NCBI GenBank assembly: GCA_003225315.1
Contig: QHZD01000018.1
Span: 1 to 64,000 of the forward strand
Reading direction: 5' to 3'
Source of the DNA: Acidobacteriota bacterium
Lineage (GTDB): Bacteria; Acidobacteriota; Terriglobia; Acidiferrales; UBA7541
Length of the DNA: 64,000 nt
Under the pieces are notes generated by a model. The model saw only the letters and a list, made by a program, of their open reading frames with translations. It ran no database searches and was not told the DNA's origin. A program made the position numbers and the translations under genes. How positions within the stretch are numbered: the first letter of the stretch is position 1; each line of letters begins with the position of its first letter. Below are positions 1-64,000 of the stretch, piece by piece.

Positions 1-9
1 GGGCCAGAA

Positions 10-76
10 AGCTGTGGAAAAGACGCTGCGCTTGGGAATCCCGCAAAAGACGCGGGATTCCCACTTTCCCACAGCT
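10..76. repeat. Nested inverted repeat (large hairpin)
   Basis: An 11-base perfect inverted repeat (34-44, GGGAATCCCGC, with 52-62) sits around a 7-base loop and is nested inside a second, imperfect pair (AGCTGTGGAAA at 10-20 with TTTCCCACAGCT at 65-76). It could end a gene left of the window or be a dispersed palindromic element. No T tract follows on the plus strand. Nothing else is recognisable in 77-259. Confidence 0.6.
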
Positions 77-259
77 CCAACAACAGTCTTCCCTTCTCGA
101 TTCAGGGGGAGGAAAAACCAAAGGCAAGCGGACACACCACGTGCTAACAAAAGCGGACATCTCGATTTGCTAACAACAGGGAAAGATGGGAGTGAGCTTT
201 GGAAATCTCCCTCAACCGAGAACCAAACCTCGTCCGGCTGGGGGCCAAAGAAAGAAGCG

Positions 260-298
260 TTGACAACCAACCATATTTCTGCAAATATCGAAATATGG
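260..298 (+). promoter_or_regulatory. arsR promoter and ArsR operator over the start codon
   Basis: TTGACA at 260-265 is a perfect -35 box; 17 bases on is a weak -10-like AAATAT (283-288). A perfect 9-base inverted repeat, CCATATTTC (271-279) and GAAATATGG (290-298) with 10 bases between, covers the -10 region and includes the arsR ATG at 295-297. This is the form expected of an ArsR/SmtB autoregulatory operator. If the promoter is right, transcription would start about at the ATG, giving a leaderless mRNA, which fits the absence of a ribosome binding site. Confidence 0.6.
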
Positions 299-651
299 AA
301 AACGGGTCAAACAAGAAGCGGGCGGAGCGGGTGGCGAAATACGCGGATATGTTCTCCGCGATGGGGACGGAACCGCGGCTGCGGATCATGCAGTTGCTCT
401 TGTCGGCGCATCCCGAGGGGCTGGTGGTGGGGGACATCCAGGGAGAATTGGAAATTCCGAATTCGACGCTTTCGCATCATCTGGACAAACTGAAGAATGA
501 AGATCTGGTGCGCGTGCAACGCGAGAGCACGTTTTTGCGCTATACGGCGAATACGGAAGCGCTACAGGAATTGCTGCAGTTTCTTTATTCGGAGTGCTGC
601 ACGCGGAACAAAGCACTGAAGCCGGAAGACATTGCGCAAGCGTGTGGGTAG
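295..651 (+). CDS. arsR: ArsR-family metalloid-responsive repressor
   Basis: A 118-residue winged-helix repressor of the ArsR/SmtB family, predicted to repress the arsenic genes until As(III) binds. The DNA-recognition helix region (about 55-68, NSTLSHHLDKL) and the preceding MGTEPRLRIMQLL helix are typical. The classical alpha-3 CxC metal site is absent; instead there is a vicinal pair C101-C102 plus C117 near the C-terminus, resembling ArsR proteins that bind arsenite through C-terminal cysteines. The ATG at 295 is preferred over a TTG at 199 because the family alignment begins here and the operator palindrome ends at this codon. arsM and arsC follow on the same strand. Confidence 0.88.
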   Translation: MENGSNKKRAERVAKYADMFSAMGTEPRLRIMQLLLSAHPEGLVVGDIQGELEIPNSTLSHHLDKLKNEDLVRVQRESTFLRYTANTEALQELLQFLYSECCTRNKALKPEDIAQACG

Positions 652-659
652 GGAGTGGC

Positions 660-712
660 GGAAAATCGAAATTCGAAAATGGAAATTCGGAAATCGAGAT
701 GCGAAATTCGGA
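660..712 (+). repeat. Degenerate GAAATTCG-type short repeats
   Basis: The arsR-arsM gap is built of overlapping near-copies of GAAATTCG / GAAAATCG / GGAAATCG, giving a low-complexity stretch of about 50 bases. The repetition is seen directly; its function is unknown. It ends just before the arsM ribosome binding site (GGAGG at 721-725). Confidence 0.5.
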
Positions 713-730
713 AGACACTCGGAGGATGGC

Positions 731-1588
731 ATGGACGGAGCGGACATCAAGGAAATAGTTAAGGAAAAATACGGGCAGGCGGCGCTAAGAGGGAAGAGCG
801 GGAGTTGCTGCGGAACGGCAGACGCAAGCGGGTCAGGTTGCGATCCAATCACTTCGAATCTCTATGACGCGACGCAAATGCAGCAAGTTCCGGGGGAAGC
901 GCTGCAAGCTTCGCTTGGCTGTGGGAACCCAACCGCGCTCGCGAAATTAAACCCGGGTGAAGTCGTTCTTGACCTCGGCTCCGGTGGAGGGATCGATGTT
1001 TTGCTTTCCGCGAAGCGTGTTGGACCGACAGGCAAAGCGTACGGGCTGGACATGACGGATGAAATGCTGGCGCTGGCGAACGAGAACAAGCGCAAGGCGG
1101 GCGCCGAAAACGTCGAGTTCTTGCGCGGAGAGATCGAGCACATTCCTCTGCCGGACAATTCGGTGGACGTGATCATCTCGAACTGCGTGATCAATCTTTC
1201 CGCCGACAAGGACCAAGTGTTGCGAGAGGCATTTCGCGTGCTCAAGCCGGGCGGACGGCTGGCCGTTTCCGACGTGGTGACGCGCGGGGAAGTGGATGCG
1301 CAGATCCGGCAAAACGTATTGCTGTGGGTAGGGTGCGTGGCGGGAGCGCTCGAAGAAAACGAGTATCGCGACAAGCTCGCGTCCGCTGGTTTCGAGCAGG
1401 TGGAGATTGAGCCGACGCGCATTTACCGCGTGGAAGACGCGCGCGAGTTCCTCACCGAAAAAGGGCTGGATGTGGATGCGCTCGCGTCGCAAGTGGATGG
1501 AAAATTCATGAGCGCGTTTGTGCGCGCGACGAAAGCGAAGTCCACAAAAAAGACGGACGCCTGTTGCGCGCCGACGTGCTGCCAGTGA
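731..1588 (+). CDS. arsM: Arsenite S-adenosylmethionine methyltransferase
   Basis: A 285-residue cytoplasmic enzyme predicted to methylate arsenite with SAM to mono-, di- and trimethylated arsenicals. The SAM-binding motif [10 protein letters not shown] lies at about 81-90. Cysteines C26/C27, C64, C152 (ISNCVINLS) and C202 (WVGCVAGAL) match the conserved arsenic-binding and catalytic positions of ArsM; the C152-C202 spacing of 50 equals that of the algal enzyme. A Cys-rich tail ([10 protein letters not shown]) ends the protein, as in many bacterial ArsM. The ATG at 731 is chosen over upstream in-frame starts because GGAGG lies 5 bases before it and the upstream residues are encoded by low-complexity DNA. 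It lies between arsR and arsC. Confidence 0.93.
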
Positions 1589-1680
1589 GAGCGAGAGAGC
1601 TTGCGCACCGCGTCCAAACATTAAGTTGCTGAACGTTTGAAGTTGAGATTCTTTCCGACAGGAGCCGGAATCTTCGATCG

Positions 1681-1699
1681 GGCATCCTCGTCGGATGCC
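1681..1699. other. Short hairpin between arsM and arsC
   Basis: GGCATCC (1681-1687) and GGATGCC (1693-1699) form a perfect 7-base stem with a 5-base loop in the 160-base arsM-arsC gap. No T tract follows, so it is not a clear terminator; it may be an mRNA processing or stability hairpin, or part of a dispersed repeat. Confidence 0.4.
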
Positions 1700-1748
1700 T
1701 CAGAATGACAGGTCCGCTCTGTTGGCATCTTGCTGAACGACGACGACA

Positions 1749-2240
1749 ATGCAGGCACACTACAACGTTCTGTTCCTGTGCACGGGGAACTCGGCGCGTT
1801 CGATCATGGCCGAGGCGATTCTCAACGGCAAGGGCAAGCCGTTTTTCACGGCTTACAGCGCGGGGAGCCACCCTCGAGGAGTTGTAAGTCCCGAGGCGCT
1901 GCAGCAGATCAGCCGAGCGCATTTGCCGACAGATGGCTTGCGAAGCAAGAGTTGGGAGGAATTCGCAAAACCCGGCGCGCCAAAGATGAACTTCGTCTTC
2001 ACCGTTTGCGATAGCGCGGCGCGGGAAACTTGCCCGGTCTGGCCGGGGCAGCCAATGACGGCGCACTGGGGCGTTGCCGATCCGGGAGCGACTCAAGGCA
2101 CGCAGGAGCAAGTCGAACGCGCGTTTCGCGACACTTACATGCTCCTGGAACGCCAGATTAGCTTATTCCTGAGCCTGCCTCTTTCGAGTCTCGACAAACT
2201 GGCGATCCAAAGAGAAATCAGCCGGATCGGCAATCAGTAA
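1749..2240 (+). CDS. arsC: Arsenate reductase, low-molecular-weight phosphatase type
   Basis: A 163-residue member of the low-molecular-weight protein tyrosine phosphatase-like ArsC group, predicted to reduce arsenate to arsenite. The N-terminal P-loop is CTGNSARS with nucleophile C11 and R17 (CX5R). A second cysteine pair, C87 and C95 in VCDSAARETC, would complete the intramolecular thiol relay of thioredoxin-coupled enzymes. HWGVADPG carries the general-acid Asp. Arsenite made here would be the substrate of the neighbouring ArsM; no arsenite efflux gene (acr3 or arsB) is in the window. The ribosome binding site is weak. Confidence 0.9.
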   Translation: MQAHYNVLFLCTGNSARSIMAEAILNGKGKPFFTAYSAGSHPRGVVSPEALQQISRAHLPTDGLRSKSWEEFAKPGAPKMNFVFTVCDSAARETCPVWPGQPMTAHWGVADPGATQGTQEQVERAFRDTYMLLERQISLFLSLPLSSLDKLAIQREISRIGNQ

Positions 2241-2606
2241 GCCAAATCACCCGCCCTTCACCACGCACGCCACGACAGATTTTCCTGTGACTCCGTTGAG
2301 ATGGCAGGCTCGACTTTAGCTTGGGTGGCTAGTCTGATAGAGTGCTGGCACTTAGGCTCGATTTGTCGCTGGCGTCTGTCTGTACTTTGACTAACTTTAG
2401 GAGGAAGAGCGGCCGCATGGGAAGGCGGGCCCGACGCGGAAAACCTCCAGCAATATTGCTGGAAGGGGCCGAAAGAGCAAAGATCGGGGCTTCGGGACAT
2501 CGAGCTGGGGTGTAAAGGCAAGAATACAGAGGGTTTAGGGGTACAAGTATTAGCGGGGCGGGATTTGCAATGTGTAATATTTGCAGGTCCTTGCGCGTAC
2601 TAGTCT
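2241..2606 (+). promoter_or_regulatory. Gene-free leader with an 18-base perfect palindrome
   Basis: No convincing gene is seen in these 366 bases. At 2446-2463 is a perfect 18-base palindrome, TCCAGCAATATTGCTGGA, about 145 bases before the sigma gene; it could be an operator for a dimeric regulator or an RNA hairpin. A short AGTGC/GCACT hairpin lies near 2340-2351. No confident sigma-70 or ECF promoter was recognised. Confidence 0.45.
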
Positions 2607-3215
2607 ATGGAAACGCTGAGACCAGGCCGGATGAGCGCGCCGGGAATCAAGGAACCGACGGAGGCGATTGCCCGTGCCAGGGCGGGTGACGCCGAGGCTT
2701 GGGGCGAACTTTACCGGGATTACGCACCCGCGATGTTCCGGTTCTGCAGGCGTGCCTTGCCGACACGGGAAGATGCCGAAGACGCCATGATGGAAATTTT
2801 CATGAAATTGAAAGGCAAGCTGGTGCAGTACGATACGACGCGGTCGTTCTCCGCCTGGCTTTACAAAGTGGCAGCGAACCACTGTTGGGATATTTTGCGG
2901 CGGCGGAAGATTCGCCAGGACAAGGAAACGGACGATCTCGATAACGTCCCACTAGAGCATCCGGACCCCAGCCAACTGGATCAACTGATCGAACAGCGCA
3001 GCAGCGAGGAAGTGCGCAAGGCGCTGGAAAAACTGGGCGGACGCGCGCGCATGGCGCTGGTGATGCGCTATTACTCAGACATGAGCTACGACGAAATTGC
3101 GGATGCGCTGGGAGTGCGGCGCGCCTTCGTGGGCGTGGTGCTCTTGCGTGCCCGGCACGAACTGCGGCAAGCGCTGGAAGGCAATGCAGCGCTGGCGGCG
3201 GGAGGGGCTTCATGA
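2607..3215 (+). CDS. ECF-family RNA polymerase sigma factor
   Basis: A 202-residue ECF sigma factor. Region 2 spans roughly 33-105 (LYRDYAPAMFRFCRRAL, AEDAMMEIFMKLKGK, FSAWLYKVAANHCWDILRRRK), including the -10 recognition segment; region 4 is at about 140-195 (ALVMRYYSDMSYDEIADALGV, a helix-turn-helix). There is no extra C-terminal domain. Its stop overlaps the next start (ATGA), so it is translationally coupled to the anti-sigma/bactofilin fusion, the usual sigma/anti-sigma arrangement. A second in-frame ATG at 2631 is possible. Target promoters are unknown. Confidence 0.88.
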   Translation: METLRPGRMSAPGIKEPTEAIARARAGDAEAWGELYRDYAPAMFRFCRRALPTREDAEDAMMEIFMKLKGKLVQYDTTRSFSAWLYKVAANHCWDILRRRKIRQDKETDDLDNVPLEHPDPSQLDQLIEQRSSEEVRKALEKLGGRARMALVMRYYSDMSYDEIADALGVRRAFVGVVLLRARHELRQALEGNAALAAGGAS

Positions 3216-4900
3216 GCGAAAAGCCGGGAGAAAAAGTGAAGCATCTGGACGAAATGACGCTCTTGCTTTATATCGAGCGGCAACTGGATCGCGCCCGTGG
3301 GCTGGAAGTTTCCGCGCACACTCAGGAATGCGACACCTGCCGCACGTTGCTGCGGGCGCTGGAACGTGAATCGCGCTTGCTGACTCGCGCAATGCTGGAA
3401 GAAGACGAGCCATTGCCCTCGCGACTGGCGCAATTTCAAGAACGGGCGCGCAAGTCCATGCAATGGATTTGGGGATTAGTTTTCGGTCTGGCGGCAACGG
3501 GAGCCTACGCGCTTTATACCGGATATGTCCTGCCCTGGGAAACGCAACTGGAGCAAGCGGGATTCGGGGGGTCGAACCTGCTGAGCTTGCTGATCTTTCA
3601 GGGCGCAATGTGGAAAGGATGGCAATCCATGATCACACTCCTCGAGGTGCTGGCGATGGTGACGCTGGCGGGATTGGGAGCCATGTTCTTCCGCCGTCGG
3701 CTCCGGCGCGGTTCGGCGCTGGCGCTGGTCTTCGCGGGATTGTGCACCGTGCTGGCGATGCCGACGGGAGCGTCGGCGACGGAGCTTCGCCACGAGGAAC
3801 GATTGACGATCGCGAAAGACGAGGTCATCCACACTGATTTGTTCGCTGCCGGAGGACGAATCCGCATGGAAGGCACCATCGAAGGTGACTTGGTGGTAGC
3901 GGGCGGGGACGTCGAAATATCCGGCCATGTTCTGGGCGATGTGATTTCCTCGTCGGGAACGTTGCGGATACCGGGCCACGTGGACGGAAATATCCGAAGC
4001 TACGCGGGAAACCTGACTTTGAAAGGAACGGTCGGCCGCAACCTCATGATATTCGGCGGCGACGTGAACATCGACCGCGACGCCAAGATCGGCGGGAGCA
4101 TCACCTCCTTTACCGGACATGAATCCATCGATGGACATGTGGGCCGCGATGTTCTGGCCATGGGCGGGCAGATCACCATCACGGGGGCGATTAAGGGTTC
4201 AGCAAAGATCAAGAGCGGGGAGTTGATTATCGATTCGTCCGCCGAAGTCAGCGGCCCGATTGATTTCACGGGAGACAAAGAGCCGCAAGTTTCCTCCGGA
4301 GCCAAACTGGCTTCACCCGTTCATTTTAAAAAGATGAAGCACGGTGATGACTACCGGACGGTGCACTATTACGTCTGGCAGGTTATTTGGGCTGCGGCGT
4401 TTATTTTGTTTGGGCTGGTGCTGTTCGCTGCGATGCCGAATTTCTCGCAAGACGCTGTGAAATCGGCGGAGCACTACGGCGCGTCGGCGGGCTTGGGTGT
4501 GCTGGTACTGTTTGGCGTGCCGATCGCGGCGTGTATTGCGTGCATCACCGTGGTGGGGATATTCATCGGAATCTCAACGCTATTCCTGTGGTATGCGTCG
4601 CTGTATTTCGCGCAGATCATCGTGGGCGCACTGATTGGACAGTGGCTGATGGGGCGGACCAGCGAGCTTTGGCCGCTGATCGGGCGAATGACCGTGGGGG
4701 TAGTGATCGTACGACTGTGCACGACGATTCCGCACGTGGGAGGCTGGGTGAAATTCGCGGCCATTCTCTGGGGCATTGGCGCGCTTTCACTGGCGGTTTA
4801 CCGGCGGTTCCAGCCGGTGATTGCCCCAAACATGCCATCCGCGCCGTACACGCCGCCGATTCCGCCGAATACGACGGTGGGCGGGCCGCTGCCGGCGTAA
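3212..4900 (+). CDS. Anti-sigma zinc-finger / bactofilin-like multi-domain membrane protein
   Basis: A 562-residue fusion. Residues 11-60 form a zinc-binding anti-sigma (ZAS) module with H36-x3-C40-x2-C43; hydrophobic segments follow at about 84-104, 140-160 and 168-187. Residues about 195-370 form a repetitive, Gly/Ile/Val-rich beta-helix (GTIEGDLVVAGGDVEISGHV, then repeats every ~20 residues) like bactofilin/polymer-forming domains. A second membrane domain of several helices occupies about 385-540, and the tail is Pro-rich. By family logic the N-terminus sequesters the upstream sigma factor, and the beta-helix, probably extracytoplasmic, could sense or assemble in the envelope. The sigma stop overlaps its start. 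Joining all these modules in one chain is unusual. Confidence 0.8.
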   Translation: MSEKPGEKVKHLDEMTLLLYIERQLDRARGLEVSAHTQECDTCRTLLRALERESRLLTRAMLEEDEPLPSRLAQFQERARKSMQWIWGLVFGLAATGAYALYTGYVLPWETQLEQAGFGGSNLLSLLIFQGAMWKGWQSMITLLEVLAMVTLAGLGAMFFRRRLRRGSALALVFAGLCTVLAMPTGASATELRHEERLTIAKDEVIHTDLFAAGGRIRMEGTIEGDLVVAGGDVEISGHVLGDVISSSGTLRIPGHVDGNIRSYAGNLTLKGTVGRNLMIFGGDVNIDRDAKIGGSITSFTGHESIDGHVGRDVLAMGGQITITGAIKGSAKIKSGELIIDSSAEVSGPIDFTGDKEPQVSSGAKLASPVHFKKMKHGDDYRTVHYYVWQVIWAAAFILFGLVLFAAMPNFSQDAVKSAEHYGASAGLGVLVLFGVPIAACIACITVVGIFIGISTLFLWYASLYFAQIIVGALIGQWLMGRTSELWPLIGRMTVGVVIVRLCTTIPHVGGWVKFAAILWGIGALSLAVYRRFQPVIAPNMPSAPYTPPIPPNTTVGGPLPA

Positions 4901-4957
4901 GAACAAGCATGAGTTCTTGGTTTTTAGTTGTTATAGTTTCGTGATGGAAAAGATTAC

Positions 4958-4986
4958 GGGCCGGTCTGAATTTCTCAGGCCGGCCC
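4958..4986. terminator. Hairpin between convergent genes
   Basis: A 12-base-pair stem (4958-4969 with 4975-4986, one G-T pair) around ATTTC lies between the ends of the convergent genes at 4900 and 5014. A TTTT run follows on the minus strand (TAATCTTTTCC); on the plus strand the following bases are not T-rich. It probably terminates the lipoprotein gene and may act in both directions. Confidence 0.6.
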
Positions 4987-5013
4987 GGTGCCTTTGCGGA
5001 GGCGGAGAAAAAT

Positions 5014-6501
5014 TTAGAAGAAAGCGCGAACTTTGGCGGCGCTAAATGCGGGTGTGAATTGGGAACCAAAGTAAAGGGCACGCACGGCGGCAGTACCGCC
5101 GACCGTGAGACTGGTGGCGTTCGGAACCCCGTCATAATTCGTGCTTGGCGAGCCAGAACTGACTTGCGCTTCGTAGGATGTGGCGGGGCCGAAGAACGGC
5201 GGCAAGGATTGGAGATTGAAGAAGGTAGACGCAACATTCGAGATGCTCCCTGTGACGCGCGTGAAGCGAAGTGCGACGGTGTCTGCGGCTATGGCTGCCA
5301 GGACACTGCCACTCTTTGCTGTAAACGCGTTGACATGCAAAGCCACTGTTTGGCCGGGAACGATGACGGATGCGTCAGTGTTATTTGTGAAAGGTGTGGC
5401 TACTACCGGCAAGCCTTTGCTGTCCACTAGGAACGGGTTTACGTTGCTAAGGGTGACCTGCATCGGGTCACCAAGACTCAGATTGGCGCCGATGAGGCTG
5501 CTGGACGAAGCCAGAGAAATGTCATTTGTGACGATCTGGAATTGCGTGGAGGACGATGGCACTGAAGTTACGATGCCTTCGATCCAATCGGAACTAGTGG
5601 GAGCAATAGGGTCGTATTCCAGCGCGGTGAAAGTGCCATCGGAATTGAGGACCGTGTCAACGCTGGCGAACTGTCCGACCGCCGGGGTGCAAGCAGCGCC
5701 GGTGGTAACGCAATTCGGAATTAAAACGGTGGAGGAGTTCAGCGCGGCAGTGATCGAGCCGCAGGTAGAAGTCTTGACCGTCACGGAGGATGCAGAGGCC
5801 GCGGTGACCGTGCCGGTCACGTCCTCAATAAAGTCCAATTGACCAGTACCCAGGCTGGAGGTGGTGGAGGTCGGGGCGAGCGTGGAAGCCGTCAAGACGT
5901 TGGCCCCCAGGTTCACTGCAGAGACCACTTGAGGCTGCGTGCTACTGATGGTGATGGCGTTTGCAAAATTGAATTGGATTTGAATGGCGGTTTTCTGGCC
6001 GGAAGCCAGCGTCGCCGAGAAAGATGAAGTCGAAGGCGTGCTCGCAGCGGTCTGCGCAACTTGCTTGACGCTGCCGGAGTCGCAGCCGAGTGTTCCCCCC
6101 AGGTCAGTGCAATAGGTGACGACAGCGGTTGTTACGCCAACAGTGATTTTGTTATAGGTGTCCGCTGGAACGCTGGCAAGGACTTCCCCTAGCGCGGAGT
6201 CACTTTGCAGACGCGTCAAGTCCACGACGTAGGTCGCGGTATTGAGAGGAACGGTCACGGCGCTGCCGCTCGTGGGCGTTAACTGGATGGAACTAAGGGT
6301 AACGGCAAAGGAGAGAACGGAAGTGCTGGGTGAACCGCCAGGCGCAGTAGCTTTCAACGGCACTGCGGCGAGAGTAAAGCTCACCGTAGCGTTGCCGCCT
6401 CCACCCCCTCCGCCCCCACCGGTCTTTCTATGAAGGTTGCAGGAGGAAAGAGCGAAACAAGAGAGGACAACCAGGAAGAACAAAGGTTTGTTGCGAGCCA
6501 T
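5014..6501 (-). CDS. DUF4382/DUF5666-like lipoprotein
   Basis: A 495-residue predicted lipoprotein. The N-terminus is a signal peptide with lipobox-like ALSSC, followed by a short basic stretch and a nine-glycine linker. Residues about 38-200 (SFAVTLSSIQL, VDLTRLQSDSALGEVLASVPADTYNKITVGV) resemble DUF4382; the rest carries repeats around EDVTGTVTAASASSVTVKT and DWIEGIVTSVPSSSTQFQI, resembling DUF5666-type beta domains. No catalytic motif is visible. It is expected at the periplasmic or outer surface, function unknown. It is transcribed towards the sigma/anti-sigma pair and ends at a shared hairpin. Confidence 0.75.
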   Translation of the reverse strand: MARNKPLFFLVVLSCFALSSCNLHRKTGGGGGGGGGNATVSFTLAAVPLKATAPGGSPSTSVLSFAVTLSSIQLTPTSGSAVTVPLNTATYVVDLTRLQSDSALGEVLASVPADTYNKITVGVTTAVVTYCTDLGGTLGCDSGSVKQVAQTAASTPSTSSFSATLASGQKTAIQIQFNFANAITISSTQPQVVSAVNLGANVLTASTLAPTSTTSSLGTGQLDFIEDVTGTVTAASASSVTVKTSTCGSITAALNSSTVLIPNCVTTGAACTPAVGQFASVDTVLNSDGTFTALEYDPIAPTSSDWIEGIVTSVPSSSTQFQIVTNDISLASSSSLIGANLSLGDPMQVTLSNVNPFLVDSKGLPVVATPFTNNTDASVIVPGQTVALHVNAFTAKSGSVLAAIAADTVALRFTRVTGSISNVASTFFNLQSLPPFFGPATSYEAQVSSGSPSTNYDGVPNATSLTVGGTAAVRALYFGSQFTPAFSAAKVRAFF

Positions 6502-6804
6502 CTAACACCCCACCGTAGGCCGGTCTGCGATTGCCTTCTCTACTTCTACCAAGGAGAAGGCGCAAAAATTCCAGGATGAATTCTACAGCGGAGAGAATGG
6601 GAAGGCACTGCAAAAATCGGTAGAGCGTTCGAGTGCTCAATGTCTTGAAGCAAGAGAGTTGCGCCACGGTGATTTGTGGCGGCGCGGGACGCGGCGAGCA
6701 TCGGGGAAGGGTATGCTATCGTAACTGGACCCTTTATTTCGGCGGACGAGAGCAAAGGCGGATTTTTGGCCAAGCGGGCATCCAATTCGACAGGGGAATC
6801 GCCA

Positions 6805-8919
6805 GTGGCGAGGGCAAACCGTGCGGCAAAGACAGCCCAGCGCGAGTGCCTGCCTATTGAGGACGATCCAACCGCAGCCGGAAACACGCCGGAAGACGCC
6901 GCCGATGCGCCTGCCAACGAATCGGCGAAACCTTCAATGCGCGAGGTGTTTGGTCCGGGAGGATTCCTCGAAAAGTGCATGGTCGCTGGGTTTGACCGCT
7001 CGACGGTCAGCTCCGACTACGAATACCGCCCAGCGCAATTGGAGATGGCGGAGCTGGTGCACGATGCATTCGAATCGCATCATCACGCCATCGTGGAGGC
7101 CGGGACGGGCACCGGCAAGACGCTGGCGTACCTTCTGCCGGCGATTTGCAGCGGACGGCGCGTGGTAATTTCCACGGCCACGAAATCGCTGCAGGAGCAG
7201 CTCTACCAAAAGGACATTCCCTTTTTACAAAAACATTTTGCGCCGAACCTGAAAGTCGCGGTGATGAAGGGGCGCGCGAATTTCCTGTGCATTTCAAAGT
7301 TGAATCAGATGGCCGACCAGGGACTGCTGAAGGGAATGGATGAACTGGACGCCTTCCGCCAGATCAAGGACTGGTCGAAATTGACGGAGACCGGAGACCG
7401 CGCGGAACTCACCTTTTTGCCGGATGATTCCGAACTTTGGGGGAAGCTGGACGCGCGAAGGGACACCTGCACGGGCAAGAACTGCCCGTCGTTCAATCCC
7501 TGTTTTGTGACCGGCATGCACCAGCGCGCGCAGGAAGCCGACCTGATCATCGTCAATCACCATTTGTTCTTTGCGGACCTGGCGCTGAAGCAGGACGATT
7601 TCGGCAGCATCCTGCCGGAATATTCGGCGGTGGTTTTCGATGAAGCCCACGAGATGGAAGACGTGGCCAGCGATTATTTTGGGCGGCAAATTTCGAATTT
7701 CCGGTTCGAAGAGCTGGCGCGCGATGCGGATCAAACGCTGCGCTTATTGCATCTTGGCACGCCATCCTTATTGCGAAAGACGCAGCGAATCCGGGAACGC
7801 AGCCGCGGCTTTTTTGAATTGTTTCCACCGCGCGACGGGCGATTCTCGTTCCTGCGGAACGAGCGCGAAGCATTTCTGGAACAGAACCGCGAGGCTTACG
7901 ATTCACTGGCGACTGCGTTGAAAAGCATGGAAGCGGAATTTGCGGCGCTCACGGCAAAGCCGGAGGAGCTGACACGCATCGCGCGACGGAGCTTCGAGCT
8001 GCGTCAAGAGCTATCGTTCCTACTCGAATCGAACGAACGGAATTTCGTGTATTGGTACGAGCGGAGGAATAAGGGGGTATTCCTGACGGCCACGCCAATC
8101 GACGTTAGCCAGATTTTGCGCGAGCGCCTATTCGAGCAATTTGACACCGTCATCCTGACTTCCGCAACGCTCACGGTTGGAGGACGCTTCGATTACATCC
8201 GCCAGCGCCTGGGAATCGATCACGCCAAGGATCGCACTCTTCCGCCGGAGTTCGATTATCCCAAGCAAGCGCTGCTCTACCTGCCGCGAAAGATGCCGGA
8301 CGTGCGCGACGCAGGGTTCCCTGCTAAGGCCGCGGACGAGATTGTGCAGTTGCTGGAGCTGACCCACGGGCGGGCATTTTGCCTGTTCACCAGCTATTCG
8401 CAGATGAATGATTTGTTCGAACGGGTGCGCTCGCGCGTGTCCTTTCCGGTGCTGTTGCAGGGCACCGCGCCGCGCTCCGTGCTTTTGGAACGATTCAAGA
8501 ACACGGAAGCGGCGGTGCTGTTCGCGACGGCAAGCTTCTGGCAGGGAGTGGATGTGCCGGGCGAACAGCTATCGTGCGTCATCGTTGACCGGCTGCCTTT
8601 TGCGGTGCCGAGCGACCCCATTGTGGCGGCGCGAGTGCGCGCTATTCAGGAAGATGGGCGCAACCCGTTTGCAGAATTCCAGGTGCCGCAGGCAGTGCTG
8701 TCGTTGAAGCAAGGATTTGGGCGCTTGATCCGGGCGAAGACAGACCGCGGCGTGCTTGCGCTGCTGGACACCCGACTTCAGCGCATGCCCTATGGTAAAA
8801 TTTTCTTAGAGTCGCTGCCGCGATACGGCATTACGCACGAACTGGCCGATGTTGCCTGCTTTCTCGGTTCGAACGGCGCCTCCGGGCGGCTAGGTGCCAA
8901 ATCGGCAAGTCCTTCCTGA
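6805..8919 (+). CDS. dinG: ATP-dependent DNA helicase, DinG/XPD type
   Basis: A superfamily-2 helicase of about 704 residues with an iron-sulphur cluster domain. Walker A is EAGTGTGKTLAY; the cluster cysteines are in GRANFLC, DTCTGKNC and NPCF; the DEAH box is VVFDEAHEMED; the C-terminal helicase half includes FASFWQGVDVPGEQ-like residues (ATASFWQGVDVPGE) and the QGFGRLIR motif. DinG-type enzymes unwind DNA with 5'-3' polarity and help resolve R-loops and replication conflicts. The reading frame opens at 6676 (GTG), but GTG at 6805 has AGGGGA 7 bases before it and is preferred; ATG at 6937, next to the conserved REVFGPGG, is an alternative. Upstream 6502-6804 holds no recognised gene. Confidence 0.88.
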   Translation: MARANRAAKTAQRECLPIEDDPTAAGNTPEDAADAPANESAKPSMREVFGPGGFLEKCMVAGFDRSTVSSDYEYRPAQLEMAELVHDAFESHHHAIVEAGTGTGKTLAYLLPAICSGRRVVISTATKSLQEQLYQKDIPFLQKHFAPNLKVAVMKGRANFLCISKLNQMADQGLLKGMDELDAFRQIKDWSKLTETGDRAELTFLPDDSELWGKLDARRDTCTGKNCPSFNPCFVTGMHQRAQEADLIIVNHHLFFADLALKQDDFGSILPEYSAVVFDEAHEMEDVASDYFGRQISNFRFEELARDADQTLRLLHLGTPSLLRKTQRIRERSRGFFELFPPRDGRFSFLRNEREAFLEQNREAYDSLATALKSMEAEFAALTAKPEELTRIARRSFELRQELSFLLESNERNFVYWYERRNKGVFLTATPIDVSQILRERLFEQFDTVILTSATLTVGGRFDYIRQRLGIDHAKDRTLPPEFDYPKQALLYLPRKMPDVRDAGFPAKAADEIVQLLELTHGRAFCLFTSYSQMNDLFERVRSRVSFPVLLQGTAPRSVLLERFKNTEAAVLFATASFWQGVDVPGEQLSCVIVDRLPFAVPSDPIVAARVRAIQEDGRNPFAEFQVPQAVLSLKQGFGRLIRAKTDRGVLALLDTRLQRMPYGKIFLESLPRYGITHELADVACFLGSNGASGRLGAKSASPS

Positions 8920-8974
8920 TGGGCCACGATTCAGGGAGATCCGCGGCAATGGTGTAGCGCAGTTCTGGAGAGAC

Positions 8975-9355
8975 ATGTTTCAAGTTAGCGTAGAAGAGAC
9001 TTTTTCGGCGGGGCATGCCCTGCGCGGTTACCGGGGGAAGTGCGAGAACGTGCACGGCCACAATTATCGCGTGCGCGTGACGCTGGAAGGCCCGAAACTT
9101 GATTCCACCGGACTTCTGGTTGACTTCACGCAGCTCAAGGCGGTGATCCGCGAGATCATGGGCCAGCTCGACCACCAGTTCATGAACGATCTCGAGCCTT
9201 TCAAGACCGTAAACCCATCGGCGGAAAACGTGGCGAAATATTTTTACGATGAGGTCACGCGGCAATTGAAAGATCTGCCGCCGGGGGCGCGCGTTACAGA
9301 CGTGATTTTGTGGGAGACGGATACCAGCCGGGCACAATACCGGCCCGGAGCCTAG
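8975..9355 (+). CDS. queD: 6-carboxytetrahydropterin synthase
   Basis: A 126-residue protein predicted to convert 7,8-dihydroneopterin triphosphate to 6-carboxytetrahydropterin, an early step to preQ0 and queuosine. Zinc ligands H14 (FSAGH), H27 and H29 (HGHNY) and the catalytic C23 (GKCENVHGH) are all present; DHQFMND and E-rich C-terminal residues also fit. The ATG at 8975 gives the usual QueD length and has GGAG shortly before it; longer in-frame versions start in dinG. It is the first of a queD-queE-queC cluster. Confidence 0.93.
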   Translation: MFQVSVEETFSAGHALRGYRGKCENVHGHNYRVRVTLEGPKLDSTGLLVDFTQLKAVIREIMGQLDHQFMNDLEPFKTVNPSAENVAKYFYDEVTRQLKDLPPGARVTDVILWETDTSRAQYRPGA

Positions 9356-9378
9356 TTGATCGGGAAGTTGGTGAGCCG

Positions 9379-9567
9379 GTGAATCGAGCGTTTTTCATTA
9401 TCCTGACTCCGGCCCTGCTCGTGGCTGCGGGCTACATTATTGTGTTTCGCTATATTGGATTAGCGGCAGGGTACGCGCGGCTGATTGTTGCGTCGATTCT
9501 TTTCTTCGGCATGATTTACTGGTTGTCGCAGCGGAGCGGACGCGAGACGAATTCCAAGCGGGTATAG
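9379..9567 (+). CDS. Small two-helix membrane protein
   Basis: A 62-residue product from GTG at 9379 with two hydrophobic segments (about 4-22, FFIILTPALLVAAGYIIVF, and 28-48, ARLIVASILFFGMIYWL) and a polar, basic tail. No family is recognised. It sits between queD and queE in the same direction with 23 bases after queD. The clean two-helix pattern supports a real gene, but the start codon and ribosome binding site are not strong. Confidence 0.55.
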   Translation: MNRAFFIILTPALLVAAGYIIVFRYIGLAAGYARLIVASILFFGMIYWLSQRSGRETNSKRV

Positions 9568-9630
9568 ATCGCGAAAGCCTCGTAAAGCTGCGACAAAAGA
9601 GCAACAGCCGAGCCTGCGGAACTCCAAAGC

Positions 9631-10326
9631 ATGGTCATCACGGAAATTTTCAAGTCGATTCAGGGCGAAGGCACACGCGCTGGCCTGCCATGCATTTTCG
9701 TGCGCCTGACGGGCTGCAATCTGCGCTGTACGTGGTGCGACACAGCGTACGCTTTTCATGGCGGCAAGAAGATGAGCGTCGAGGAGGTTTTGGCGCGTGT
9801 CGATGAGCTGGCGGGGCGGTGCGAGGGGATACCCGACGCGCAAGCCTCTGTTCCTTTGGTCGAATTGACCGGCGGGGAACCGCTGTTGCAGGAGGAGATT
9901 TATCCTCTCGCCAAAAAGCTGCTCGTGGGAAAGTATTCCGTCATGATCGAGACCAGCGGGGAACGTTTCATAGGGCGGCTGCCGCGGGAAGTCGTCAAGA
10001 TTATCGACGTAAAGTGCCCCGATTCCGGCGAGCCGGATACGTTCGACATGCGCAATCTCGAGGAGCTGTCCGAGAATGATGAAGTGAAGTTCGTACTTTC
10101 CACGCGGCGCGACTATGAATTTGCGCGCGCTTTTACCTTGCGGCACGGCCTGGCACAACGCGTGAAACAGGTTTTGTTTTCGCCAGTGTTCGAAGATCCG
10201 CAAGGGAAGTGGCCGGGGCTCGAGCCGCGCATGCTCGTGGAATGGATTTTGGCGGATGGTCTGCCGGTGCGCTTAGGGCTGCAACTTCACAAATTTATTT
10301 GGGATCCGGCGACCACGGGCGTTTGA
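9631..10326 (+). CDS. queE: 7-carboxy-7-deazaguanine synthase
   Basis: A 231-residue radical SAM enzyme predicted to turn 6-carboxytetrahydropterin into 7-carboxy-7-deazaguanine. The substrate-binding N-terminus EIFKSIQGEGTRAGLPCIFV is typical, and the [4Fe-4S] motif CxxxCxxC is C29, C33 and C36 (GCNLRCTWCDTAYAF). The later LTGGEPLLQ and SGE/KCPDSGE segments match SAM- and substrate-binding parts of the family. It takes the product of QueD and feeds QueC, both encoded next to it. Confidence 0.94.
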   Translation: MVITEIFKSIQGEGTRAGLPCIFVRLTGCNLRCTWCDTAYAFHGGKKMSVEEVLARVDELAGRCEGIPDAQASVPLVELTGGEPLLQEEIYPLAKKLLVGKYSVMIETSGERFIGRLPREVVKIIDVKCPDSGEPDTFDMRNLEELSENDEVKFVLSTRRDYEFARAFTLRHGLAQRVKQVLFSPVFEDPQGKWPGLEPRMLVEWILADGLPVRLGLQLHKFIWDPATTGV

Positions 10327-10369
10327 GGTAAAGGAAGAAAAAGGAAAAGACTCGGCGGGAGTTGATACG

Positions 10370-11095
10370 GTGGTGAAAGGCGTGGAGCAGAGGAAAGCAG
10401 TAGTGCTCTTGAGCGGAGGAATGGACTCCTGCGTGAGCGCGGCAATGGCGCGCGAACGCCACGGTGCATCTAACATCGCCTTGCTCCACGCCAGTTATGG
10501 CCAGCGCACGGAGCAACGCGAACGGCGCGCGTTCGACGAAATTGCGGATTTCTACGGCGTGGGCGATCGGCTTGTCGCGCACCTCGAACACTTTCGCGCG
10601 ATTGGCGGTTCTGCGCTCACGGACAAGAGCATTTCTGTACCTGAGAATGAGTTGAGCGCGCCCGGCCCGGGCGGCAACGCGATTCCTGTAACCTACGTCC
10701 CTTTCCGGAATGCGCATTTTCTTTCGGTGGCGGTGAGCTGGGCGGAGGCGATTGGCGCAGGAGCGATTTATATAGGAGCGGTGGCGGAAGACAGCTCCGG
10801 CTATCCGGACTGTCGCCCGCAGTATTACCGTACGTTCCAGGAGCTGATCCGCGTGGGCACGCGGCCGGAAACGCAGATCGAAATCGTTACGCCGGTCATC
10901 ACGTTGAAGAAAAGCGAGATTATCCGGCGAGGCATCGAACTGGGTGCCCCGTTGCATCTCACTTGGTCGTGCTACCAGAACGAAGATACCGCCTGCGGCG
11001 CTTGCGATAGTTGCCTGCTCCGGTTGCGCGCCTTTTCCGAAGCCGGCACGGCCGATCCCATCCCTTACCGAAGAACCGTTACCGCCGGGCGCTGA
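10370..11095 (+). CDS. queC: 7-cyano-7-deazaguanine synthase
   Basis: A 241-residue ATP-dependent enzyme predicted to convert 7-carboxy-7-deazaguanine to preQ0. The PP-loop is VVLLSGGMDSCVSAAMA near the N-terminus and the C-terminal zinc-site cysteines lie in TWSCYQNEDTACGACDSCLLR. The start is GTG at 10370, after GGGAG; a second GTG follows at once. It closes the queD-queE-queC set. preQ0 reductase (queF) and tRNA insertion genes are not in the window, so the pathway branch cannot be decided here. Confidence 0.94.
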   Translation: MVKGVEQRKAVVLLSGGMDSCVSAAMARERHGASNIALLHASYGQRTEQRERRAFDEIADFYGVGDRLVAHLEHFRAIGGSALTDKSISVPENELSAPGPGGNAIPVTYVPFRNAHFLSVAVSWAEAIGAGAIYIGAVAEDSSGYPDCRPQYYRTFQELIRVGTRPETQIEIVTPVITLKKSEIIRRGIELGAPLHLTWSCYQNEDTACGACDSCLLRLRAFSEAGTADPIPYRRTVTAGR

Positions 11096-11187
11096 GCTTG
11101 GAATCGGCCCGCTTGAGAGAGATAATGGGGCGCACTTGGCCCAGATACTCCGGGCAGGGCTCCCCGCGTGAAAAAGGAGAATGCAGC

Positions 11188-12339
11188 ATGAAGAGTTTTC
11201 TTAAGTCGTGGGCGCTTGCCGCCATCCTGATGGTCGCGCTGGCAAGCGTGTTGGCACCGCGCGCTGCGGCCCAGACTGGGTCGATTGCCGGCACAATCCT
11301 GGACGTGAATGGGAATCCTTGGCCGGAGGTTGTCATTCGCAGCGTAAGCGACCAGGGCGCTAAACAGGAAACCAAGACGGATAGCGCAGGCAAATATAAT
11401 TTGCCGAACTTGCGCGCGGGCATTTACACCGTCTTTGTTGTATTTCCTCCGCCGAATGACAAACAAGCGCCCTACGAGGTCAAGTGCAGAGTGCAAAGCG
11501 GTGAGGAAGCCAAGGTCGATCTCAACTTCAAGGACATCGTCGCCAAACAGGGGAGCGCTGCCCAGGAACAGGTAAAAAAAGCTGAGGAGGCCAAGGCTAA
11601 GCTCGAAGGACTCAAAGCGCACTTCAACGCGGGCAACGCCCTCATCGATCAGGAGAAACAGGTAAAGGCCGATCTGCAGAAGGCGCCCGCGGACCAGCGC
11701 GATGCGCTGAAGCAGAAGTTGGCGGAGCTTTCCGATCAGGCCGTCAAGGAATTCCAGGAAGCGTCGAAGAGCCTTGTGGAGAAGGATCCCAATGCGCACC
11801 TGGTGTGGTTCAAACTAGGAGAAGCCTACGATACTGCAGGTCGCAATGACGATGCTGTCCAGGCATACCAGCAGGCCATCAGCGCCAAGCCCGACGTGCC
11901 AGGGTATTACAACAACTTGGGCAATGTGCTGGCGCGCGCCGGGAAGATCGAGGAAGCCAAGGCTGCATATACAAAGAGCGCGGAGCTTGACCCGCCGAAT
12001 GCCGCAACCGCGTGGCGCAACTTTGGCATCAGCCTGTACAACGCGAATCGGCTTGGCGACGCCGTCGAACCCTTGCAAAAATCCGCGGACCTCGAACCCA
12101 AGAATCCGCAAACCTGGTATCTGCTGGGAGCTTCACTGGTCTATAAGATGACAACCAAGAAGGTGGGCGATAAGGAAGTCGTGCAGTTCGCGCCGGGAAC
12201 GATCGAAGCCTACCAAAAGGCGGTCGAGCTAGACCCCAATGGTACTTGGGGCCAGCAGGCCAAGCAGGGGCTGGAACAGCTTCAGTTGATGGCTCCTGGC
12301 ATCGACACCAAAATCAACGTGAAGAAAAAGAAGTCTTAA
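11188..12339 (+). CDS. Secreted TPR protein with carboxypeptidase-regulatory-like domain
   Basis: A 383-residue exported protein. Residues 1-29 are a signal peptide ending AAAQ. Residues about 30-110 form a carboxypeptidase-regulatory-like beta-sandwich (GSIAGTILDVNGNPWPEV, DSAGKYNLPNLRAGIYTV), common in acidobacterial exported proteins. A charged coiled region (EQVKKAEEAKAKLEGLK) leads into TPR repeats at about 195-370 (WFKLGEAYDTAGRNDDAVQAYQ, YYNNLGNVLARAGKIEEA). The tail is Lys-rich. It probably binds proteins in the periplasm or at the surface; no enzyme motif is seen. AAAGGAGA precedes the ATG at 11188, and a terminator follows the stop. Confidence 0.82.
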   Translation: MKSFLKSWALAAILMVALASVLAPRAAAQTGSIAGTILDVNGNPWPEVVIRSVSDQGAKQETKTDSAGKYNLPNLRAGIYTVFVVFPPPNDKQAPYEVKCRVQSGEEAKVDLNFKDIVAKQGSAAQEQVKKAEEAKAKLEGLKAHFNAGNALIDQEKQVKADLQKAPADQRDALKQKLAELSDQAVKEFQEASKSLVEKDPNAHLVWFKLGEAYDTAGRNDDAVQAYQQAISAKPDVPGYYNNLGNVLARAGKIEEAKAAYTKSAELDPPNAATAWRNFGISLYNANRLGDAVEPLQKSADLEPKNPQTWYLLGASLVYKMTTKKVGDKEVVQFAPGTIEAYQKAVELDPNGTWGQQAKQGLEQLQLMAPGIDTKINVKKKKS

Positions 12340-12358
12340 AATCGAGTAAGCTCTTTCG

Positions 12359-12392
12359 GGCCGGTTCGGCGACACAGATCCGGCCTTTTTTC
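12359..12392 (+). terminator. Rho-independent terminator after the TPR gene
   Basis: GGCCGG (12359-12364) pairs with CCGGCC (12380-12385) and is followed at once by TTTTTTCTT, 20 bases after the TPR stop. The 15-base loop is long but the U tract is clear. Confidence 0.75.
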
Positions 12393-12438
12393 TTGGATGT
12401 GGGTTAGGCAACAGCCGAAATTCTCGGTAGAATGCCTA

Positions 12439-12460
12439 TAACGGGCCAATTCTCCCGTTA
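12439..12460. promoter_or_regulatory. Inverted repeat before the PqqD-like gene
   Basis: TAACGGG (12439-12445) and CCCGTTA (12454-12460) are perfect 7-base arms with 8 bases between, ending 13 bases before the preferred start of the PqqD-like gene. It could be an operator or an RNA hairpin affecting translation. If the gene starts at the ATG at 12432 the repeat is inside the coding sequence. Confidence 0.4.
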
Positions 12461-12473
12461 CGGTGTAAACAAA

Positions 12474-12812
12474 ATGGAAAATCAAGGGCTTCCTGGAACC
12501 GCGCCGATGGTTTCTTTTACCAACCGGACCGTAACGCCGGCCCATGTATTGGTCCGCATTCTCGATCGGGAATCCGTCCTGCTGAATCTCGAGACGGAAC
12601 AATACTTCGGATTGGACGAGACCGGCACGCGCATGTGGCAGCTTGTGACGGCCTCGCCGAACATCGAGGCAGCCTGCCAGGAGCTGATCGCGGAATTCGA
12701 TGTCGAGCCTGAATTGCTCCGCTCCCACCTGATGGAGCTTCTGACGCGGCTCGTGGAGAGCGGGTTGCTCCAGGTAACCCCTGCTGATGTGGGAACGGCT
12801 TCGGCGATTTAG
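12474..12812 (+). CDS. PqqD-family peptide-recognition protein
   Basis: About 112 residues of the PqqD fold, the RiPP recognition element that binds leader peptides of ribosomally made peptides. Features are VTPAHVLVRILDRESVLLNLETEQYFGLDETGTRMWQLV, a typical PqqD core, and an acidic C-terminal helical half. It overlaps the start of the next gene, a lasso-peptide B2-like protease, giving the split B1/B2 arrangement of lasso peptide maturation. ATG at 12432 in the same frame would add 14 residues; neither start has a strong ribosome binding site. Confidence 0.75.
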   Translation: MENQGLPGTAPMVSFTNRTVTPAHVLVRILDRESVLLNLETEQYFGLDETGTRMWQLVTASPNIEAACQELIAEFDVEPELLRSHLMELLTRLVESGLLQVTPADVGTASAI

Positions 12813-13251
12813 CGCGCTAGAGCGCCCGGCGCGGAGTCTTTTTCTGCGCGCGACCGTCCTGCTGCCCCTGGTCGCCGTGAGTCTGCGATGGCGTGGCTTC
12901 CGAGCCACGCAAGCGACTCTGCAGCGCTCCCTCTTAAACGACAACCAGGAACGTGAAGCCGCTCTTGTAACCAAATCTGCGGCGATGATCGCGCACATGG
13001 TCAACGCCGCGGACCGACACGGGCTGGTTCACCCTTCGTGTTTGGCAAAATCGTTGACCCTCTGGTGGCTGCTCGCGCGACAGGGGATTTCTTCGCATCT
13101 GCGCATCGGCATTCGTAAGAAAGAAGAAAAGTTTGAAGCGCATGCCTGGGTGGAACGCGATGGAATTGCGCTGAACGAACCGGACGAACATCACTATCAC
13201 TACGCGGCTTTCGATGCAGCGTTTTCTTCGCCGCCGCCCGAAGAACGATGA
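12787..13251 (+). CDS. McjB-like (lasso peptide B2) transglutaminase-fold protein
   Basis: A 154-residue protein resembling the C-terminal protease domain of McjB/B2 proteins that remove leader peptides in lasso peptide biosynthesis. C85 in HPSCLAKSLTLWWLLARQG and H119 in EAHAWVERDG match the Cys and His of the catalytic triad; D125 or a nearby acid would be the third. The start overlaps the PqqD-like gene by 26 bases, so they are co-expressed. No lactam synthetase (asparagine synthetase-like C protein), precursor or transporter is next to them, so the pair may serve another peptide-processing role. Confidence 0.75.
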   Translation: MWERLRRFSALERPARSLFLRATVLLPLVAVSLRWRGFRATQATLQRSLLNDNQEREAALVTKSAAMIAHMVNAADRHGLVHPSCLAKSLTLWWLLARQGISSHLRIGIRKKEEKFEAHAWVERDGIALNEPDEHHYHYAAFDAAFSSPPPEER

Positions 13252-13273
13252 CTGCGTATTTGCGAGAGGGGGA

Positions 13274-13304
13274 ATAAAAAAGGCCCTCGGTGGCACCGAG
13301 GGCC
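13274..13304 (-). terminator. Rho-independent terminator of the PDZ/DUF4097 operon
   Basis: A perfect 10-base stem (13282-13291 with 13295-13304) around GGC, read on the minus strand, is followed by a TTTTTTATT tract. It lies 19 bases after the stop of the minus-strand PDZ gene and so ends the five-gene sigma operon. On the plus strand no T tract follows. Confidence 0.88.
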
Positions 13305-13322
13305 TGACCTCGACTGTGTCAG

Positions 13323-14393
13323 CTAAATGCTGGTGCGGCGAGAGAAGACGTGCTTGGTGCGCGTGGCGGCAGGAGCAGGCAACTCGACGTTGAGTGAGAC
13401 CTCGCTCTTGTTGCGCAGAACGCCCAGCTTCACCGTCCGGTCCTTTTCATCGCGCTTTGCCGAAAGTTTCTCGCGAAGCTCCCCGACGGTCCGAATGCGT
13501 TCGCCATTGATTGAGGTAATGACGTCGCCCGCTTTCACGCCCGCCTTTTCCGCAGGCGAACCGGAGTTGACTTCCCGAACGAGGATTCCCTCGCCATCAG
13601 GAGCGCCGAAAAACGCCCCTAGCTGTCCGTTAAGATCTTCGGCGTCAATGCCGAGCCGCGGCTGGCCGCCGAATACCATGTTGCCACTCCACTCCATCGG
13701 CGGGATTTCCGGCATCTCCGGCATCCGGAATGCAAATGCTCCCGGCATTGGCGCTACTCTCGTCATGACGTGACGATGCTCTTCGGACTTGGCAAGAGTC
13801 GCGCTGACGGTTTGCGTGCGCCCGTCGCGCCACACCGTGAGCTGAATGGAGCGGCCCGCGGGAATCTCATGGATCATGCGGCGGAATTGCGCCGCGCCTT
13901 CGACGCGCTGCCCGTTGATTTCCGTCACTACGTCATTCTCCTTCAAGCCGGCTTTGGCCGCCGGGCTGTCAGGAACAATCTTTCCCAGTACCACGCCGCG
14001 TTCGGCGGACAGCTTCAGTGCCTTGGCTTTGTCCGCGGTCACTTCATGTGTTTCCACGCCGAGCCAGCTCGAACCATCGTCACCGATGACGATATTCAAG
14101 TCATCGGTTGCAATTCTCGGCTGGACTTCAATTTGCGCGGGTTCCTGATCCTCCAGCGCAACATCTCCGACGGCTTCCTCAAGCGCGTCTGCATCAGCAA
14201 GTACCGCCTGTTGATCCTGCTGGCGCTCCATTTGCGCCTGTAATTTTGCTTCTAGTTCATCGATTCTCTGTTGCAAGCGGGCAATTGTGGAAGCGTCGGG
14301 CTTTTGCGGTCCTGCGGAACTAACCGGCAGCGCGATTAGCGCGAGCCCCAGGGCCGCAGTTCCGGCCATCGTAAGAAAAGTTTGTTTGTTCAT
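13323..14393 (-). CDS. Periplasmic double-PDZ protein
   Basis: A 356-residue exported protein with a signal peptide (1-27), a coiled-coil stretch (about 35-65, IARLQQRIDELEAKLQAQMER) and two PDZ domains, about 108-190 (WLGVETHEV, VVLGKIVPDSPAAKAGL, DVVTEINGQRV) and 245-335 (RLGIDAEDL, ILVREVNSGSPAEKAGV, DVITSINGERI). It has no trypsin-like protease domain, unlike HtrA/DegP, so it probably acts as an adaptor or sensor for unfolded envelope proteins. It is the last gene of the sigma operon. The ATG at 14393 has an AGGAGG upstream; a longer frame opens at 14429. Confidence 0.82.
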   Translation of the reverse strand: MNKQTFLTMAGTAALGLALIALPVSSAGPQKPDASTIARLQQRIDELEAKLQAQMERQQDQQAVLADADALEEAVGDVALEDQEPAQIEVQPRIATDDLNIVIGDDGSSWLGVETHEVTADKAKALKLSAERGVVLGKIVPDSPAAKAGLKENDVVTEINGQRVEGAAQFRRMIHEIPAGRSIQLTVWRDGRTQTVSATLAKSEEHRHVMTRVAPMPGAFAFRMPEMPEIPPMEWSGNMVFGGQPRLGIDAEDLNGQLGAFFGAPDGEGILVREVNSGSPAEKAGVKAGDVITSINGERIRTVGELREKLSAKRDEKDRTVKLGVLRNKSEVSLNVELPAPAATRTKHVFSRRTSI

Positions 14394-14440
14394 TACCGTC
14401 CCATCCTCCTCAGCGATTAGACGCAGCAAACGGAAAAGTG

Positions 14441-15205
14441 TCAGACGGTCGACCGCAGAACGATCACGCGAATCCCGCCATTCACGGTGCGCAAATGAAT
14501 CGGCGCCCCGCCGCGGCCCAGCTTGCCGTGCATCTCCCGGGGACGCTGGGTGCTCTCCATCGTGATGGGGAGCTCGGAAGAGAAGTTTCCATTTAGGCAG
14601 CGAGCTTCGACGTCCGCCTGCATGTCGGAAGGGACAGCGAGGACGAGGGAGCCATTGGTAGTTTCCCCCGTCGCGCCGGTCTTATCGGTAAGACGCGCCA
14701 GTTCCAGCCGCACGTTGCCGTTGATGGTGTGCGCGTGGATGCTCCCGCCGGCTTCAAAGACTTCGATATTGCCGTTTACGGTGTGCAGATCTTCTACCGA
14801 GTCTACGCCAGCGATGCGTAGTGTGCCGTTCACGGTGCCGATATGCTCCACGCGCGCCCCGTGCGGAACGTGGATGGTGTAGTCGACCGCCACTTCCACG
14901 CCTTCGTTTTGCGGGTAGCGCGTGGTGATAGAGACCGCGTCCGGCTTGGCGTCGACCTCGATAGAGACGCGCTCAAGATCGGATTCCTTGTGCTTCGCGG
15001 TCTTTACCGCGTGGACTTCGACCTCGTTGCGGTCCCAGCCCTGCACGTCCACGGTTCCGTTGACGTTTTGCAACTCCAGGGAACCGCCGGCTTGCAAAGC
15101 ATAGGATTGATTGAACTCCTTGCTGATGGCGAAGCTGGGAACGGCCCAAACAACGGCTGCGAGCAATGTAGATAAAGCAATGGCGCGAAGAGCTGGACGA
15201 AGCAT
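14441..15205 (-). CDS. Exported DUF4097 beta-helix protein
   Basis: A 254-residue exported protein with a signal peptide (1-26, ending SFA) and a DUF4097-type right-handed beta-helix of short repeats: GGSLELQNVNGTVDVQGWD, HIGTVNGTLRIAGVDSVEDL, HTVNGNIEVFEAGGSI, HTINGNVRLELARL, RTVNGGIRVIVL. The recurring V/I-NG-x-I/V turns define each coil. No enzyme motif is seen; such proteins often accompany ECF sigma or PspC-like envelope stress systems. It lies between the DUF4097/TonB gene and the PDZ gene. Confidence 0.8.
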   Translation of the reverse strand: MLRPALRAIALSTLLAAVVWAVPSFAISKEFNQSYALQAGGSLELQNVNGTVDVQGWDRNEVEVHAVKTAKHKESDLERVSIEVDAKPDAVSITTRYPQNEGVEVAVDYTIHVPHGARVEHIGTVNGTLRIAGVDSVEDLHTVNGNIEVFEAGGSIHAHTINGNVRLELARLTDKTGATGETTNGSLVLAVPSDMQADVEARCLNGNFSSELPITMESTQRPREMHGKLGRGGAPIHLRTVNGGIRVIVLRSTV

Positions 15206-15287
15206 AACGTTCTACCCCCTTCGAGTACTTGCTACAAATCGGAACTGAGGACCCCAACGAATCTAGCGCGCACCGAGCCGGCTGCGC

Positions 15288-17087
15288 TCAGTGCAGCTGG
15301 AAATTAAATGTCACCGTCGAAATCACTTCGACAGGCTTGCCGTTGATCCAAGCGGGTTTTGCCCGCCACTGCTTGACGGCGGCGATAGCGGCATCGGCCA
15401 GCGCCGGCTCGCCTTCCAGAAGTTTCTGCACCTCGACGCTGCCGTCCTTCTTCACCCGCACCTGGAGCTTCACGAAACCTTGCAAGCCCGCGCGTTGCGC
15501 AAGCGCCGGATACGATGGCCTCGGGAAATTGACGAGGCGCTTCTGGAAATCATCGGTATCCTCAGTCATGCCGCCCCTGAATTTGATTTCCAGACTGGTG
15601 AGCCAGCTTTCCAGCCAGTCCGTTTTGATCTCGCCAGGTCCAACGACAGGATTTGTATCGACCTTCCTGTCCATATAGTGCGGCTTGAAGTCCGGAATAC
15701 GCTGACTGATACGCTCAATCTGTTCGCGGATCAGCGAATCACGCAGAGCGACTTCCGAGTCTAAGTATTGGAGCCGAATTTTCCCCGCTGTGCTGCGCAA
15801 CTTAAGCGGAGGACCACCGCCGTTCAAGACGACCGTTGCATGCACCGGGCCAGTCAGATTGTTTGAAGTCTGAACTATGAAGTGCAGCTCGGGATCCGCT
15901 TCGATGTGGCGCTCGTCCCCATTTGCGACGACGGCGTCAATGTTTGCCGCCAGATTTCGCGGCAGAAATACGATGATGTCGCCGTTGCCCGAAGCGAGCT
16001 GCGATGCGCCCGCAAGCCGCACGTTTCCGCCTCCGGCAGGCGGATCGGGATTAATCCACGCGGTAATCGTGCCGCCGGAAGTCGCCGCCTGCAGGGCGCC
16101 AGCCACGCGAGTCAGGCAAATGCTCCCGCTGCTCGATTCCAACTCCATCGGGCCGGAGACGTACATGACGCGGATGCCGCCTCCGCCGGTCTGCGCGTGT
16201 ACCGAGCCGCGCACCTCGCCGAAATCGATTTGTCCGCCGCCGGTGCGTACGCTGACGTAGCTTCCGGCATGAGCGACAGTGATGTTGCCGCCGGCGGTGT
16301 CCAGTTCCGCGCGTCCCCCGATTTGGCCGGCGCGGATATGACCGCCTCCGGTGCGCAGTGAAGCATCGCCCGCAATGTTTCCAACGTTGATGTGGCCGCC
16401 CCCGGTGAAGGCTGTAAGGTCGCCTGCGACGTCCAGCACTTGAATGTGCCCGCCTTCTGTTTCCAGTTTTGCGGCGCTGCGCCCCCATGCGGCATCGCGG
16501 ATTCCCGAAGCGCCGATTCGCCCGGTCTTAATGTTTCCGCCTAAAGTGTGAAGAGAAGCTGTGCCGCCAATATCGCCTGTCGTAATGTCGCCCGCTTCGG
16601 TGTTCACTTCCACGTTGTAACTGCGCGGCACGGCGATCTCGAACTGCACCCAGAACTGCGCATTGGCGGAGCGCGCCGCTTGCGACGGAAGTGCGCCGGT
16701 GATTTCTACTCCTGACGGCGTTGGCCTTGCCTTGAGAGAATAAGCATCGAGAAGCGGTTGCGCGGCCGTGCCTCGGGCATCGGTTTCGATCCGCACGGTG
16801 TACCGCACGACCGGCGCAGCGCCGGGCTCGAGTTGTGTGATGTTGACTGGCCCAAAATCAGTCGTCAGCCGGAGCGTCAGGCCGTCCCTGGTGGTCAGCA
16901 CGCCAGTGCGAACAGCCGAGGCGTGTTGCGAACCCGGATCAGCGGGCAGGGCGAGGGCTGTTGGCTCTCCATGATCAGCTTTGGCCGCAAAAGCCGTCGG
17001 TGCGAAACATACTGCAGAAACGAGGAGCGCCACATTGCGGAATAACGCCACGCAGCGCAAGAGTTTTTGATTGAATTGCGTGTTCAT
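15288..17087 (-). CDS. DUF4097-like beta-helix protein with C-terminal TonB domain
   Basis: A 599-residue exported protein. After a signal peptide (cleavage near AFA-AK, about residue 35) the middle holds a long series of coils with GGGHI/GG(N/Q)I turns (GGHIQVLDVAGDL, GGHINVGNIAGDA, GGHIRAGQIGGRA, GGNITVAHAGSYV, GGQIDFGEVRGSV), a DUF4097-type beta-helix. The last ~85 residues are a TonB C-terminal domain (FPRPSYPALAQRAGLQGFVKL ... AAIAAVKQWRAKPAWINGKPVEV). No TonB transmembrane anchor or Pro-rich stalk is seen, so it is not a normal energy transducer. The ATG at 17087 is preferred over an upstream TTG that would overlap the anti-sigma gene. Confidence 0.78.
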   Translation of the reverse strand: MNTQFNQKLLRCVALFRNVALLVSAVCFAPTAFAAKADHGEPTALALPADPGSQHASAVRTGVLTTRDGLTLRLTTDFGPVNITQLEPGAAPVVRYTVRIETDARGTAAQPLLDAYSLKARPTPSGVEITGALPSQAARSANAQFWVQFEIAVPRSYNVEVNTEAGDITTGDIGGTASLHTLGGNIKTGRIGASGIRDAAWGRSAAKLETEGGHIQVLDVAGDLTAFTGGGHINVGNIAGDASLRTGGGHIRAGQIGGRAELDTAGGNITVAHAGSYVSVRTGGGQIDFGEVRGSVHAQTGGGGIRVMYVSGPMELESSSGSICLTRVAGALQAATSGGTITAWINPDPPAGGGNVRLAGASQLASGNGDIIVFLPRNLAANIDAVVANGDERHIEADPELHFIVQTSNNLTGPVHATVVLNGGGPPLKLRSTAGKIRLQYLDSEVALRDSLIREQIERISQRIPDFKPHYMDRKVDTNPVVGPGEIKTDWLESWLTSLEIKFRGGMTEDTDDFQKRLVNFPRPSYPALAQRAGLQGFVKLQVRVKKDGSVEVQKLLEGEPALADAAIAAVKQWRAKPAWINGKPVEVISTVTFNFQLH

Positions 17088-17118
17088 CGTCGAACGAGAT
17101 TTCTTGCCGTCAAAGCAG

Positions 17119-18210
17119 TTACTGCACTTCACGCGGGCCAATCTGCCTCAAGGCGGCGGCGCTGCGCAACCGCACGTAGCGGCTGGGATCACGGTGTTGC
17201 AACTGCTCCAGCGCGCGCACCACGCGCTCCAGCGACGGGTCGTCATCGGGACGACCTGCGATCGCTGGCGTTGTCGGAGCCGGTGCTTCCGGCGCCATCT
17301 CTTCGGTATCGCCGTGCTGCAAAGATCCAACAAGCACGTTGACGGCTTCAACGCGAACACCCGGATTGGCGTCACGCTCCAGCGCATCGAGCAGAGTCTG
17401 CCGGACGTCATCATCCGAAGCCGCAACCCGGAGCGACTCCAGGGCCTTCATGCGCACCGCGGGGTTCTGATCCCTACGCGCCGCGGCGATCAACGCCCGG
17501 CGCACTTGCTGATCCCGCGCGGCGGCCTTCAGCGCTTCCAGGCAATCGAGGCGCACGCCCGCGTCGAAGCGCTCGCCATTTTCAACCACGTAAGTCAGCA
17601 CTCCGCGGATGTCACTGTCCTCAACGTTGCCGCTCAAAACCATCGGTTGCTCCGCGTTGAGATGCACTTGCACGTTCGGAGCTCCTGATTCCGAGGAAGG
17701 CGAAAAATTAACGCCGGAGAATGTAATCTTGGATAGTTGGTCAGGCGTGAGAGGTCGCTTGGCCGTGACGTTCATGGCCTGACCGTTTGCGTCGCCGTTA
17801 CGGCCATTCTGCAGCCATGGAACAATCTGAGTTCCAACCATGATCCCGACGAGCACCAAAAGCGCGCCGCTCCATGCTGGACGCAGCGCCATCCAGCGGC
17901 GCAGCCACCCAAAGGGACGCCAATGTTCCTGGATCGGAGGCGCGGAAAGATCGTCGAGGGCTTCGGCAAGTTCGCTGCGGCACTGCGCGAGGAGAATTCC
18001 GGTGGCATCGAGTTCATCGGCAGGCTGCAAAGTAGCGGTCATGGCTTCCTGAAGATGGTTCTCTTCGGCGAGCTGAGCGGCGCACGCTTCGCATTTCGCG
18101 ACGTGGGCCTCAATCTGTTTGCGTTCCTTGTCGCTGACTTCGTCGCACGCGTAGAACACCAGAAGCGGCGCAATGTCCTTGCAACTCAAACTTTTTTCAA
18201 AAACGCTCAT
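17119..18210 (-). CDS. Zinc-finger anti-sigma factor with HEAT repeats
   Basis: A 363-residue membrane protein. The N-terminal ZAS-like module includes HVAKCEACAAQL (His-x3-Cys-x2-Cys) around residues 36-45, a transmembrane helix is at about 110-132 (AWSGALLVLVGIMVGTQIV), and the extracytoplasmic part ends in HEAT-like repeats from about 215 (VRLDCLEALKAAARDQQVRRALI, VRMKALESLRVAASDDDVRQTLL, VRVEAVNVLVGSL, VRLRSAAALRQIG). It should hold the upstream sigma factor at the membrane, with the HEAT part as a sensory or protein-binding module. It overlaps the sigma gene by 4 bases. Confidence 0.84.
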   Translation of the reverse strand: MSVFEKSLSCKDIAPLLVFYACDEVSDKERKQIEAHVAKCEACAAQLAEENHLQEAMTATLQPADELDATGILLAQCRSELAEALDDLSAPPIQEHWRPFGWLRRWMALRPAWSGALLVLVGIMVGTQIVPWLQNGRNGDANGQAMNVTAKRPLTPDQLSKITFSGVNFSPSSESGAPNVQVHLNAEQPMVLSGNVEDSDIRGVLTYVVENGERFDAGVRLDCLEALKAAARDQQVRRALIAAARRDQNPAVRMKALESLRVAASDDDVRQTLLDALERDANPGVRVEAVNVLVGSLQHGDTEEMAPEAPAPTTPAIAGRPDDDPSLERVVRALEQLQHRDPSRYVRLRSAAALRQIGPREVQ

Positions 18211-18884
18211 CGCAGTCCTCCCAGTTCATGGCGGAGTTTGCGCGTGGCGCGGAAAAGCGAATTCTTCACGGTTTCCTCGGTGGTGCCGAGGGCGTCCCCG
18301 ATCGCCCGGAGCTTCAGCCCCTGATAGTGCTTCATCTCAAAAACAATCCGTTCGCGCGGCGAGAGCCGCTCCATCGCCGTGGCGATCCGCGCTTTGATCT
18401 CCTTGCCGATAAATGTACGCTCGGGATCCAGCGTCGGGCGGTGTTCACGCTGGCGCTCGAAGAAATCAGTAATGCCTTCTTCGTGAACTCCAGAATTCAG
18501 CTCCGGAGACTGGTCTTCTGGGCGGGCTTGGCGGCGGCGCAAGTGGTCCAGGCAAACGTTGGTAACGATGCGGTAGAGCCAGGTGTAAAAGCTGCACTCA
18601 AAGCGGAATCGGTGGAGATTGCGGTAGACCTTAAGGAAGGCTTCCTGATATACGTCCCGGGCGTCCTCGGGCCGCTTCATCAGGTTCAGCGCCAGGCGCA
18701 GCACGTCCCGGTCGAACCGGCGCACCAGTTCCTCGAAAGCCGCGCGGCTGCCCGCTTGCGCTTCCGCGACCAGGGCCCGCTCGTCGAGGTGGGACAAGGA
18801 GATCACCGAGGCCAAGACGGCGTCTGTGCTACCCGAGCGACCGTTATCATCGGCCAAAGCCAAAGCCCATCTGGGGAGCGGCAT
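18207..18884 (-). CDS. RpoE-like ECF sigma factor
   Basis: A 225-residue ECF sigma factor. Region 2 lies at about 45-115 (FEELVRRFDRDVLRLALNLM, ARDVYQEAFLKVYRNLHRF, CSFYTWLYRIVTNVCLDHLRRR) and region 4 at about 165-222 (RLSPRERIVFEMKHYQGLKLRAIGDALGTTEETVKNSLFRA). It is the first gene of a minus-strand operon with its anti-sigma factor (4-base overlap), DUF4097/TonB, DUF4097 and PDZ genes, so it probably drives an envelope response including itself. The upstream 236 bases to 19120 were searched for an ECF promoter by eye without a confident hit. Confidence 0.88.
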   Translation of the reverse strand: MPLPRWALALADDNGRSGSTDAVLASVISLSHLDERALVAEAQAGSRAAFEELVRRFDRDVLRLALNLMKRPEDARDVYQEAFLKVYRNLHRFRFECSFYTWLYRIVTNVCLDHLRRRQARPEDQSPELNSGVHEEGITDFFERQREHRPTLDPERTFIGKEIKARIATAMERLSPRERIVFEMKHYQGLKLRAIGDALGTTEETVKNSLFRATRKLRHELGGLR

Positions 18885-19120
18885 GTTTCGCTTTCTATTC
18901 GCGTGAATCGGCGTTGCCGCTTGTAAAGCAACACCTTAGCGCAATTCCGGCCACTCTGCTGAACGTTGCGCGCCACACGACCACCCAATTTGGACGTACT
19001 CCTCCACCCTTGGGTGAGCACCGCCTCCCGCTATAACAACGCCCAATCTGTGGATTTTGTTTCAAGAATAATCCCGAGTTTAGACCAGCCAAGCCGTGGT
19101 TTCCGTCCTCGTCTTATCGC

Positions 19121-22100
19121 TTAATGAGCCATATCGGCTTGTCCAGCGACCGGCGCTGAATTACCCATCCGCCAAGCAGCAAATGGCCAGCCAAATAGTA
19201 GAATCAACGCGAGCAGAACTGCGTAGCCGTTTGCCTTATAAAACGAATCCGGCTGGGAAAGCAGTTCGTTGGCGCCGCCGAGCAGGAAAGTGGCCGCGAC
19301 CACCAGGAAGCAGCCGAGAATGTTGAAGCGCATCACGCGTCGCACCCCGAATGCGAGAACGCTAAGCAGAATTAGCCGGGCCAGAAATTGCTTTGCGAGG
19401 TCACCGGGACTGCCCCAATTCCCACCGGCGAGGGCGAGCGAACCAAAGAGCAGAAGCAAGACGCGCAACGCAGTATGACGCACATGCGCGGCCACGAAGG
19501 CCGCAGTCGCCGTGACAAGTCCCGTGAAAAGCAAACCGCGGAGCACTGTTCCTCCAACGATGGATGCTGCGGGGAACAAAGCGTCAAAGTCCAAGCCGAA
19601 CGAAGCCTCCAGCGAGCGATGCACCGTCGGCCAGTAAGTTGACGCGACTGCGAGGAGGCGCTCGATGCCGAGCAGGCCCCCGGTTCCTCCCAAACCGATC
19701 CACAGGGCGTCGCGGTAATAACTCCCGGGCATTCCGGCCCAGCCCGGCAAACGGTCTTCTCCGAACGCCCGGCTTGCGTAATACCACGCGATGGCAAAGA
19801 GCAGCGCGATTGCGCCGAAATATAATGGAGCGCCGAGCAGCGCGCCAATGGCGAGCCCGCCATACATGACTTTAAGCGGAATCGCTGTATTGTACGCATT
19901 CAGGAGACTAGGGACGCGGTTGCCAAGAAAGAAGACCGACAGATAACCCAATAGTCCCCAGATCGACCAGAACGCGATGCGCCTCCAGGGAATCGAGCGG
20001 GCCGCCTCTGATTTCAGGTTCTTGAGAAAAACAATGAGCGCGGTGAGCCCGAGGCCGAAGAAAAACAGGATGGGGATCACGTAACTGAATACCGCTCGAA
20101 AGAGCGAGAGTTCCCCTTGCTTGCGGCGCCAGTCGTCGGGAATCTTGATGTACGTGCGATAGTTTGCGACTTCGTCGCCCAATACTTGCACATCCACACG
20201 TGCATACGCATGATCGTCTGCTTTCGCGGACGAGGACGAAGATGAAGTGGCGTCGAGTGGTTCATTTTGCTGCCATGTCAGCGTGTGATCAGTGCGACGC
20301 GGCCGCTTATCCGAATTGGATTCGACCAAGGCCCACTTTTTCAAATCAAGTTTCTTCTCGTCGCGCAGAAACTTCTCTGCGCGCGCAACGGCCTCTTCTT
20401 TTATGAGCGACGCGCCGGGCGTCTCTTCCGCCAGCGTGTGCCGCACCGAGTGCAGCGCTCCATCGGGCTTCAAGACAACCGCGAACTCTTCGGCCTGGCT
20501 GTCGCGGAAGTAACGCACGCGCCACAGCGCAGCCGGAACACGCGCCGCATAGATGACGTTGACTCCGGCAATACCCACGCGCTGCCGCAGATATTCGTTC
20601 ACAAGTGGATCGGCAATGTCGACAAAAACAGCAGCATGGTAATACGAATTTGGATCGGGGCCTCGCCGCCGAATGATCTCGTCGGCCCGGGCCCGGGCCG
20701 TTCGTGCATTCACAGACAGTTTCAGGTATTCGCCGATGGACGCCGGCTTCAGCCGCCACGCCAGCAAACCTCCGCCAAGCAGGCAGATCGCGAGGAATGT
20801 AATCATGCCAGGCGCAAGCGCGCTGTAGCTCCTTGATTTGACCTCTGAAGTTTTATCTTCCTGTCCGCTAGCGAGGACGCTCTCCGGAACAGGCGCCGCC
20901 TGATTCAAGAGATCTTCGACATTTTCAAACCCCCCGCGCGTCAAATACGAAATGCAAGCAAAGACTAAGGGGGCAAGCGCGGCGGCGCCTACCACCACGC
21001 CGGATATCTTGAAATACAGGCTGTTCGAACGAATGAGCAGCAATCCCACGAGGGAAGCATCCACGGTGTAATGCCAGATGAGCGTCGCAACGATGCCCCA
21101 GCGCAACATCACGATGCCGGCAACAACGCCGATGATGCCGACCTCGATCCCGCGAATGTAGCCGGGCTCCTGCGGATACGCGCTGTGCAGAAAACTCCAG
21201 GAAAACGCCGGCAGGATAACGGCAAGAACCCGCGACTTGGTCATGCGCTCAACAAACGGTATTGCAAAGAGCCGAAACAAAAACTCTTCGCTTGTCGAGG
21301 CCATCAGCCCGATGGCCACGCCTGCGATCCACGGGAACGTCGTGTTGACCGTATCGGAATAATTCAGGTCCTGCGGCGCCCAAACTCCATAACGGCTTCC
21401 CACCATGTAGAAGGCGACGATGAAGCCGATGTGCGCCGCTGCCAGCGTCAGCCCTACCACAGCCGACGAAAAAAATTCCTTCGAACGAAGCCCACGCCGT
21501 GTGAAGGCCTTCGAAAGCTGCATGCGATCCGGTCGATAGGAGCGGTAGAGCGGTTCGCCGCCCGGAAGCACTAGAGTCACCATCAGGGCCGTACCGAGCG
21601 CCGAGGCCACCGCAATCCCCACGCGGAGCAGCACGAAACTGCCATAGGATTCGCGCGTGTCGTAACCTGCGCGCTCGAATTGCCATTGATTCAGCTCCAT
21701 CAAGAAAAAGAGTGCCGCAACGACCACGCCCAGCTTGATGGCCCCGCCCCAGCTTGTTTGCCCGTGCTTCGTGAGCGTGATGCCCGCCCACAGCGCGCTG
21801 CCCATAAACAAAATGTAAGGAATGATGGCGATCTGGTTGTAAAGAATATTCGACGAGCGAAGCTGCTGGTAGCTGCGTTCCCACGCTTCCGGAACTTTCA
21901 AAAACTCTTCGCTGCCGCCGACTCTGTCTCCTTGCAAGGTGACTTGCAGACGGTACGGCGCGTCCTTCGCGCGGAAGCCGTGCTTTTCCCAGGTAAAAGC
22001 CCAATCCCGGCGATTCGGCCGCTTGCTCGAATTGGCTTCCTCCGGAAGAAAGTCCCAGCCGCTCAGATTGAGTCCGAGCTTCGCAGCTAGATACGATTGC

Positions 22101-22561
22101 GCGGCAGATTGTGCAGTAGCGCGATCGAGCGACGCTCCGGCGCGCGATTCTTCTATTTTGTGATTGTAGCCGGCGATCTGCCCCGCAGGGCTCACGCGCA
22201 CGCGGAACTCTTCTTCCTGTTGCGGCTTGAAAAAACGCACGTCCCAGAACCAGATATTCAGTTCCGAGGACATCAGCTTGTTCGCTTGCTGCAAACCGAG
22301 TCCGCGCTCCAGGTAAACCTTGGCGTTGTCGTCCACGTCGAAAACAATGGTGGATTGGTAGCCGCCGACGTTTTCACCGAGGCTGGTGACGAATTTCTGT
22401 GCTCTTGCGAGGGCTTCTTCGCGGGAGATTTGGAAATTAACGGACGCTTCCGGGAACGCCCGGAAAAAATATTTGTAGGCGAACAATGCCCCAGCGACTC
22501 CCGCCATCACCCACAGAATCAGCGCGCGCTTGTCGGAACCCGTCAGGCGCTCTCCCGTCAC
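19121..22561 (-). CDS. Giant CPBP-family intramembrane protease with internal duplication
   Basis: A protein of about 1146 residues with many membrane segments. A first extracytoplasmic domain (about 40-230, ISREEALARAQKFVTSL ... GAS.D.ATAQSAAQSYL) precedes a CPBP (type II CAAX protease/Rce1) membrane domain with EE425-426/R430 (TSEEFLFRLF), H459 (SWSFLHSAY) and H497/D501 (IWHYTVDAS). The extracytoplasmic domain then recurs at about 610-810 (NARTARARADEII ... GASLIKEEAVARAEKFL), followed by a second membrane domain lacking the EExxxR and His motifs. It therefore looks like a tandem duplication with one inactive half. The GTG at 22561 has GGGGAGG 5 bases before it; a GTG at 22591 is alternative. 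Substrate unknown. Confidence 0.78.
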   Translation of the reverse strand: MTGERLTGSDKRALILWVMAGVAGALFAYKYFFRAFPEASVNFQISREEALARAQKFVTSLGENVGGYQSTIVFDVDDNAKVYLERGLGLQQANKLMSSELNIWFWDVRFFKPQQEEEFRVRVSPAGQIAGYNHKIEESRAGASLDRATAQSAAQSYLAAKLGLNLSGWDFLPEEANSSKRPNRRDWAFTWEKHGFRAKDAPYRLQVTLQGDRVGGSEEFLKVPEAWERSYQQLRSSNILYNQIAIIPYILFMGSALWAGITLTKHGQTSWGGAIKLGVVVAALFFLMELNQWQFERAGYDTRESYGSFVLLRVGIAVASALGTALMVTLVLPGGEPLYRSYRPDRMQLSKAFTRRGLRSKEFFSSAVVGLTLAAAHIGFIVAFYMVGSRYGVWAPQDLNYSDTVNTTFPWIAGVAIGLMASTSEEFLFRLFAIPFVERMTKSRVLAVILPAFSWSFLHSAYPQEPGYIRGIEVGIIGVVAGIVMLRWGIVATLIWHYTVDASLVGLLLIRSNSLYFKISGVVVGAAALAPLVFACISYLTRGGFENVEDLLNQAAPVPESVLASGQEDKTSEVKSRSYSALAPGMITFLAICLLGGGLLAWRLKPASIGEYLKLSVNARTARARADEIIRRRGPDPNSYYHAAVFVDIADPLVNEYLRQRVGIAGVNVIYAARVPAALWRVRYFRDSQAEEFAVVLKPDGALHSVRHTLAEETPGASLIKEEAVARAEKFLRDEKKLDLKKWALVESNSDKRPRRTDHTLTWQQNEPLDATSSSSSSAKADDHAYARVDVQVLGDEVANYRTYIKIPDDWRRKQGELSLFRAVFSYVIPILFFFGLGLTALIVFLKNLKSEAARSIPWRRIAFWSIWGLLGYLSVFFLGNRVPSLLNAYNTAIPLKVMYGGLAIGALLGAPLYFGAIALLFAIAWYYASRAFGEDRLPGWAGMPGSYYRDALWIGLGGTGGLLGIERLLAVASTYWPTVHRSLEASFGLDFDALFPAASIVGGTVLRGLLFTGLVTATAAFVAAHVRHTALRVLLLLFGSLALAGGNWGSPGDLAKQFLARLILLSVLAFGVRRVMRFNILGCFLVVAATFLLGGANELLSQPDSFYKANGYAVLLALILLFGWPFAAWRMGNSAPVAGQADMAH

Positions 22562-22744
22562 ACGAACCTCCCCGCTTGGAACAAGGAACACTCACTCTAT
22601 CGGTACGCGTGCCAGCGGCGCAAGTTTCGCCCCCGTTTTGCGGGCGTGCTTCTGTTTGTTCGCAGGGGGAATGATATAAGAAGAAGGCGTCCCGGCTTTC
22701 CGGTCGCACTTGCCGATTGCCCGCTTTGCGGGCGTACATATCCA

Positions 22745-24889
22745 ATGGCGATGAACCTCAGCACCGAAGTACGCATGATCAAAGGCGTTGGCCCGCAGCG
22801 CGCCGAACTCCTCGCGCAGCGCGGCATCCACACGCTTGAGGATCTCCTCGGCTACTTGCCGTTTCGCTACGAAGACCGCATCCATTTTTCCAGAGTGAAA
22901 GACATCCAGCCGAACGGCGTTTACACCATTCGCGCTCGCGTGATGAGTGGCCAGGCTGTCCGCACCATGCGCGGCCGCGATGCCATCTATCATCTGCTCG
23001 TCCAGGACGAAGCCGGTGGCTTGCTTCCCGTCAAATTTTTTCACGGCGGGTACCTCGAGGGGCGTTTAAAACCCGGCCAACTCCTCATCCTTCACGGCAA
23101 AGCCGAAATCGATAAGCTCCGCCCCGCGCGCCTCGAAATGATCAATCCGCAGATCGAAGTTCTCAGCAACGAAGAACTCGATTCCACCGAAGTGGGCCGC
23201 ATCGTTCCCATCTACGAAGCCATCGGCACTTTCGGCTCGCGTCAAATTCGCCGCGCCATGTACGCCGCCGTGCAGCTCATCGATCAGCGCATGCCCGACG
23301 TTTTGCCGGAAGCCTTGCGCGCGCGGCTCAGCTTTCCCACGCGCGGCGAAGCTCTGATTCACACACATTTTCCCGAACCTGGCGAATCCCTCGACGCCCT
23401 GAACACCTTCCGCTCTCCCGCGCAGCAGCGCCTCATCTTCGAGGAGTTTTTCCTTTACCAACTCAGCCTCGCGCTCGACCGCAAAGCCTCTCGCAAGGAA
23501 AATGCCATCCCGTTTCGCCTCCGCGAAGACGCCATCCGCGAAGCGCTCAAGCGCATCCTCCCCTTCAAGCCCACCGCTGCGCAAAAGCGCGTCCTCGCCG
23601 AAATCGCCGCCGACCTCGAAAAGCCCTCACCGATGAATCGCCTCCTCCAAGGCGACGTTGGCAGCGGCAAAACAATCATCGCGCTGCAAGCCGCCGTCAT
23701 CGCTATCGAAAACGGCGCGCAAGCTGCTCTCATGGCCCCCACGGAAATTCTCGCCGTCCAGCATTTTCTTTCTGCTCGCCGCATCCTCGCTAAAGCTGGC
23801 TACCGCGTCGAGCTCCTCGTCAGCGGCCTCAAAGCTGCCGAGAAATCAGCCGCCCTCGAGCGCATCCGTTCGGGCGAAGCGCAGCTCGTCATCGGCACGC
23901 ACGCCCTCATCGAAGACAACGTCGCATTCGCCCGTCTCGGTTTCGTCGCCATTGACGAGCAGCACCGCTTCGGCGTTCTCCAGCGCAAGCGCCTGATGGA
24001 CAAAGCCGCCGCCCACGGCAACGCGCCGCACGTCCTCGTGCTCACCGCCACGCCCATCCCGCGCACGCTCTCGCTCACTCTCTATGGCGACCTCGACGTT
24101 TCCGTTCTCGATGAGCTTCCGCCCGGCCGCACTCCCATCGTCACGCGCATGACCACCCAGCAGCATCTCCCCGGCGTCTGGGAATTTCTCCGTCGTGAAG
24201 TCGCCGCCGGCCATCAGGCCTACGTCGTTTATCCGGTCATCGAGGAATCGAAGCTTGAGCTGAAAGCCGCCATGGAAGAGTACGAGCGCCTCTCGCGCGA
24301 AGTCTTTCCCAAGCTGAAGCTCGGCCTCTTGCACGGCCGCCTCTCCAGCGACGAAAAAGAAGAAGTCATGCAGCGCTTCCGCAAAAACGAAGCGCAAATC
24401 CTCGTCGCCACCACCGTCGTGGAAGTCGGCGTCGATGTTCCCAACGCCACCGTCATGGTCATCGAGCATGCCGAACGCTTCGGCCTCTCCCAGCTCCACC
24501 AGCTTCGCGGACGCATCGGCCGCGGCGCGCAGAAATCCCACTGCATCCTCGTCGCTCCCGCCCGCATGACCGTCGGCCGCCCAGCGGCCGCCAAAGACGA
24601 CGTCGCTCGCGCCCGCCTCGAAACTATGGTGCGCACCTCCAACGGTTTTGAAATCGCCGAAACCGATTTGCAGCTCCGCGGCCCCGGCGAATTTTTCGGC
24701 ACTCGCCAAGCCGGCAATCTCGGCTTCCACATCGCCAACCCCTTGCGTGATAAGGAACTCCTAGAACTCGCCCGCCGCGAAGCCTTCGCCCTCGCCGGCG
24801 ATTCCGCCCAGCAGGACGCCATGCAGCGCCTCCTGCGCATGCTCCCCGCCGAATGGCAGCGCCGCTACCACCTCGCCCGCATCGGCTGA
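22745..24889 (+). CDS. recG: ATP-dependent DNA helicase RecG
   Basis: A 714-residue RecG, which remodels stalled forks and branched DNA. It begins with the helix-hairpin-helix-like wedge (MIKGVGPQRAELLAQRGIHTLEDLLGYLPFRYEDR), then the OB-fold wedge domain, Walker A GDVGSGKTIIA, a DEQH box (IDEQHRFGV), ATPIPRTLSLTLYGDLDVS, and the C-terminal HGRLSSDEKEEVM, VVEVGVDVPNATVM and QLHQLRGRIGRG motifs. The ATG at 22745 is chosen because family sequences start here; the frame is open far upstream. It diverges from the CPBP gene by 183 bases. Its coding strand is strikingly C-rich compared with most of the window. Confidence 0.95.
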   Translation: MAMNLSTEVRMIKGVGPQRAELLAQRGIHTLEDLLGYLPFRYEDRIHFSRVKDIQPNGVYTIRARVMSGQAVRTMRGRDAIYHLLVQDEAGGLLPVKFFHGGYLEGRLKPGQLLILHGKAEIDKLRPARLEMINPQIEVLSNEELDSTEVGRIVPIYEAIGTFGSRQIRRAMYAAVQLIDQRMPDVLPEALRARLSFPTRGEALIHTHFPEPGESLDALNTFRSPAQQRLIFEEFFLYQLSLALDRKASRKENAIPFRLREDAIREALKRILPFKPTAAQKRVLAEIAADLEKPSPMNRLLQGDVGSGKTIIALQAAVIAIENGAQAALMAPTEILAVQHFLSARRILAKAGYRVELLVSGLKAAEKSAALERIRSGEAQLVIGTHALIEDNVAFARLGFVAIDEQHRFGVLQRKRLMDKAAAHGNAPHVLVLTATPIPRTLSLTLYGDLDVSVLDELPPGRTPIVTRMTTQQHLPGVWEFLRREVAAGHQAYVVYPVIEESKLELKAAMEEYERLSREVFPKLKLGLLHGRLSSDEKEEVMQRFRKNEAQILVATTVVEVGVDVPNATVMVIEHAERFGLSQLHQLRGRIGRGAQKSHCILVAPARMTVGRPAAAKDDVARARLETMVRTSNGFEIAETDLQLRGPGEFFGTRQAGNLGFHIANPLRDKELLELARREAFALAGDSAQQDAMQRLLRMLPAEWQRRYHLARIG

Positions 24890-25107
24890 TGAAGTAGCGC
24901 GATTTCGCTCGTTCGACCAGCACGTCATAAGAAAGTGTGATGCACGGTCGATTGTTGTCGACCCCTATTTATGCGAGAGTTAGACGGTTTTCCACGCAGC
25001 CATTTTCGCGTCGAATTCTTAAGTGGATGGTGCTTCCGTGTTTGAGCCCATCAATCTCAGTATCTGCAAGTTTTGCCAGGATCCTCGTTCTATGACAGAG
25101 GTGGTCT

Positions 25108-26040
25108 ATGAACATAACAATTAGTGGTGTCGTCAGAAGATGCGCACGGGCTGGACTATTCACTCTCTGCTGTTCGCTCCCGACTTTTGCGCAAACTCCT
25201 ATTACGGTCCCAACGTCGGTCAACGCGGGGCTAGTTATTGACGCGGCCGGACCAGAACAGCGCAAGTCTTTGAATGCAATATATTTAATCGCATGCCCCA
25301 ACGTGGGGTTCGGTTCTGGGTTTCTCTTAAATACAGGGATCATGGTGACCAACGTCCACGTGGTTGCCACGTGCACACAACAAACACTATACGGAATCAG
25401 TACGGCAAATAAGCAAGTGAAATTTTCCCGCATCATCTTGGACCGTGAGCGTGACCTCGCACTTCTGGTGCCTGAGGAAAAGTTAACCGGCGGCTTCAAA
25501 CTGGCAGCGAAAGACAACCCTGTACCCGGAACCACTGTATCCACATGGGGATATCCCTTTGGATATAACGGGATTTCACCCTTACTGAGCGTCGGCTACG
25601 TCTCTGGTTATCGCGTCGATACCCAGAGCGGCGGAGCAGTCAAACATATCGTGGTAAATGGGGCTTTCAACCACGGCAATTCTGGCGGCCCACTTCTGAT
25701 TTCACACGATAATGAAGTCATCGGGATCGTCGTATTGACGTTCCACTTTTACCCGCCGGAAGTGAAACAGATTATCGATGCGCTTTTGAGCCCCCGGGGC
25801 GGAATTGGGTTTGGAGAGATCACTCGTCCAGACGGAAGCAAACAGCCAATAATGGAGTCCCAAGTAACCGCGATGGTCCTCAACGAGTTCTACGAGAAAA
25901 CCCAGGTGATGATCGGCGAAGCCGTAGCATCTTCAGAGCTGGCGGCGATGATAAAGGCCCATTCTTCGGAACTGCCTACTCCAAACTCAGAAGCAGCTGA
26001 TGGGTCAAACAGATCTCCGGCGCAAAAGCACAACCAATAG
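25108..26040 (+). CDS. Exported trypsin-like serine protease
   Basis: A 310-residue protein with a signal peptide (1-29, ending TFAQ) and a trypsin-like fold. The catalytic triad is H84 (VTNVHVV), D116 (DRERDLALL) and S192 (FNHGNSGGP). There is no PDZ domain; the C-terminal 100 residues (from about 215) have no recognised motif. AGAGGTGG precedes the start. It stands alone between recG and rsmD and its DNA looks less GC-rich than either neighbour, suggesting recent acquisition. Likely a periplasmic or secreted protease; the substrate cannot be told. Confidence 0.82.
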   Translation: MNITISGVVRRCARAGLFTLCCSLPTFAQTPITVPTSVNAGLVIDAAGPEQRKSLNAIYLIACPNVGFGSGFLLNTGIMVTNVHVVATCTQQTLYGISTANKQVKFSRIILDRERDLALLVPEEKLTGGFKLAAKDNPVPGTTVSTWGYPFGYNGISPLLSVGYVSGYRVDTQSGGAVKHIVVNGAFNHGNSGGPLLISHDNEVIGIVVLTFHFYPPEVKQIIDALLSPRGGIGFGEITRPDGSKQPIMESQVTAMVLNEFYEKTQVMIGEAVASSELAAMIKAHSSELPTPNSEAADGSNRSPAQKHNQ

Positions 26041-26235
26041 CATTCGGCCTCTCCATTTGCTGTGCGGCCGCGCCTTGAAACTTCTTATAAGTCGAATAGC
26101 CCCACAAGTGCCGGTCACCGGCCACTAAGTAAGAACTATAAGTTCGCGACTCATTGCATACTGCAATGAAGTCCACAGCTCCAATTCTTTGTTCCTTGAC
26201 TAAAAACTAAAAACTGACAACTAATAACGGCACTC

Positions 26236-26799
26236 ATGCGCGTAATCGCCGGAACTTACAAGAGCCGCATCCTGAAGAGCCTCAAAGGCCTCGCCCTGCG
26301 CCCCACCAGCGACCGCTTGCGCGAAACTCTCTTCAACGTTCTCGCTCCCAGCATCGCCGGCTCTCACTTCGTCGATCTCTTCGCCGGAACCGGCGCCATC
26401 GGCATCGAAGCCCTCAGCCGCGGCGTCGCCGAAGTCGTCTTCATTGAAAATCACGCGCCCGCCGTCACCCTGATTCGCCGCAATCTCGAATCGCTTGGCA
26501 TCGATACTGGCGCGACCGTACTCCCTGTGGACGCTCTTCGCGGCCTCGCGCTGCTGTCCACGCGAAAAATGGAAGCCGCACCTGGATTCGACTACGTTTT
26601 TCTCGATCCTCCCTATGCTGCTGCCGAAGACTACTCCCGCGTGCTAGAATTTCTTGGTTCCACGGAACTTCTCGCACCTGGCGGCATCGTAATCGCCGAG
26701 CATCGCCGCAGCTTCGATTTACCCGAAGAATTCGGCGCACTGAAGAGGTTTCGGGTTCTGAAACAGGGCGACGCCGCCCTGAGCTTTTACCGCCGCTAG
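26236..26799 (+). CDS. rsmD: 16S rRNA (guanine(966)-N(2))-methyltransferase
   Basis: A 187-residue SAM-dependent methyltransferase predicted to methylate G966 of 16S rRNA. The N-terminus MRVIAGTYKSRILKSLKG, RPTSDRLRETLFNVL, the SAM motif FVDLFAGTGAIGIEALSRG and the catalytic DPPY (about residues 121-124, FLDPPYAAAEDY) are all diagnostic. The usual neighbour coaD is not present. The preceding 195 bases (26041-26235) hold no gene, only a short ACTAAAAACTAAAAACTGAC-like run before the start. Confidence 0.93.
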   Translation: MRVIAGTYKSRILKSLKGLALRPTSDRLRETLFNVLAPSIAGSHFVDLFAGTGAIGIEALSRGVAEVVFIENHAPAVTLIRRNLESLGIDTGATVLPVDALRGLALLSTRKMEAAPGFDYVFLDPPYAAAEDYSRVLEFLGSTELLAPGGIVIAEHRRSFDLPEEFGALKRFRVLKQGDAALSFYRR

Positions 26800-26801
26800 C
26801 C

Positions 26802-26853
26802 TTTGTAGAGGCCGGGCTTTAGCCCGGCTAAGTGGGACAGGCTTCAGCCTGTC
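26802..26853 (+). repeat. REP-like palindromic pair
   Basis: Two hairpins in a row: GCCGGGC (26811-26817) with GCCCGGC (26822-26828) around TTTA, and GACAGGCT (26836-26843) with AGCCTGTC (26846-26853). The first is preceded by CTTTGTAGAGG, also found at 26938 with one change. Dispersed palindromes of this type could act as a terminator after rsmD. Confidence 0.65.
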
Positions 26854-26937
26854 TCCTCGCGGGCGGCAAAAATAACTCGGCCGAGTAAACCCCCCGCACG
26901 CCGAGTTTCGTCTATCATAGGGTGTTCACGCGTCTTT

Positions 26938-26963
26938 CTTTGTAGTGGCGGTCCTTTAGACCG
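26938..26963 (+). repeat. REP-like palindrome, second copy
   Basis: CTTTGTAGTGGCGGTC...GACCG repeats the lead-in of the element at 26802 (CTTTGTAGAGG) and again forms a hairpin, CGGTC (26949-26953) with GACCG (26959-26963), with TTTA in the loop. The stem sequence differs while the lead-in and loop are kept, a covariation expected of a structured repeat family. Confidence 0.55.
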
Positions 26964-27015
26964 TGGTTTTGCCCGTGCGAACCCGGCCGCGCAGCGTACG
27001 ATCGACAAAACGAAA

Positions 27016-28734
27016 ATGTCTCTGAACCACGTCAGCAACGCTCTCAACCTTCTTGGACAGGCCACCAAACCTGCCGCCGCCCCAGTCCGACTCGAAACAG
27101 GCGAAGGCCCCAAACTCGAAGTCGCCTGGGGCTCTTTCCACCAGGGCATCTTCAGCAGCATCGCTGCCGTTCTGACCTGGACCCGCGTCCCCAAGAACTT
27201 TCTCGACGGCAGCTTCTTCAAGGAGTGCTGGGTTGAGCGCCGCGTTCCCCGCCGCGCGATCCTTGCTGCCGCGTTGTGGCATGTCGTTTTTCTCGTCATG
27301 CCGTCCCCGCGGCTCCCCAGCGCACCGACTCATTTTCACGAATTCGATAACACCGAGCTCACCTGGTCCGGCCCAATCGCCGATTTTCCGTTGGTGGAAA
27401 TGAAAGCTCCCAAAGCCAAACCCACGCCGCGCGGCGAACCGGAAAAGCCTCTTCCCCCCGAAGGCGCCGACGCCTTCCATCCGCGCCAGCGCATCATTAC
27501 CGATCCCGTTCACCCAAACCATCCGCGTCAAACGTTGATCAATTCAGCCGCGCCTCTCGAGCCGCCGAAGATTCTTCCAAACCTTCCCAACGTCGTGCAA
27601 TTCCAGCAAATGACGGCACCGGCGCGTCCGCGCCTGCAAATCAGCCTAGAAACACTCTCCAAGCTTCGCCCACGCGAAGTTCGCAAAGTGAAGCTGACCA
27701 CCGAACCGGCTCTCGATCTGCCCACGCTGGACCAGAAACTCGCGGAGATCGCGCCGTCAATGTTGCCGCACGCCGCCCCTGCGCGGCCTAAATTGGAATT
27801 GAACGCTGGCGGTGCCCCGCGCGTCGCGCAACGCGCGCAAACGGGAGAAGTCGAGCCTGCGCCGGAAGTCGTCTCTGCGCAATCCGGCGTGGCGAATGGA
27901 AATGCCACAACGTTTATCGCACTGTCCGCGTCACCCGCTCCGCCTGCGCCTGTCGTCCTGCCGCAGGGGAATCTCGCTGCACGCGTTTCCATTTCACCCG
28001 AAGGCAAGCAACCCGGCGTTCCCGGCGGCTCGCCAAACGGAACACCCGGCGCAAACGGAGGAGCAGCCGGCGGACCAGCGAGCATGAGCGGCGGAAACGC
28101 AACTGGCAATGGCAGCGTGAAAAATGGCATCGACGTGAGCATCAGCGGAGGCCATCCACCTGCCAACGGCGCAAGTTCTGGCCTCGGCGGACCCGCGAAA
28201 ATCAGTGCGCCCCCTCCGCGTGCCTTAATCACCAAACCCGATCCACACGCGAAGTCCGATGACGCTCCCGAGCGAACTGGCCCGCCCAATTTTTTATCGC
28301 TTCCTGCTGGCGCGCAACCGGAGCAAATCTTCGCCTCGAAGAAAATCTATAAGATGCTCGTCAACATGCCCAACTTGAACAGCGCCACAGGAAGCTGGAT
28401 TCTCAATTTCTCCGAACTGCGCACCGGCTCCGAAGTCCCTGGCTCATCTTTCTCCGAAGTTTCCGCCCCCGGCCCACTCAGAAAGATCGACCCAAAGTAT
28501 CCGCCCACGCTGATCAACGAGCACGTCGAAGGAGAAGTTGTCCTCTACGCCGTGATTCGCCGTGACGGCTCGGTCGACAGCATCCAGCTCGTCCGAGGCA
28601 TCGACGAACAGCTCGACGCCAACGCCATGAACGCTCTCAGCCAGTGGAAGTTCCGCCCCGCCACCAAACAGGGCGTCCCCATCGAGCTCGAAGCCATCGT
28701 CCACATCCCCTTCCACGCCCCGCCCGAACATTAG
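27016..28734 (+). CDS. TonB-family energy transducer
   Basis: A 572-residue protein. A membrane helix at about 78-95 (RRAILAAALWHVVFLVM) anchors it, with an unusually long cytoplasmic N-terminus. A Pro-rich periplasmic stretch follows (about 110-340), then a Gly/Asn-rich segment (GTPGANGGAAGGPASMSGGNATGNG) and a C-terminal TonB domain at about 485-570 (IDPKYPPTLINEHVEGEVVL ... DANAMNALSQWKFRPATKQGVPIE). It should couple inner-membrane energy to TonB-dependent receptors such as the one at 53.2 kb; no exbB/exbD is in the window. Confidence 0.82.
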   Translation: MSLNHVSNALNLLGQATKPAAAPVRLETGEGPKLEVAWGSFHQGIFSSIAAVLTWTRVPKNFLDGSFFKECWVERRVPRRAILAAALWHVVFLVMPSPRLPSAPTHFHEFDNTELTWSGPIADFPLVEMKAPKAKPTPRGEPEKPLPPEGADAFHPRQRIITDPVHPNHPRQTLINSAAPLEPPKILPNLPNVVQFQQMTAPARPRLQISLETLSKLRPREVRKVKLTTEPALDLPTLDQKLAEIAPSMLPHAAPARPKLELNAGGAPRVAQRAQTGEVEPAPEVVSAQSGVANGNATTFIALSASPAPPAPVVLPQGNLAARVSISPEGKQPGVPGGSPNGTPGANGGAAGGPASMSGGNATGNGSVKNGIDVSISGGHPPANGASSGLGGPAKISAPPPRALITKPDPHAKSDDAPERTGPPNFLSLPAGAQPEQIFASKKIYKMLVNMPNLNSATGSWILNFSELRTGSEVPGSSFSEVSAPGPLRKIDPKYPPTLINEHVEGEVVLYAVIRRDGSVDSIQLVRGIDEQLDANAMNALSQWKFRPATKQGVPIELEAIVHIPFHAPPEH

Positions 28735-28911
28735 CCTGACTTCTGCGTGAATCTCCACAGCGCACGATTTGTGACGCCGGAGGGCCCACCCCCCATGAAA
28801 ATGCATGCATGTCAAAAGAAAGGACTTACAAAAAAGGCAATTCGTAAATGGTTGATTCTAAAGGGCGGAATTTTGGTTGTTTGGTGGCAGCAAAGGGCGA
28901 AACGACCTGGC

Positions 28912-28941
28912 CTAAAAAGAAAAACGGGAGCACGCTCCCGT
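28912..28941 (-). terminator. Rho-independent terminator for the panE transcript
   Basis: ACGGGAGC (28924-28931) and GCTCCCGT (28934-28941) form a perfect stem; on the minus strand it is followed by TTTTTCTTTTT. It lies about 160 bases after the panE stop. The rest of the 370-base gap 28735-29104 holds the 66-base palindromic element and no supported gene. Confidence 0.75.
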
Positions 28942-29008
28942 ACGTCAAACGCAGTTTTATACCGTATTAAGCATAGCTGGAAATACTAGAAAGTCAAGGA
29001 TAATTTTG

Positions 29009-29074
29009 GTAGCGGTTCAGTTTGAATTTTGCCCGCTACTGTCACGATTAATAAAATTCAAACCGACCCGCTAC
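29009..29074. repeat. 66-base palindromic element, copy 1
   Basis: Two 22-base terminal arms (29009-29030 and 29053-29074) are inverted copies with 20 of 22 matches: both run GTAGCGG, then GTTTGAATTTT inwards. The 22-base centre contains another CCGCTAC and TGTCACGATTAA. A diverged relative is at 34803. This looks like a miniature inverted-repeat or insertion-sequence end element; no transposase is nearby. Confidence 0.75.
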
Positions 29075-29104
29075 GATAGTTTTGGCGCCCTCAAGCGGCT
29101 GAAA

Positions 29105-30037
29105 CTACAAACGTCCTTCCGCCAGCTTTACTAGGGCGAAGAGGGAATGGTTTACAGGCGTCGGGACGCCCAATTCCGCCCCGCGGCGGGAGATGTAGCC
29201 ATTCAGAGAATCGACCTCCGTGCGCTTGCCGCGATTCAGGTCTTGGCCAGTTGAGGAAAGCGCCTCGGCCATTTGCGTGGCAATCTTCAGCGCGCCTGCC
29301 AGCGCCGCCTTGGGATCCTCCAGGCCGGGCGGATGAATTCCTGCGGCCCGTGCCACAGCCAGCACTTCGTAGACCGCCGTCTCGACCACTTTCCAAGCAT
29401 CGGGGCTGGAGGCGATTAGGCCGTACTTTGCGCGTCCCAGCGCGGAGACGGCGTTCAGAGCGCAGTTCCATACGAGTTTGGTCCAGAGCTCGCCTTCAAT
29501 ATTTTCGGAAATCCGACAAGGCACACGGGCGCGAGAAAATATTTCCGCGATTCGCTTGGTTTTCTCGCTTTCCGGTCCGACAACCAAATCGCCCCGGCCA
29601 ACGTGTTTCACGCGCCCTGGTTGCGGCACCGAAGCCGCAACGTAAACGACAGCGGGAAGCGCATCAATCTTTGCCGCCGCAGCGCGAATCTGCTCCACGT
29701 TGTCCACGCCGTTTTGCATGCTGAGGACGAGAGCGCTGGGCGCAAGCAGCGAACCCAGCACGCGTGCGGTTGTCGCATTGTCCGTGGTCTTCACGCAAAA
29801 CAAAACAATTTCCGCGGCGCGCACCGCGCTGAGTTCTGTGGACGCTTCGACTCGGACGCTTTCTTGAAATTGCAATGTGTCGAGGAAAAGTCCGTTCTTC
29901 TTGACCGCCTCGACAAAGGCGGGACGCCCTATCATCACTACTGGCGCGCCTGCGCGCGCCAGCAGTCCGCCGAAGTATCCGCCTACGGCGCCTGCACCAA
30001 CGACGGCAATTTTTGGCCAGTTTTCCTGGGCGGTCAC
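29105..30037 (-). CDS. panE: 2-dehydropantoate 2-reductase
   Basis: A 310-residue NADPH-dependent reductase of the ketopantoate reductase family, predicted to make pantoate for coenzyme A. The nucleotide-binding motif is IAVVGAGAVGGYFGGLLA; MQNGVDN, the catalytic-Lys region ELWTKLVWNCALNAVSAL and the C-terminal REVDSLNGYISRRG-type segment (RTEVDSLNGYI) are typical. The start is taken as GTG at 30037, which overlaps the upstream aminotransferase stop (GTGA), giving normal family length; the open frame extends much further but only as antisense of that gene. Related family members act on other 2-keto acids. Confidence 0.88.
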   Translation of the reverse strand: MTAQENWPKIAVVGAGAVGGYFGGLLARAGAPVVMIGRPAFVEAVKKNGLFLDTLQFQESVRVEASTELSAVRAAEIVLFCVKTTDNATTARVLGSLLAPSALVLSMQNGVDNVEQIRAAAAKIDALPAVVYVAASVPQPGRVKHVGRGDLVVGPESEKTKRIAEIFSRARVPCRISENIEGELWTKLVWNCALNAVSALGRAKYGLIASSPDAWKVVETAVYEVLAVARAAGIHPPGLEDPKAALAGALKIATQMAEALSSTGQDLNRGKRTEVDSLNGYISRRGAELGVPTPVNHSLFALVKLAEGRL

Positions 30038-31200
30038 GGAGTAACCACGCTGATCAGCCGGTCGATGTCGCGCTCGGTATTGTACAAATGCGGTGAAACG
30101 CGAATGTTCCCTTCGCGCAGGCTCACGATTACATTCTCTTTCCGCAACCGTTGATAATATTCCGCTGTTTTCTCCGCGCTTCGTGCGGAGAAACACCCGT
30201 ACGGTCCGCGCCGCGTGGGATCCAGGGGACTCGTCGGCACGAAGCGATCCTTCGGCAAACGCGCGAACATCAACTCGATCAATTTCCGGTTGTGCGCGCT
30301 GACCAACTCCGGTCCCATGCGCAGCACAAAATCCACCGAGGCGTCCATCGCCACCAGATTGAAATTGAAGTAACTGGCCGACTCCGGCGCATCCCAACGT
30401 TTCGCGTTGGCCGCGGGTTTTGGATCAGCAAAGTTCAATGCCGAGAAATTGTCCGAGCCCATCATCGCCATCCAATAAAACGGTCCCGGCCGCACCATCG
30501 CAAGGTGTTCGCTCTTGGCCCAGAAAAATCCGGTGCCGAATGGTCCCAACAGCCACTTGTATCCGGCGGACACAACAAAGTCGGCCCCCAGTTGCTTCAC
30601 ATCCATGGGCATCGCGCCGCAGGACTGGCTGGCGTCCAACAAAAGCAGCGCTCCCTGTTTATGGCACGCGTCTGCAACGCGCGCGGCATCGAGCAGCGAT
30701 CCGTCGTCGTAGCGCACCATGCTCACGGAGATCAATCGCGTCCGTGGAGTCATCGCGGCGATCAAATCATCCGCGGTGATGAACCGCTCGCGAGGCGAAA
30801 CAATTTTCAGCTTCAGCCCCTCGCGTTCCTCCATCGGTTTCCATGTCGCGAGCTGCAGCGGGAACTCGCCCTTTGCCGTGATGACCTCGTCGCCCGGTTT
30901 CCACGTCAGCGCGTACGCGACTGCCGCTACGCCCGCGCTTGCTCCGCTGGTCAGCGCAACCTCTTCCGGTTTGCCGCCGATCAGCTTTGCGATGGACGCG
31001 CGAGTGCGGTTCGGCACTTCAAAAAAAGTGGCATCCGGTTTGTGATGAGGATTTTTCTTCGCTTCGAGCGCCGCCTGCACGGCGCGAATGGAAACCTTCG
31101 GCATCGGCGACTCGCTCGCCAGATTCAAATAGGTCGCGTCTTCAATTTCGAACCACTCTTGCCGCCAGTCGGTTTGCGTTGAAGTTACGGTAGTGGCCAC
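30034..31200 (-). CDS. Class V aminotransferase / cysteine desulfurase-like PLP enzyme
   Basis: A 388-residue PLP enzyme of fold type I. EVALTSGASAGVAAVA is the cofactor phosphate-binding segment, LLLLDASQSCGAMPMDV holds the PLP-pyridine Asp, and VSAGYKWLLGPFGTGFFW contains the Schiff-base Lys. It resembles isopenicillin-N epimerase/kynureninase-like class V members more than IscS; no desulfurase-type catalytic Cys loop is obvious. Substrate unknown. The GTG start at 31200 has AAGGAG 7 bases before it. Its stop overlaps the panE start, suggesting a linked keto-acid/amino-acid function. Confidence 0.82.
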   Translation of the reverse strand: MATTVTSTQTDWRQEWFEIEDATYLNLASESPMPKVSIRAVQAALEAKKNPHHKPDATFFEVPNRTRASIAKLIGGKPEEVALTSGASAGVAAVAYALTWKPGDEVITAKGEFPLQLATWKPMEEREGLKLKIVSPRERFITADDLIAAMTPRTRLISVSMVRYDDGSLLDAARVADACHKQGALLLLDASQSCGAMPMDVKQLGADFVVSAGYKWLLGPFGTGFFWAKSEHLAMVRPGPFYWMAMMGSDNFSALNFADPKPAANAKRWDAPESASYFNFNLVAMDASVDFVLRMGPELVSAHNRKLIELMFARLPKDRFVPTSPLDPTRRGPYGCFSARSAEKTAEYYQRLRKENVIVSLREGNIRVSPHLYNTERDIDRLISVVTP

Positions 31201-31313
31201 GGGTCACTCCTTATGGAAACTACAAGAGCTTAGATTCGCGCAGGCAATCGGGGGTGCAACGTCCAATTTGGGCAGCGTCCGGGCTAGTCTAATTCAGATT
31301 AGTTTGAACTAGT

Positions 31314-32000
31314 CTAGAAATGCGCGCGGAGCTCGCGAAACGCCGGCAGGATCACCAGTTTTCCAGAGCCTGCCACGACGGGTTCATGCTCCAACGTCCA
31401 GGTGTGCTGGTGCGGGATGTACACCGCGTTGAGGCCAATCTTCATGGCTGGATTGATGTCGCTGCGCGGACTGTTGCCGATCATCCAGCCGTGGGTCTTC
31501 ACGATTTTGTGCTTGTGGACCAGCCCGCCGTAAGTTTCAGGATCTTTTTCCGTAACGATTTCGATGAATTCAAAAAATCCCTGCAAGCCGGATCTTTCCA
31601 CTTTGGCGGCCTGTTCCGCGGGCTCGCCCTTCGTAAACAAAATCAGCCGATGCCGCTCCGTAAGATACGCAAGCGTTTCCGGAACTCCGTCCAGGATTTT
31701 CGGAGGCGTTCGCTCCAATTCAACGACGCGGCTGTGAATCAACGCCAGCGTCTCGCGTTTCGCCATCTGGTCCGCAAGCTTGATATAAGTTTCTTCGAGC
31801 GAACGCCCAAAGCTGCGCACGCCATAACCGAACTGGCGGATATTTTTGCGTTCCGTTTCATTGAGGATGTGGCGAATGTAGGCGCGGGTGTAACCGTACG
31901 GTTCGACGATGCTGATGAAATCCTCGATCAGCTTCTCGAAGAATACGTTGTTTTCCCACAGCGTGTCGTCCGCATCAATCAGAAGTGTATGCCGTCGCAT
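31314..32000 (-). CDS. HAD-family hydrolase
   Basis: A 228-residue haloacid-dehalogenase-like phosphatase. Motif I is LLIDADDTLW (D9, D11), motif II is in LILFTKGEP (Thr), and motif III/IV lies around MIGNSPRSDINPAMKIGLNAVYIP, with an alpha-helical cap between. This subgroup includes small phosphatases of unknown substrate. It is transcribed towards panE's upstream gene with 113 bases between and lies after the glycosyltransferase gene by 63 bases. Confidence 0.84.
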   Translation of the reverse strand: MRRHTLLIDADDTLWENNVFFEKLIEDFISIVEPYGYTRAYIRHILNETERKNIRQFGYGVRSFGRSLEETYIKLADQMAKRETLALIHSRVVELERTPPKILDGVPETLAYLTERHRLILFTKGEPAEQAAKVERSGLQGFFEFIEIVTEKDPETYGGLVHKHKIVKTHGWMIGNSPRSDINPAMKIGLNAVYIPHQHTWTLEHEPVVAGSGKLVILPAFRELRAHF

Positions 32001-32063
32001 CGATCCTGCGGCAGGCGGCGCGAGCGCCGCAGACCGCTCCCCCAGCCTCTTTCCCCTGCGTTC

Positions 32064-33203
32064 TCAGTCTAACAGCCGCAGGGTATCTTCGGCGATGGCC
32101 GCGGCGGCTCCCGGCCGGCCCAGGCTTCTGGCCGCATCGCGCATCCTCTTCAATCTTGCAGCATCATCGAGCAAAGCCGCAATCTTCCATGCCGCCGCCG
32201 GCAAATTGTTGCAGCGAATCGCTGCTCCGGCCTCCAGCAAATGATCGGCATTGCGTTCTTCCTGGCCGGGAATCGGTTCGATCAGCGCCATGGGCAAAGC
32301 CCGCGCGAGGGCTTCCGAAGTCGTCAGCCCGCCGGCTTTGCCGACCATCAAGTCTGCCGCCGCCATATACTTGTCCATCTCGGTGGTGAATCCAACGGGG
32401 CAAAGGCGTGGCGAGCCTGAGGGCAAATCTCCCGCTTCTTTCGCCAATTCCTCCAAACGCTTCCGCGTCTTTTCGGATTTGCCGGCAATCGCGGCAATTT
32501 GCCACGGCCGTTGCAGCCCCAGTAAATCTTTGACCAACTGCTCGACGGGCCCGACGCCGTAGCCCCCGGCGGAAATGAGTATCATCGTTACATCGGCGTC
32601 AAGTCCCAATTGCTTCCGCGCATCCGCTCGAACGACTGGCGCCGCAAACAGCGGATCAATTGGAATGCCGGTAACGCGCAGTTTTTCCCGCGGCACGCCG
32701 ATGCGCGCCAAGTATTCCGCGGCTTCCTCGATGGCCACGTAATAACGGTCGACCGTGCGGCAGAGCCACATGGCATGCACGTCGTAGTCGGTGACAACGA
32801 TGGTATTGTGCGCACGCAACTTCCGCTTGGCGATCAGCCAAGCGATGATCTCCGCGGGCAGAAAATGCGTCGCCACGCACAGATCCGGCTGGATGCGCTT
32901 CAACAGGCGGATCATGGGACCGGTGTTCAGCCGGTCCAGCGCCAGACGCCGCCGGGGGTGATGCCACGGCTGGTCCGTGCGTTCATAAAGCACGCCCATC
33001 AGCTCCGGTGCGCGGCGCACCATCGAAATATAAGCCTTGTCGTAAACGCGCTGGAAAAGTCTGCTGACATATTGCAGGGCGTCGATGTGCTCGACGGCGC
33101 AGTCGCCGCGCGCCAGAAAAGCTTTTTGAAGCGCTTGGGCAGCGCGAACGTGTCCGGCTCCGGATGTTGCAGACAGCAACAGTACGCGCGGCTTTGATTT
33201 CAT
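32064..33203 (-). CDS. MGDG-synthase-like glycosyltransferase (GT28)
   Basis: A 379-residue glycosyltransferase resembling monogalactosyldiacylglycerol synthase and YpfP-like diacylglycerol glucosyltransferases. The N-terminus LLLSATSGAGHVRAAQAL is the family glycine-rich/His motif, VVTDYDVHAMW follows, and the C-terminal nucleotide-sugar site is VGKAGGLTTSEALARALPMALIEPIPGQEERNADHLL. It probably transfers a hexose to diacylglycerol at the membrane, making a glycolipid. The sugar donor cannot be decided. A small gene lies 31 bases upstream. Confidence 0.84.
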   Translation of the reverse strand: MKSKPRVLLLSATSGAGHVRAAQALQKAFLARGDCAVEHIDALQYVSRLFQRVYDKAYISMVRRAPELMGVLYERTDQPWHHPRRRLALDRLNTGPMIRLLKRIQPDLCVATHFLPAEIIAWLIAKRKLRAHNTIVVTDYDVHAMWLCRTVDRYYVAIEEAAEYLARIGVPREKLRVTGIPIDPLFAAPVVRADARKQLGLDADVTMILISAGGYGVGPVEQLVKDLLGLQRPWQIAAIAGKSEKTRKRLEELAKEAGDLPSGSPRLCPVGFTTEMDKYMAAADLMVGKAGGLTTSEALARALPMALIEPIPGQEERNADHLLEAGAAIRCNNLPAAAWKIAALLDDAARLKRMRDAARSLGRPGAAAAIAEDTLRLLD

Positions 33204-33234
33204 TTTCCGGGAGTTCCTGCGAATGCGAGCCGCA

Positions 33235-33462
33235 TCAGGAAGTTTTTCGCTGTCCGGCGGCGATTTTTTCCAGAATGCCGCGCCCGATTTTTTGCAGTTC
33301 GCCGAAGCGTGTCAGGTAGTCCTGAAAATCGTGATTCAGGAGTTGCGCGTCCTGCGGGCCCAGCTTCGTCCGCAGAATCATGTCGCGCAGTTTTACGGGA
33401 TGCGGAAGCAGCGCGTCTTCCTGCAATTCCTCGAGCGCAATCTTGGCATCGTAGTGATACAT
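33235..33462 (-). CDS. Small hypothetical protein
   Basis: A 75-residue soluble, charged protein (begins MYHYDAKIALEELQEDALLPHPVKL) with no recognised family and no membrane segment. GGGGGAAG precedes its ATG, and it sits 31 bases upstream of the glycosyltransferase in the same direction, supporting co-transcription. An overlapping plus-strand frame here is judged a shadow. Confidence 0.55.
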   Translation of the reverse strand: MYHYDAKIALEELQEDALLPHPVKLRDMILRTKLGPQDAQLLNHDFQDYLTRFGELQKIGRGILEKIAAGQRKTS

Positions 33463-33551
33463 GGCTTCCCCCGGCAGAAAAGCGTTTCCACAGTATTGTA
33501 CCCAGTTAGCGCAGCGAGAGGTGAGTTACGGGAATAGCGGAGGAAGCAGCC

Positions 33552-33887
33552 CTACGCGGCGGTTGCCGCAATGGGCACGAATTCGTAGCGCGCGATTTTC
33601 GCGGCGATTCCCACTCTGCCATTTTCGGTGGGCTCGATGCGCACAACTTCGCCGAGGCAGCGGATATTCACATCGCCCGCCTGCGTCATTTGCTGTGGAA
33701 GCGTGATAACGAATTCAATCTCGTTGCCAATTTCGAATTTGACGTCAGTAAGAAAGTAAAGGCCGCGGTAACTGAGATCCCGCGTGTGCGCGTCCAGTTC
33801 GTTTCCTTTGGCCTCTCGCGGCAACACCCGCATGGGCAGGCTCATTGTGAACCGCCGCGCTTCGCGGCGTTCCTCTCCATCAGCCAT
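33552..33887 (-). CDS. Single PilZ-domain protein
   Basis: A 111-residue PilZ domain, predicted to bind cyclic di-GMP: the arginine motif RREARRF is near residues 6-12 and the second motif, DLSYRGLYF, follows about 35 residues later. It has no other domain. The ATG at 33887 has AGGGGGT upstream and removes a poorly conserved 18-residue extension. It diverges from a double-PilZ gene with 166 bases between, so the two may share control. Confidence 0.82.
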   Translation of the reverse strand: MADGEERREARRFTMSLPMRVLPREAKGNELDAHTRDLSYRGLYFLTDVKFEIGNEIEFVITLPQQMTQAGDVNIRCLGEVVRIEPTENGRVGIAAKIARYEFVPIAATAA

Positions 33888-34053
33888 CGATACCCCCTGG
33901 GGATTGTGAGACTGGCGCAAAGCTAACATTGGCCTGTGCAAACTGCAACGCGAAATTCAGGGATTTTTGTCCTAGTACGAGGTCTTGCTCATTTCAGTAC
34001 TGCCACAATATACTCTCAGGCACGCCATCCCCGCGGGCAGTACTGTTACGCCT

Positions 34054-34776
34054 ATGGACAGCCGCCAGCACCGCCGGGTACGCCTGCGCCTTCCGGTACG
34101 CCTGCGCTGGACCACACCTTTTGGCCAGAAAATCGAATTAGCAAGTACGATCGACGTCTCCCGCAGCGGAGCTCTTGTTTCGACCAAGGAACCCCATAGT
34201 AAGGGCGTAATGGTGTGGCTCACCTTTCCCTATGACGCGTCGCTCTCCGATGGCCAGCCGGAGATCCTGGCGCGTGTGGTCAGATGTGCGGAAGCGCTTG
34301 AGGTGATTCGCGGCGCCAACGCGCGCGAGAAAGTTCAAACCCCGAGCGCTGTGGAACAGGAGCGCTCCGCGAAGCTGGATCAGCTTACCCGCGCTATCGG
34401 ATTCTTCGACACGCCGGCGACGTTCGCAGTCGCTTTTCAATTCGAAGAGCAGCCGCACTCTTCAGCCAACGGACATGCTCAGCGGCACGAACCGGAACGA
34501 CGCGGCAGCGCCCGGAGGACGCTGGCTGTCCCCGTCCGCGTGCACCACGAACGGATTCCCTGGTTTGAAGAGGCCATGGCCATGGACGTTTCGGCAAAGG
34601 GCATGCGCTTTCGCAGTCACCGCGAGTACGCGGTCGGCGATCACTTGAAAATTTCGTTTCAAAACGGCGCTTCTGCGCCCTGGCACGGTGCCGGCGAATT
34701 CCTCTCCAAAGTCGTGCGCGTCGCTCCCGTACTCGGCAGTATTGCCCTCGATGTCAGCGTTTGCCGCGCGCAATAA
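34054..34776 (+). CDS. Tandem PilZ-domain protein
   Basis: A 240-residue protein with two PilZ-like domains. The first (about 1-110) has RQHRRVRLRLPVRL and DVSRSGALVS; the second (about 140-238) has RRGSARRTLAVPVRV and DVSAKGMRF. Both keep the Arg motif and the D/N-x-S-x-x-G motif, at least roughly, so one or both may bind cyclic di-GMP. The ATG at 34054 begins just before the first motif; the frame opens at 33985. It diverges from the single PilZ gene. Confidence 0.8.
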   Translation: MDSRQHRRVRLRLPVRLRWTTPFGQKIELASTIDVSRSGALVSTKEPHSKGVMVWLTFPYDASLSDGQPEILARVVRCAEALEVIRGANAREKVQTPSAVEQERSAKLDQLTRAIGFFDTPATFAVAFQFEEQPHSSANGHAQRHEPERRGSARRTLAVPVRVHHERIPWFEEAMAMDVSAKGMRFRSHREYAVGDHLKISFQNGASAPWHGAGEFLSKVVRVAPVLGSIALDVSVCRAQ

Positions 34777-34802
34777 ACAATTCGAAAATTTGGAGTAATG
34801 CG

Positions 34803-34853
34803 TCAGTTTGAATCCTTGACCCCTATTGTCACGATTAAGAAAATTCAAACTGG
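34803..34853. repeat. Palindromic element, diverged copy 2
   Basis: CAGTTTGAAT (34804-34813) and ATTCAAACTG (34843-34852) are perfect 10-base arms. The stretch TGTCACGATTAA(G)AAAATTCAAAC matches copy 1 at 29009-29074 with a single change, while the left arm and outer GTAGCGG ends have diverged. It fills the 152-base gap between the PilZ and hydrolase genes. Confidence 0.65.
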
Positions 34854-34928
34854 CCCACACCGAACTTCGTCCCGATTCGGTCTTTTCTCTACAATGCGCT
34901 AAACTGCAAATTTGTCCCTGGCCCAACG

Positions 34929-35588
34929 ATGACCACGACCCACCACGACTCACGCAATTTTTTCCTGGAAGGACCTGCCGGACGCCTCGAAGCGATTCTC
35001 TGGACGCCATCTTCCGTGCGTCCACCGCTCACCGCCGTGGTCTGCCATCCGCATCCGCTGTTTGGCGGGACGATGCACAACAAAGTGGTCTATCAGACCG
35101 CAAAATCGCTGGATGGCAGGGGGATTCCGGTTCTGCGATTCAATTTTCGCGGCGCAGGACTCAGCGCGGGCGTTCACGACCGCGGCCAGGGGGAGAAGGA
35201 CGACGTTCGTGCCGCGCTCGATTTTCTTGCCGGGGAGTTTCCGGGGGTTCCAATTTTGCTGGCGGGATTCAGTTTTGGAGCCTGGGTAGGTTTGCGCGTC
35301 GGCTGCGAACACCCGCGCGTTTCTCACCTGATCGGTTTGGGTCTCCCCGTCAACAGCACGGATTTTTCATTTCTGCGCCAGTGCAACAAGCCCAAGTTAT
35401 TTGTGCATGCGAGCAACGACGAACACGGCGCTATCGACAAAGTGAAAGCGCTCATCCCCACCCTCGCCGGCGAAAATCACCTGGTTGTCGTCGAAGGTGT
35501 CGATCATTTCTTTGCCGGCAAACTTGATGAGCTCCATGCTGCGATCACCAACTGGCTTGCCGACAGCGTCTTTCAACTTCGCCATTGA
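34929..35588 (+). CDS. Alpha/beta hydrolase (COG2945-like)
   Basis: A 219-residue alpha/beta hydrolase. The nucleophile elbow is LAGFSFGAWVGL (Ser in GFSFG), HPHPLFGGTMHNKVV near the N-terminus is typical of this small dienelactone-hydrolase-like group, FNFRGAGLSAG supplies the oxyanion region, and the catalytic His is probably in VEGVDHFFAGK. No signal peptide, so cytoplasmic. The substrate is unknown. It converges on the aldo/keto reductase gene with 37 bases between. Confidence 0.84.
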   Translation: MTTTHHDSRNFFLEGPAGRLEAILWTPSSVRPPLTAVVCHPHPLFGGTMHNKVVYQTAKSLDGRGIPVLRFNFRGAGLSAGVHDRGQGEKDDVRAALDFLAGEFPGVPILLAGFSFGAWVGLRVGCEHPRVSHLIGLGLPVNSTDFSFLRQCNKPKLFVHASNDEHGAIDKVKALIPTLAGENHLVVVEGVDHFFAGKLDELHAAITNWLADSVFQLRH

Positions 35589-35625
35589 GTCCCGCTCTCC
35601 TGGGTTTCTGTTCCGGCCCTCTGCT

Positions 35626-36735
35626 TCAAGCGCCTTCGCCGCGTGAAAAAAGTCTGCTGAATTCGTCCACGGTTGCGGGAGCCACGCCTACCAGCCGCGC
35701 GTTGGCCTTCGCGTGTTCCACGCAGGACATTCCCACCAGCGCGGTGGTGATCCCTGGCGAGGAACGCACGAATTGCAGCGCCCGTTCCGCATCGTTCTCC
35801 AATCCCATCGCTTGGGCAACAAACTCGGGCAGATTTTTGGCCACTTGACCTTGTAGCAGGGAAGCGCTGGCAATGAGCGTAATGTCGAGCTCGCTCGCCG
35901 CCTCCATCACCGTGCGATGATGCCCGCGCAGCGATTGATTGCCAAGCGTCAGGGCTTCCGTCATCCCCAGGTTGAACGGCAGTTGCACGAAACGGAAATG
36001 ATGTCTGCCACCGGCAATTTCCTGCGCAATTTGCGTAATTTCGGCAAGCTGCATAGCATCGCGCGCTCGGGCATCCTGCCGGAACCCATTCCACGTTGCC
36101 ATGCCGTAATACTGAATCTCCCCGGCCTCCACGGCAGATTCGAGAAATGTAAATGCTTCGCGGACGCGGCTCAGAAATTCTTCCTTCGACACTTCCGAGA
36201 GCTGCGTCTCCGGGTTGTGGAGGTAATAGACGTCCACGCACTCGACCCCTAGATTTTTCAGGCTGCGGCCAAGCTGATTTTTCAGAAATTTCGGCGTCAT
36301 GCAATGACTGCCGGCGGCGATATCCTTGGCGTTGAAAACTCCAGGCTGGATGTATTCGCGGAAAAAATATTCGTTGGGATCGGCGGGCATCGAACCATCC
36401 GGTGTCAGGTAGCCGCCCTTGGTGCACACGACGATTTCGTCACGATCGAAGCCTTCCGCGGCAAGCTGCCGGATGGCCGCGCCGATACTGCGCTCGCTGC
36501 GCTGAAACCGGTAGTTAATGGCGGCGTCGATCACGTTGATGCCGCTCTCGACCGCCGTGACGGCCGCTGCGGTATAGCCCTCATCGGTTTTTGCGTCCGG
36601 CTGTCCGAGGTAGGTGCCGATTCCGATCGAGGCGAGCATCATTCTCTGCGTTTCTCGAAAATGACCGTCGGCGGCGCGGCCCGCAAACTTCTGCGCGTAA
36701 CGTATCGTTCCTTCTTTGGTGGCGGATTTGCTCAT
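35626..36735 (-). CDS. Aldo/keto reductase
   Basis: A 369-residue NADPH-dependent reductase of the aldo/keto reductase superfamily. Catalytic residues are placed at D in VIDAAINYRFQRSE with Tyr just after, Lys in VVCTKGGYL and His in DVYYLHNPE; the NADPH-binding end includes SASLLQGQ and SSPGITTALVGM. An insert near 115-150 (PNEYFFREYIQPGVF) is longer than in small members. Its start overlaps the stop of the UvrC-like gene by 4 bases. Substrate unknown. Confidence 0.85.
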   Translation of the reverse strand: MSKSATKEGTIRYAQKFAGRAADGHFRETQRMMLASIGIGTYLGQPDAKTDEGYTAAAVTAVESGINVIDAAINYRFQRSERSIGAAIRQLAAEGFDRDEIVVCTKGGYLTPDGSMPADPNEYFFREYIQPGVFNAKDIAAGSHCMTPKFLKNQLGRSLKNLGVECVDVYYLHNPETQLSEVSKEEFLSRVREAFTFLESAVEAGEIQYYGMATWNGFRQDARARDAMQLAEITQIAQEIAGGRHHFRFVQLPFNLGMTEALTLGNQSLRGHHRTVMEAASELDITLIASASLLQGQVAKNLPEFVAQAMGLENDAERALQFVRSSPGITTALVGMSCVEHAKANARLVGVAPATVDEFSRLFSRGEGA

Positions 36736-37916
36736 GACGCTCCTTCAGGCGATGGCGCTGGTCCGGGCGCTGGATTCGTTTCCGCTTCGTTGGCCTTCGG
36801 CGCGAGCAGGCGCGAGCACGCCCGAAGAATCCTACGATAGGGCCAGTCCTTTTCGCGGAAGAAAATCTCGCCTTCGCGCGGATTGCTGTAGAACCAGCGA
36901 GCCACAAGCCAGAGATGTTCGCCTAAGTCGCCGTCTGCTGCTGTAGAGTTTGAGTCGAATTGCTCGCGAAAGATATGTTCCGCGGAACGCGGCTGGCTGG
37001 CGATCTCCGCGAAGCGCAGAAAAAACGGTTCCGCCAGCCTTCCACTTTGCACGCGAAAAACGCCAATCGTTTGTTCCTCCGCGGTGCGTTGCAGAATCAC
37101 GGCGTCGAGATCCTGAATGCGCCGAGTGAGTTCCGGCCTCCCGCGCAGGACTTCGTCGAGCTTCTCGACTTTTTTGTGCAAGGTGGCGGCGCGTTCGAAG
37201 TCCAATTGCTCGCTGGCTTTTTCGCGCTCTTCCTCGATCGTAGAGCGGAGGGAGCCGCCGCTTGTTTCCAGGAAGTGTACGAGCCGCTGCACCTCGACGT
37301 CGTATTCTTCTTTCGTGCAACCAGCAAAGCAAGGCGCGAGACACATTTTCATTTCGGAGTAAAGACAGCCCGGAAACGTGGGGTCGCGGCGAATCTTGAT
37401 CTGGCAGCGCCGCACTTTGAACAAATCGAGGACGCGTTCGGCGAATGCTTGCGCGGAGCGGCGCGATGCGAATGGGCCGTAATACGCGCCGCCCGTGGGC
37501 GCGCCGCCCTCGTCGACGGGAATGCGGCGAGTCACATAGCAGCGCGGATAGGCATTACGCAAATTCACTTTGAGGACCGCGGCGGGGCGCAGACGCATCA
37601 AGTCACGATAGCGTTTGGGAAAGAGTTGCTTGGCGTGCTGGTAGTAGGTGAGCGTCTGTTCAAAAGGCGAGGCCGTCAAGCGATAGCGAATGCCGCGCGC
37701 GAACTCGCTCAGATTCAGTCGCTTGCTGGCCGGATCAACCGGCCCGAGGAGACGCTGCAGGCGGCGCTGCAAATTCTGGGTGCGAATCAGGAACGGCTCG
37801 GCTTTTTCTTCGCGAGGTTCGATCAGGCAAACCGCGGGTTGCGGCAGCAGAGCAAGGAAGAAGTCTTCCTCCGTCCGTGCAGCGTCGAATTCAAGTGCGC
37901 AATCCAATTCCAGCAC
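36732..37916 (-). CDS. UvrC-like protein without a complete nuclease domain
   Basis: A 394-residue UvrC paralogue (full UvrC is about 600). The first ~60 residues correspond to the GIY-YIG region but lack its catalytic motifs. The middle is clear UvrC: GAYYGPFASRRSAQAFAERVLDLF, then the Cys-rich segment (RRCQIKI, PGCLY, MKMCLAPCFAGC), a coiled stretch and a UVR motif (EREKASEQLDFERAATLHKKV). The C-terminal RNase H-like endonuclease and HhH domains are absent. It may bind UvrB or DNA as an accessory protein. The GTG at 37916 is used; the gene overlaps the aldo/keto reductase gene. Confidence 0.78.
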   Translation of the reverse strand: MLELDCALEFDAARTEEDFFLALLPQPAVCLIEPREEKAEPFLIRTQNLQRRLQRLLGPVDPASKRLNLSEFARGIRYRLTASPFEQTLTYYQHAKQLFPKRYRDLMRLRPAAVLKVNLRNAYPRCYVTRRIPVDEGGAPTGGAYYGPFASRRSAQAFAERVLDLFKVRRCQIKIRRDPTFPGCLYSEMKMCLAPCFAGCTKEEYDVEVQRLVHFLETSGGSLRSTIEEEREKASEQLDFERAATLHKKVEKLDEVLRGRPELTRRIQDLDAVILQRTAEEQTIGVFRVQSGRLAEPFFLRFAEIASQPRSAEHIFREQFDSNSTAADGDLGEHLWLVARWFYSNPREGEIFFREKDWPYRRILRACSRLLAPKANEAETNPAPGPAPSPEGAS

Positions 37917-37934
37917 GTTCTAAGAATACAATGC

Positions 37935-38345
37935 TTACGTGCCATCGAGGGGGCGGCGAAATCTCTGCGCTAGAAAACGGATTGCACCGACCAAAATGAG
38001 CAAGGAACCACAGAGCAAGCAAATGACGGGTATGAGTAGAAGCGCAAACGTCCAACCGTGAACGTTCGCGATGGGCGAAATGACTTTCCCGGACGCCGCA
38101 GCCGCGAGCAGGGTAGCGATGCCTGTGACGACAGCGCGAACTACAGGAAGCTTTCGCGAAAGATAGCCAGCGGCCGCAACAAAAATCACACACGGCAAGA
38201 ACAGAAGAGACAGACTGACATAGTTGAGATAGCGAAGAGGGTCATCAGGGCCGGAATATATATGGTCGACATACAGCTTGGAACACCAGAATCCCAGCAA
38301 CATGAAAACGATGGCGAAGGCGAGAATCAGCCAGACTTTCCGCAT
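37935..38345 (-). CDS. Small integral membrane protein
   Basis: A 136-residue membrane protein with about four hydrophobic helices (WLILAFAIVFMLLGFW, SLSLLFLPCVIFVAAAGYL, AVVTGIATLLAAAA, FALLLIPVICLLCGSLLILVGAI) and a basic tail. No family is recognised. AGGAG precedes the ATG at 38345. It lies 10 bases after the acyl-CoA dehydrogenase gene and 18 before the UvrC-like gene, so it is probably co-transcribed. The longer open frame (to 38687) is antisense-overlap of the dehydrogenase gene. Confidence 0.7.
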   Translation of the reverse strand: MRKVWLILAFAIVFMLLGFWCSKLYVDHIYSGPDDPLRYLNYVSLSLLFLPCVIFVAAAGYLSRKLPVVRAVVTGIATLLAAAASGKVISPIANVHGWTFALLLIPVICLLCGSLLILVGAIRFLAQRFRRPLDGT

Positions 38346-38355
38346 CTTTTCACTC

Positions 38356-39501
38356 CTAAGAACGCAGAACCCAGGAGGCGATAACCAGTCGCTGGATTTC
38401 GCTGGTGCCTTCGTAAATTTCGGTGATGCGGGCGTCGCGGTAGTTGCGCTCGACGGGATATTCTCGGCTGTAGCCATTGCCGCCGTGAATCTGGATGGCC
38501 TTGTGGGTGACGCGCGTGGCCATTTCGCTGGCGAAAAGTTTGGCGATGGCCGCGTCCATGCTGAAACGAGCGCCGGTATCCTGCTTCCAGGCCGCCTTTC
38601 GAATGAGCAAACGCGCGGCGTCAATTTCCGTGGACATGTCCGCGAGCATGAACTGGATGGCTTGGAATTGTGAAATGGGGTGGCCAAAGGCCATGCGCTC
38701 CTGGGAATATTTCAGCGCCGCTTCGAACGCGCCTTGTGCAATGCCGGTGGCTTGCGCGGCGATGCCGATGCGCCCGCCGTCGAGCGTCGAGAGCGCCACT
38801 TTGTACCCTTCTCCTTCGTTGCCGATGCGATTCGCAACCGGCACGGCGCAATCGGTGAAGACCAGCTCGCTGCAGGCTGTCGCGTTGATGCCGAGCTTTT
38901 TTTCTTCCTTGCCGACCTTGAATCCCGACGTGCCTTTTTCCACGACCAAGGCAGTGATCCCTTTTTCGCCTTTGGCTGGGTCCGTATTTACGTAAACGAT
39001 TGCTGCGTCCGCCGCGCCGCCATTGGTGATCCAGGCTTTCGTGCCGTTAAGGACGTAAACGTCGCCGTTCTTGATGGCTTTCGTTTGCAATGCGGCGGCG
39101 TTCGAACCGGCTTGCGGCTCGGTGAGCGCGTAGCAGCCGATCTTTTCGCCGCGGGCGTAGGGCAGGAGGAACTTTTTCTTCTGTTCGTCAGTCCCGTAGC
39201 GGTGAATCGGATCGCAGTAGAGCGAATTCTGAACGGAGAGGATCACGCCCGTCGAGGCGCAGCAGCGCGAAATTTCTTCTATGACGATGGTGTAAGCAAT
39301 GTGGTCGAAACCCGCGCCGCCTTCCGGCTCCGAGAAGGGAACTCCAGTGAGGCCGAGTTCCGCCGCTTTCTTGAAAAGTTCGCGCGGGAAGCGCCCGGTT
39401 TCGTCGAGTTCCTTTGCCAGCGGCCGGACTTCCGATTCTGCGAACTCGCGCACGCTCTTCTGCAGCAGCTTCTGTTCTTCTGTCAGTTCCAGATCCACCA
39501 T
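38356..39501 (-). CDS. Acyl-CoA dehydrogenase
   Basis: A 381-residue FAD enzyme that oxidises acyl-CoA to enoyl-CoA. YALTEPQAGSNAAAL and WITNGGAADAAIV are FAD/substrate-binding signatures, FGHPISQFQAIQFMLADM is also typical, and the catalytic Glu is near the end in ITEIYEGTSEIQR. The sequence most resembles the short-chain (butyryl-CoA type) group. The ATG at 39501 has GGGAG before it. It follows the HIT gene on the minus strand. Confidence 0.9.
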   Translation of the reverse strand: MVDLELTEEQKLLQKSVREFAESEVRPLAKELDETGRFPRELFKKAAELGLTGVPFSEPEGGAGFDHIAYTIVIEEISRCCASTGVILSVQNSLYCDPIHRYGTDEQKKKFLLPYARGEKIGCYALTEPQAGSNAAALQTKAIKNGDVYVLNGTKAWITNGGAADAAIVYVNTDPAKGEKGITALVVEKGTSGFKVGKEEKKLGINATACSELVFTDCAVPVANRIGNEGEGYKVALSTLDGGRIGIAAQATGIAQGAFEAALKYSQERMAFGHPISQFQAIQFMLADMSTEIDAARLLIRKAAWKQDTGARFSMDAAIAKLFASEMATRVTHKAIQIHGGNGYSREYPVERNYRDARITEIYEGTSEIQRLVIASWVLRS

Positions 39502-39566
39502 TGTTGCTCCCGTCGGTGCAAACTTTTGAATTGTGTATTCTATCGCGGCAAAGCTGGCTTCGCGAA

Positions 39567-40058
39567 TCAGGCAAGCGCCTTGGAGAGGCGTTCGTAGGTG
39601 GTTTTCAAATCTTCCGGGTGGACGCGAGTTTCGCCGGTGACGGTCATGAAATTCGAATCGCCGATCCAGCGCGGTAACGCGTGCAGATGCAAATGTCCAA
39701 CGACGCCAGCGCCAGCGGCGCGGCCCAAGTTCATTCCCAGATTCATCCCGTCGGGCTTGTAATTCGCGCGCAAAGCCGTTTCCACACGCTGGGAGAGCTG
39801 CATCATTTCGTTCAGTGTTCCCGCTTCGCACAAATTCAATTCCGCAACGTGTGCGTACGGCACGATCATTACGTGGCCGGAGGTATAGGGGAAGCGGTTC
39901 AGGATGACAAACGCTTTTTCGCCGCGATGAACGATAAGAGTTTCCGCGTCATTGTTGCGCGCCACGGCATCGCAAAAAATGCACTTCGGCTGGTTTCCAC
40001 TTGCCGCCTCCTTCATGTACTGGTAGCGCCAAGGAGTCCAGATATAGTCCATTCGCAT
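39567..40058 (-). CDS. HIT-family hydrolase/phosphorylase
   Basis: A 163-residue HIT protein, likely acting on dinucleoside polyphosphates such as Ap4A. The histidine triad is GHLHLHALPRW, with C-x2-C (PKCIFCDA) near the N-terminus that probably binds zinc. The YIWTPWRYQYM start is characteristic of the actinobacterial/acidobacterial Ap4A phosphorylase-like group. The first of two close ATGs (40058 and 40052) is used because AAGGAAG precedes it. Upstream 40059-40222 has no gene. Confidence 0.88.
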   Translation of the reverse strand: MRMDYIWTPWRYQYMKEAASGNQPKCIFCDAVARNNDAETLIVHRGEKAFVILNRFPYTSGHVMIVPYAHVAELNLCEAGTLNEMMQLSQRVETALRANYKPDGMNLGMNLGRAAGAGVVGHLHLHALPRWIGDSNFMTVTGETRVHPEDLKTTYERLSKALA

Positions 40059-40222
40059 CGCTTCCTTTTTCCCAAATGCCGCGCGCACAGCATAGCGCAA
40101 AAGTGACGAACGAGTTACGAACAAGCTCTTGTTCAGGCTGAGCGAACCCGGAGCCTACCTATGTTTTGTCAGTGAAATGGAAACGATTCGAACCGGAATT
40201 CTTCTGTTTGCTGCCTGTGCCT

Positions 40223-40549
40223 CTACTCAGCGCTCGCGGGCGCTGCCTGGGCCTCGGCGCTATTCACGAAATCTTTCAACTCTTTGCTGGGTTTGAAGAA
40301 GGGAATTTTCTTGGCGGGCACTTCTACTTTCGCTCCGGTTTTTGGATTGCGGCCAACTCGTCCGCGGCGCTCGCGGGTGCGGAAGCTGCCGAATCCCCGG
40401 ATTTCGATTTTTTGTCCTTGCTGCAGGGATTGGATGATGCTATCGAAAATAGTCTCGACGATGGTCTCCGACTCCTTCCGCGGAAGCTCGGTGATGCGCA
40501 GGACCTCTTCGATGAGGTCGGCTTTCGTAAGTGTGGGTTGCTTGGTCAT
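40223..40549 (-). CDS. HU/IHF-family DNA-binding protein
   Basis: A 108-residue nucleoid protein. LTKADLIEEVLRITELPRK, the dimer core IFDSIIQSLQQGQKIEIRGFGSF and the DNA-binding arm RRGRVGRNPKTGAKVEVPAKKIPFFKPSKELKDFV are diagnostic; the arm sequence is IHF-like. A short Ala-rich tail is extra. It lies between the HIT gene and rpsA. The 254 bases 40550-40803 between it and rpsA hold no supported gene. Confidence 0.9.
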   Translation of the reverse strand: MTKQPTLTKADLIEEVLRITELPRKESETIVETIFDSIIQSLQQGQKIEIRGFGSFRTRERRGRVGRNPKTGAKVEVPAKKIPFFKPSKELKDFVNSAEAQAAPASAE

Positions 40550-40803
40550 CGTCGCTATGCCTCGTCGCGCAACTCTAGATTAAAAACCGCTTCGCTTGGT
40601 CCACCCTCTTACGGGCGCCGGGAGCGCCGGCCGTCCCGGGTCGTCAGGAGCATTCGCCGCTTTTGCGCTTTCCCTAAACAGTGGAACCAAACGGCTTACG
40701 GGGGCTGGCCCCGTGCCGGAGTGCCCCCTTCCTATCATTAAAATGACCCGCAGGTAAATGAAATTATGAAGGCCGGCCACCCTCCGGACCGGTATTGAAC
40801 CAG

Positions 40804-42789
40804 CTAACGCGCCGACAGTTTGGACTTCAGCGCGTCCCCAATCGTCGCCGTCGACGAGGACTTCGACGTAGAACGATACTGTTCAATCTCTTTGCGTTCG
40901 ATCTGCTTCACGGCCGCGCGGTAGCTCAAACCGATGCGCCGCGTCTCCGGGCTGATCTTGATGATTTTGAAGTCGTATTCCTTACCCGGCTCGAGAGGGC
41001 CGGCGCTCTTCAGCGGCCCGGTTGTCGGACGGAAGCTGGACATGCCTTCGTCGCGGCGCTTGCGCTCCTCAATCTCGGTGTTATGGCAAAGGGCTTCGAT
41101 ATTTTCGCCCAGTTCGACGAACGCGCCGAAGGTGGCGATACGCGAAACTTTGCCCTTCACGATTTGCCCGACCCTGTGATGCTTGAACCACTCGCCCCAG
41201 ATGTCGTTGACCTGCTTGATGCCCAGCGACACGCGGCGGTTCTCCGGATCGATCTTGAGCACCTTGGCGGTGACGTCTTCGCCCTTCTTGAACACCTCGT
41301 GGGGATTCTTGATGCGTTCGGTCCAGCTCACATCGCTAACGTGAACGAGCCCGTCGAATCCGTCTTCGATTTCGATGAACGCGCCGAACTCCGCAATGTT
41401 GCGCACCTTACCGGTCACTACCGTGCCCACGGGATATTTTTCCGCAATGAGCAGCCAGGGATCGGGTTGCGCCTGCTTGATTCCAAGCGAAACGCGCCGG
41501 TCACTTGGCTTGATGTCTAGCACTACGACGTCGACTTCATCGCCAACCTTGGCCACCTTCGACGGGTGCTGGATTTTCTTGTTCCAGCTCATTTCGGATA
41601 CGTGCACCAGGCCTTCGATTCCTTGCTCCAATTCCACAAATACGCCGTAGTCCACGATCCCGACGACTTTGCCCTTGACCTTTCCGCCGGCGGGATATTT
41701 CTCCGCAGCTCCGACCCAGGGATCGGCCATCAGTTGCTTCAGTCCGAGCGATACGCGCTGCTTTTCCTTGTCAAACTTCAGGATAATGACGTCGAGTTCT
41801 TGGTCCGGCTTCACCACATCGGAAGGATGCTTCACGCGGCCCCAACTCATGTCGGTCAAGTGCAGCAAGCCGTCAATTCCACCGAGGTCCACGAAAGCGC
41901 CGTACTCGGTCACGTTTTTGACGTGGCCGTGCACGACTTGGCCTTCACTCAGCGTTTCCATCAACGCGGCGCGCTTGGCGTGCAGTTCTTCCTCCAGCAG
42001 GGCGCGGCGGCTGACCACCACGTTGCCGCGACGGCGGTTTAGCTTGGTGATGCGCACCTGAATTTCCGTGCCGGTCAAGTTGTCCAGGTTCTGCGCCGGC
42101 CGCAAATCGTACTGTGAGCCCGGCAGGAAGGCGCGCACGCCGATGTCGACCACGACGCCGCCCTTGATGCGGTCCACCACTTTGCCGGTAATCGTTTCTT
42201 TGGCCTTGAACCCTGCTTCGATTTTTTCCCAAGTCCGGCGGCGCAGCACTTTCAGGTACGACAGGATCGTGAAGCCGTCCTTGTTTTCCCCGGTGCGCTG
42301 CACCTCGATGGTGCTGTTTGGCTCCGGCCGCGGAATCTCCGTGTCCGCGAACTCGGCAGCCGGAATCAGTCCCTCCGTCTTACCGCCCAGATCCACTACT
42401 ACGCCATGTTCCGTGTACGCGACAACCTTGACCTCAATCACCTCGTGCGACGCAGCCGCTTCCTGCTTTTCGTCGTACTCCTGCAGAAGCTTGTTCATTT
42501 CTTCCGAGCCGGCCGCTTCTTCGTCCGCGGCGGCAGATTCGGCATCCGCAGCGTGCGCGGCAGCCGCATCCGCGGACGCGCCAATCTGCTCCGGCGTTCC
42601 GGCCGCAGGCGTCTCTCGCTCAGCGCTTGCCGCTTCTGAAGACTCTGCAGTGGCGGCAAGAGCCGTTTGCTCCGTCGCATTCTCTACCGCTGAATTTGTT
42701 TCTGTGTGCGTGCTGTTCGGAGCGGTTTCAGCTTCGGGTGCAGGCGCGGCAGCAGCCGCATTGGAGTGGTTATCGTGGTCAGTAAACAT
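40804..42789 (-). CDS. rpsA: 30S ribosomal protein S1
   Basis: A 661-residue S1 with six S1 RNA-binding domains, recognised by the repeated G-x-V-x-G-x-V ... FGAFV(D/E)L ... GL(V/L)H pattern (for example HGHVKNVTEYGAFVDLGGIDGLLHLTDMSW in two parts, KGKVVGIVDYGVFVELEQGI, TGKVRNIAEFGAFIEIEDGF). It recruits mRNA to the 30S subunit. An N-terminal ~110 residues rich in Ala, Glu and Ser is extra to the E. coli protein (557 residues). A promoter at 42963-42992 fits it, with a leader of about 165 bases. Confidence 0.94.
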   Translation of the reverse strand: MFTDHDNHSNAAAAAPAPEAETAPNSTHTETNSAVENATEQTALAATAESSEAASAERETPAAGTPEQIGASADAAAAHAADAESAAADEEAAGSEEMNKLLQEYDEKQEAAASHEVIEVKVVAYTEHGVVVDLGGKTEGLIPAAEFADTEIPRPEPNSTIEVQRTGENKDGFTILSYLKVLRRRTWEKIEAGFKAKETITGKVVDRIKGGVVVDIGVRAFLPGSQYDLRPAQNLDNLTGTEIQVRITKLNRRRGNVVVSRRALLEEELHAKRAALMETLSEGQVVHGHVKNVTEYGAFVDLGGIDGLLHLTDMSWGRVKHPSDVVKPDQELDVIILKFDKEKQRVSLGLKQLMADPWVGAAEKYPAGGKVKGKVVGIVDYGVFVELEQGIEGLVHVSEMSWNKKIQHPSKVAKVGDEVDVVVLDIKPSDRRVSLGIKQAQPDPWLLIAEKYPVGTVVTGKVRNIAEFGAFIEIEDGFDGLVHVSDVSWTERIKNPHEVFKKGEDVTAKVLKIDPENRRVSLGIKQVNDIWGEWFKHHRVGQIVKGKVSRIATFGAFVELGENIEALCHNTEIEERKRRDEGMSSFRPTTGPLKSAGPLEPGKEYDFKIIKISPETRRIGLSYRAAVKQIERKEIEQYRSTSKSSSTATIGDALKSKLSAR

Positions 42790-42962
42790 GGTTGTTGGCC
42801 TCCGGAAGTTTGTTTCGCCTTGGGTAGCCGCAATGCGGCCCCGCGTTCAGTCGAATGAATTCCTTGCTGATTCCCTGTCTGGGTTTAGTGCAAGGAGGTT
42901 AACTGCAAATCGGTTACTTGGGACACAGATGCTGCGGGCGTCGAAAACGCTGCAACCTCAAA

Positions 42963-42992
42963 AGGATACTCGCCGCGCGAACCTTGTGTCAA
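42963..42992 (-). promoter_or_regulatory. Predicted sigma-70 promoter of rpsA
   Basis: Read on the minus strand: TTGACA (42987-42992), 18 bases, TATCCT (42963-42968). The -35 is perfect and the -10 matches at four of six positions. It lies in the gap between the HEAT-protein gene and rpsA, facing rpsA. Confidence 0.55.
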
Positions 42993-43017
42993 TCAATCTA
43001 CGGTTTCGAAAAGACCT

Positions 43018-43590
43018 TCAATTTTGCAGCTCTTTCAATAGTTTCCGTGCTCGCGCTTTCATGGCCGCTGTGCCGGCTCGCAGGCTTTCTTCGAGGGTTC
43101 GCCGCACCGGCTCTCGTAGACATGCATCCTGCTTAGCGAGATCAGCCAGCCCCTGCAAGGCGAGAGTCTTCACGATGGAGCTGCGATCTTCCAGGTAACG
43201 CCGCAATGCTGCGGCGGCACGCGCTTTCTCCGAAGCGCTTAGCGAAAGTCTCGGCACCATGAGCGCCAGATGCCACCTCAGTTCAGTCTGTTCCGCTTCA
43301 TCCAGCAGGCCGAGCAATTCCTGTTTGTGGGATTCCAACAATTCCGGCAACGTGACGCTGATTTTTTCGGCCGCATCCGCTGCCCGCATCCGGACAACCG
43401 GATCTTCGTCCCAAAGGCATTTAAAGAGTTCGGCGAAGCGTCTTGGCTGGCGCAAGACAAGTTTCTTGACCTCGTTGGACCGGCCAATCGATCGCCGGTC
43501 TGCTCCTTTGAGCATGGCGGCAATCGCGTGGCTGCGCATCTCTGGGTTACTGGGAATTGGCCGTCCTTCTTTTGTCTTACGCGGGCGCAC
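43018..43590 (-). CDS. HEAT-repeat protein
   Basis: A 190-residue helical-repeat protein: RFAELFKCLWDEDPVVRMRAADAAEKIS is a classic HEAT repeat, with further pairs at TELRWHLALMVPRLSL, AAAALRRYLEDRSSIVKTLALQGLADL and AAMKARARKLLKEL. It lacks a signal peptide and enzyme motifs, so it is probably a cytoplasmic protein-binding scaffold. The start is taken as GTG at 43590, overlapping the upstream DnaC-like gene by 14 bases; an ATG at 43539 is possible. Confidence 0.7.
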   Translation of the reverse strand: MRPRKTKEGRPIPSNPEMRSHAIAAMLKGADRRSIGRSNEVKKLVLRQPRRFAELFKCLWDEDPVVRMRAADAAEKISVTLPELLESHKQELLGLLDEAEQTELRWHLALMVPRLSLSASEKARAAAALRRYLEDRSSIVKTLALQGLADLAKQDACLREPVRRTLEESLRAGTAAMKARARKLLKELQN

Positions 43591-44380
43591 GACCCGCCTG
43601 CGTCTTTTCCCGCCGGAAATCCGGAGCAGATACTTCCACGGTGCGGCACATCTCGTACAATCGTGAACGCATGCGCGATCCGATGCGCTGCTCCAGCGAA
43701 TCTTCGCGTGCAGGCGAAATCAGCTTCCCTCCCGGGAGGCGCGCCGGTTCACCTCCCGAGGCGGGATTGTCGAGGTAATTCGTGGTGATAATAGTTGTGC
43801 GGTTCTCGTTATACCGAGCGTTCAGGATAATTCCGACGATGTCGCGCACCCAGTCGGATGGTTTGCTCGCGCCGAGATCATCGAGCACCAGAATCTCCAC
43901 GATGCGAATCGGCTCGAGAATCTTCATCTCCGTGGATTCGCTCGCCGGGTTGTAACTTGCTTGAATTTCCTTCAACAGTTCGCGGTAGTCGCAAAATAAT
44001 CCGGCGTGCCCGCGATGAATCAATTCCTTCAATGCCGCAACCGCCAGATGCGTTTTTCCCACCCCAGACGGTCCCATGAACAGCAGGCCCTTTTCGGACG
44101 AACCGGGATACTCACGGACAAACCCTTGCGTGAAGAGTTTGGCCTGTTTCAGTGACTGCGCGTGCTGTGCCGACCAGGTCTTCCCATCGGTCAGGTCCGT
44201 GACGTAACTCTCAAAGTCGCAATGCTCGTAACGTTTGGGAATGTGCGCGCGTTCCATGACCAGGGATGCGCGCGCCTCCATGCCGCAATCGCACGCCAGT
44301 GCGACTTTGCCGGCCCCATCCGCGCGCGGCACCAGCTTCCATCCCGTTCCCCTGCAAAGAGTGCAATTTTCCAGCGCCAT
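43577..44380 (-). CDS. DnaC/IstB-like AAA+ ATPase with zinc-binding N-terminus
   Basis: About 267 residues. The N-terminus has C-x2-C and C-x-C (ENCTLCRGTGWKLV, ALACDCGMEAR), probably binding zinc. The AAA+ core has Walker A FMGPSGVGKTHLAVAAL and Walker B EILVLDDLGASKPSDWV, then NARYNENRTTIITTNYLD (sensor 1) and SRLYEMCRTVEV. It resembles DnaC/DnaI helicase loaders more than transposon IstB; no transposase is nearby. ATG at 44380 is preferred to an upstream ATG at 44416 or the open frame from 44479. It lies downstream of hspR. Confidence 0.8.
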   Translation of the reverse strand: MALENCTLCRGTGWKLVPRADGAGKVALACDCGMEARASLVMERAHIPKRYEHCDFESYVTDLTDGKTWSAQHAQSLKQAKLFTQGFVREYPGSSEKGLLFMGPSGVGKTHLAVAALKELIHRGHAGLFCDYRELLKEIQASYNPASESTEMKILEPIRIVEILVLDDLGASKPSDWVRDIVGIILNARYNENRTTIITTNYLDNPASGGEPARLPGGKLISPAREDSLEQRIGSRMRSRLYEMCRTVEVSAPDFRREKTQAGRAPA

Positions 44381-44529
44381 AGTCAGACCGGTACTTTTCC
44401 CTGCGTCAAACAGCATACGGGCGTGTTCTTTGGACGGCAAGCTGTCTAGCTTGGGAAAACTGTGGAAGGAACTACTCAATCTCTTTGGTGAGATCTGATT
44501 GCCGATAGCTGATTTCTGATCGCAGAGTA

Positions 44530-44919
44530 CTACCGCACGATCCGCGGCGTAGCGCGAACAATCGCAGTCCGCGGCATTTTCTCCCGCGTGTACGACGCCG
44601 CTACGCGCGACAATTCCTGCTGGACCACTTGCGCGAACTCTCCCATCTGCCGCTCCATCTCGATCATTTTCTCGCGCATGTTCAGAATAATCTCGATGCC
44701 CGCCAGGTTGACGCCCATGTCCCGCGCCAGGGTCAGGATCACATCCAGCCTTTCGAGATCCGCGTCCGTATATAACCGCGTGTTCCCCTGCGAACGCGAC
44801 GGCTTCAGCAGCCCCACGCGTTCGTACAGCCGCAGCGTCTGCGGATGCAGCTTGTACAGTTCCGCCACCGCGCTAATCATGTAGCCAGCCTTGGCCCGTT
44901 TTTTTGCTCGAGGCGGCAT
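44530..44919 (-). CDS. hspR: MerR-family heat-shock repressor HspR
   Basis: A 129-residue MerR-family regulator. The winged-helix DNA-binding part is YMISAVAELYKLHPQTLRLYERVGLLKPSRSQGNTRLYTDADLERL; a C-terminal coiled coil (GIEIILNMREKMIEMERQM) follows. Its place right after dnaJ (10 bases) and the dnaK-dnaJ-hspR order are characteristic of HspR, which with DnaK as co-repressor binds HAIR operators and represses chaperone genes. A HAIR-like site sits in the dnaK promoter. The ATG at 44919 is used instead of the open-frame start at 44970, which lies inside dnaJ. Confidence 0.9.
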   Translation of the reverse strand: MPPRAKKRAKAGYMISAVAELYKLHPQTLRLYERVGLLKPSRSQGNTRLYTDADLERLDVILTLARDMGVNLAGIEIILNMREKMIEMERQMGEFAQVVQQELSRVAASYTREKMPRTAIVRATPRIVR

Positions 44920-44929
44920 CGTCGATTCC

Positions 44930-46093
44930 CTACACTCCGGCCTTGCTGAACAAATCCTTCCGCGGATCACCCGGCGCGACGCTCTCCAGCTCTTTCATCA
45001 GATTTCGCACGCGTTCATCCGTCGGAGGAGGCACTACCACTTGAATCTCCACGTACTGGTCGCCCCTTGCGCCATTCCTCGCGCTCGGGACACCTTTTTC
45101 TTTCAGGCGCAGCGTCTTTCCGCTGTTCGTACCTGGCGGAATCCTCACCAGCGCGCGCCCGTCGATCGTGGGCACTTCTATCTTGGCGCCCAGCGTGGCC
45201 TCGCTTACCGTCACCGGAATCTTGGTGTACAAATCGTCGCCGCGCCGTTCAAAGAATTCATGCGGCTTTACGACTACGCGCAAATACAAATCACCCGGCG
45301 GCGCTCCCATCGTCCCCGAATTGCCTTTGCCCGGAACCCGTACGCGCCCGCCATTGGCAACTCCTGCGGGGATGCGCACGTCAATCGTTTCTGACCGCCG
45401 CACACGCCCTTCGCCACCGCAGGTCTTGCACACGGTGCGCAGCTTGCCCGTCCCGCCGCAGCGGGTGCACGGCACGTTGAATTTCATCTTGCCAGCGATC
45501 TGCCGGATTGTGCCGGTGCCTCCGCATACGTTGCAGGTTTGCGGCGTGCCCACGGCGCCCGTGCCATGGCACGTCTCGCAAGTGTCCAGCCGCGTGATGG
45601 AAAGCTTCTTTACCGCTCCGCGCACGGCGTCCCAGAAATCAATCTCGATCTGGTATTCCAGGTCGCCGCCGGGTTCGTGCTCAGGTTCCATCGCGGCGCC
45701 ACCGCGACCGCCGCTGAAAAACTGACTGAAGAGATCACGGAAGCTGGCTCCGCCGCCCGCCGCGCCGGACCCGCCGCCAAAATCAAATCCGTCAAAATCA
45801 AAGTTGACGTCCTGCTCCCCTCCGTGGCCGCCGGCACCGCCTGGTCCGCCCGGCGGAAGGTTTTCGCTGTAGAAACCGTACTGGTCGTACATCTGCCGCT
45901 TCTTGGAATCGGAGAGGACGTCGTAGGCTTCCTGCAACTGCTTAAACTTTTCTTCTGCGGACTTGTCGCCCGGGTTCAGGTCCGGGTGATATTTCCGTGC
46001 CAGCTTGCGAAATGCCGAGCGAATATCCTTAGCACTCGCTTTTCGTGGCACTCCCAATAGTTCGTAGTAATCCTGTTTGGCTGTGGTAGGCAT
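44930..46093 (-). CDS. dnaJ: Chaperone protein DnaJ
   Basis: A 387-residue type I Hsp40. The J domain has [20 protein letters not shown] and [10 protein letters not shown] (HPD); a Gly/Phe-rich segment follows (about 80-130); the zinc domain has four CxxCxGxG-type motifs ([32 protein letters not shown]). The C-terminal substrate-binding domain ends at PRKDLF. ATG at 46093 fits the family start. It stimulates DnaK ATPase and lies between dnaK and hspR. Confidence 0.95.
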
Positions 46094-46163
46094 CTTGTAC
46101 CGGGAACACAATTGCAGGGGCGCCCGCCACCGTGGGCTGCGCCCCTGCCATCACTACTTCAAC

Positions 46164-48104
46164 TTAGTTAGGACGCTTTGATTCGTCCACGTCAACGTAC
46201 TCGGCGTCAATCACGTCGCCGGGCTTCTTCTCCTGAGCGCCGCCCGAGCCTGACGAATTTCCGCCTGCCGCGCCCGCCGCTGCACTGGCCTGTCCTGCCG
46301 CTTGCGCCGTCTTGTACAGATCTTCAGCGATCTTGTGCAGCGCACGCTCGACGTTCTCCTTGGCGGCCCGCAGCCGCGGAACGCCGCCTTCATTGACGGC
46401 TTTCTTCGCGTCTTCGATAGCCTCTTCGGCCTTCTTCACCTCTGCTTCCGCGATCTTCTCGCGGTTCTCGCGGATCATCTTCTCGGCTTGATACACAACA
46501 CCATCCAGGCTGTTGCGCGCTTCGACCTCTTCCATACGGCGGCGATCATCTTCCGAGTGCGATTCGGCCTCTGCACGCATCTTCTCGGCCTCTTCCTTGG
46601 TCAGGCCGCTCGAAGCCGTGATGGTGATTTTCTGCTCCTTGTTGGTGGCTTTGTCCTTCGCGCTCACGTTCAGGATGCCGTTCGCATCGATGTCAAAAGT
46701 GACCTCGATTTGCGGCGTCCCGCGCGGAGCCGGCGGAATCCCGTCCAGTTTGAATTTGCCAAGCGAACGGTTGTCGCTGGCGAATTTGCGCTCGCCCTGC
46801 AGAACGTGGATTTCCACGCCCGGCTGGTTGTCCGCCGCCGTCGAATACGTCTCGACCTTGCGCGTCGGGATCGTGGTGTTGCGCGGAATCTGCACGGTCA
46901 TCACGCCGCCGAGCGTCTCGACGCCCAGCGAGAGCGGCGTCACATCCAGCAGCAGGATGTCCTTTACGTCGCCCGCGAGAACCGCGCCCTGAATCGCCGC
47001 GCCTACGGCGACGACTTCGTCTGGGTTTACGCCCTTGTGGGGTTCTTTCCCGCCGAAGAAGTTGCGCACCAGCGATTGCACCTTGGGGATGCGCGTCGAG
47101 CCGCCCACCAGAACCACTTCCTGGATGTCATTGGGCGACATCTTCGCGTCTTCCAGCGCTTGCTTCACCGGCTTCATCGAGCGTTCCAGCAAATCGTTCA
47201 TCATTTGCTCGAGCCGCGTGCGGGTGAGCTTCTCCTCCATGTGAATCGGCCCGCTGGCGCCCGCGGTGATGAACGGCAGGTTGATCTCCGTCTCCATCAT
47301 TTGCGAGAGCTCGATCTTGGCTTTTTCGGCTGCGTCCTTCAGCCGCTGCAGCGCCATCTTGTCCTTGCTCAGGTCGATGTTGTTCTTTTTCTTGAACTCG
47401 TCGATCAGCCAGTCCACGATTCGCTGGTCGACGTCATCGCCCCCCAAGTGCGTATCGCCGTTGGTGGACTTCACTTCCACGACGCCCGCGCCGACTTCCA
47501 GCACGGAAATGTCGAACGTGCCGCCGCCCAGGTCGTACACCGCGATCGTCTCGTCGCTCTTTTTGTCCAACCCGTAGGCCAGCGCCGCCGCGGTCGGCTC
47601 GTTGATGATGCGAACCACTTCGAGGCCGGCAATTTCGCCTGCTTGTTTCGTGGCTTGCCGCTGCGCGTCGTTGAAGTACGCCGGGACAGTGATTACGGCC
47701 TTCGAGACCTTCTCACCGAGAAAATCTTCCGCGGCAGCTCTTAGCTTGCCGAGAATCATCGCGGAGATTTCCGGCGGGCTGTAGGCCTTCCCTGAAATCT
47801 CAACGCGCGCATCTTGATGGGGTCCCGCGACTACTTTGTATGGCACACGCCGCGTCTCTTCGCCAACTTCATCAAACCGGCGGCCCATAAACCGCTTGAT
47901 GGAATACACGGTATTCTCGGGATTCGTCACCGCCTGCCGCTTTGCGACTTGGCCGACCAGCCGCTCGCCCGTCTTAGTAATTGCCACTACGGACGGGGTC
48001 GTCCTTGCCCCTTCCTGGTTGGGGATTACCACCGGTTCGCCACCCTGCATCACGGCGACGACCGAGTTCGTGGTTCCCAGGTCAATTCCAATAATCTTAC
48101 TCAT
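46164..48104 (-). CDS. dnaK: Chaperone protein DnaK
   Basis: A 646-residue Hsp70. [38 protein letters not shown] and [17 protein letters not shown] are the phosphate- and adenosine-binding signatures; the substrate-binding domain and C-terminal lid follow, with a Gly/Ser/Ala-rich tail and [15 protein letters not shown] near the end. It is first in a dnaK-dnaJ-hspR cluster; no grpE is between them. A sigma-70 promoter with a HAIR-like operator lies 108 bases upstream. Confidence 0.97.
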
Positions 48105-48211
48105 TGCTGCCGTTCCTCCTAAAATCCTTTGATAATTCCATTCGCCCGCATATCGCTGAAATCAAGCCGAATCCAACTCAGTCCTCGCGGTCCGAGCCTC
48201 GCTCGAAGGGG

Positions 48212-48241
48212 AGTATACATCTTGAGTGTGTCTTTGTCAAG
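48212..48241 (-). promoter_or_regulatory. dnaK promoter with HAIR-like HspR operator
   Basis: On the minus strand, TTGACA (48235-48240), 17 bases, TATACT (48212-48217) is a near-consensus sigma-70 promoter. Overlapping it on the plus strand is CTTGAGT (48221-48227), 7 bases, TGTCAAG (48235-48241): the HAIR consensus is CTTGAGT-N7-ACTCAAG, so one arm is perfect and the other matches 5 of 7. HspR bound here would cover the -35 and spacer. The remaining gap 48242-48526 shows nothing recognisable except the ribosome binding site of the next gene. Confidence 0.82.
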
Positions 48242-48526
48242 TTTCCTTACAACATTAATATCTCTTTCATTTTCTGTGCGTTAGCAAGATCGCAACGCAT
48301 CTTCTCCATGCATGGCGAAGGTTTCTTGCTTAGCCAGCAAACGACATCGAACGACGCTTCCGCGTATGGCCGCAACAAACCTGCAGGCGGAGGTGGGAGG
48401 TATGTTTTTCGGAGCATACATTCATGGCCATCCAAGACTCGACTACCTCACATTCCTGCTGTTTCGAGGTAGAATTGAATTTCGTCTCTCACAAGGGCGA
48501 ATCACTTCGATAAGTTGGAGGATCGT

Positions 48527-49306
48527 GTGAACCGTCGGCGGATTTTGGCAGGGACTGTTAGCGTAGTCTTCCTTGGCTTGGTTGCTCTGTTTTTGCCGTC
48601 TCTGCACAAGACCGCTGAACCCGCCGCGCCAACAATGCAACCGGTGGCGCAACCGCCGACGGAAACCGCTGCCACGCGGGCGGAGTCTGAACCGCCGTCG
48701 ATCCCCGCGCCTGTGGTCGAGGCTAAAGTGGCCGCCCTTCCCCCAGCGCCACAGTCCGCCGCTCTCCCCGACGTCGACCCGCACAAAACGTTCGGCTCAA
48801 GGAACGCTCCCGTGACGATGGAGACCTTCAGCGATTATCAGTGCCCTGCCTGCAAAACTCTCTTCATGACTACCAATCGCCGACTTATGGACGATTACGT
48901 GAGCACCGGCAAGGTCTACCTGATCCACCGCGATTTTCCCCTGGCCATGCACGCGCACTCACGGGTTGCCGCTCGTTACGCACGCGCTGCCGCGCAGATC
49001 GGCAAGGTGGAAGCCGTGGAACAATCGCTCTTCCAGAATCAGGAAAAGTGGGAGCAGAGTGGCGATGTGGACGGCACCGTTGCCGCTGTGCTCTCGCCCG
49101 CGGAAATGGCCAAAGTTCGCGCGCTTGTGAAAGGCGGTACCCTCGATTCCCTGATTGACAAAGACTTCGCGCTCGGCCAGACCTATCGCGTCAACCAGAC
49201 TCCAACGACGATCTTTCATTGCAAGGGCCAGACCTTTCCTTACTCCGGAGTCATGACTTACGACACTCTTAAGACGTTTCTGGATCAGCTTCTGTCCCAA
49301 AAATGA
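48527..49306 (+). CDS. Membrane-anchored DsbA/thioredoxin-like protein
   Basis: A 259-residue exported protein: a signal anchor (4-24, RRILAGTVSVVFLGLVALFL), a Pro/Ala-rich linker (about 28-90), then a DsbA-like thioredoxin domain with the redox motif CPAC (TFSDYQCPACKTLF) and the cis-Pro loop VNQTPTTIF. Likely periplasmic thiol-disulphide oxidoreductase. Start: GTG at 48527, five bases after GGAGG; TTG at 48515 lies in the same frame. A MauE-like gene follows by 33 bases and could be its redox partner. Confidence 0.82.
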   Translation: MNRRRILAGTVSVVFLGLVALFLPSLHKTAEPAAPTMQPVAQPPTETAATRAESEPPSIPAPVVEAKVAALPPAPQSAALPDVDPHKTFGSRNAPVTMETFSDYQCPACKTLFMTTNRRLMDDYVSTGKVYLIHRDFPLAMHAHSRVAARYARAAAQIGKVEAVEQSLFQNQEKWEQSGDVDGTVAAVLSPAEMAKVRALVKGGTLDSLIDKDFALGQTYRVNQTPTTIFHCKGQTFPYSGVMTYDTLKTFLDQLLSQK

Positions 49307-49339
49307 GTTTGGTTTTCTAGCGGAAACTTTCAAAAATCT

Positions 49340-49861
49340 ATGATGCAATCCAGCCCACTCAATCTGCGCAGAGCGATTCTCTGGATCGGCCGCTTGGTCC
49401 TTGGGGGAATCTTTGCGTACGCGGGCATCTCCAAGATTTTTTTCCCTAACACGCACTTGTGGCCGCTGTTCATCCTGAAATTCTCCATCTCGACTAATCT
49501 TTCCACATTTGCGCAGCAGGTTGAATCGTACAAAATGCTCTCGCCCCCCGTGGTGGACCTTGTCGCGCACACGCTGCCTTTTGCCGAACTCATCCTTGGG
49601 CTGCTTTTGCTCATCGGCTGGCAACTGCGCATCTGGGCTTCGCTGATCACGCTGATTATGCTCGGGTTTCTCGGCGTCGTTACGCGCGCCTATCTTCTAC
49701 ACATGAACATCAACTGCGGCTGCTTCGCCACTCCCGAACCGCTCACCGGCATGACCGTGGTACGCGATGGCGCTCTTGCCGCTCTCGCTGTGGTGATGAC
49801 AGTTCTGGCGTTCATTGAGGCGCGCCAGCCGCATCCCTGGTCCGCCCCGGAGAAAGTTTGA
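49340..49861 (+). CDS. MauE/DoxX-family membrane protein
   Basis: A 173-residue protein with four hydrophobic helices (GRLVLGGIFAYAGISKIFF, LPFAELILGLLLLIGW, WASLITLIMLGFLGVVTRAYLL, AALAVVMTVLAF) resembling DoxX and the methylamine-utilisation protein MauE. After the third helix comes NINCGCFATPEPLTG with a conserved-looking CxC. The upstream neighbour is DsbA-like, and MauE-type proteins are known beside such thiol proteins, so a role in redox exchange is inferred. Two ATGs overlap at 49340 and 49343. Confidence 0.72.
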   Translation: MMQSSPLNLRRAILWIGRLVLGGIFAYAGISKIFFPNTHLWPLFILKFSISTNLSTFAQQVESYKMLSPPVVDLVAHTLPFAELILGLLLLIGWQLRIWASLITLIMLGFLGVVTRAYLLHMNINCGCFATPEPLTGMTVVRDGALAALAVVMTVLAFIEARQPHPWSAPEKV

Positions 49862-49876
49862 GTTGCGCTGACTCCG

Positions 49877-50455
49877 ATGAAAACTCTTGCTGAATACCTC
49901 GAACTGGCCACGGTTGCCCACGGCCACCTTTGCGCCGGACAGGTCCTCGGCGTGCGCCTGGCAATGCTCGGATTGCGCGAACTTGGCATCGACGATCCTG
50001 TCGCTGAGCGCAAACGCATCGTCACGTATGTCGAAATCGACCGCTGCGTGACCGATGCCGTGGCGCTCGTTGCCAACTGCCGCCTCGGCAAGCGCGCCTT
50101 GAAATTCCGCGACTGGGGCAAAGTCGCCGCCACGTTCGTCGATCTCCAGACCGGCCAAGCGGTGCGCATCGCGGCCAAAGAATCTTCCAAGCAGGCCGCG
50201 CGAGAAATGTTCCCCGAGCTTGGCAAAGACACCGGCCAGCAAAAGGCCTACGCGCAACTGTCCGATGAGATTCTTTTCGACAAGCAATGGGTAAAAGTCG
50301 AAGTCCTGCCGGAAGATTTGCCTGGTTTCAAGGGTCCTCGCGTTGTCTGCGCGCAATGCGGCGAAGGAATCAATTTCAAACGCGAAGTCGTAAAGGACGG
50401 CCGCACCCTCTGCCGCTCCTGCGCCGGAGAAAAATATTACGAAGCTCTGGCCTGA
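49877..50455 (+). CDS. FmdE-domain protein with C-terminal zinc ribbon
   Basis: A 192-residue protein. Residues about 1-130 resemble FmdE (formylmethanofuran dehydrogenase subunit E-like), with AHGHLCAGQVLGVRLAMLG near the N-terminus (H15, H17, C19) and RCVTDAVALVANCRLG. The C-terminal ~40 residues carry a C-x2-C...C-x2-C zinc ribbon (CAQCGEGI, LCRSCAGEK). FmdE domains occur in bacteria without methanofuran pathways, so the true role is uncertain; a metal or cofactor-related function is likely. It is 15 bases after the MauE-like gene. Confidence 0.75.
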   Translation: MKTLAEYLELATVAHGHLCAGQVLGVRLAMLGLRELGIDDPVAERKRIVTYVEIDRCVTDAVALVANCRLGKRALKFRDWGKVAATFVDLQTGQAVRIAAKESSKQAAREMFPELGKDTGQQKAYAQLSDEILFDKQWVKVEVLPEDLPGFKGPRVVCAQCGEGINFKREVVKDGRTLCRSCAGEKYYEALA

Positions 50456-50501
50456 CACTTCCCAACCGAATGTCCGATTTCTGCGATAAAGTATTTATTT
50501 A

Positions 50502-52787
50502 ATGCTGAGTCTGCCACCGATTACATTGCGTTTGCGCGGTTGGAAACTGATTGACCGCGTGGCCCTCGTTTTTCTCGTCCTTTGCGCCATCGCATTGGGA
50601 GCCGGATGCGGGTTGCTATTTGTCTACGCCAGCGACCTGCCGGAAATCCGCGCGCTGGAAACTTACAGGCCGGACGTGGTCACGGAAGTCTATGCGGATG
50701 ACGGCCAGCTCGCCGGCAGCTTCGCGCTGCAGCGCCGGATCCTGATGACCTACGAGCAGTGTCCCAGAGTGCTGTACACCGCCGTCACCGCCATCGAGGA
50801 CCAGCACTTCGGAGAGCACTGGGGCATCGATTTTCCGCGCATGTTCAGCGCCGCGGTACGAAATCTCGTCAGGCGCAAGATCACCGGCGGGGCCAGCACC
50901 ATCAGCATGCAGCTTGCCGGCAATTTATTCCTCGACCGCAGCGACCGCAGTTTTCGCAGAAAGATGCAGGAAATTCTTCTCGCGCTGCAAATCGAACGCC
51001 GCTATACGAAACCGCAAATCTTCACGATGTATGCCAACCAGGTTTACCTGGCGCATGGGAATTACGGTTTTGCCGCCGCCGCGCAATTTTATTTTGGCAA
51101 GCCCGTCACAGACTTGAAACTTCAGGAAGCGGCGCTGCTGGCCGGAATGGTCAACGGCCCGAAATTTTCTCCGCTCTCGAATCCGGAAGCCGCTCTAAGC
51201 CGCCGCAATCTGGTGATCCATCGCATGGAAGAAGAAGGGAAGATTACGCCGACAGAAGAAGGCAACGCCAGAAAATCTCCGCTCGGGCTGCACATTCAGT
51301 ATCCGCGCAACGACCTTGCACCGTATTTCTTCGAAGAGATTCGCAAGTATCTCGAAGCGACGTATGGAACTTCGGCTGTCCACGAGCGCGGCTTGCGTGT
51401 TTACACCACACTGAATATCAACATGCAAAGGGTCGCCAACCAAGCCTTGCGCGACGGCTTGCACAGTTACGAACGGCGCCACGGCTGGAAAGGGAATTTG
51501 CCGAATGTGCTGCGCGACAACCTCGGCAAACTGGATACGTACGAGGACGACGATTGGCGTCACGCGATTGAGAAGGGGAGCTACGTCACCGGGCTCGTTC
51601 TCTCGGTGGCGGGCAAAGATGCGGTCATCAAGATCGGTCCGTACCGCGGAATCCTTTCCGCCAACGATTTCGCCTGGACTGGCCGCAAAAAACCCGGCGA
51701 ACTGCTGAAAGTCGGCGACCTGGCGCAATTCTCGATTCAAGAGCTGCGCGACAACACGGTGCGCGTCCAGCTTGAACAACAGCCCGGCCCTCAGGGGGCG
51801 CTTCTCGCCATCGATAATTCCACCGGGGAAATCAAAACCATGGTCGGCGGCTACAGTTTTGAGGATTCCAAATTCAATCGTGCCACGCAGGCCGTCCGAC
51901 AGGTCGGAAGTTCTTTCAAGGTTTACGTCTACGCCGATGCGCTGGAACGAGGCGCGACGCCTTTCGATACCATTGTCGATTTGCCATTCACGACGATCAG
52001 CGGCGGCCAGCCGTATTCTCCACACAATTACGACGAAAGATTCGAAGGGACCATCACGCTACGACGCGCGCTGGCCGGCTCACGAAACGTCCCGGCCGTA
52101 AAACTCGCTGAAAAAGTCGGCATCAACACCGTCGTGGACATGGCCAAGCGTTTCGGCATCACCACGCCGCTGCCACCGTATCTTCCGCTCGCCCTTGGGG
52201 CCGCGGACATGAAGCTGCTCGAACACGTTTCTGCTTTCACCGTGTTCCCCAACGACGGCATCCGTATCGACGCGCACATGATTCGCCGCGTTACGAGTTA
52301 TGACGGAGCGCTGCTCGAAGAAGCGCATCCCGAAGTGCACGACGTGCTTTCTCCCGAAGTGGCGCGCACCATGACCGCCATGCTCGAGGAAGTCATACAA
52401 TTCGGCACCGGTATCCAGGCCAAGGCATTGGGCCGCCCCGCCGCCGGCAAGACGGGAACGACGCAGGATTACACCGATGCCTGGTTTGTGGGGTACACGC
52501 CGCAGCTCACCGCGGGCGTGTGGGTGGGCTTCGACGACAAGCAGATTTCGCTTGGGAAGAAGGAAACCGGTGCTCGTGCGGCCCTGCCGATTTGGTTGGA
52601 ATTCATGCAGGGGGCCACCGCTGGGATGCCCGCCATGGATTTTGCAAACGTCGTTCCGCTCGAGCAGCAGGTCGGCGAGCATCACGTCAACGTGGATACG
52701 CCGGATACCGCGCCCACCGAAGACGAACCCGCCGCGCCTAAGGAGAAACCTCCGGCGGCACCCCCCACGGTCACCCGCAGCAACTAA
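50502..52787 (+). CDS. Penicillin-binding protein 1A-type bifunctional transglycosylase/transpeptidase
   Basis: A 761-residue class A PBP that polymerises and crosslinks peptidoglycan. A signal anchor lies at about 19-43. The GT51 domain has catalytic E99 (AIEDQHFGEHWGIDF), GGASTISMQLAGNL and RKMQEILLALQIERRYTK. The transpeptidase has VGSSFKVYVYA (Ser-x-x-Lys), GSRN (SxN) and GKTGTTQDYTDAWFVG (KTG). A Pro-rich tail follows. It is 46 bases after the FmdE-like gene, so may share its transcript. Confidence 0.92.
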   Translation: MLSLPPITLRLRGWKLIDRVALVFLVLCAIALGAGCGLLFVYASDLPEIRALETYRPDVVTEVYADDGQLAGSFALQRRILMTYEQCPRVLYTAVTAIEDQHFGEHWGIDFPRMFSAAVRNLVRRKITGGASTISMQLAGNLFLDRSDRSFRRKMQEILLALQIERRYTKPQIFTMYANQVYLAHGNYGFAAAAQFYFGKPVTDLKLQEAALLAGMVNGPKFSPLSNPEAALSRRNLVIHRMEEEGKITPTEEGNARKSPLGLHIQYPRNDLAPYFFEEIRKYLEATYGTSAVHERGLRVYTTLNINMQRVANQALRDGLHSYERRHGWKGNLPNVLRDNLGKLDTYEDDDWRHAIEKGSYVTGLVLSVAGKDAVIKIGPYRGILSANDFAWTGRKKPGELLKVGDLAQFSIQELRDNTVRVQLEQQPGPQGALLAIDNSTGEIKTMVGGYSFEDSKFNRATQAVRQVGSSFKVYVYADALERGATPFDTIVDLPFTTISGGQPYSPHNYDERFEGTITLRRALAGSRNVPAVKLAEKVGINTVVDMAKRFGITTPLPPYLPLALGAADMKLLEHVSAFTVFPNDGIRIDAHMIRRVTSYDGALLEEAHPEVHDVLSPEVARTMTAMLEEVIQFGTGIQAKALGRPAAGKTGTTQDYTDAWFVGYTPQLTAGVWVGFDDKQISLGKKETGARAALPIWLEFMQGATAGMPAMDFANVVPLEQQVGEHHVNVDTPDTAPTEDEPAAPKEKPPAAPPTVTRSN

Positions 52788-53165
52788 AGCCCGACGCGGA
52801 CAGACTCCGCTATAAGCCTAAATAAGGAAACTAACTCAGTTACGAGCCTGGGGAACGTTAAAACCAAGCGGCCTAAGCGTCCCCATCATTCGACTTGCCG
52901 TAATCTGGATGAAGTTGGATTTCCAGTTTTCTGTACAGTTATGTGCAATTTCATATCAGTGCTCGGATGCTAGAGGGACTTAGATTATAAACTAGAGCTT
53001 ACTTAAATCTAAGATAAGTGCCCTGTTTTCTTGACCATTCACTGAATTCTAAATCCGTGCCAAAAGGTGGTGCCGAAAATGCTATCTTCCCCCAATCATG
53101 TGACTGTGGTGGTCACGTCTAGGTACCTTTATATTCTAAAAGTGTGCGTCAATTTGGAGGCTTCC
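52788..53165 (+). promoter_or_regulatory. Gene-free upstream region of the TonB receptor with an inverted repeat
   Basis: No gene is supported in these 378 bases. An AT-rich stretch has a perfect 8-base inverted repeat, CTTAGATT (52979-52986) and AATCTAAG (53006-53013), 19 bases apart, and near 53101-53117 a GTGAC/GTCAC pair. A -10-like TATATT is near 53131 but no matching -35 is clear. These are candidate regulatory sites of the receptor gene. Confidence 0.4.
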
Positions 53166-56100
53166 ATGAGGTTACACGGTCGCGGGCTGTTTGCTCGTTT
53201 GAGAACGACTTACTGGAATCTTCGTGCGGGACTCGTACTAGCCATACTGTTATTGATTAGCTCTGCTTCTGTGCATGGGCAGGGCATTGTTACCGGCATG
53301 ATCTCAGGAACGGTGATGGACGCACAGGGGGCAGTGGTTGCGGGGGCATCCATACAGGCCGTTCACGTGGCTACGGCCGCCAAGTTTTCTGACAAGTCGG
53401 ACTCCCAGGGCTACTATGAACTGAAGAGTCTTCCCATCGGCTTGTATAACCTGACAATCGAGGCAACCGGATTTCGAAAGCTGCAACTGAGCAACGTTGT
53501 GGTTGAAGCTGGGAAGAGCACCGCGCTTGGGGCCCGTACGCTGGACGTCGGCGCCGCTTCGGAATTGGTTACTGTGGAGGCTTCCGTGCCCCTGGTCGAG
53601 AGCACAAGCTCGCAGATTGGCGGCACTTTCGACAGCAATGTCGTGCGAGCTCTGCCCAACGCCGGCGCGGGCTTCGATAACCTGGCACTATTCATTCCCG
53701 GAGTAGCCAACAACGGTTCGACGAACTTCAGCAACACCAACGGAGCGGCAATCGCCAACAATGGTCTGCGCGGGCGCTCGAACAATTTCCAGATCGATGG
53801 CCAGGCGAACAACGACAACTCTGTGGCTGGCCCATTAGTGTTTCTCTCCAATCCGGACGTACTGGGCGAACTCCAGGTGGTGAGCAACAACTTTAGCGCT
53901 GAATATGGGCGCAACTCGGGGACGGTGGTCAATTACATCACTAAGTCAGGCACGAACCTATTCCATGGCAGCGGCTACGAGTTCTATGAGGGCGATTGGG
54001 ACCGGTCGCTTACGAACGGCCAAAAGAACCCGCTGCTAGGCTTCTGCCCTCCTGGTGTGACCGCCGGGACGGCTACGCCGTTTGCGACCAGCTGCAAGAC
54101 GCCGGTGGTCCCGCGCTTCGTCGATAACCGCTGGGGCGGTACGCTTGGCGGCCCGATTCTGAAGAACCGGATATGGTTTTTTGGCAGCTACCAGCAAGAG
54201 CAGCAGCGCGCTGTCAACTCGTCTACTTCGTCGAGCCTCACTCCGACCCCGGCCGGCCTCACTGCCCTGGCTGGGGCGTTCCCCGGCAACACAGCTGTAT
54301 CCGCGATCCAGAAGTTCGGACCATACGGGATTACCGCTGGCAATCCGCAGCCCTTCGGCACTGTACAAAACATCACGGTCTCCAACGGCACGACAGCGGC
54401 AACAGTACCGTTCGCATTTGTAAACCGTGTCGTGGGGAACAATTTTGACGACAAGCAGATCACCGGCCGCGGCGATTGGGCAATAAGCAACAAAGACCGC
54501 TTCTTCTTCCGGTTCATCTATCAGAACAGCAACACTGCATTGAACGGCAGTACCGCCGCCATCGCCAGTGGAGCATTTGTGGCCGTGCCGGCACAAGACC
54601 GGCAGTACGGTTGGGACTATACGCGCGCCTGGACGAGCAACTTCATAACGCAAGCTCGCGTCAGCTACGGCACGGGCTTCTTTAAGTTTGCCGGCGGCCA
54701 GGGCTTCCCGCAATGCACTATCGAGAACGTACTGGCGTGTCCGCCGAACATTGGGTTCTCTGACGCCACGAACTCGTACACCACGTTCGGTTTGGCGACG
54801 AACCTGCCGCAAGACCGCCAAGTCCACAACACGCAGTACCAGAGCAACTCTACGTGGACGCGCGGGCGTCACACTTTCAAATTCGGCGGGGAACTGGATC
54901 ATCAAAGCTCGCCTAACCATTTCCTGCCCAGCATCAACGGTGGTTTCTCCTTTTTCTCCAGCCCCAACACTGCCACGGATTGCGTGAGCACGTCTGGGAC
55001 CGCCGCACCATGCAACGCCTTTAGCAACTTCCTCAAGGGGGGAGCAGGCTGCCCGATAGCGAGCTCATCCTTCAACGGCATATGCACCCAGCTTTCCCTG
55101 ACGGACGGCACTTTCAATTTCAATTTCAAGGAGAATGACCTGGCTTTTTACGGTCAGGATGATTGGCGCATAAGGAGCAACCTCACACTTAACCTGGGCC
55201 TGCGCTGGGAATGGGACCAGCAGGCAATCAACCTGCTGCATGACATCACTGTTCAGAACGTGGCCAACGGATTCTGGGCTGCGGGTTTGCCGACCAATGT
55301 CACGGAAATCCCGCACATTCCCGAGGACTTTAACAACTATGGGCCAAACTTCGGCTTTGCCTGGACGCCGCGCATAATGAAAAGGTGGCTTGGAGAGGAC
55401 AAGACGGTCATCCGCGGCGGTTACCGAGTGGCATATGATCCCGCGTACTACAATATTTTTTTGAACGTGGCCACCTCAGCGCCGGTGGTCAACGCTGGAA
55501 CGATTAACAACGTCGGCGTGCCTACAAATGCCACTGGCACGGGGGTACAGGCGGCTTACCTGAGCATCATCCCGCGTGGCGCGAATCCTGGCGCGCGCAG
55601 CCAGACGCGCGTAAGTCCTGACTTCCACAACCCCTACGTCGAGCAATGGTCGCTGGGTGTGGAGCGACTGATTTCCTCGCGCGTTTCTTTTGAGACGCGT
55701 TATGTGGGCAACCACGGCGTAGGCAACTTCCAGACTATTAATGCCAACCCGCTTATCTCTACGTGCTCGGCTTTCACGGGCGATACCTGCACTGGCACTG
55801 CGGGTGGCCTGGCGGTACAGGCACCCCAATATATTCCTTCCGGCGTAACCTCATGCACGCCTAGCGGCGCTGCGGCAGGCTCGGGATCGACAGCTTCGCG
55901 AGGGCGCCCGGATTGCAACTTTACGCTGGTCCGCCTTCGCAACAACGGCGCCTGGTCTACCTATCATGGCGTCCAGAATGAACTGAAGATCCGCGCGTTC
56001 CACGGCCTGACCGCGGATGTCGCCTACACTTTCAGTAAGGCACTGGACAATACCAGTGAGGTCTTTGCCAGCACCGGCGGCAACTCGACGCCCATCTCAC

Positions 56101-56906
56101 TGAATCCGTTCGATCCGAATGCGAGGGAACGCGGTATATCTGCGGAATCGTATCCGCACGTGGTGACTACATACGCGGTTTACGACCTACCCTGGGCAAA
56201 CAAGCAACAAGGCATCTTCGGGCGTCTCCTGGGTGGCTGGCAGGTTAGCGGTACGCACCGTTACCAAACGGGTGTGGCCGTTACTCCTGCACAGAACACC
56301 AACAACAACGACCCCTACTGCGATGCTGCGTTCAATAACAACTTTATCGGCAGCACCCTTGACTCCTGCCGCCCGATTCTCAGCAATCCCAACGCTCCGT
56401 TTAACACTACTGGCCGCTACCTGAATGCGACTCAGATAGTCAACGTCACCGCGTGCATGAGCACCAATACGGGGATCCCGGGGACGCCGGCGTGTCCATT
56501 GATCAGTCCCACGGACGTTCATTTCGTCGTCAACAACATCTTCGCAGTCAATGCGCTGTGCGGCGGAGACCCGTTTGCCTGTGCTGTCGGCCGCAACGTG
56601 ACACGCACGATGCCACGCAACCAGGCGGACCTCAGTCTCCAGAAGAATTTCAAGCTTACCGAGCGCATGAACCTAACGCTGCGTGGCGATGTCCTCAACG
56701 CCTTTAACTACCAGTTCCTCGGCGTCCCGGGACTGAACGCCAACAACAGGAATGCGAACGGCCTTGCGTGCCCCGTTAACCCTGCCACACCTGCGAACTG
56801 CCCCGGCCCGTCTGTGGGAGTGCCGGCACCGAACACCTTCGGTGAGACTTGGGGCAACACCGGAGTCTTCCGCAGCATTCTGATCTCTGGCCACATTACA
56901 TTCTAA
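53166..56906 (+). CDS. Oar-like TonB-dependent receptor with carboxypeptidase-regulatory domain
   Basis: A 1246-residue outer-membrane protein. A signal peptide (to about residue 40, ASVHGQ) precedes a carboxypeptidase-regulatory-like domain (about 45-125, GMISGTVMDAQGAVVAGAS, GYYELKSLPIGLYNLTI), a plug domain (about 140-260; GLRGRSNNFQIDGQANND) and a long beta-barrel ending in the outer-membrane signature ILISGHITF. It resembles the Oar-type receptors abundant in acidobacteria, probably taking up large organic ligands. GGAGG lies 5 bases before the ATG at 53166. A strong terminator follows. Confidence 0.9.
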   Translation: MRLHGRGLFARLRTTYWNLRAGLVLAILLLISSASVHGQGIVTGMISGTVMDAQGAVVAGASIQAVHVATAAKFSDKSDSQGYYELKSLPIGLYNLTIEATGFRKLQLSNVVVEAGKSTALGARTLDVGAASELVTVEASVPLVESTSSQIGGTFDSNVVRALPNAGAGFDNLALFIPGVANNGSTNFSNTNGAAIANNGLRGRSNNFQIDGQANNDNSVAGPLVFLSNPDVLGELQVVSNNFSAEYGRNSGTVVNYITKSGTNLFHGSGYEFYEGDWDRSLTNGQKNPLLGFCPPGVTAGTATPFATSCKTPVVPRFVDNRWGGTLGGPILKNRIWFFGSYQQEQQRAVNSSTSSSLTPTPAGLTALAGAFPGNTAVSAIQKFGPYGITAGNPQPFGTVQNITVSNGTTAATVPFAFVNRVVGNNFDDKQITGRGDWAISNKDRFFFRFIYQNSNTALNGSTAAIASGAFVAVPAQDRQYGWDYTRAWTSNFITQARVSYGTGFFKFAGGQGFPQCTIENVLACPPNIGFSDATNSYTTFGLATNLPQDRQVHNTQYQSNSTWTRGRHTFKFGGELDHQSSPNHFLPSINGGFSFFSSPNTATDCVSTSGTAAPCNAFSNFLKGGAGCPIASSSFNGICTQLSLTDGTFNFNFKENDLAFYGQDDWRIRSNLTLNLGLRWEWDQQAINLLHDITVQNVANGFWAAGLPTNVTEIPHIPEDFNNYGPNFGFAWTPRIMKRWLGEDKTVIRGGYRVAYDPAYYNIFLNVATSAPVVNAGTINNVGVPTNATGTGVQAAYLSIIPRGANPGARSQTRVSPDFHNPYVEQWSLGVERLISSRVSFETRYVGNHGVGNFQTINANPLISTCSAFTGDTCTGTAGGLAVQAPQYIPSGVTSCTPSGAAAGSGSTASRGRPDCNFTLVRLRNNGAWSTYHGVQNELKIRAFHGLTADVAYTFSKALDNTSEVFASTGGNSTPISLNPFDPNARERGISAESYPHVVTTYAVYDLPWANKQQGIFGRLLGGWQVSGTHRYQTGVAVTPAQNTNNNDPYCDAAFNNNFIGSTLDSCRPILSNPNAPFNTTGRYLNATQIVNVTACMSTNTGIPGTPACPLISPTDVHFVVNNIFAVNALCGGDPFACAVGRNVTRTMPRNQADLSLQKNFKLTERMNLTLRGDVLNAFNYQFLGVPGLNANNRNANGLACPVNPATPANCPGPSVGVPAPNTFGETWGNTGVFRSILISGHITF

Positions 56907-56953
56907 AGTCCGCCGCTGAGGCAGCTCGGAGAGCGGCCGTGAAGTTCATACTG

Positions 56954-56987
56954 AAAGAGGCCAGTCAAGGACTGGCCTCTTTTGTTT
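56954..56987 (+). terminator. Rho-independent terminator after the TonB receptor
   Basis: A perfect 13-base stem (56954-56966 with 56970-56982) around AAG runs into TTTTGTTTC, 48 bases after the receptor stop. On the minus strand the stem is followed by a shorter T run, so it may also stop thiL transcription. Confidence 0.92.
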
Positions 56988-57054
56988 CGTGCGCATGTTG
57001 GATGGCTGACTTGTCAAATTTCCAGCGCCGAATGCCATGACCGGGTTGGCGTGC

Positions 57055-58125
57055 CTACAATTTTTTCCGAAAGAGGTCCCAACCACCTGGCGCGAGTTGT
57101 TTGGAGCAGCCATTTTTTTCCAACAACAATAACTCTCGGTTCGGGGTGATTTTTCCAATCGCGGTGAGGCGCACGCCTTGAAAGACCCTTGGAAGGAATT
57201 TCGCTTTGCGCGGAGGCACGGTAAATAGCAATTCGTAGTCATCGCCACGGTGCAGCGCAAGCTGCAAGGGATCATGGCTGCGTCGAAGGGAAGTGTCCGG
57301 AAAGCGCACTTGCGGGATTTTTGACTGGTCCAGGAGCGAGCCAACCGCGCTTGCCGCGCACAACCGTGTTAAATCGGTCGAGAGGCCATCGGAGAGGTCG
57401 ATCATCGCGGTCGAGAAGCCTTTTTGGGCCAACCATTGGCCTAGCGCGAGCCTTGGCTCAGGATAAAGATGCTTTCTCGTCAGCGCGTTTTTCGTGCTCG
57501 TCATTCCTTTGCTGCGTCTTATCGTCTGCAAACCCAACTCGGCCTCACCCAGCCGGCCGCTGACAAAAAGGATATCTCCCGGTCGTGCACCAGAACGCAG
57601 GATGGCGTGGCCGGTTCGCACTTCGCCGACTACGGTTATGTTTATGAGGATATCGTTGCGGCGAGTTGTATCCCCACCGGCAAGAGAACAGCGAAATTTA
57701 CGGGAAGCGTGCCGCAACCCGCCGAGGAAAAGATCCAGCCATCGTCCGGTGAGCGTTTCTGGGAAAGCCAAACTGAGCAGGAAGCAGCGCGGTATACCTC
57801 CCATCGCGGCAACGTCGCTAAGCGCCCTGGCGAGGCACTTCCACCCCACGGAATGTGGCGGATGCTTGTCTCGCAAGAAGTGCGTTCCTTCGAGGAACCA
57901 GTCGCAGGTGAGGATTAGCTCGTGGCCCGGCTTTGGCCGGAGGAGCGCCGCATCGTCTCCGATTCCAAGAGCGATCGGTTTCTCAAGCCCTTGGCCCGAC
58001 GACGAGCGGAACCTGTCCGCAATCTTTCGCAGGATTGAGTCTTCGTCTTGAGCTTTTCGCGCCACAGAGGTTGTAAGAGAACTCCAATCTACGGAAGGCG
58101 ACAGTATAGCTGGCGGATCGCGCAT
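57055..58125 (-). CDS. thiL: Thiamine-monophosphate kinase
   Basis: A 356-residue AIR-synthase-fold kinase predicted to phosphorylate thiamine monophosphate to the diphosphate. ALGIGDDAALLRPKPG, LILTCDWFLEGTHFL (Mg-binding Asp), ALSDVAAMGG, AGGDTTRRN, IDLSDGLSTDL and the C-terminal HRGDDYELLFTV are diagnostic of ThiL. About 40 N-terminal residues precede the usual start. ATG at 58125 is preferred over the longer frame from 58365, whose extra residues look random. It converges on the TonB receptor. Confidence 0.9.
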   Translation of the reverse strand: MRDPPAILSPSVDWSSLTTSVARKAQDEDSILRKIADRFRSSSGQGLEKPIALGIGDDAALLRPKPGHELILTCDWFLEGTHFLRDKHPPHSVGWKCLARALSDVAAMGGIPRCFLLSLAFPETLTGRWLDLFLGGLRHASRKFRCSLAGGDTTRRNDILINITVVGEVRTGHAILRSGARPGDILFVSGRLGEAELGLQTIRRSKGMTSTKNALTRKHLYPEPRLALGQWLAQKGFSTAMIDLSDGLSTDLTRLCAASAVGSLLDQSKIPQVRFPDTSLRRSHDPLQLALHRGDDYELLFTVPPRKAKFLPRVFQGVRLTAIGKITPNRELLLLEKNGCSKQLAPGGWDLFRKKL

Positions 58126-58394
58126 TCGTCCCTGACGGCCCAACTGCCAAATGCGGTGCCGCCACCGTCGGCTAACCCCTAAAACCTGTACTGTTGGACA
58201 GGGGACAGGTTGACACGGCCTGTCCTTCAAAGTACTAAAAACAGGGTTGACGCGAAACTCTACAGTATTTAGTATGTCGATGGTCGCGAACCATGGCTCA
58301 CGGTTCAGATTTTGGTTCAAACGCAGGTTCCGGCGGGCCCAAGGGTGTTTTGTCCGCAGATACACGATGAATGGCCTGAGGGGGCCCTTTGTTC

Positions 58395-59276
58395 ATGAGG
58401 GGTAAGAGCTATACGTTCTATATCGCGTCGACTCCGGGGAAGCTCCGGAAAGTCATCGTACCGGCCTATGTACTGCATGGAGTCGCGGTATTGGCGCTCA
58501 TCGGCAGCATTACTGTGACCGTCGCGGTTGGCTCTTATTCACGGATGCTCTGGAAAGTCGGCAACTACAACGCTCTCCGCCACGATCAGGAAACCCTCAA
58601 AAAGCAATACCAGCAACTGCAGAGCACCGTCAACGACACCAACCAGCGCCTCGATTCTCTGCAGTCCCTTGCGACGGAAGTAGCCATGACCTATGGGGTG
58701 CTGCGGTATCATCCGGCAGCATTCGACCAGACCGACAGCCCCGTGGATTCCCAGGATGCTTTTGACCGCTCCATCGAGCAGTACACCTTCCTGAAACGCA
58801 ACGCCGCAGTGATCGCCATCTCCAGCAGTGGGCTTCATTTGCTGTCCCCGATGAGTTTTGCGAATTCTGCCTACACGCCGGCGATCTGGCCAGTTATGGG
58901 CCACATCACCGATAGCTTCGGCGAGCGTTTGGATCCATTCAGCGGTGAAGGTGCGTTCCACACCGGCGTGGATGTGGCTTCTGATTATGGCGCTCCCGTT
59001 CACGCGACTGCGGACGGAATCATCACGATCGCGGAAAATCATGCTGGCTACGGCCGGCTGGTGGTTATCGATCACGGTTTTGGAATCACCACTTGGTACG
59101 CGCACCTCTCATCGTTCTCGGCTGTGACGGGAGCGCGTGTGAAGCGCGGAGAAGTGGTTGGCTATACGGGCATCAGCGGCCGCTCAACGGGTCCGCACGT
59201 GCACTACGAAGTCCGGATGAACAACGCGCCCATTAATCCCTGGCGCTACATGAAGTCCACTCCTGCTGGCGACTAA
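58395..59276 (+). CDS. Membrane-anchored M23-family peptidase
   Basis: A 293-residue protein: a membrane helix at about 24-46 (VLHGVAVLALIGSITVTVAV), a coiled coil (about 55-95, RHDQETLKKQYQQLQSTVNDTNQRL in two parts) and a C-terminal LytM/M23 domain with HTGVDVAS (H, D zinc ligands), VIDHGFGITTWYAHLS and GPHVHYEVR (HxH). It should cut or bind peptidoglycan crosslinks; the ligands look intact, so it may be active rather than an EnvC-like activator. ATG at 58395 is used; an in-frame TTG is two codons earlier. A terminator follows. Confidence 0.9.
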   Translation: MRGKSYTFYIASTPGKLRKVIVPAYVLHGVAVLALIGSITVTVAVGSYSRMLWKVGNYNALRHDQETLKKQYQQLQSTVNDTNQRLDSLQSLATEVAMTYGVLRYHPAAFDQTDSPVDSQDAFDRSIEQYTFLKRNAAVIAISSSGLHLLSPMSFANSAYTPAIWPVMGHITDSFGERLDPFSGEGAFHTGVDVASDYGAPVHATADGIITIAENHAGYGRLVVIDHGFGITTWYAHLSSFSAVTGARVKRGEVVGYTGISGRSTGPHVHYEVRMNNAPINPWRYMKSTPAGD

Positions 59277-59306
59277 TTCTTGATTGAATCCTGCGGGTTT
59301 CGAAGT

Positions 59307-59334
59307 GGCGGGCTTTGGCCCGCCAGTTTTTTTA
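59307..59334 (+). terminator. Rho-independent terminator after the M23 peptidase
   Basis: TGGCGGGC (59307-59314) pairs with GCCCGCCA (59319-59326) around TTTG and is followed by GTTTTTTT, 30 bases after the peptidase stop. Confidence 0.92.
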
Positions 59335-59399
59335 GGGCGTTGTTTCGATTCTCTGGGAGTAACCTCGGGAGGCGCGCAGGATACCTCCAACTGTTTTTC

Positions 59400-60476
59400 T
59401 TAGGTGTGGCCTTTTCTTGGTCTTGTAACTTTTTCTGGGAGCCGTTTGTTGCGCGTGGAGTCCGGGATCACGGACGGAGCTTTGCCCGCCGCCTCAAGGA
59501 ATCCGGGCGTGATTTCGAATACGAGTCGGACGGACTTGGTTTCCCCGCGGTCGATTTTGGAAACATCGGCGCTTTTCAGTAGTGCCAGGTAAGCGTCACG
59601 CATCGCCGGATCCAACTGCTGCCTCACCTTGGGGTCATTCAGACCTCCCTCCGCCAGAATGACGACGCCATTCACCACGTCGACGAGTTGCCTCGCGGTC
59701 GCTTCGGCAGTGCATTCCCCTTCAGCGACGACCCGCAGCAGATTGCTTTCCGGTTTTCCGGCGAGCGTAATCCACTGTAGCTGATCGAGGAGCGTTGAGA
59801 GTTGCGGCGAGCGTAGTCCGCCGGGAGCCTGCGCGGCCAAGGCGGTGCCGACGGCGGCGTCTTGGCGGAACACGGCAAAAACCGGGGATCCCGCTAGACG
59901 TTCGAATCGCACGCGCCATTCCGAGACGTCCCCCGGCCGGCTTTTCGCGCCAAGCAGAACGGTGAGATCCGAATCGTTGGTCACTGCGATCCGGTCATTC
60001 GTCAAGAACGCAAAAGAAATTTTCTCTGCAGCGCCGCTTAAAGGAACAGAAAAAGTTTCGTGACCGCCGACTCTTGCCGAAGAGCCGTCTTTCAAGGCGT
60101 AAGCGGAAATTTTTTGTCGATCAAATTTTCCATCTAGGATGACAAACAGAGCGGAGTCTTGTCCGCGCCTCAGAACAGCGACCGCCATGCGATTGAGGTC
60201 ACGCTCATAGTCGAACCCGGTTTCTTTGAGAAACTGTGCGTAATCTGCATCCGCTTGTGGCTTCGGCGCCCAAGCGTAAAGTTGCGCGATAAACGGGGCT
60301 TGGCGGAGTTCGGAGAAGTCGACGAAAAGAACTGCGGTCGCGTCCGAAGGCATCAGCGCAAACGCCTCTTCGCGTGAGGAGCCGTTCCGAACGTTCCATC
60401 TCCGGTATCCGAAAAATGCCGACGCACTTAGAATGATGACGACTGCGAGGAGAGCGATCCATATGCGTTTCTTCAT
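59400..60476 (-). CDS. Membrane-anchored protein of unknown function
   Basis: A 358-residue protein with one N-terminal membrane anchor (5-22, IWIALLAVVIILSASAFFG) and an extracytoplasmic domain. EEAFALMPSDATAVLFVDFSELRQAPFI resembles the opening of DUF3352-like/periplasmic proteins, but the family is not certain. Alternating hydrophobic strands (FALMPSDATAVLF, AVAVLRRG, SALFVIL, ISFAFLTNDRIAVT) suggest beta-rich folding; no catalytic motif is seen. It stands alone, converging on the M23 peptidase. Confidence 0.65.
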   Translation of the reverse strand: MKKRIWIALLAVVIILSASAFFGYRRWNVRNGSSREEAFALMPSDATAVLFVDFSELRQAPFIAQLYAWAPKPQADADYAQFLKETGFDYERDLNRMAVAVLRRGQDSALFVILDGKFDRQKISAYALKDGSSARVGGHETFSVPLSGAAEKISFAFLTNDRIAVTNDSDLTVLLGAKSRPGDVSEWRVRFERLAGSPVFAVFRQDAAVGTALAAQAPGGLRSPQLSTLLDQLQWITLAGKPESNLLRVVAEGECTAEATARQLVDVVNGVVILAEGGLNDPKVRQQLDPAMRDAYLALLKSADVSKIDRGETKSVRLVFEITPGFLEAAGKAPSVIPDSTRNKRLPEKVTRPRKGHT

Positions 60477-60738
60477 TGGACCAACGCCATCAGAAAGAGT
60501 AAAGGCGTAACTTAGGATTGTCCCATTCGAGACGGCTTTGTGGCAGCAAAATAGGGGACCAGAAGTAATGTCCGCAACTAGGCTATTTCGGTCTGTTGAA
60601 TTCGGACCTGTTCAGTCTTGTTAGGCTCTATGCTAAACTGTAGAGGACAGGGAAGATAAGGGGTATCTAGCCGGTCAAGCGTGGATAGGTTTTTGCACAG
60701 AAATGGGCATGGAAGTGCTCGTAACTGTTAACTACGCA

Positions 60739-60768
60739 TTGCAATTCTCATACCTCTTCTGTTATTCT
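60739..60768 (+). promoter_or_regulatory. Possible promoter of the tRNA-tuf operon
   Basis: TTGCAA (60739-60744), 18 bases, TATTCT (60763-60768) lies 17 bases before the first tRNA. Both boxes match the consensus at four or so positions. The whole 309-base gap 60477-60785 has no gene; other promoter-like sequences there are weaker. Confidence 0.38.
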
Positions 60769-60785
60769 TACCCGGTTTGAGCGGC

Positions 60786-60861
60786 GCTGGCGTAGCTCAG
60801 CTGGTAGAGCATCTGATTTGTAATCAGAGGGTCGGGGGTTCAATTCCCTCCGCCAGCTCCA
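60786..60861 (+). tRNA. tRNA-Thr (UGU)
   Basis: A full cloverleaf with acceptor GCTGGCG/CGCCAGC, D arm GCTC...GAGC, anticodon TGT in TTTGTAA (loop), T arm GGGGGTTCAATTCCCTC-like and encoded CCA at 60859-60861. First of four clustered tRNAs before tuf. Confidence 0.95.
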
Positions 60862-61026
60862 CCAGGAATTTTCAGGGGGAGCGAGGGCGGAGCGAATCCT
60901 GACAGGAAAAACGAACGGGCTGGTGTCTCTTGACACGAGTCCTTTTTGTGTTTTTACGAGGGATGCCCGCAAGTTGTTGAAGGACAAGTTCGGGACTCGT
61001 AGTTCGCGTCCCAAAATATTTTCACG

Positions 61027-61115
61027 GGACGGGTGGGTGAGTGGCTAAAACCAGCAGACTGTAAATCTGCCGCTCCTTGCGGGCTACGAAGGTTCGAATC
61101 CTTCCCCGTCCACCA
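61027..61115 (+). tRNA. tRNA-Tyr (GUA)
   Basis: Acceptor GGACGGG/CCCGTCC, anticodon stem GCAGA/TCTGC with loop CTGTAAA (anticodon GTA), a long variable arm as in class II tRNAs, T arm GGTTCGAATCC and encoded CCA at 61113-61115. 89 bases. Confidence 0.95.
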
Positions 61116-61251
61116 GGCTCTCGTTGTGGGGTTACAAAAAACCGCAGGGCAATCGCATGAGCGATGTTCGAACGCGGTTCAATTCGGGGCGCAAGCGCCG
61201 CTCAGGAAAAGTGCGCCGCGAGGGACGATTTTTGAGCGGGAAACGGGTTGG

Positions 61252-61327
<76 letters not shown>

Positions 61328-61416
61328 GGAATTTGGCGGCTCGAACGTGGGAAGGGCCGCAAGTGGCAAATGGGCTGAGGCGAAGTCATCGTCAGAAAAA
61401 TTTGGAGCAGCACCGG

Positions 61417-61491
61417 GCGGGGGTAACTCAACGGTAGAGTCTCACTCTTCCAAGGTGATGGTTGCGGGTTCAAATCCCGTCCCCCGCTCCA
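61417..61491 (+). tRNA. tRNA-Gly (UCC)
   Basis: Acceptor GCGGGGG/CCCCCGC, anticodon TCC in the loop CTTCCAA, T arm with GGGTTCAAATCCC and encoded CCA at 61489-61491. Last tRNA before tuf. Confidence 0.95.
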
Positions 61492-61576
61492 GATTTTGGA
61501 AGTGTAGCGCTGCAGTTCGTTACTCGCGGCCGCGGTTGCCGACCAAGCGGCCGCCAGGATGAGAGGTTAAAGGAAT

Positions 61577-62764
61577 ATGGCGAAGGAGAAATTCGAGCGT
61601 AGCAAACCGCACGTGAACATCGGGACTATCGGGCACATTGACCATGGCAAAACGACGTTGACGGCGGCGATTACAAAAGTGCTGAGCAAGCACAACCCAA
61701 AGGTGCAATTCCGTGCGTTCGATTCGATCGATAACGCTCCGGAAGAGCGGGAGCGCGGAATCACGATTGCGGTGTCGCACGTGGAGTACGAAACCGCGAA
61801 CCGGCACTACGCGCACATGGATTGTCCGGGTCACGCGGACTACATCAAGAACATGATTACCGGAGCCGCGCAGATGGACGGCGCGATCCTGGTAGTGGCG
61901 GCCACTGATGGTCCGATGCCGCAGACGCGCGAGCATATTCTGCTGGCGCGGCAGGTCGGCGTTCCGGCGATCGTGGTGTTCCTGAACAAGTGCGACATGG
62001 TGGAAGATAAGGAGCTTCTCGAATTGGTGGAACTGGAAGTTCGCGAGTTGCTGAAGAGCTACCAGTTTCCGGGCGATTCGATTGCCGTCGTGAAGGGTTC
62101 GGCGCTGCAGGCGCTGAACGGCGACGCGAAATGGGAAAAAACGATTGACGAATTGATGGAAGCGGTGGACAAGAACGTGCCGCTGCCAGTGCGTGACATT
62201 GACAAGGCGTTCGCGATGCCGATCGAGGACATTTTCTCAATTTCCGGACGCGGTACGGTGGTTACGGGGCGTGTGGAGCGCGGCAAGGTGAAGGTTGGCG
62301 AAGAAATCGAAATCGTGGGCTTCCGTCCAACGCAGAAGAAAGTTGTGACGGGCGTGGAAATGTTTCGCAAATTGCTGGATGAAGGGCTTGCCGGCGACAA
62401 CGTTGGATTGCTGTTGCGCGGCACGGAAAAAGAAGACGTGGAGCGCGGGCAGGTGGTGTGCAAGCCGGGGAGCATCACGCCGCACACGAAGTTCAAGGCG
62501 GAAGCGTACGTATTGACGAAGGAAGAGGGCGGGCGGCACACGCCGTTCTTCACAGGCTATCGGCCACAGTTTTACTTTCGCACGACAGACGTGACGGGTG
62601 ACGTGAAACTCGCGCAGGGCGTGGAGATGGTGATGCCGGGCGACAACGTTAGCTGTGAAGTATCGCTGATCACGCCTGTTGCATTGGAAAAGGGTTTGCG
62701 ATTCGCGATTCGCGAAGGCGGCCACACCGTTGGCGCGGGCGCCGTCACGGAAATTATCGAATAG
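61577..62764 (+). CDS. tuf: Elongation factor Tu
   Basis: A 395-residue EF-Tu, which brings aminoacyl-tRNA to the ribosome. [17 protein letters not shown] (P-loop), [47 protein letters not shown] in parts (G3 DCPGH), [10 protein letters not shown] (G4) and the C-terminal barrel [11 protein letters not shown] and [13 protein letters not shown] are unmistakable. AAAGGA precedes the ATG. It is co-oriented with the four tRNAs upstream and with rpmG, tRNA-Trp, secE and nusG downstream. Confidence 0.98.
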
Positions 62765-62781
62765 CGCGAAAGGATTGGGCG

Positions 62782-62931
62782 ATGCGCGAAATCATTACGT
62801 TGCAGTGCGGCGATTGCAAAAACCGCAACTACACAACGACGAAAAACAAGAAGAAGCATACCGAACGGCTGGAAACGAAGAAATTCTGTAATTCGTGCCG
62901 CAAGCACACGGCGCACAAGGAAGTGAAGTAG
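62782..62931 (+). CDS. rpmG: 50S ribosomal protein L33
   Basis: A 49-residue protein beginning [20 protein letters not shown], ending with HTAHKEVK. The four zinc cysteines C9-x2-C12 and C36-x2-C39 are present, making it the zinc-binding (C+) form of L33. AAAGGA lies 8-10 bases before the ATG. It is 17 bases after tuf and before tRNA-Trp, a common order ahead of secE-nusG. Confidence 0.95.
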
Positions 62932-62989
62932 GTTCGTTTCGACAGGAACGTATTCTTGCAGGGCGAGGGAACAGGCCGGAATTGAATTC

Positions 62990-63064
62990 AGGGGAGTCGT
63001 CCAACGGTTAGGACTCCGGTCTCCAAAACCGGGTATGGGGGTTCGAATCCCTCCTCCCCTGCCA
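62990..63064 (+). tRNA. tRNA-Trp (CCA)
   Basis: Acceptor AGGGGAG/CTCCCCT, anticodon CCA in the loop CTCCAAA, T arm with GGTTCGAATCC and encoded CCA at 63062-63064. It lies between rpmG and secE, as in many bacteria. Confidence 0.95.
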
Positions 63065-63106
63065 GAGTTCGAGAAGCGCGCAGAGAGCGCACTGGAATGA
63101 GGACTT

Positions 63107-63385
63107 ATGGCCACGCGGGCGGTGAAAATGAGCAGCGATGAATCTCAGGGCGGAACAGGCTCTGAGCTGACGAAAAGGGTTGCCGGAACGGTAGCCAACA
63201 CGCGTGAATTTCTGCATGACGTTCGCGTGGAGATGAAGCAGGTCACCTGGCCGAGCCGCGAAGACGTGGTTTCGACGACCTGGGTGGTGATCGCGACGGT
63301 GGCATTCTTTGGCGCGTTTCTGGCGGTGGTGGACAAGCTCGTACAGCTCGGCGTGGCATACGTTTTCAAGAGATTTGGTGTTTAG
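63107..63385 (+). CDS. secE: Preprotein translocase subunit SecE
   Basis: A 92-residue single-span SecE. The conserved amphipathic segment is FLHDVRVEMKQVTWPSREDVVSTTWVVI, followed by the membrane helix (about 62-82). The first 30 residues are a polar extension. GAGGA lies just before the ATG at 63107; an ATG at 63128 is possible. It stabilises SecY in the SecYEG channel and precedes nusG by 17 bases. Confidence 0.93.
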   Translation: MATRAVKMSSDESQGGTGSELTKRVAGTVANTREFLHDVRVEMKQVTWPSREDVVSTTWVVIATVAFFGAFLAVVDKLVQLGVAYVFKRFGV

Positions 63386-63402
63386 AGGGGACTTGCAAAT
63401 TG

Positions 63403-63936
63403 ATGGGCATGCAGTGGTACATCATTCACACGTACTCGGGCTTTGAGAAGAAAGTCAAAGAAAGCTTGGAGAGCCGCGTGGCCGCGTTCAGCCTGCAGGA
63501 CAAGATCGGCCGCGTGCTGATCCCTACGGAGGAAGTGGTCGAAGTACGCAGCGGCAAGAAAGTGGTTTCGAACCGTATGTCCTATCCCGGCTACGTGCTG
63601 GTGGAAATGGACCTGGACGAAAACACCTGGCACATCGTGCGGTCGACGCCGCGAGTGACGGGATTCGTGGGGTCGGCAACGTCTCCTTCGCCGTTAACAG
63701 AGGCGGAAGTGGACGGGATTATCAACCGTGTGCACACGCCCCAGGATCGGCCTAAGCCGAGAGTGGTTTTCGAGCGCAACGAGCAGGTGCGCATCGTCGA
63801 CGGGCCGTTTGCCAATTTCAACGGTAACGTCGAAGAGATCGACAACGATCACAGCCGGTTGAAGGTTTCAGTGACGATTTTTGGACGGTCGACGCCAGTG
63901 GAACTGGATTTCGCAAGCGTTGAGAAGCTGGGATAG
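63403..63936 (+). CDS. nusG: Transcription termination/antitermination protein NusG
   Basis: A 177-residue NusG, which binds RNA polymerase and links it to Rho or the ribosome. The NGN domain is seen in QWYIIHTYSGFEKKVKESL, VLIPTEEVVEV, YPGYVLVEMDL and VRSTPRVTGFVG; the C-terminal KOW domain is ERNEQVRIVDGPFANFNGNVEEID. ATG at 63403 is used; an in-frame TTG directly before it and ATG at 63409 are alternatives. rplK follows by 41 bases. Confidence 0.95.
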   Translation: MGMQWYIIHTYSGFEKKVKESLESRVAAFSLQDKIGRVLIPTEEVVEVRSGKKVVSNRMSYPGYVLVEMDLDENTWHIVRSTPRVTGFVGSATSPSPLTEAEVDGIINRVHTPQDRPKPRVVFERNEQVRIVDGPFANFNGNVEEIDNDHSRLKVSVTIFGRSTPVELDFASVEKLG

Positions 63937-63977
63937 ACAGCGCATTGCGCGAACAAACAAGAGATTGAGGCAGGAAC

Positions 63978-64000
63978 ATGGCAAAGAAGATTCAGACAAC
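63978..64000 (+). CDS. rplK: 50S ribosomal protein L11, 5' end only
   Basis: The window ends 23 bases into this gene. It starts MAKKIQT, the usual L11 N-terminus, with GAGGCAGGAAC before the ATG, and follows nusG as in most bacteria. Confidence 0.85.

Follow-up and report, generated by a model that had tools for sequence, protein, structure and literature searches.

An open reading frame at 3212-4900 of the window, the 64,000-nucleotide stretch of acidobacterial DNA analysed here, joins an N-terminal zinc anti-sigma (ZAS) domain to a bactofilin-like beta-solenoid, and the segment ahead of the solenoid looks like a conserved internal signal peptide. The reading that we prefer, and to which we give about an even chance, is that a ZAS plus two-transmembrane-helix anti-sigma has been joined to an exported, membrane-anchored bactofilin-like partner, that the product is cut into two, and that the second half senses the envelope and modulates the anti-sigma. 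To judge from the sequences, the fused chain is likely a preprotein cut by signal peptidase, and this arrangement is the surprising part; the rest varies the zinc anti-sigma theme. The features of the region are collected in Table 1.

Table 1. Features in and around the fused gene (window coordinates; residue numbers are those of the 562-aa product).
Feature	Coordinates	Strand	Basis
ECF-type promoter candidate: -35-like GTAATATTT, 13-nt spacer, -10-like CGTA	2574..2599	+	pattern and alignment
ECF sigma factor gene, 202 aa	2607..3215	+	TIGR02937 1.2e-31; Sigma70_r2 and r4_2 over cut-off
Fused anti-sigma / bactofilin-like gene, 562 aa	3212..4900	+	ORF, family alignment
ZAS anti-sigma domain, residues 8-62, H36/C40/C43	3233..3397	+	motif, weak TIGR02451, Foldseek 2q1z
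Transmembrane segment 1, about 84-107	3461..3532	+	hydropathy and flanking charge, 51 sequences
Transmembrane segment 2, about 138-161	3623..3694	+	hydropathy and flanking charge
Putative internal signal peptide, about 158-189: RRRLRRG, hydrophobic stretch, P-x-x-A187-S-A189	3683..3778	+	(-3,-1) rule, A-x-A
Bactofilin-like beta-solenoid, 190-374, predicted periplasmic	3779..4333	+	PF04519, AlphaFold2, 6rib Foldseek (weak E)
C-terminal membrane domain, 384-533, about five TM helices, C-terminus predicted inside	4361..4810	+	AlphaFold2, loop K+R
DUF4382 lipoprotein-like gene, convergent with the fused gene	5014..6501	-	DUF4382 1.2e-6

The fused frame runs from ATG to stop without interruption through 562 codons, its start sharing 4 nt with the 3' end of the sigma ORF, and the order of domains in its product is ZAS, membrane segments, beta-solenoid and C-terminal membrane domain. 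An artefact, or a fusion peculiar to one genome, can be rejected because 51 sequences, including that of the window, align over the fused length; matches are present in 71 of the 101 neighbourhood genomes. This alignment leaves out duplicates (L001, L031-L038, L077 and L078), partial copies (L013, L023, L028 and L069) and loci short of a full fusion (L062-L065, L067, L068 and L070-L076), and retains L066, which is without the two-helix stretch. In L066 (genome G057) the ZAS domain is joined almost straight to the signal peptide; the genome search returns this copy as two separate matches and a stop, and it may be an assembly fault. The closest named relatives are Acidobacteria MAGs, with a gp2 label on five of eight loci, and four more fused members (L129-L132) belong to genomes of the same phylum that are not given as the same class.

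By its profile matches the ORF at 2607-3215 is a plain ECF factor, and a sigma match lies beside the fused ORF, on the same strand and at its anti-sigma end, in all 55 fused loci, that of the window included. The distance from the sigma gene to the first residue of the ZAS model is within 65 nt in 54 loci and 235 nt in one. The Hx3Cx2C motif is present in all 51 aligned sequences, in 4/4 further fused members and in 7/7 split anti-sigmas (see below). Profile matches to the window protein fall under their cut-offs (zf-HC2, E 0.13; TIGR02451, ChrR family, 7.7e-4 at 10-63); zf-HC2 reaches E<=0.01, an E threshold and not the profile cut-off, in 30 of the 51 family members, and the relative L055 has a zf-HC2 / ChrR profile match over cut-off. 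AlphaFold2, run with the 51 sequences, places helices at 14-65, with 10-residue confidence blocks of 74-86 over 11-60 and lower values beyond, and the fourth PDB match of the whole model in Foldseek is 2q1z, ChrR bound to SigE (probability 1.00, E 0.49). With Hx3Cx2C in an N-terminal helical domain and an ECF sigma gene adjacent, as in class I zinc anti-sigmas, the fused protein is by motif and gene context a zinc anti-sigma, which would presumably bind and inhibit the neighbouring factor.

The second half scores 30.1 bits with the Bactofilin profile PF04519, whose cut-off is 27.9, with its best stretch at 217-298; in a six-frame search the score is 27.4 bits, just under the cut-off. The profile reaches E<=0.01 in 50 of the 51 family members. 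The AlphaFold2 model built with the 51 sequences contains a beta-solenoid with confidence blocks of 90-95 over 201-370, followed by helices at 384-533, and the part from 190 on, modelled with 82 sequences, has a mean pLDDT of 92.3; at the level of these models the beta-helix fold of 190-374 is firm. The pTM of the whole-protein model (51 sequences) is 0.45, and the relative arrangement of the domains is therefore not fixed by it. In Foldseek, 6rib, the Thermus bactofilin filament, is the first PDB match of the whole model (probability 1.00, E 0.16) and the third of the mature part (probability 0.80, E 0.22), with no match of either at E<=0.001, and VIA-align ranks generic beta-helices first with Z up to 17.8, so that the bactofilin link comes mainly from the sequence profile. 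A PDB sequence search returned one irrelevant match (E 0.16), and structure searches on models that include the solenoid gave no outstanding PDB fold for the C-terminal membrane domain. The PF04519 match and the beta-helix core are those of a bactofilin; however, bactofilins are cytoplasmic, with one core and short flexible ends, whereas this protein is predicted to be exported, with membrane segments on both sides of a solenoid longer than the Pfam core (about 185 versus 98 positions). As modelled, the second half is thus not a plain bactofilin, being predicted to be exported and membrane-anchored. Four further bactofilin-profile proteins are encoded in the same genome, all in short frames of 145-221 aa (G000:C46, C9, C29:211696 and C39; L220-L223).

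These results bear out the original prediction of an anti-sigma zinc finger fused to a bactofilin-like beta-helix, through the open frame, PF04519, AlphaFold2 and the 51-sequence family. Its putative zinc ligands, H36, C40 and C43, are as proposed and invariant in 51/51. Structure prediction, which it had suggested as a check, gives N-terminal helices, a beta-solenoid and C-terminal helices, and the second multi-helix membrane domain that it placed after the beta-helix corresponds to the helices at 384-533 that follow the 190-374 solenoid in the AlphaFold2 model. Three membrane segments had been proposed ahead of the solenoid; the first two stand as predicted, and the third (about 166-189) looks more like an internal signal peptide than an ordinary transmembrane helix.

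The case for a signal peptide is one of conservation. The family signature consists of RRRxRRG, a hydrophobic stretch, in most members P-x-x, then A187-x-A189, the cut site and E191, with the predicted cut after A189 falling between nucleotides 3778 and 3779. In the 51 sequences the n-region (158-170) contains a mean of 4.04 and a median of 4 K+R; position -3 is A in 42, G in 5, S in 2, V in 1 and I in 1, position -1 is A in 48 and G, S and T in 1 each, and the residue at +2 (191) is acidic in 50. With the letters that the (-3,-1) rule allows, the A187/A189 site satisfies it in 51/51. Elsewhere, 13 positions, most of them glycines in the solenoid or the membrane helices, likewise satisfy the rule in at least 95% of sequences. 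A-x-A, however, stands at 80% at 187-189, at no more than 6% at those 13 positions and below 50% everywhere else in the protein, and positions 185, 186, 188 and 190 around the site are variable. Five further fused sequences, read by eye as GHA, SHA, VYA, AEA and SYA, fit. A cruder, rule-based scan for signal peptides requires A at -1, an uncharged hydrophobic stretch and a positively charged n-region; it recovers the site in 46 of the 51 proteins, but it also reports a different site in 20/51 and calls at least one site in 153 out of 1020 shuffled sequences. The argument therefore rests on conservation at one place. AlphaFold2 is uninformative on this point, its confidence being low over 161-190 (blocks 47-52). 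An ordinary third transmembrane helix is disfavoured because A-x-A is conserved at that place alone, and translation starting internally at M158, directly ahead of the signal peptide, is disfavoured by the presence of Met there in only 11/51.

Loop charges are consistent with this assignment. Mean K+R values over the 51 sequences are 2.67 for 66-85, 0.35 for 106-122 and 4.04 for 158-170 in the N-terminal half, and 1.78, 0.00, 1.20, 0.08 and 2.12, in order, for the loops after the solenoid. The positive-inside pattern predicts a cytoplasmic ZAS domain, two helices, the signal peptide, a solenoid outside, five helices and a C-terminus inside. A cytoplasmic beta-helix, which would have spoken against the original prediction, is contradicted solely by this topology prediction from loop charges.

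Relatives in which the parts are separate offer insight into how the fusion arose. Seven loci (L070, L076, L109, L110, L111, L112 and L113) carry three genes in the order sigma, ZAS and exported solenoid; these were found among loci chosen from search hits, so that seven is a minimum and gives no rate, and L111 and L112 are near-identical while L070 and L076 are close. The C-terminal membrane model matches in five of the seven and in neither L111 nor L112. The anti-sigma and solenoid genes of L110 overlap by 4 nt, and split and fused copies are present within one genome in G088 (L070 with L055) and in G073 (L076 with L058). Genes for the 170-562 part without an anti-sigma (L062, L063, L064 and L065) have signal peptides at the matching point, as judged by eye with provisional start codons. 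Locus L068 contains a sigma gene, a membrane protein with no Pfam match and a bactofilin-like gene, and is perhaps the same system with a diverged anti-sigma.

The fused sequences, of which 33 out of 55 were used, cluster together with a support of 98 in an unrooted tree of the solenoid plus membrane domain, and they do so again with 100/99 in a second unrooted tree (32 fused rows) that deliberately omits L132, L137, L112, L063 and L138. The split pair L109/L110 joins the fused group next (91 in the first tree, 96/93 in the second), and the other split loci form a distant group. Standalone loci were admitted where they match both the solenoid and the membrane models (L071-L075 failed), and contribute 25 rows, or 22 in the second tree, of genes whose fetched stretch gives no match to either sigma or ZAS. 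A sigma tree with 30 fused loci is short (194 columns) and was given less weight; it places 29 of the 30 fused sigmas with L109/L110 at a support of 97, the split pair being nested among fused rows at weak forks, and L057 falls outside, at the end of a branch 4.4 changes per site in length. Because the fused forms group together with a split pair adjacent, the two trees of the solenoid plus membrane domain suggest that a three-gene operon probably came first, followed by one in-frame fusion of its second and third genes in which the signal peptide of the exported partner was kept. Repeated independent fusion is unsupported, a single change sufficing on the tree, which is unrooted and holds a sample of the fused loci.

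The promoter candidate ends 7 nt ahead of the sigma ATG, and with so short an interval the sigma transcript may be nearly leaderless. A CGT at the -10 place is a usual feature of ECF promoters. Of the 54 fused loci that could be scanned (the fifty-fifth, L059, is too short), 41 contain the pattern G[AT]AA..T-N12-15-CGTA, as against 14 of 5400 mononucleotide shuffles of the same stretches; for a looser pattern the counts are 40 of 54 and 75 of 5400, respectively. The pattern was derived from some of the loci counted and the shuffles preserve base content only. Autoregulation of the sigma operon is likely on this evidence. The window's own genome has four strict sites and zero for the reversed pattern, and across 16 genomes the looser pattern gives 120 sites as against 67 for the reversed control. 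One strict site precedes an HtpX-like membrane protease gene (L152, G000:C31:104680-104705, minus strand; the protein is under the HtpX cut-off), and is present in 5 of 30 orthologues inspected (33 were found), with one further, in G028, resembling a degenerate copy. Sites beyond the operon itself are leads to a putative regulon, for which the evidence is thin. A recurring GAAACATTTCG-CCCG-GGGCGTA element is seen at L150 and similar sites, in L150 at 130 nt before a membrane-fusion-protein-like gene (by eye); the GAAACATTTCG-CCCG-GGGCGTA element possibly belongs to another ECF sigma.

The DUF4382 gene convergent with the fused gene is a frequent neighbour: among 28 fused loci, 11 have related ORFs within the fetched sequence, mostly next to the operon. 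Just upstream, at 199-2240, lies an arsenic-type cluster of an ArsR-family regulator, an arsenite methyltransferase (PRK11873, 2.7e-110) and an ArsC/LMW phosphatase-like protein.

From the architecture, conservation, gene adjacency, signal-peptide signature, split relatives, grouping of the fused forms and promoter pattern, all of them sequence-based, we infer a scheme of sigma binding, topology, cleavage, sensing and degradation. The ZAS domain would hold the sigma factor at the inner membrane, the internal signal peptide would direct export of the beta-solenoid to the periplasm, and cleavage after A189 by signal peptidase I would yield two membrane proteins at 1:1, an anti-sigma (ZAS-TM-TM-signal stub) and a bactofilin-5TM half. 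The latter would watch the envelope and modulate the anti-sigma half through membrane or loop contacts; on envelope disturbance the sigma factor would be freed, probably via degradation of the anti-sigma half, and would switch on its own operon from the conserved promoter. The presence of M50 proteases in the genome (best E 8.8e-63) is what would be expected if sigma release goes by intramembrane proteolysis. A narrower version we regard as doubtful: a single gene would supply both an anti-sigma and the periplasmic bactofilin-type sensor that belongs to it, signal peptidase would separate the two at the internal signal peptide, and sigma activity would report the assembly state of an extracytoplasmic bactofilin scaffold.

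The cut after A189 could instead be the regulated step, with a shielded site that becomes exposed on a signal or a change of assembly and with signal peptidase acting as the site-1 protease ahead of a site-2 protease, as for RsiV and RsiP. A conserved signal-peptidase-type site exactly at the domain border would suit this, there is the precedent of RsiV and RsiP (in the accessible part of PMC8844934), and the genome encodes signal peptidase I (three PF10502 matches) as well as M50 proteases. However, the site resembles a full signal peptide and is neither weak nor masked, the same segment in the split operons can serve only ordinary export, and the ZAS domain is tethered by two further helices, so that cleavage at A189 would by itself leave it bound to the membrane. 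With a complete-looking signal peptide, and two helices between the site and the ZAS domain, a constitutive cut therefore fits better than a trigger, and we consider regulated cleavage unlikely.

It is rather improbable, in our estimate, that the chain stays intact and relays the assembly of a bactofilin-like polymer, or envelope strain, to the ZAS domain, as the original prediction had it. The fusion is indeed retained as one chain across one sequence group and its solenoid is bactofilin-like, but a conserved cleavage-type site lies between the halves in 51/51 and seven loci lack the covalent link; a continuous chain is therefore unneeded and may be absent in the mature protein. The solenoid also exceeds the Pfam core and is followed by a membrane domain. 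We likewise give little credence to the proposal that the bactofilin half is an output and not a sensor, fused to the anti-sigma for sigma-driven 1:1 dosage, with signal perception at the ZAS zinc site or elsewhere. Standalone genes of the same kind with neither a sigma nor a ZAS match in the fetched stretch are consistent with an output, and the operon's own promoter would raise the dose of the bactofilin half; the link to the anti-sigma both as an operon and as a fusion fits a functional pair, although this is suggestive only.

Bactofilin-like solenoids with a C-terminal membrane domain occur well beyond the fused family, and a search of the literature, in the parts accessible, turned up no function for an exported bactofilin-like solenoid. 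That one family ties such a solenoid to a sigma factor and its anti-sigma, in some loci through an operon and in others within one gene, suggests that this branch has a role in envelope signalling, for which it offers a direct reporter. If the anti-sigma does arise from a preprotein that carries an internal signal peptide, this would be an unusual maturation of a sigma regulator. The word bactofilin is absent from the main text of the anti-sigma survey PMC7406223, and the fusion may stand in its tables or in the large 2021 ECF classification; in the accessible portions of the literature naming both bactofilin and anti-sigma we found no work joining the two.

The fused protein resembles several known systems and differs from each. 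Like the class I zinc anti-sigmas (ASDI/ZAS; ChrR with SigE), it has Hx3Cx2C, a sigma gene directly upstream, a transmembrane tether and an extra C-terminal part, but here the extra part consists of an exported bactofilin-like solenoid and a five-helix membrane domain, preceded by a putative internal signal peptide. With the bactofilins (PF04519; Caulobacter BacA, Thermus bactofilin) it shares the beta-helical core, a profile match over cut-off and 6rib among its top fold matches, whereas it is predicted to lie outside the inner membrane, is longer and has a membrane domain after the solenoid; studied bactofilins have one core and short unstructured ends (PMC10945521, in the part accessible). 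Standalone 'polymer-forming cytoskeletal' proteins with a C-terminal membrane domain have the same solenoid and membrane domain but are unfused, with no sigma/anti-sigma pair adjacent in the fetched stretches; proteins of this type have weaker, partial matches in haloarchaeal and other plasmids (11 records in a plasmid search, none reaching 80% coverage). RsgI of Clostridium thermocellum is likewise an anti-sigma with a periplasmic part that is cut as the first signalling step (accessible text of PMC12203970). RsgI, however, autocleaves a periplasmic domain, and its domains and sigma class differ. RsiV and RsiP are single-pass anti-sigmas, cut after one membrane segment with release of the cytoplasmic part. 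Both are cut by signal peptidase in a signal-dependent manner, the site in RsiV lying in an amphipathic helix that is exposed on lysozyme binding (PMC8844934, as far as its text was accessible). The fused protein shares with them a signal-peptidase site, here by sequence rule only, adjoining a membrane segment of the anti-sigma, but it is not single-pass: two predicted helices lie between the ZAS domain and the site, and the site itself belongs to what appears to be a complete internal signal peptide.
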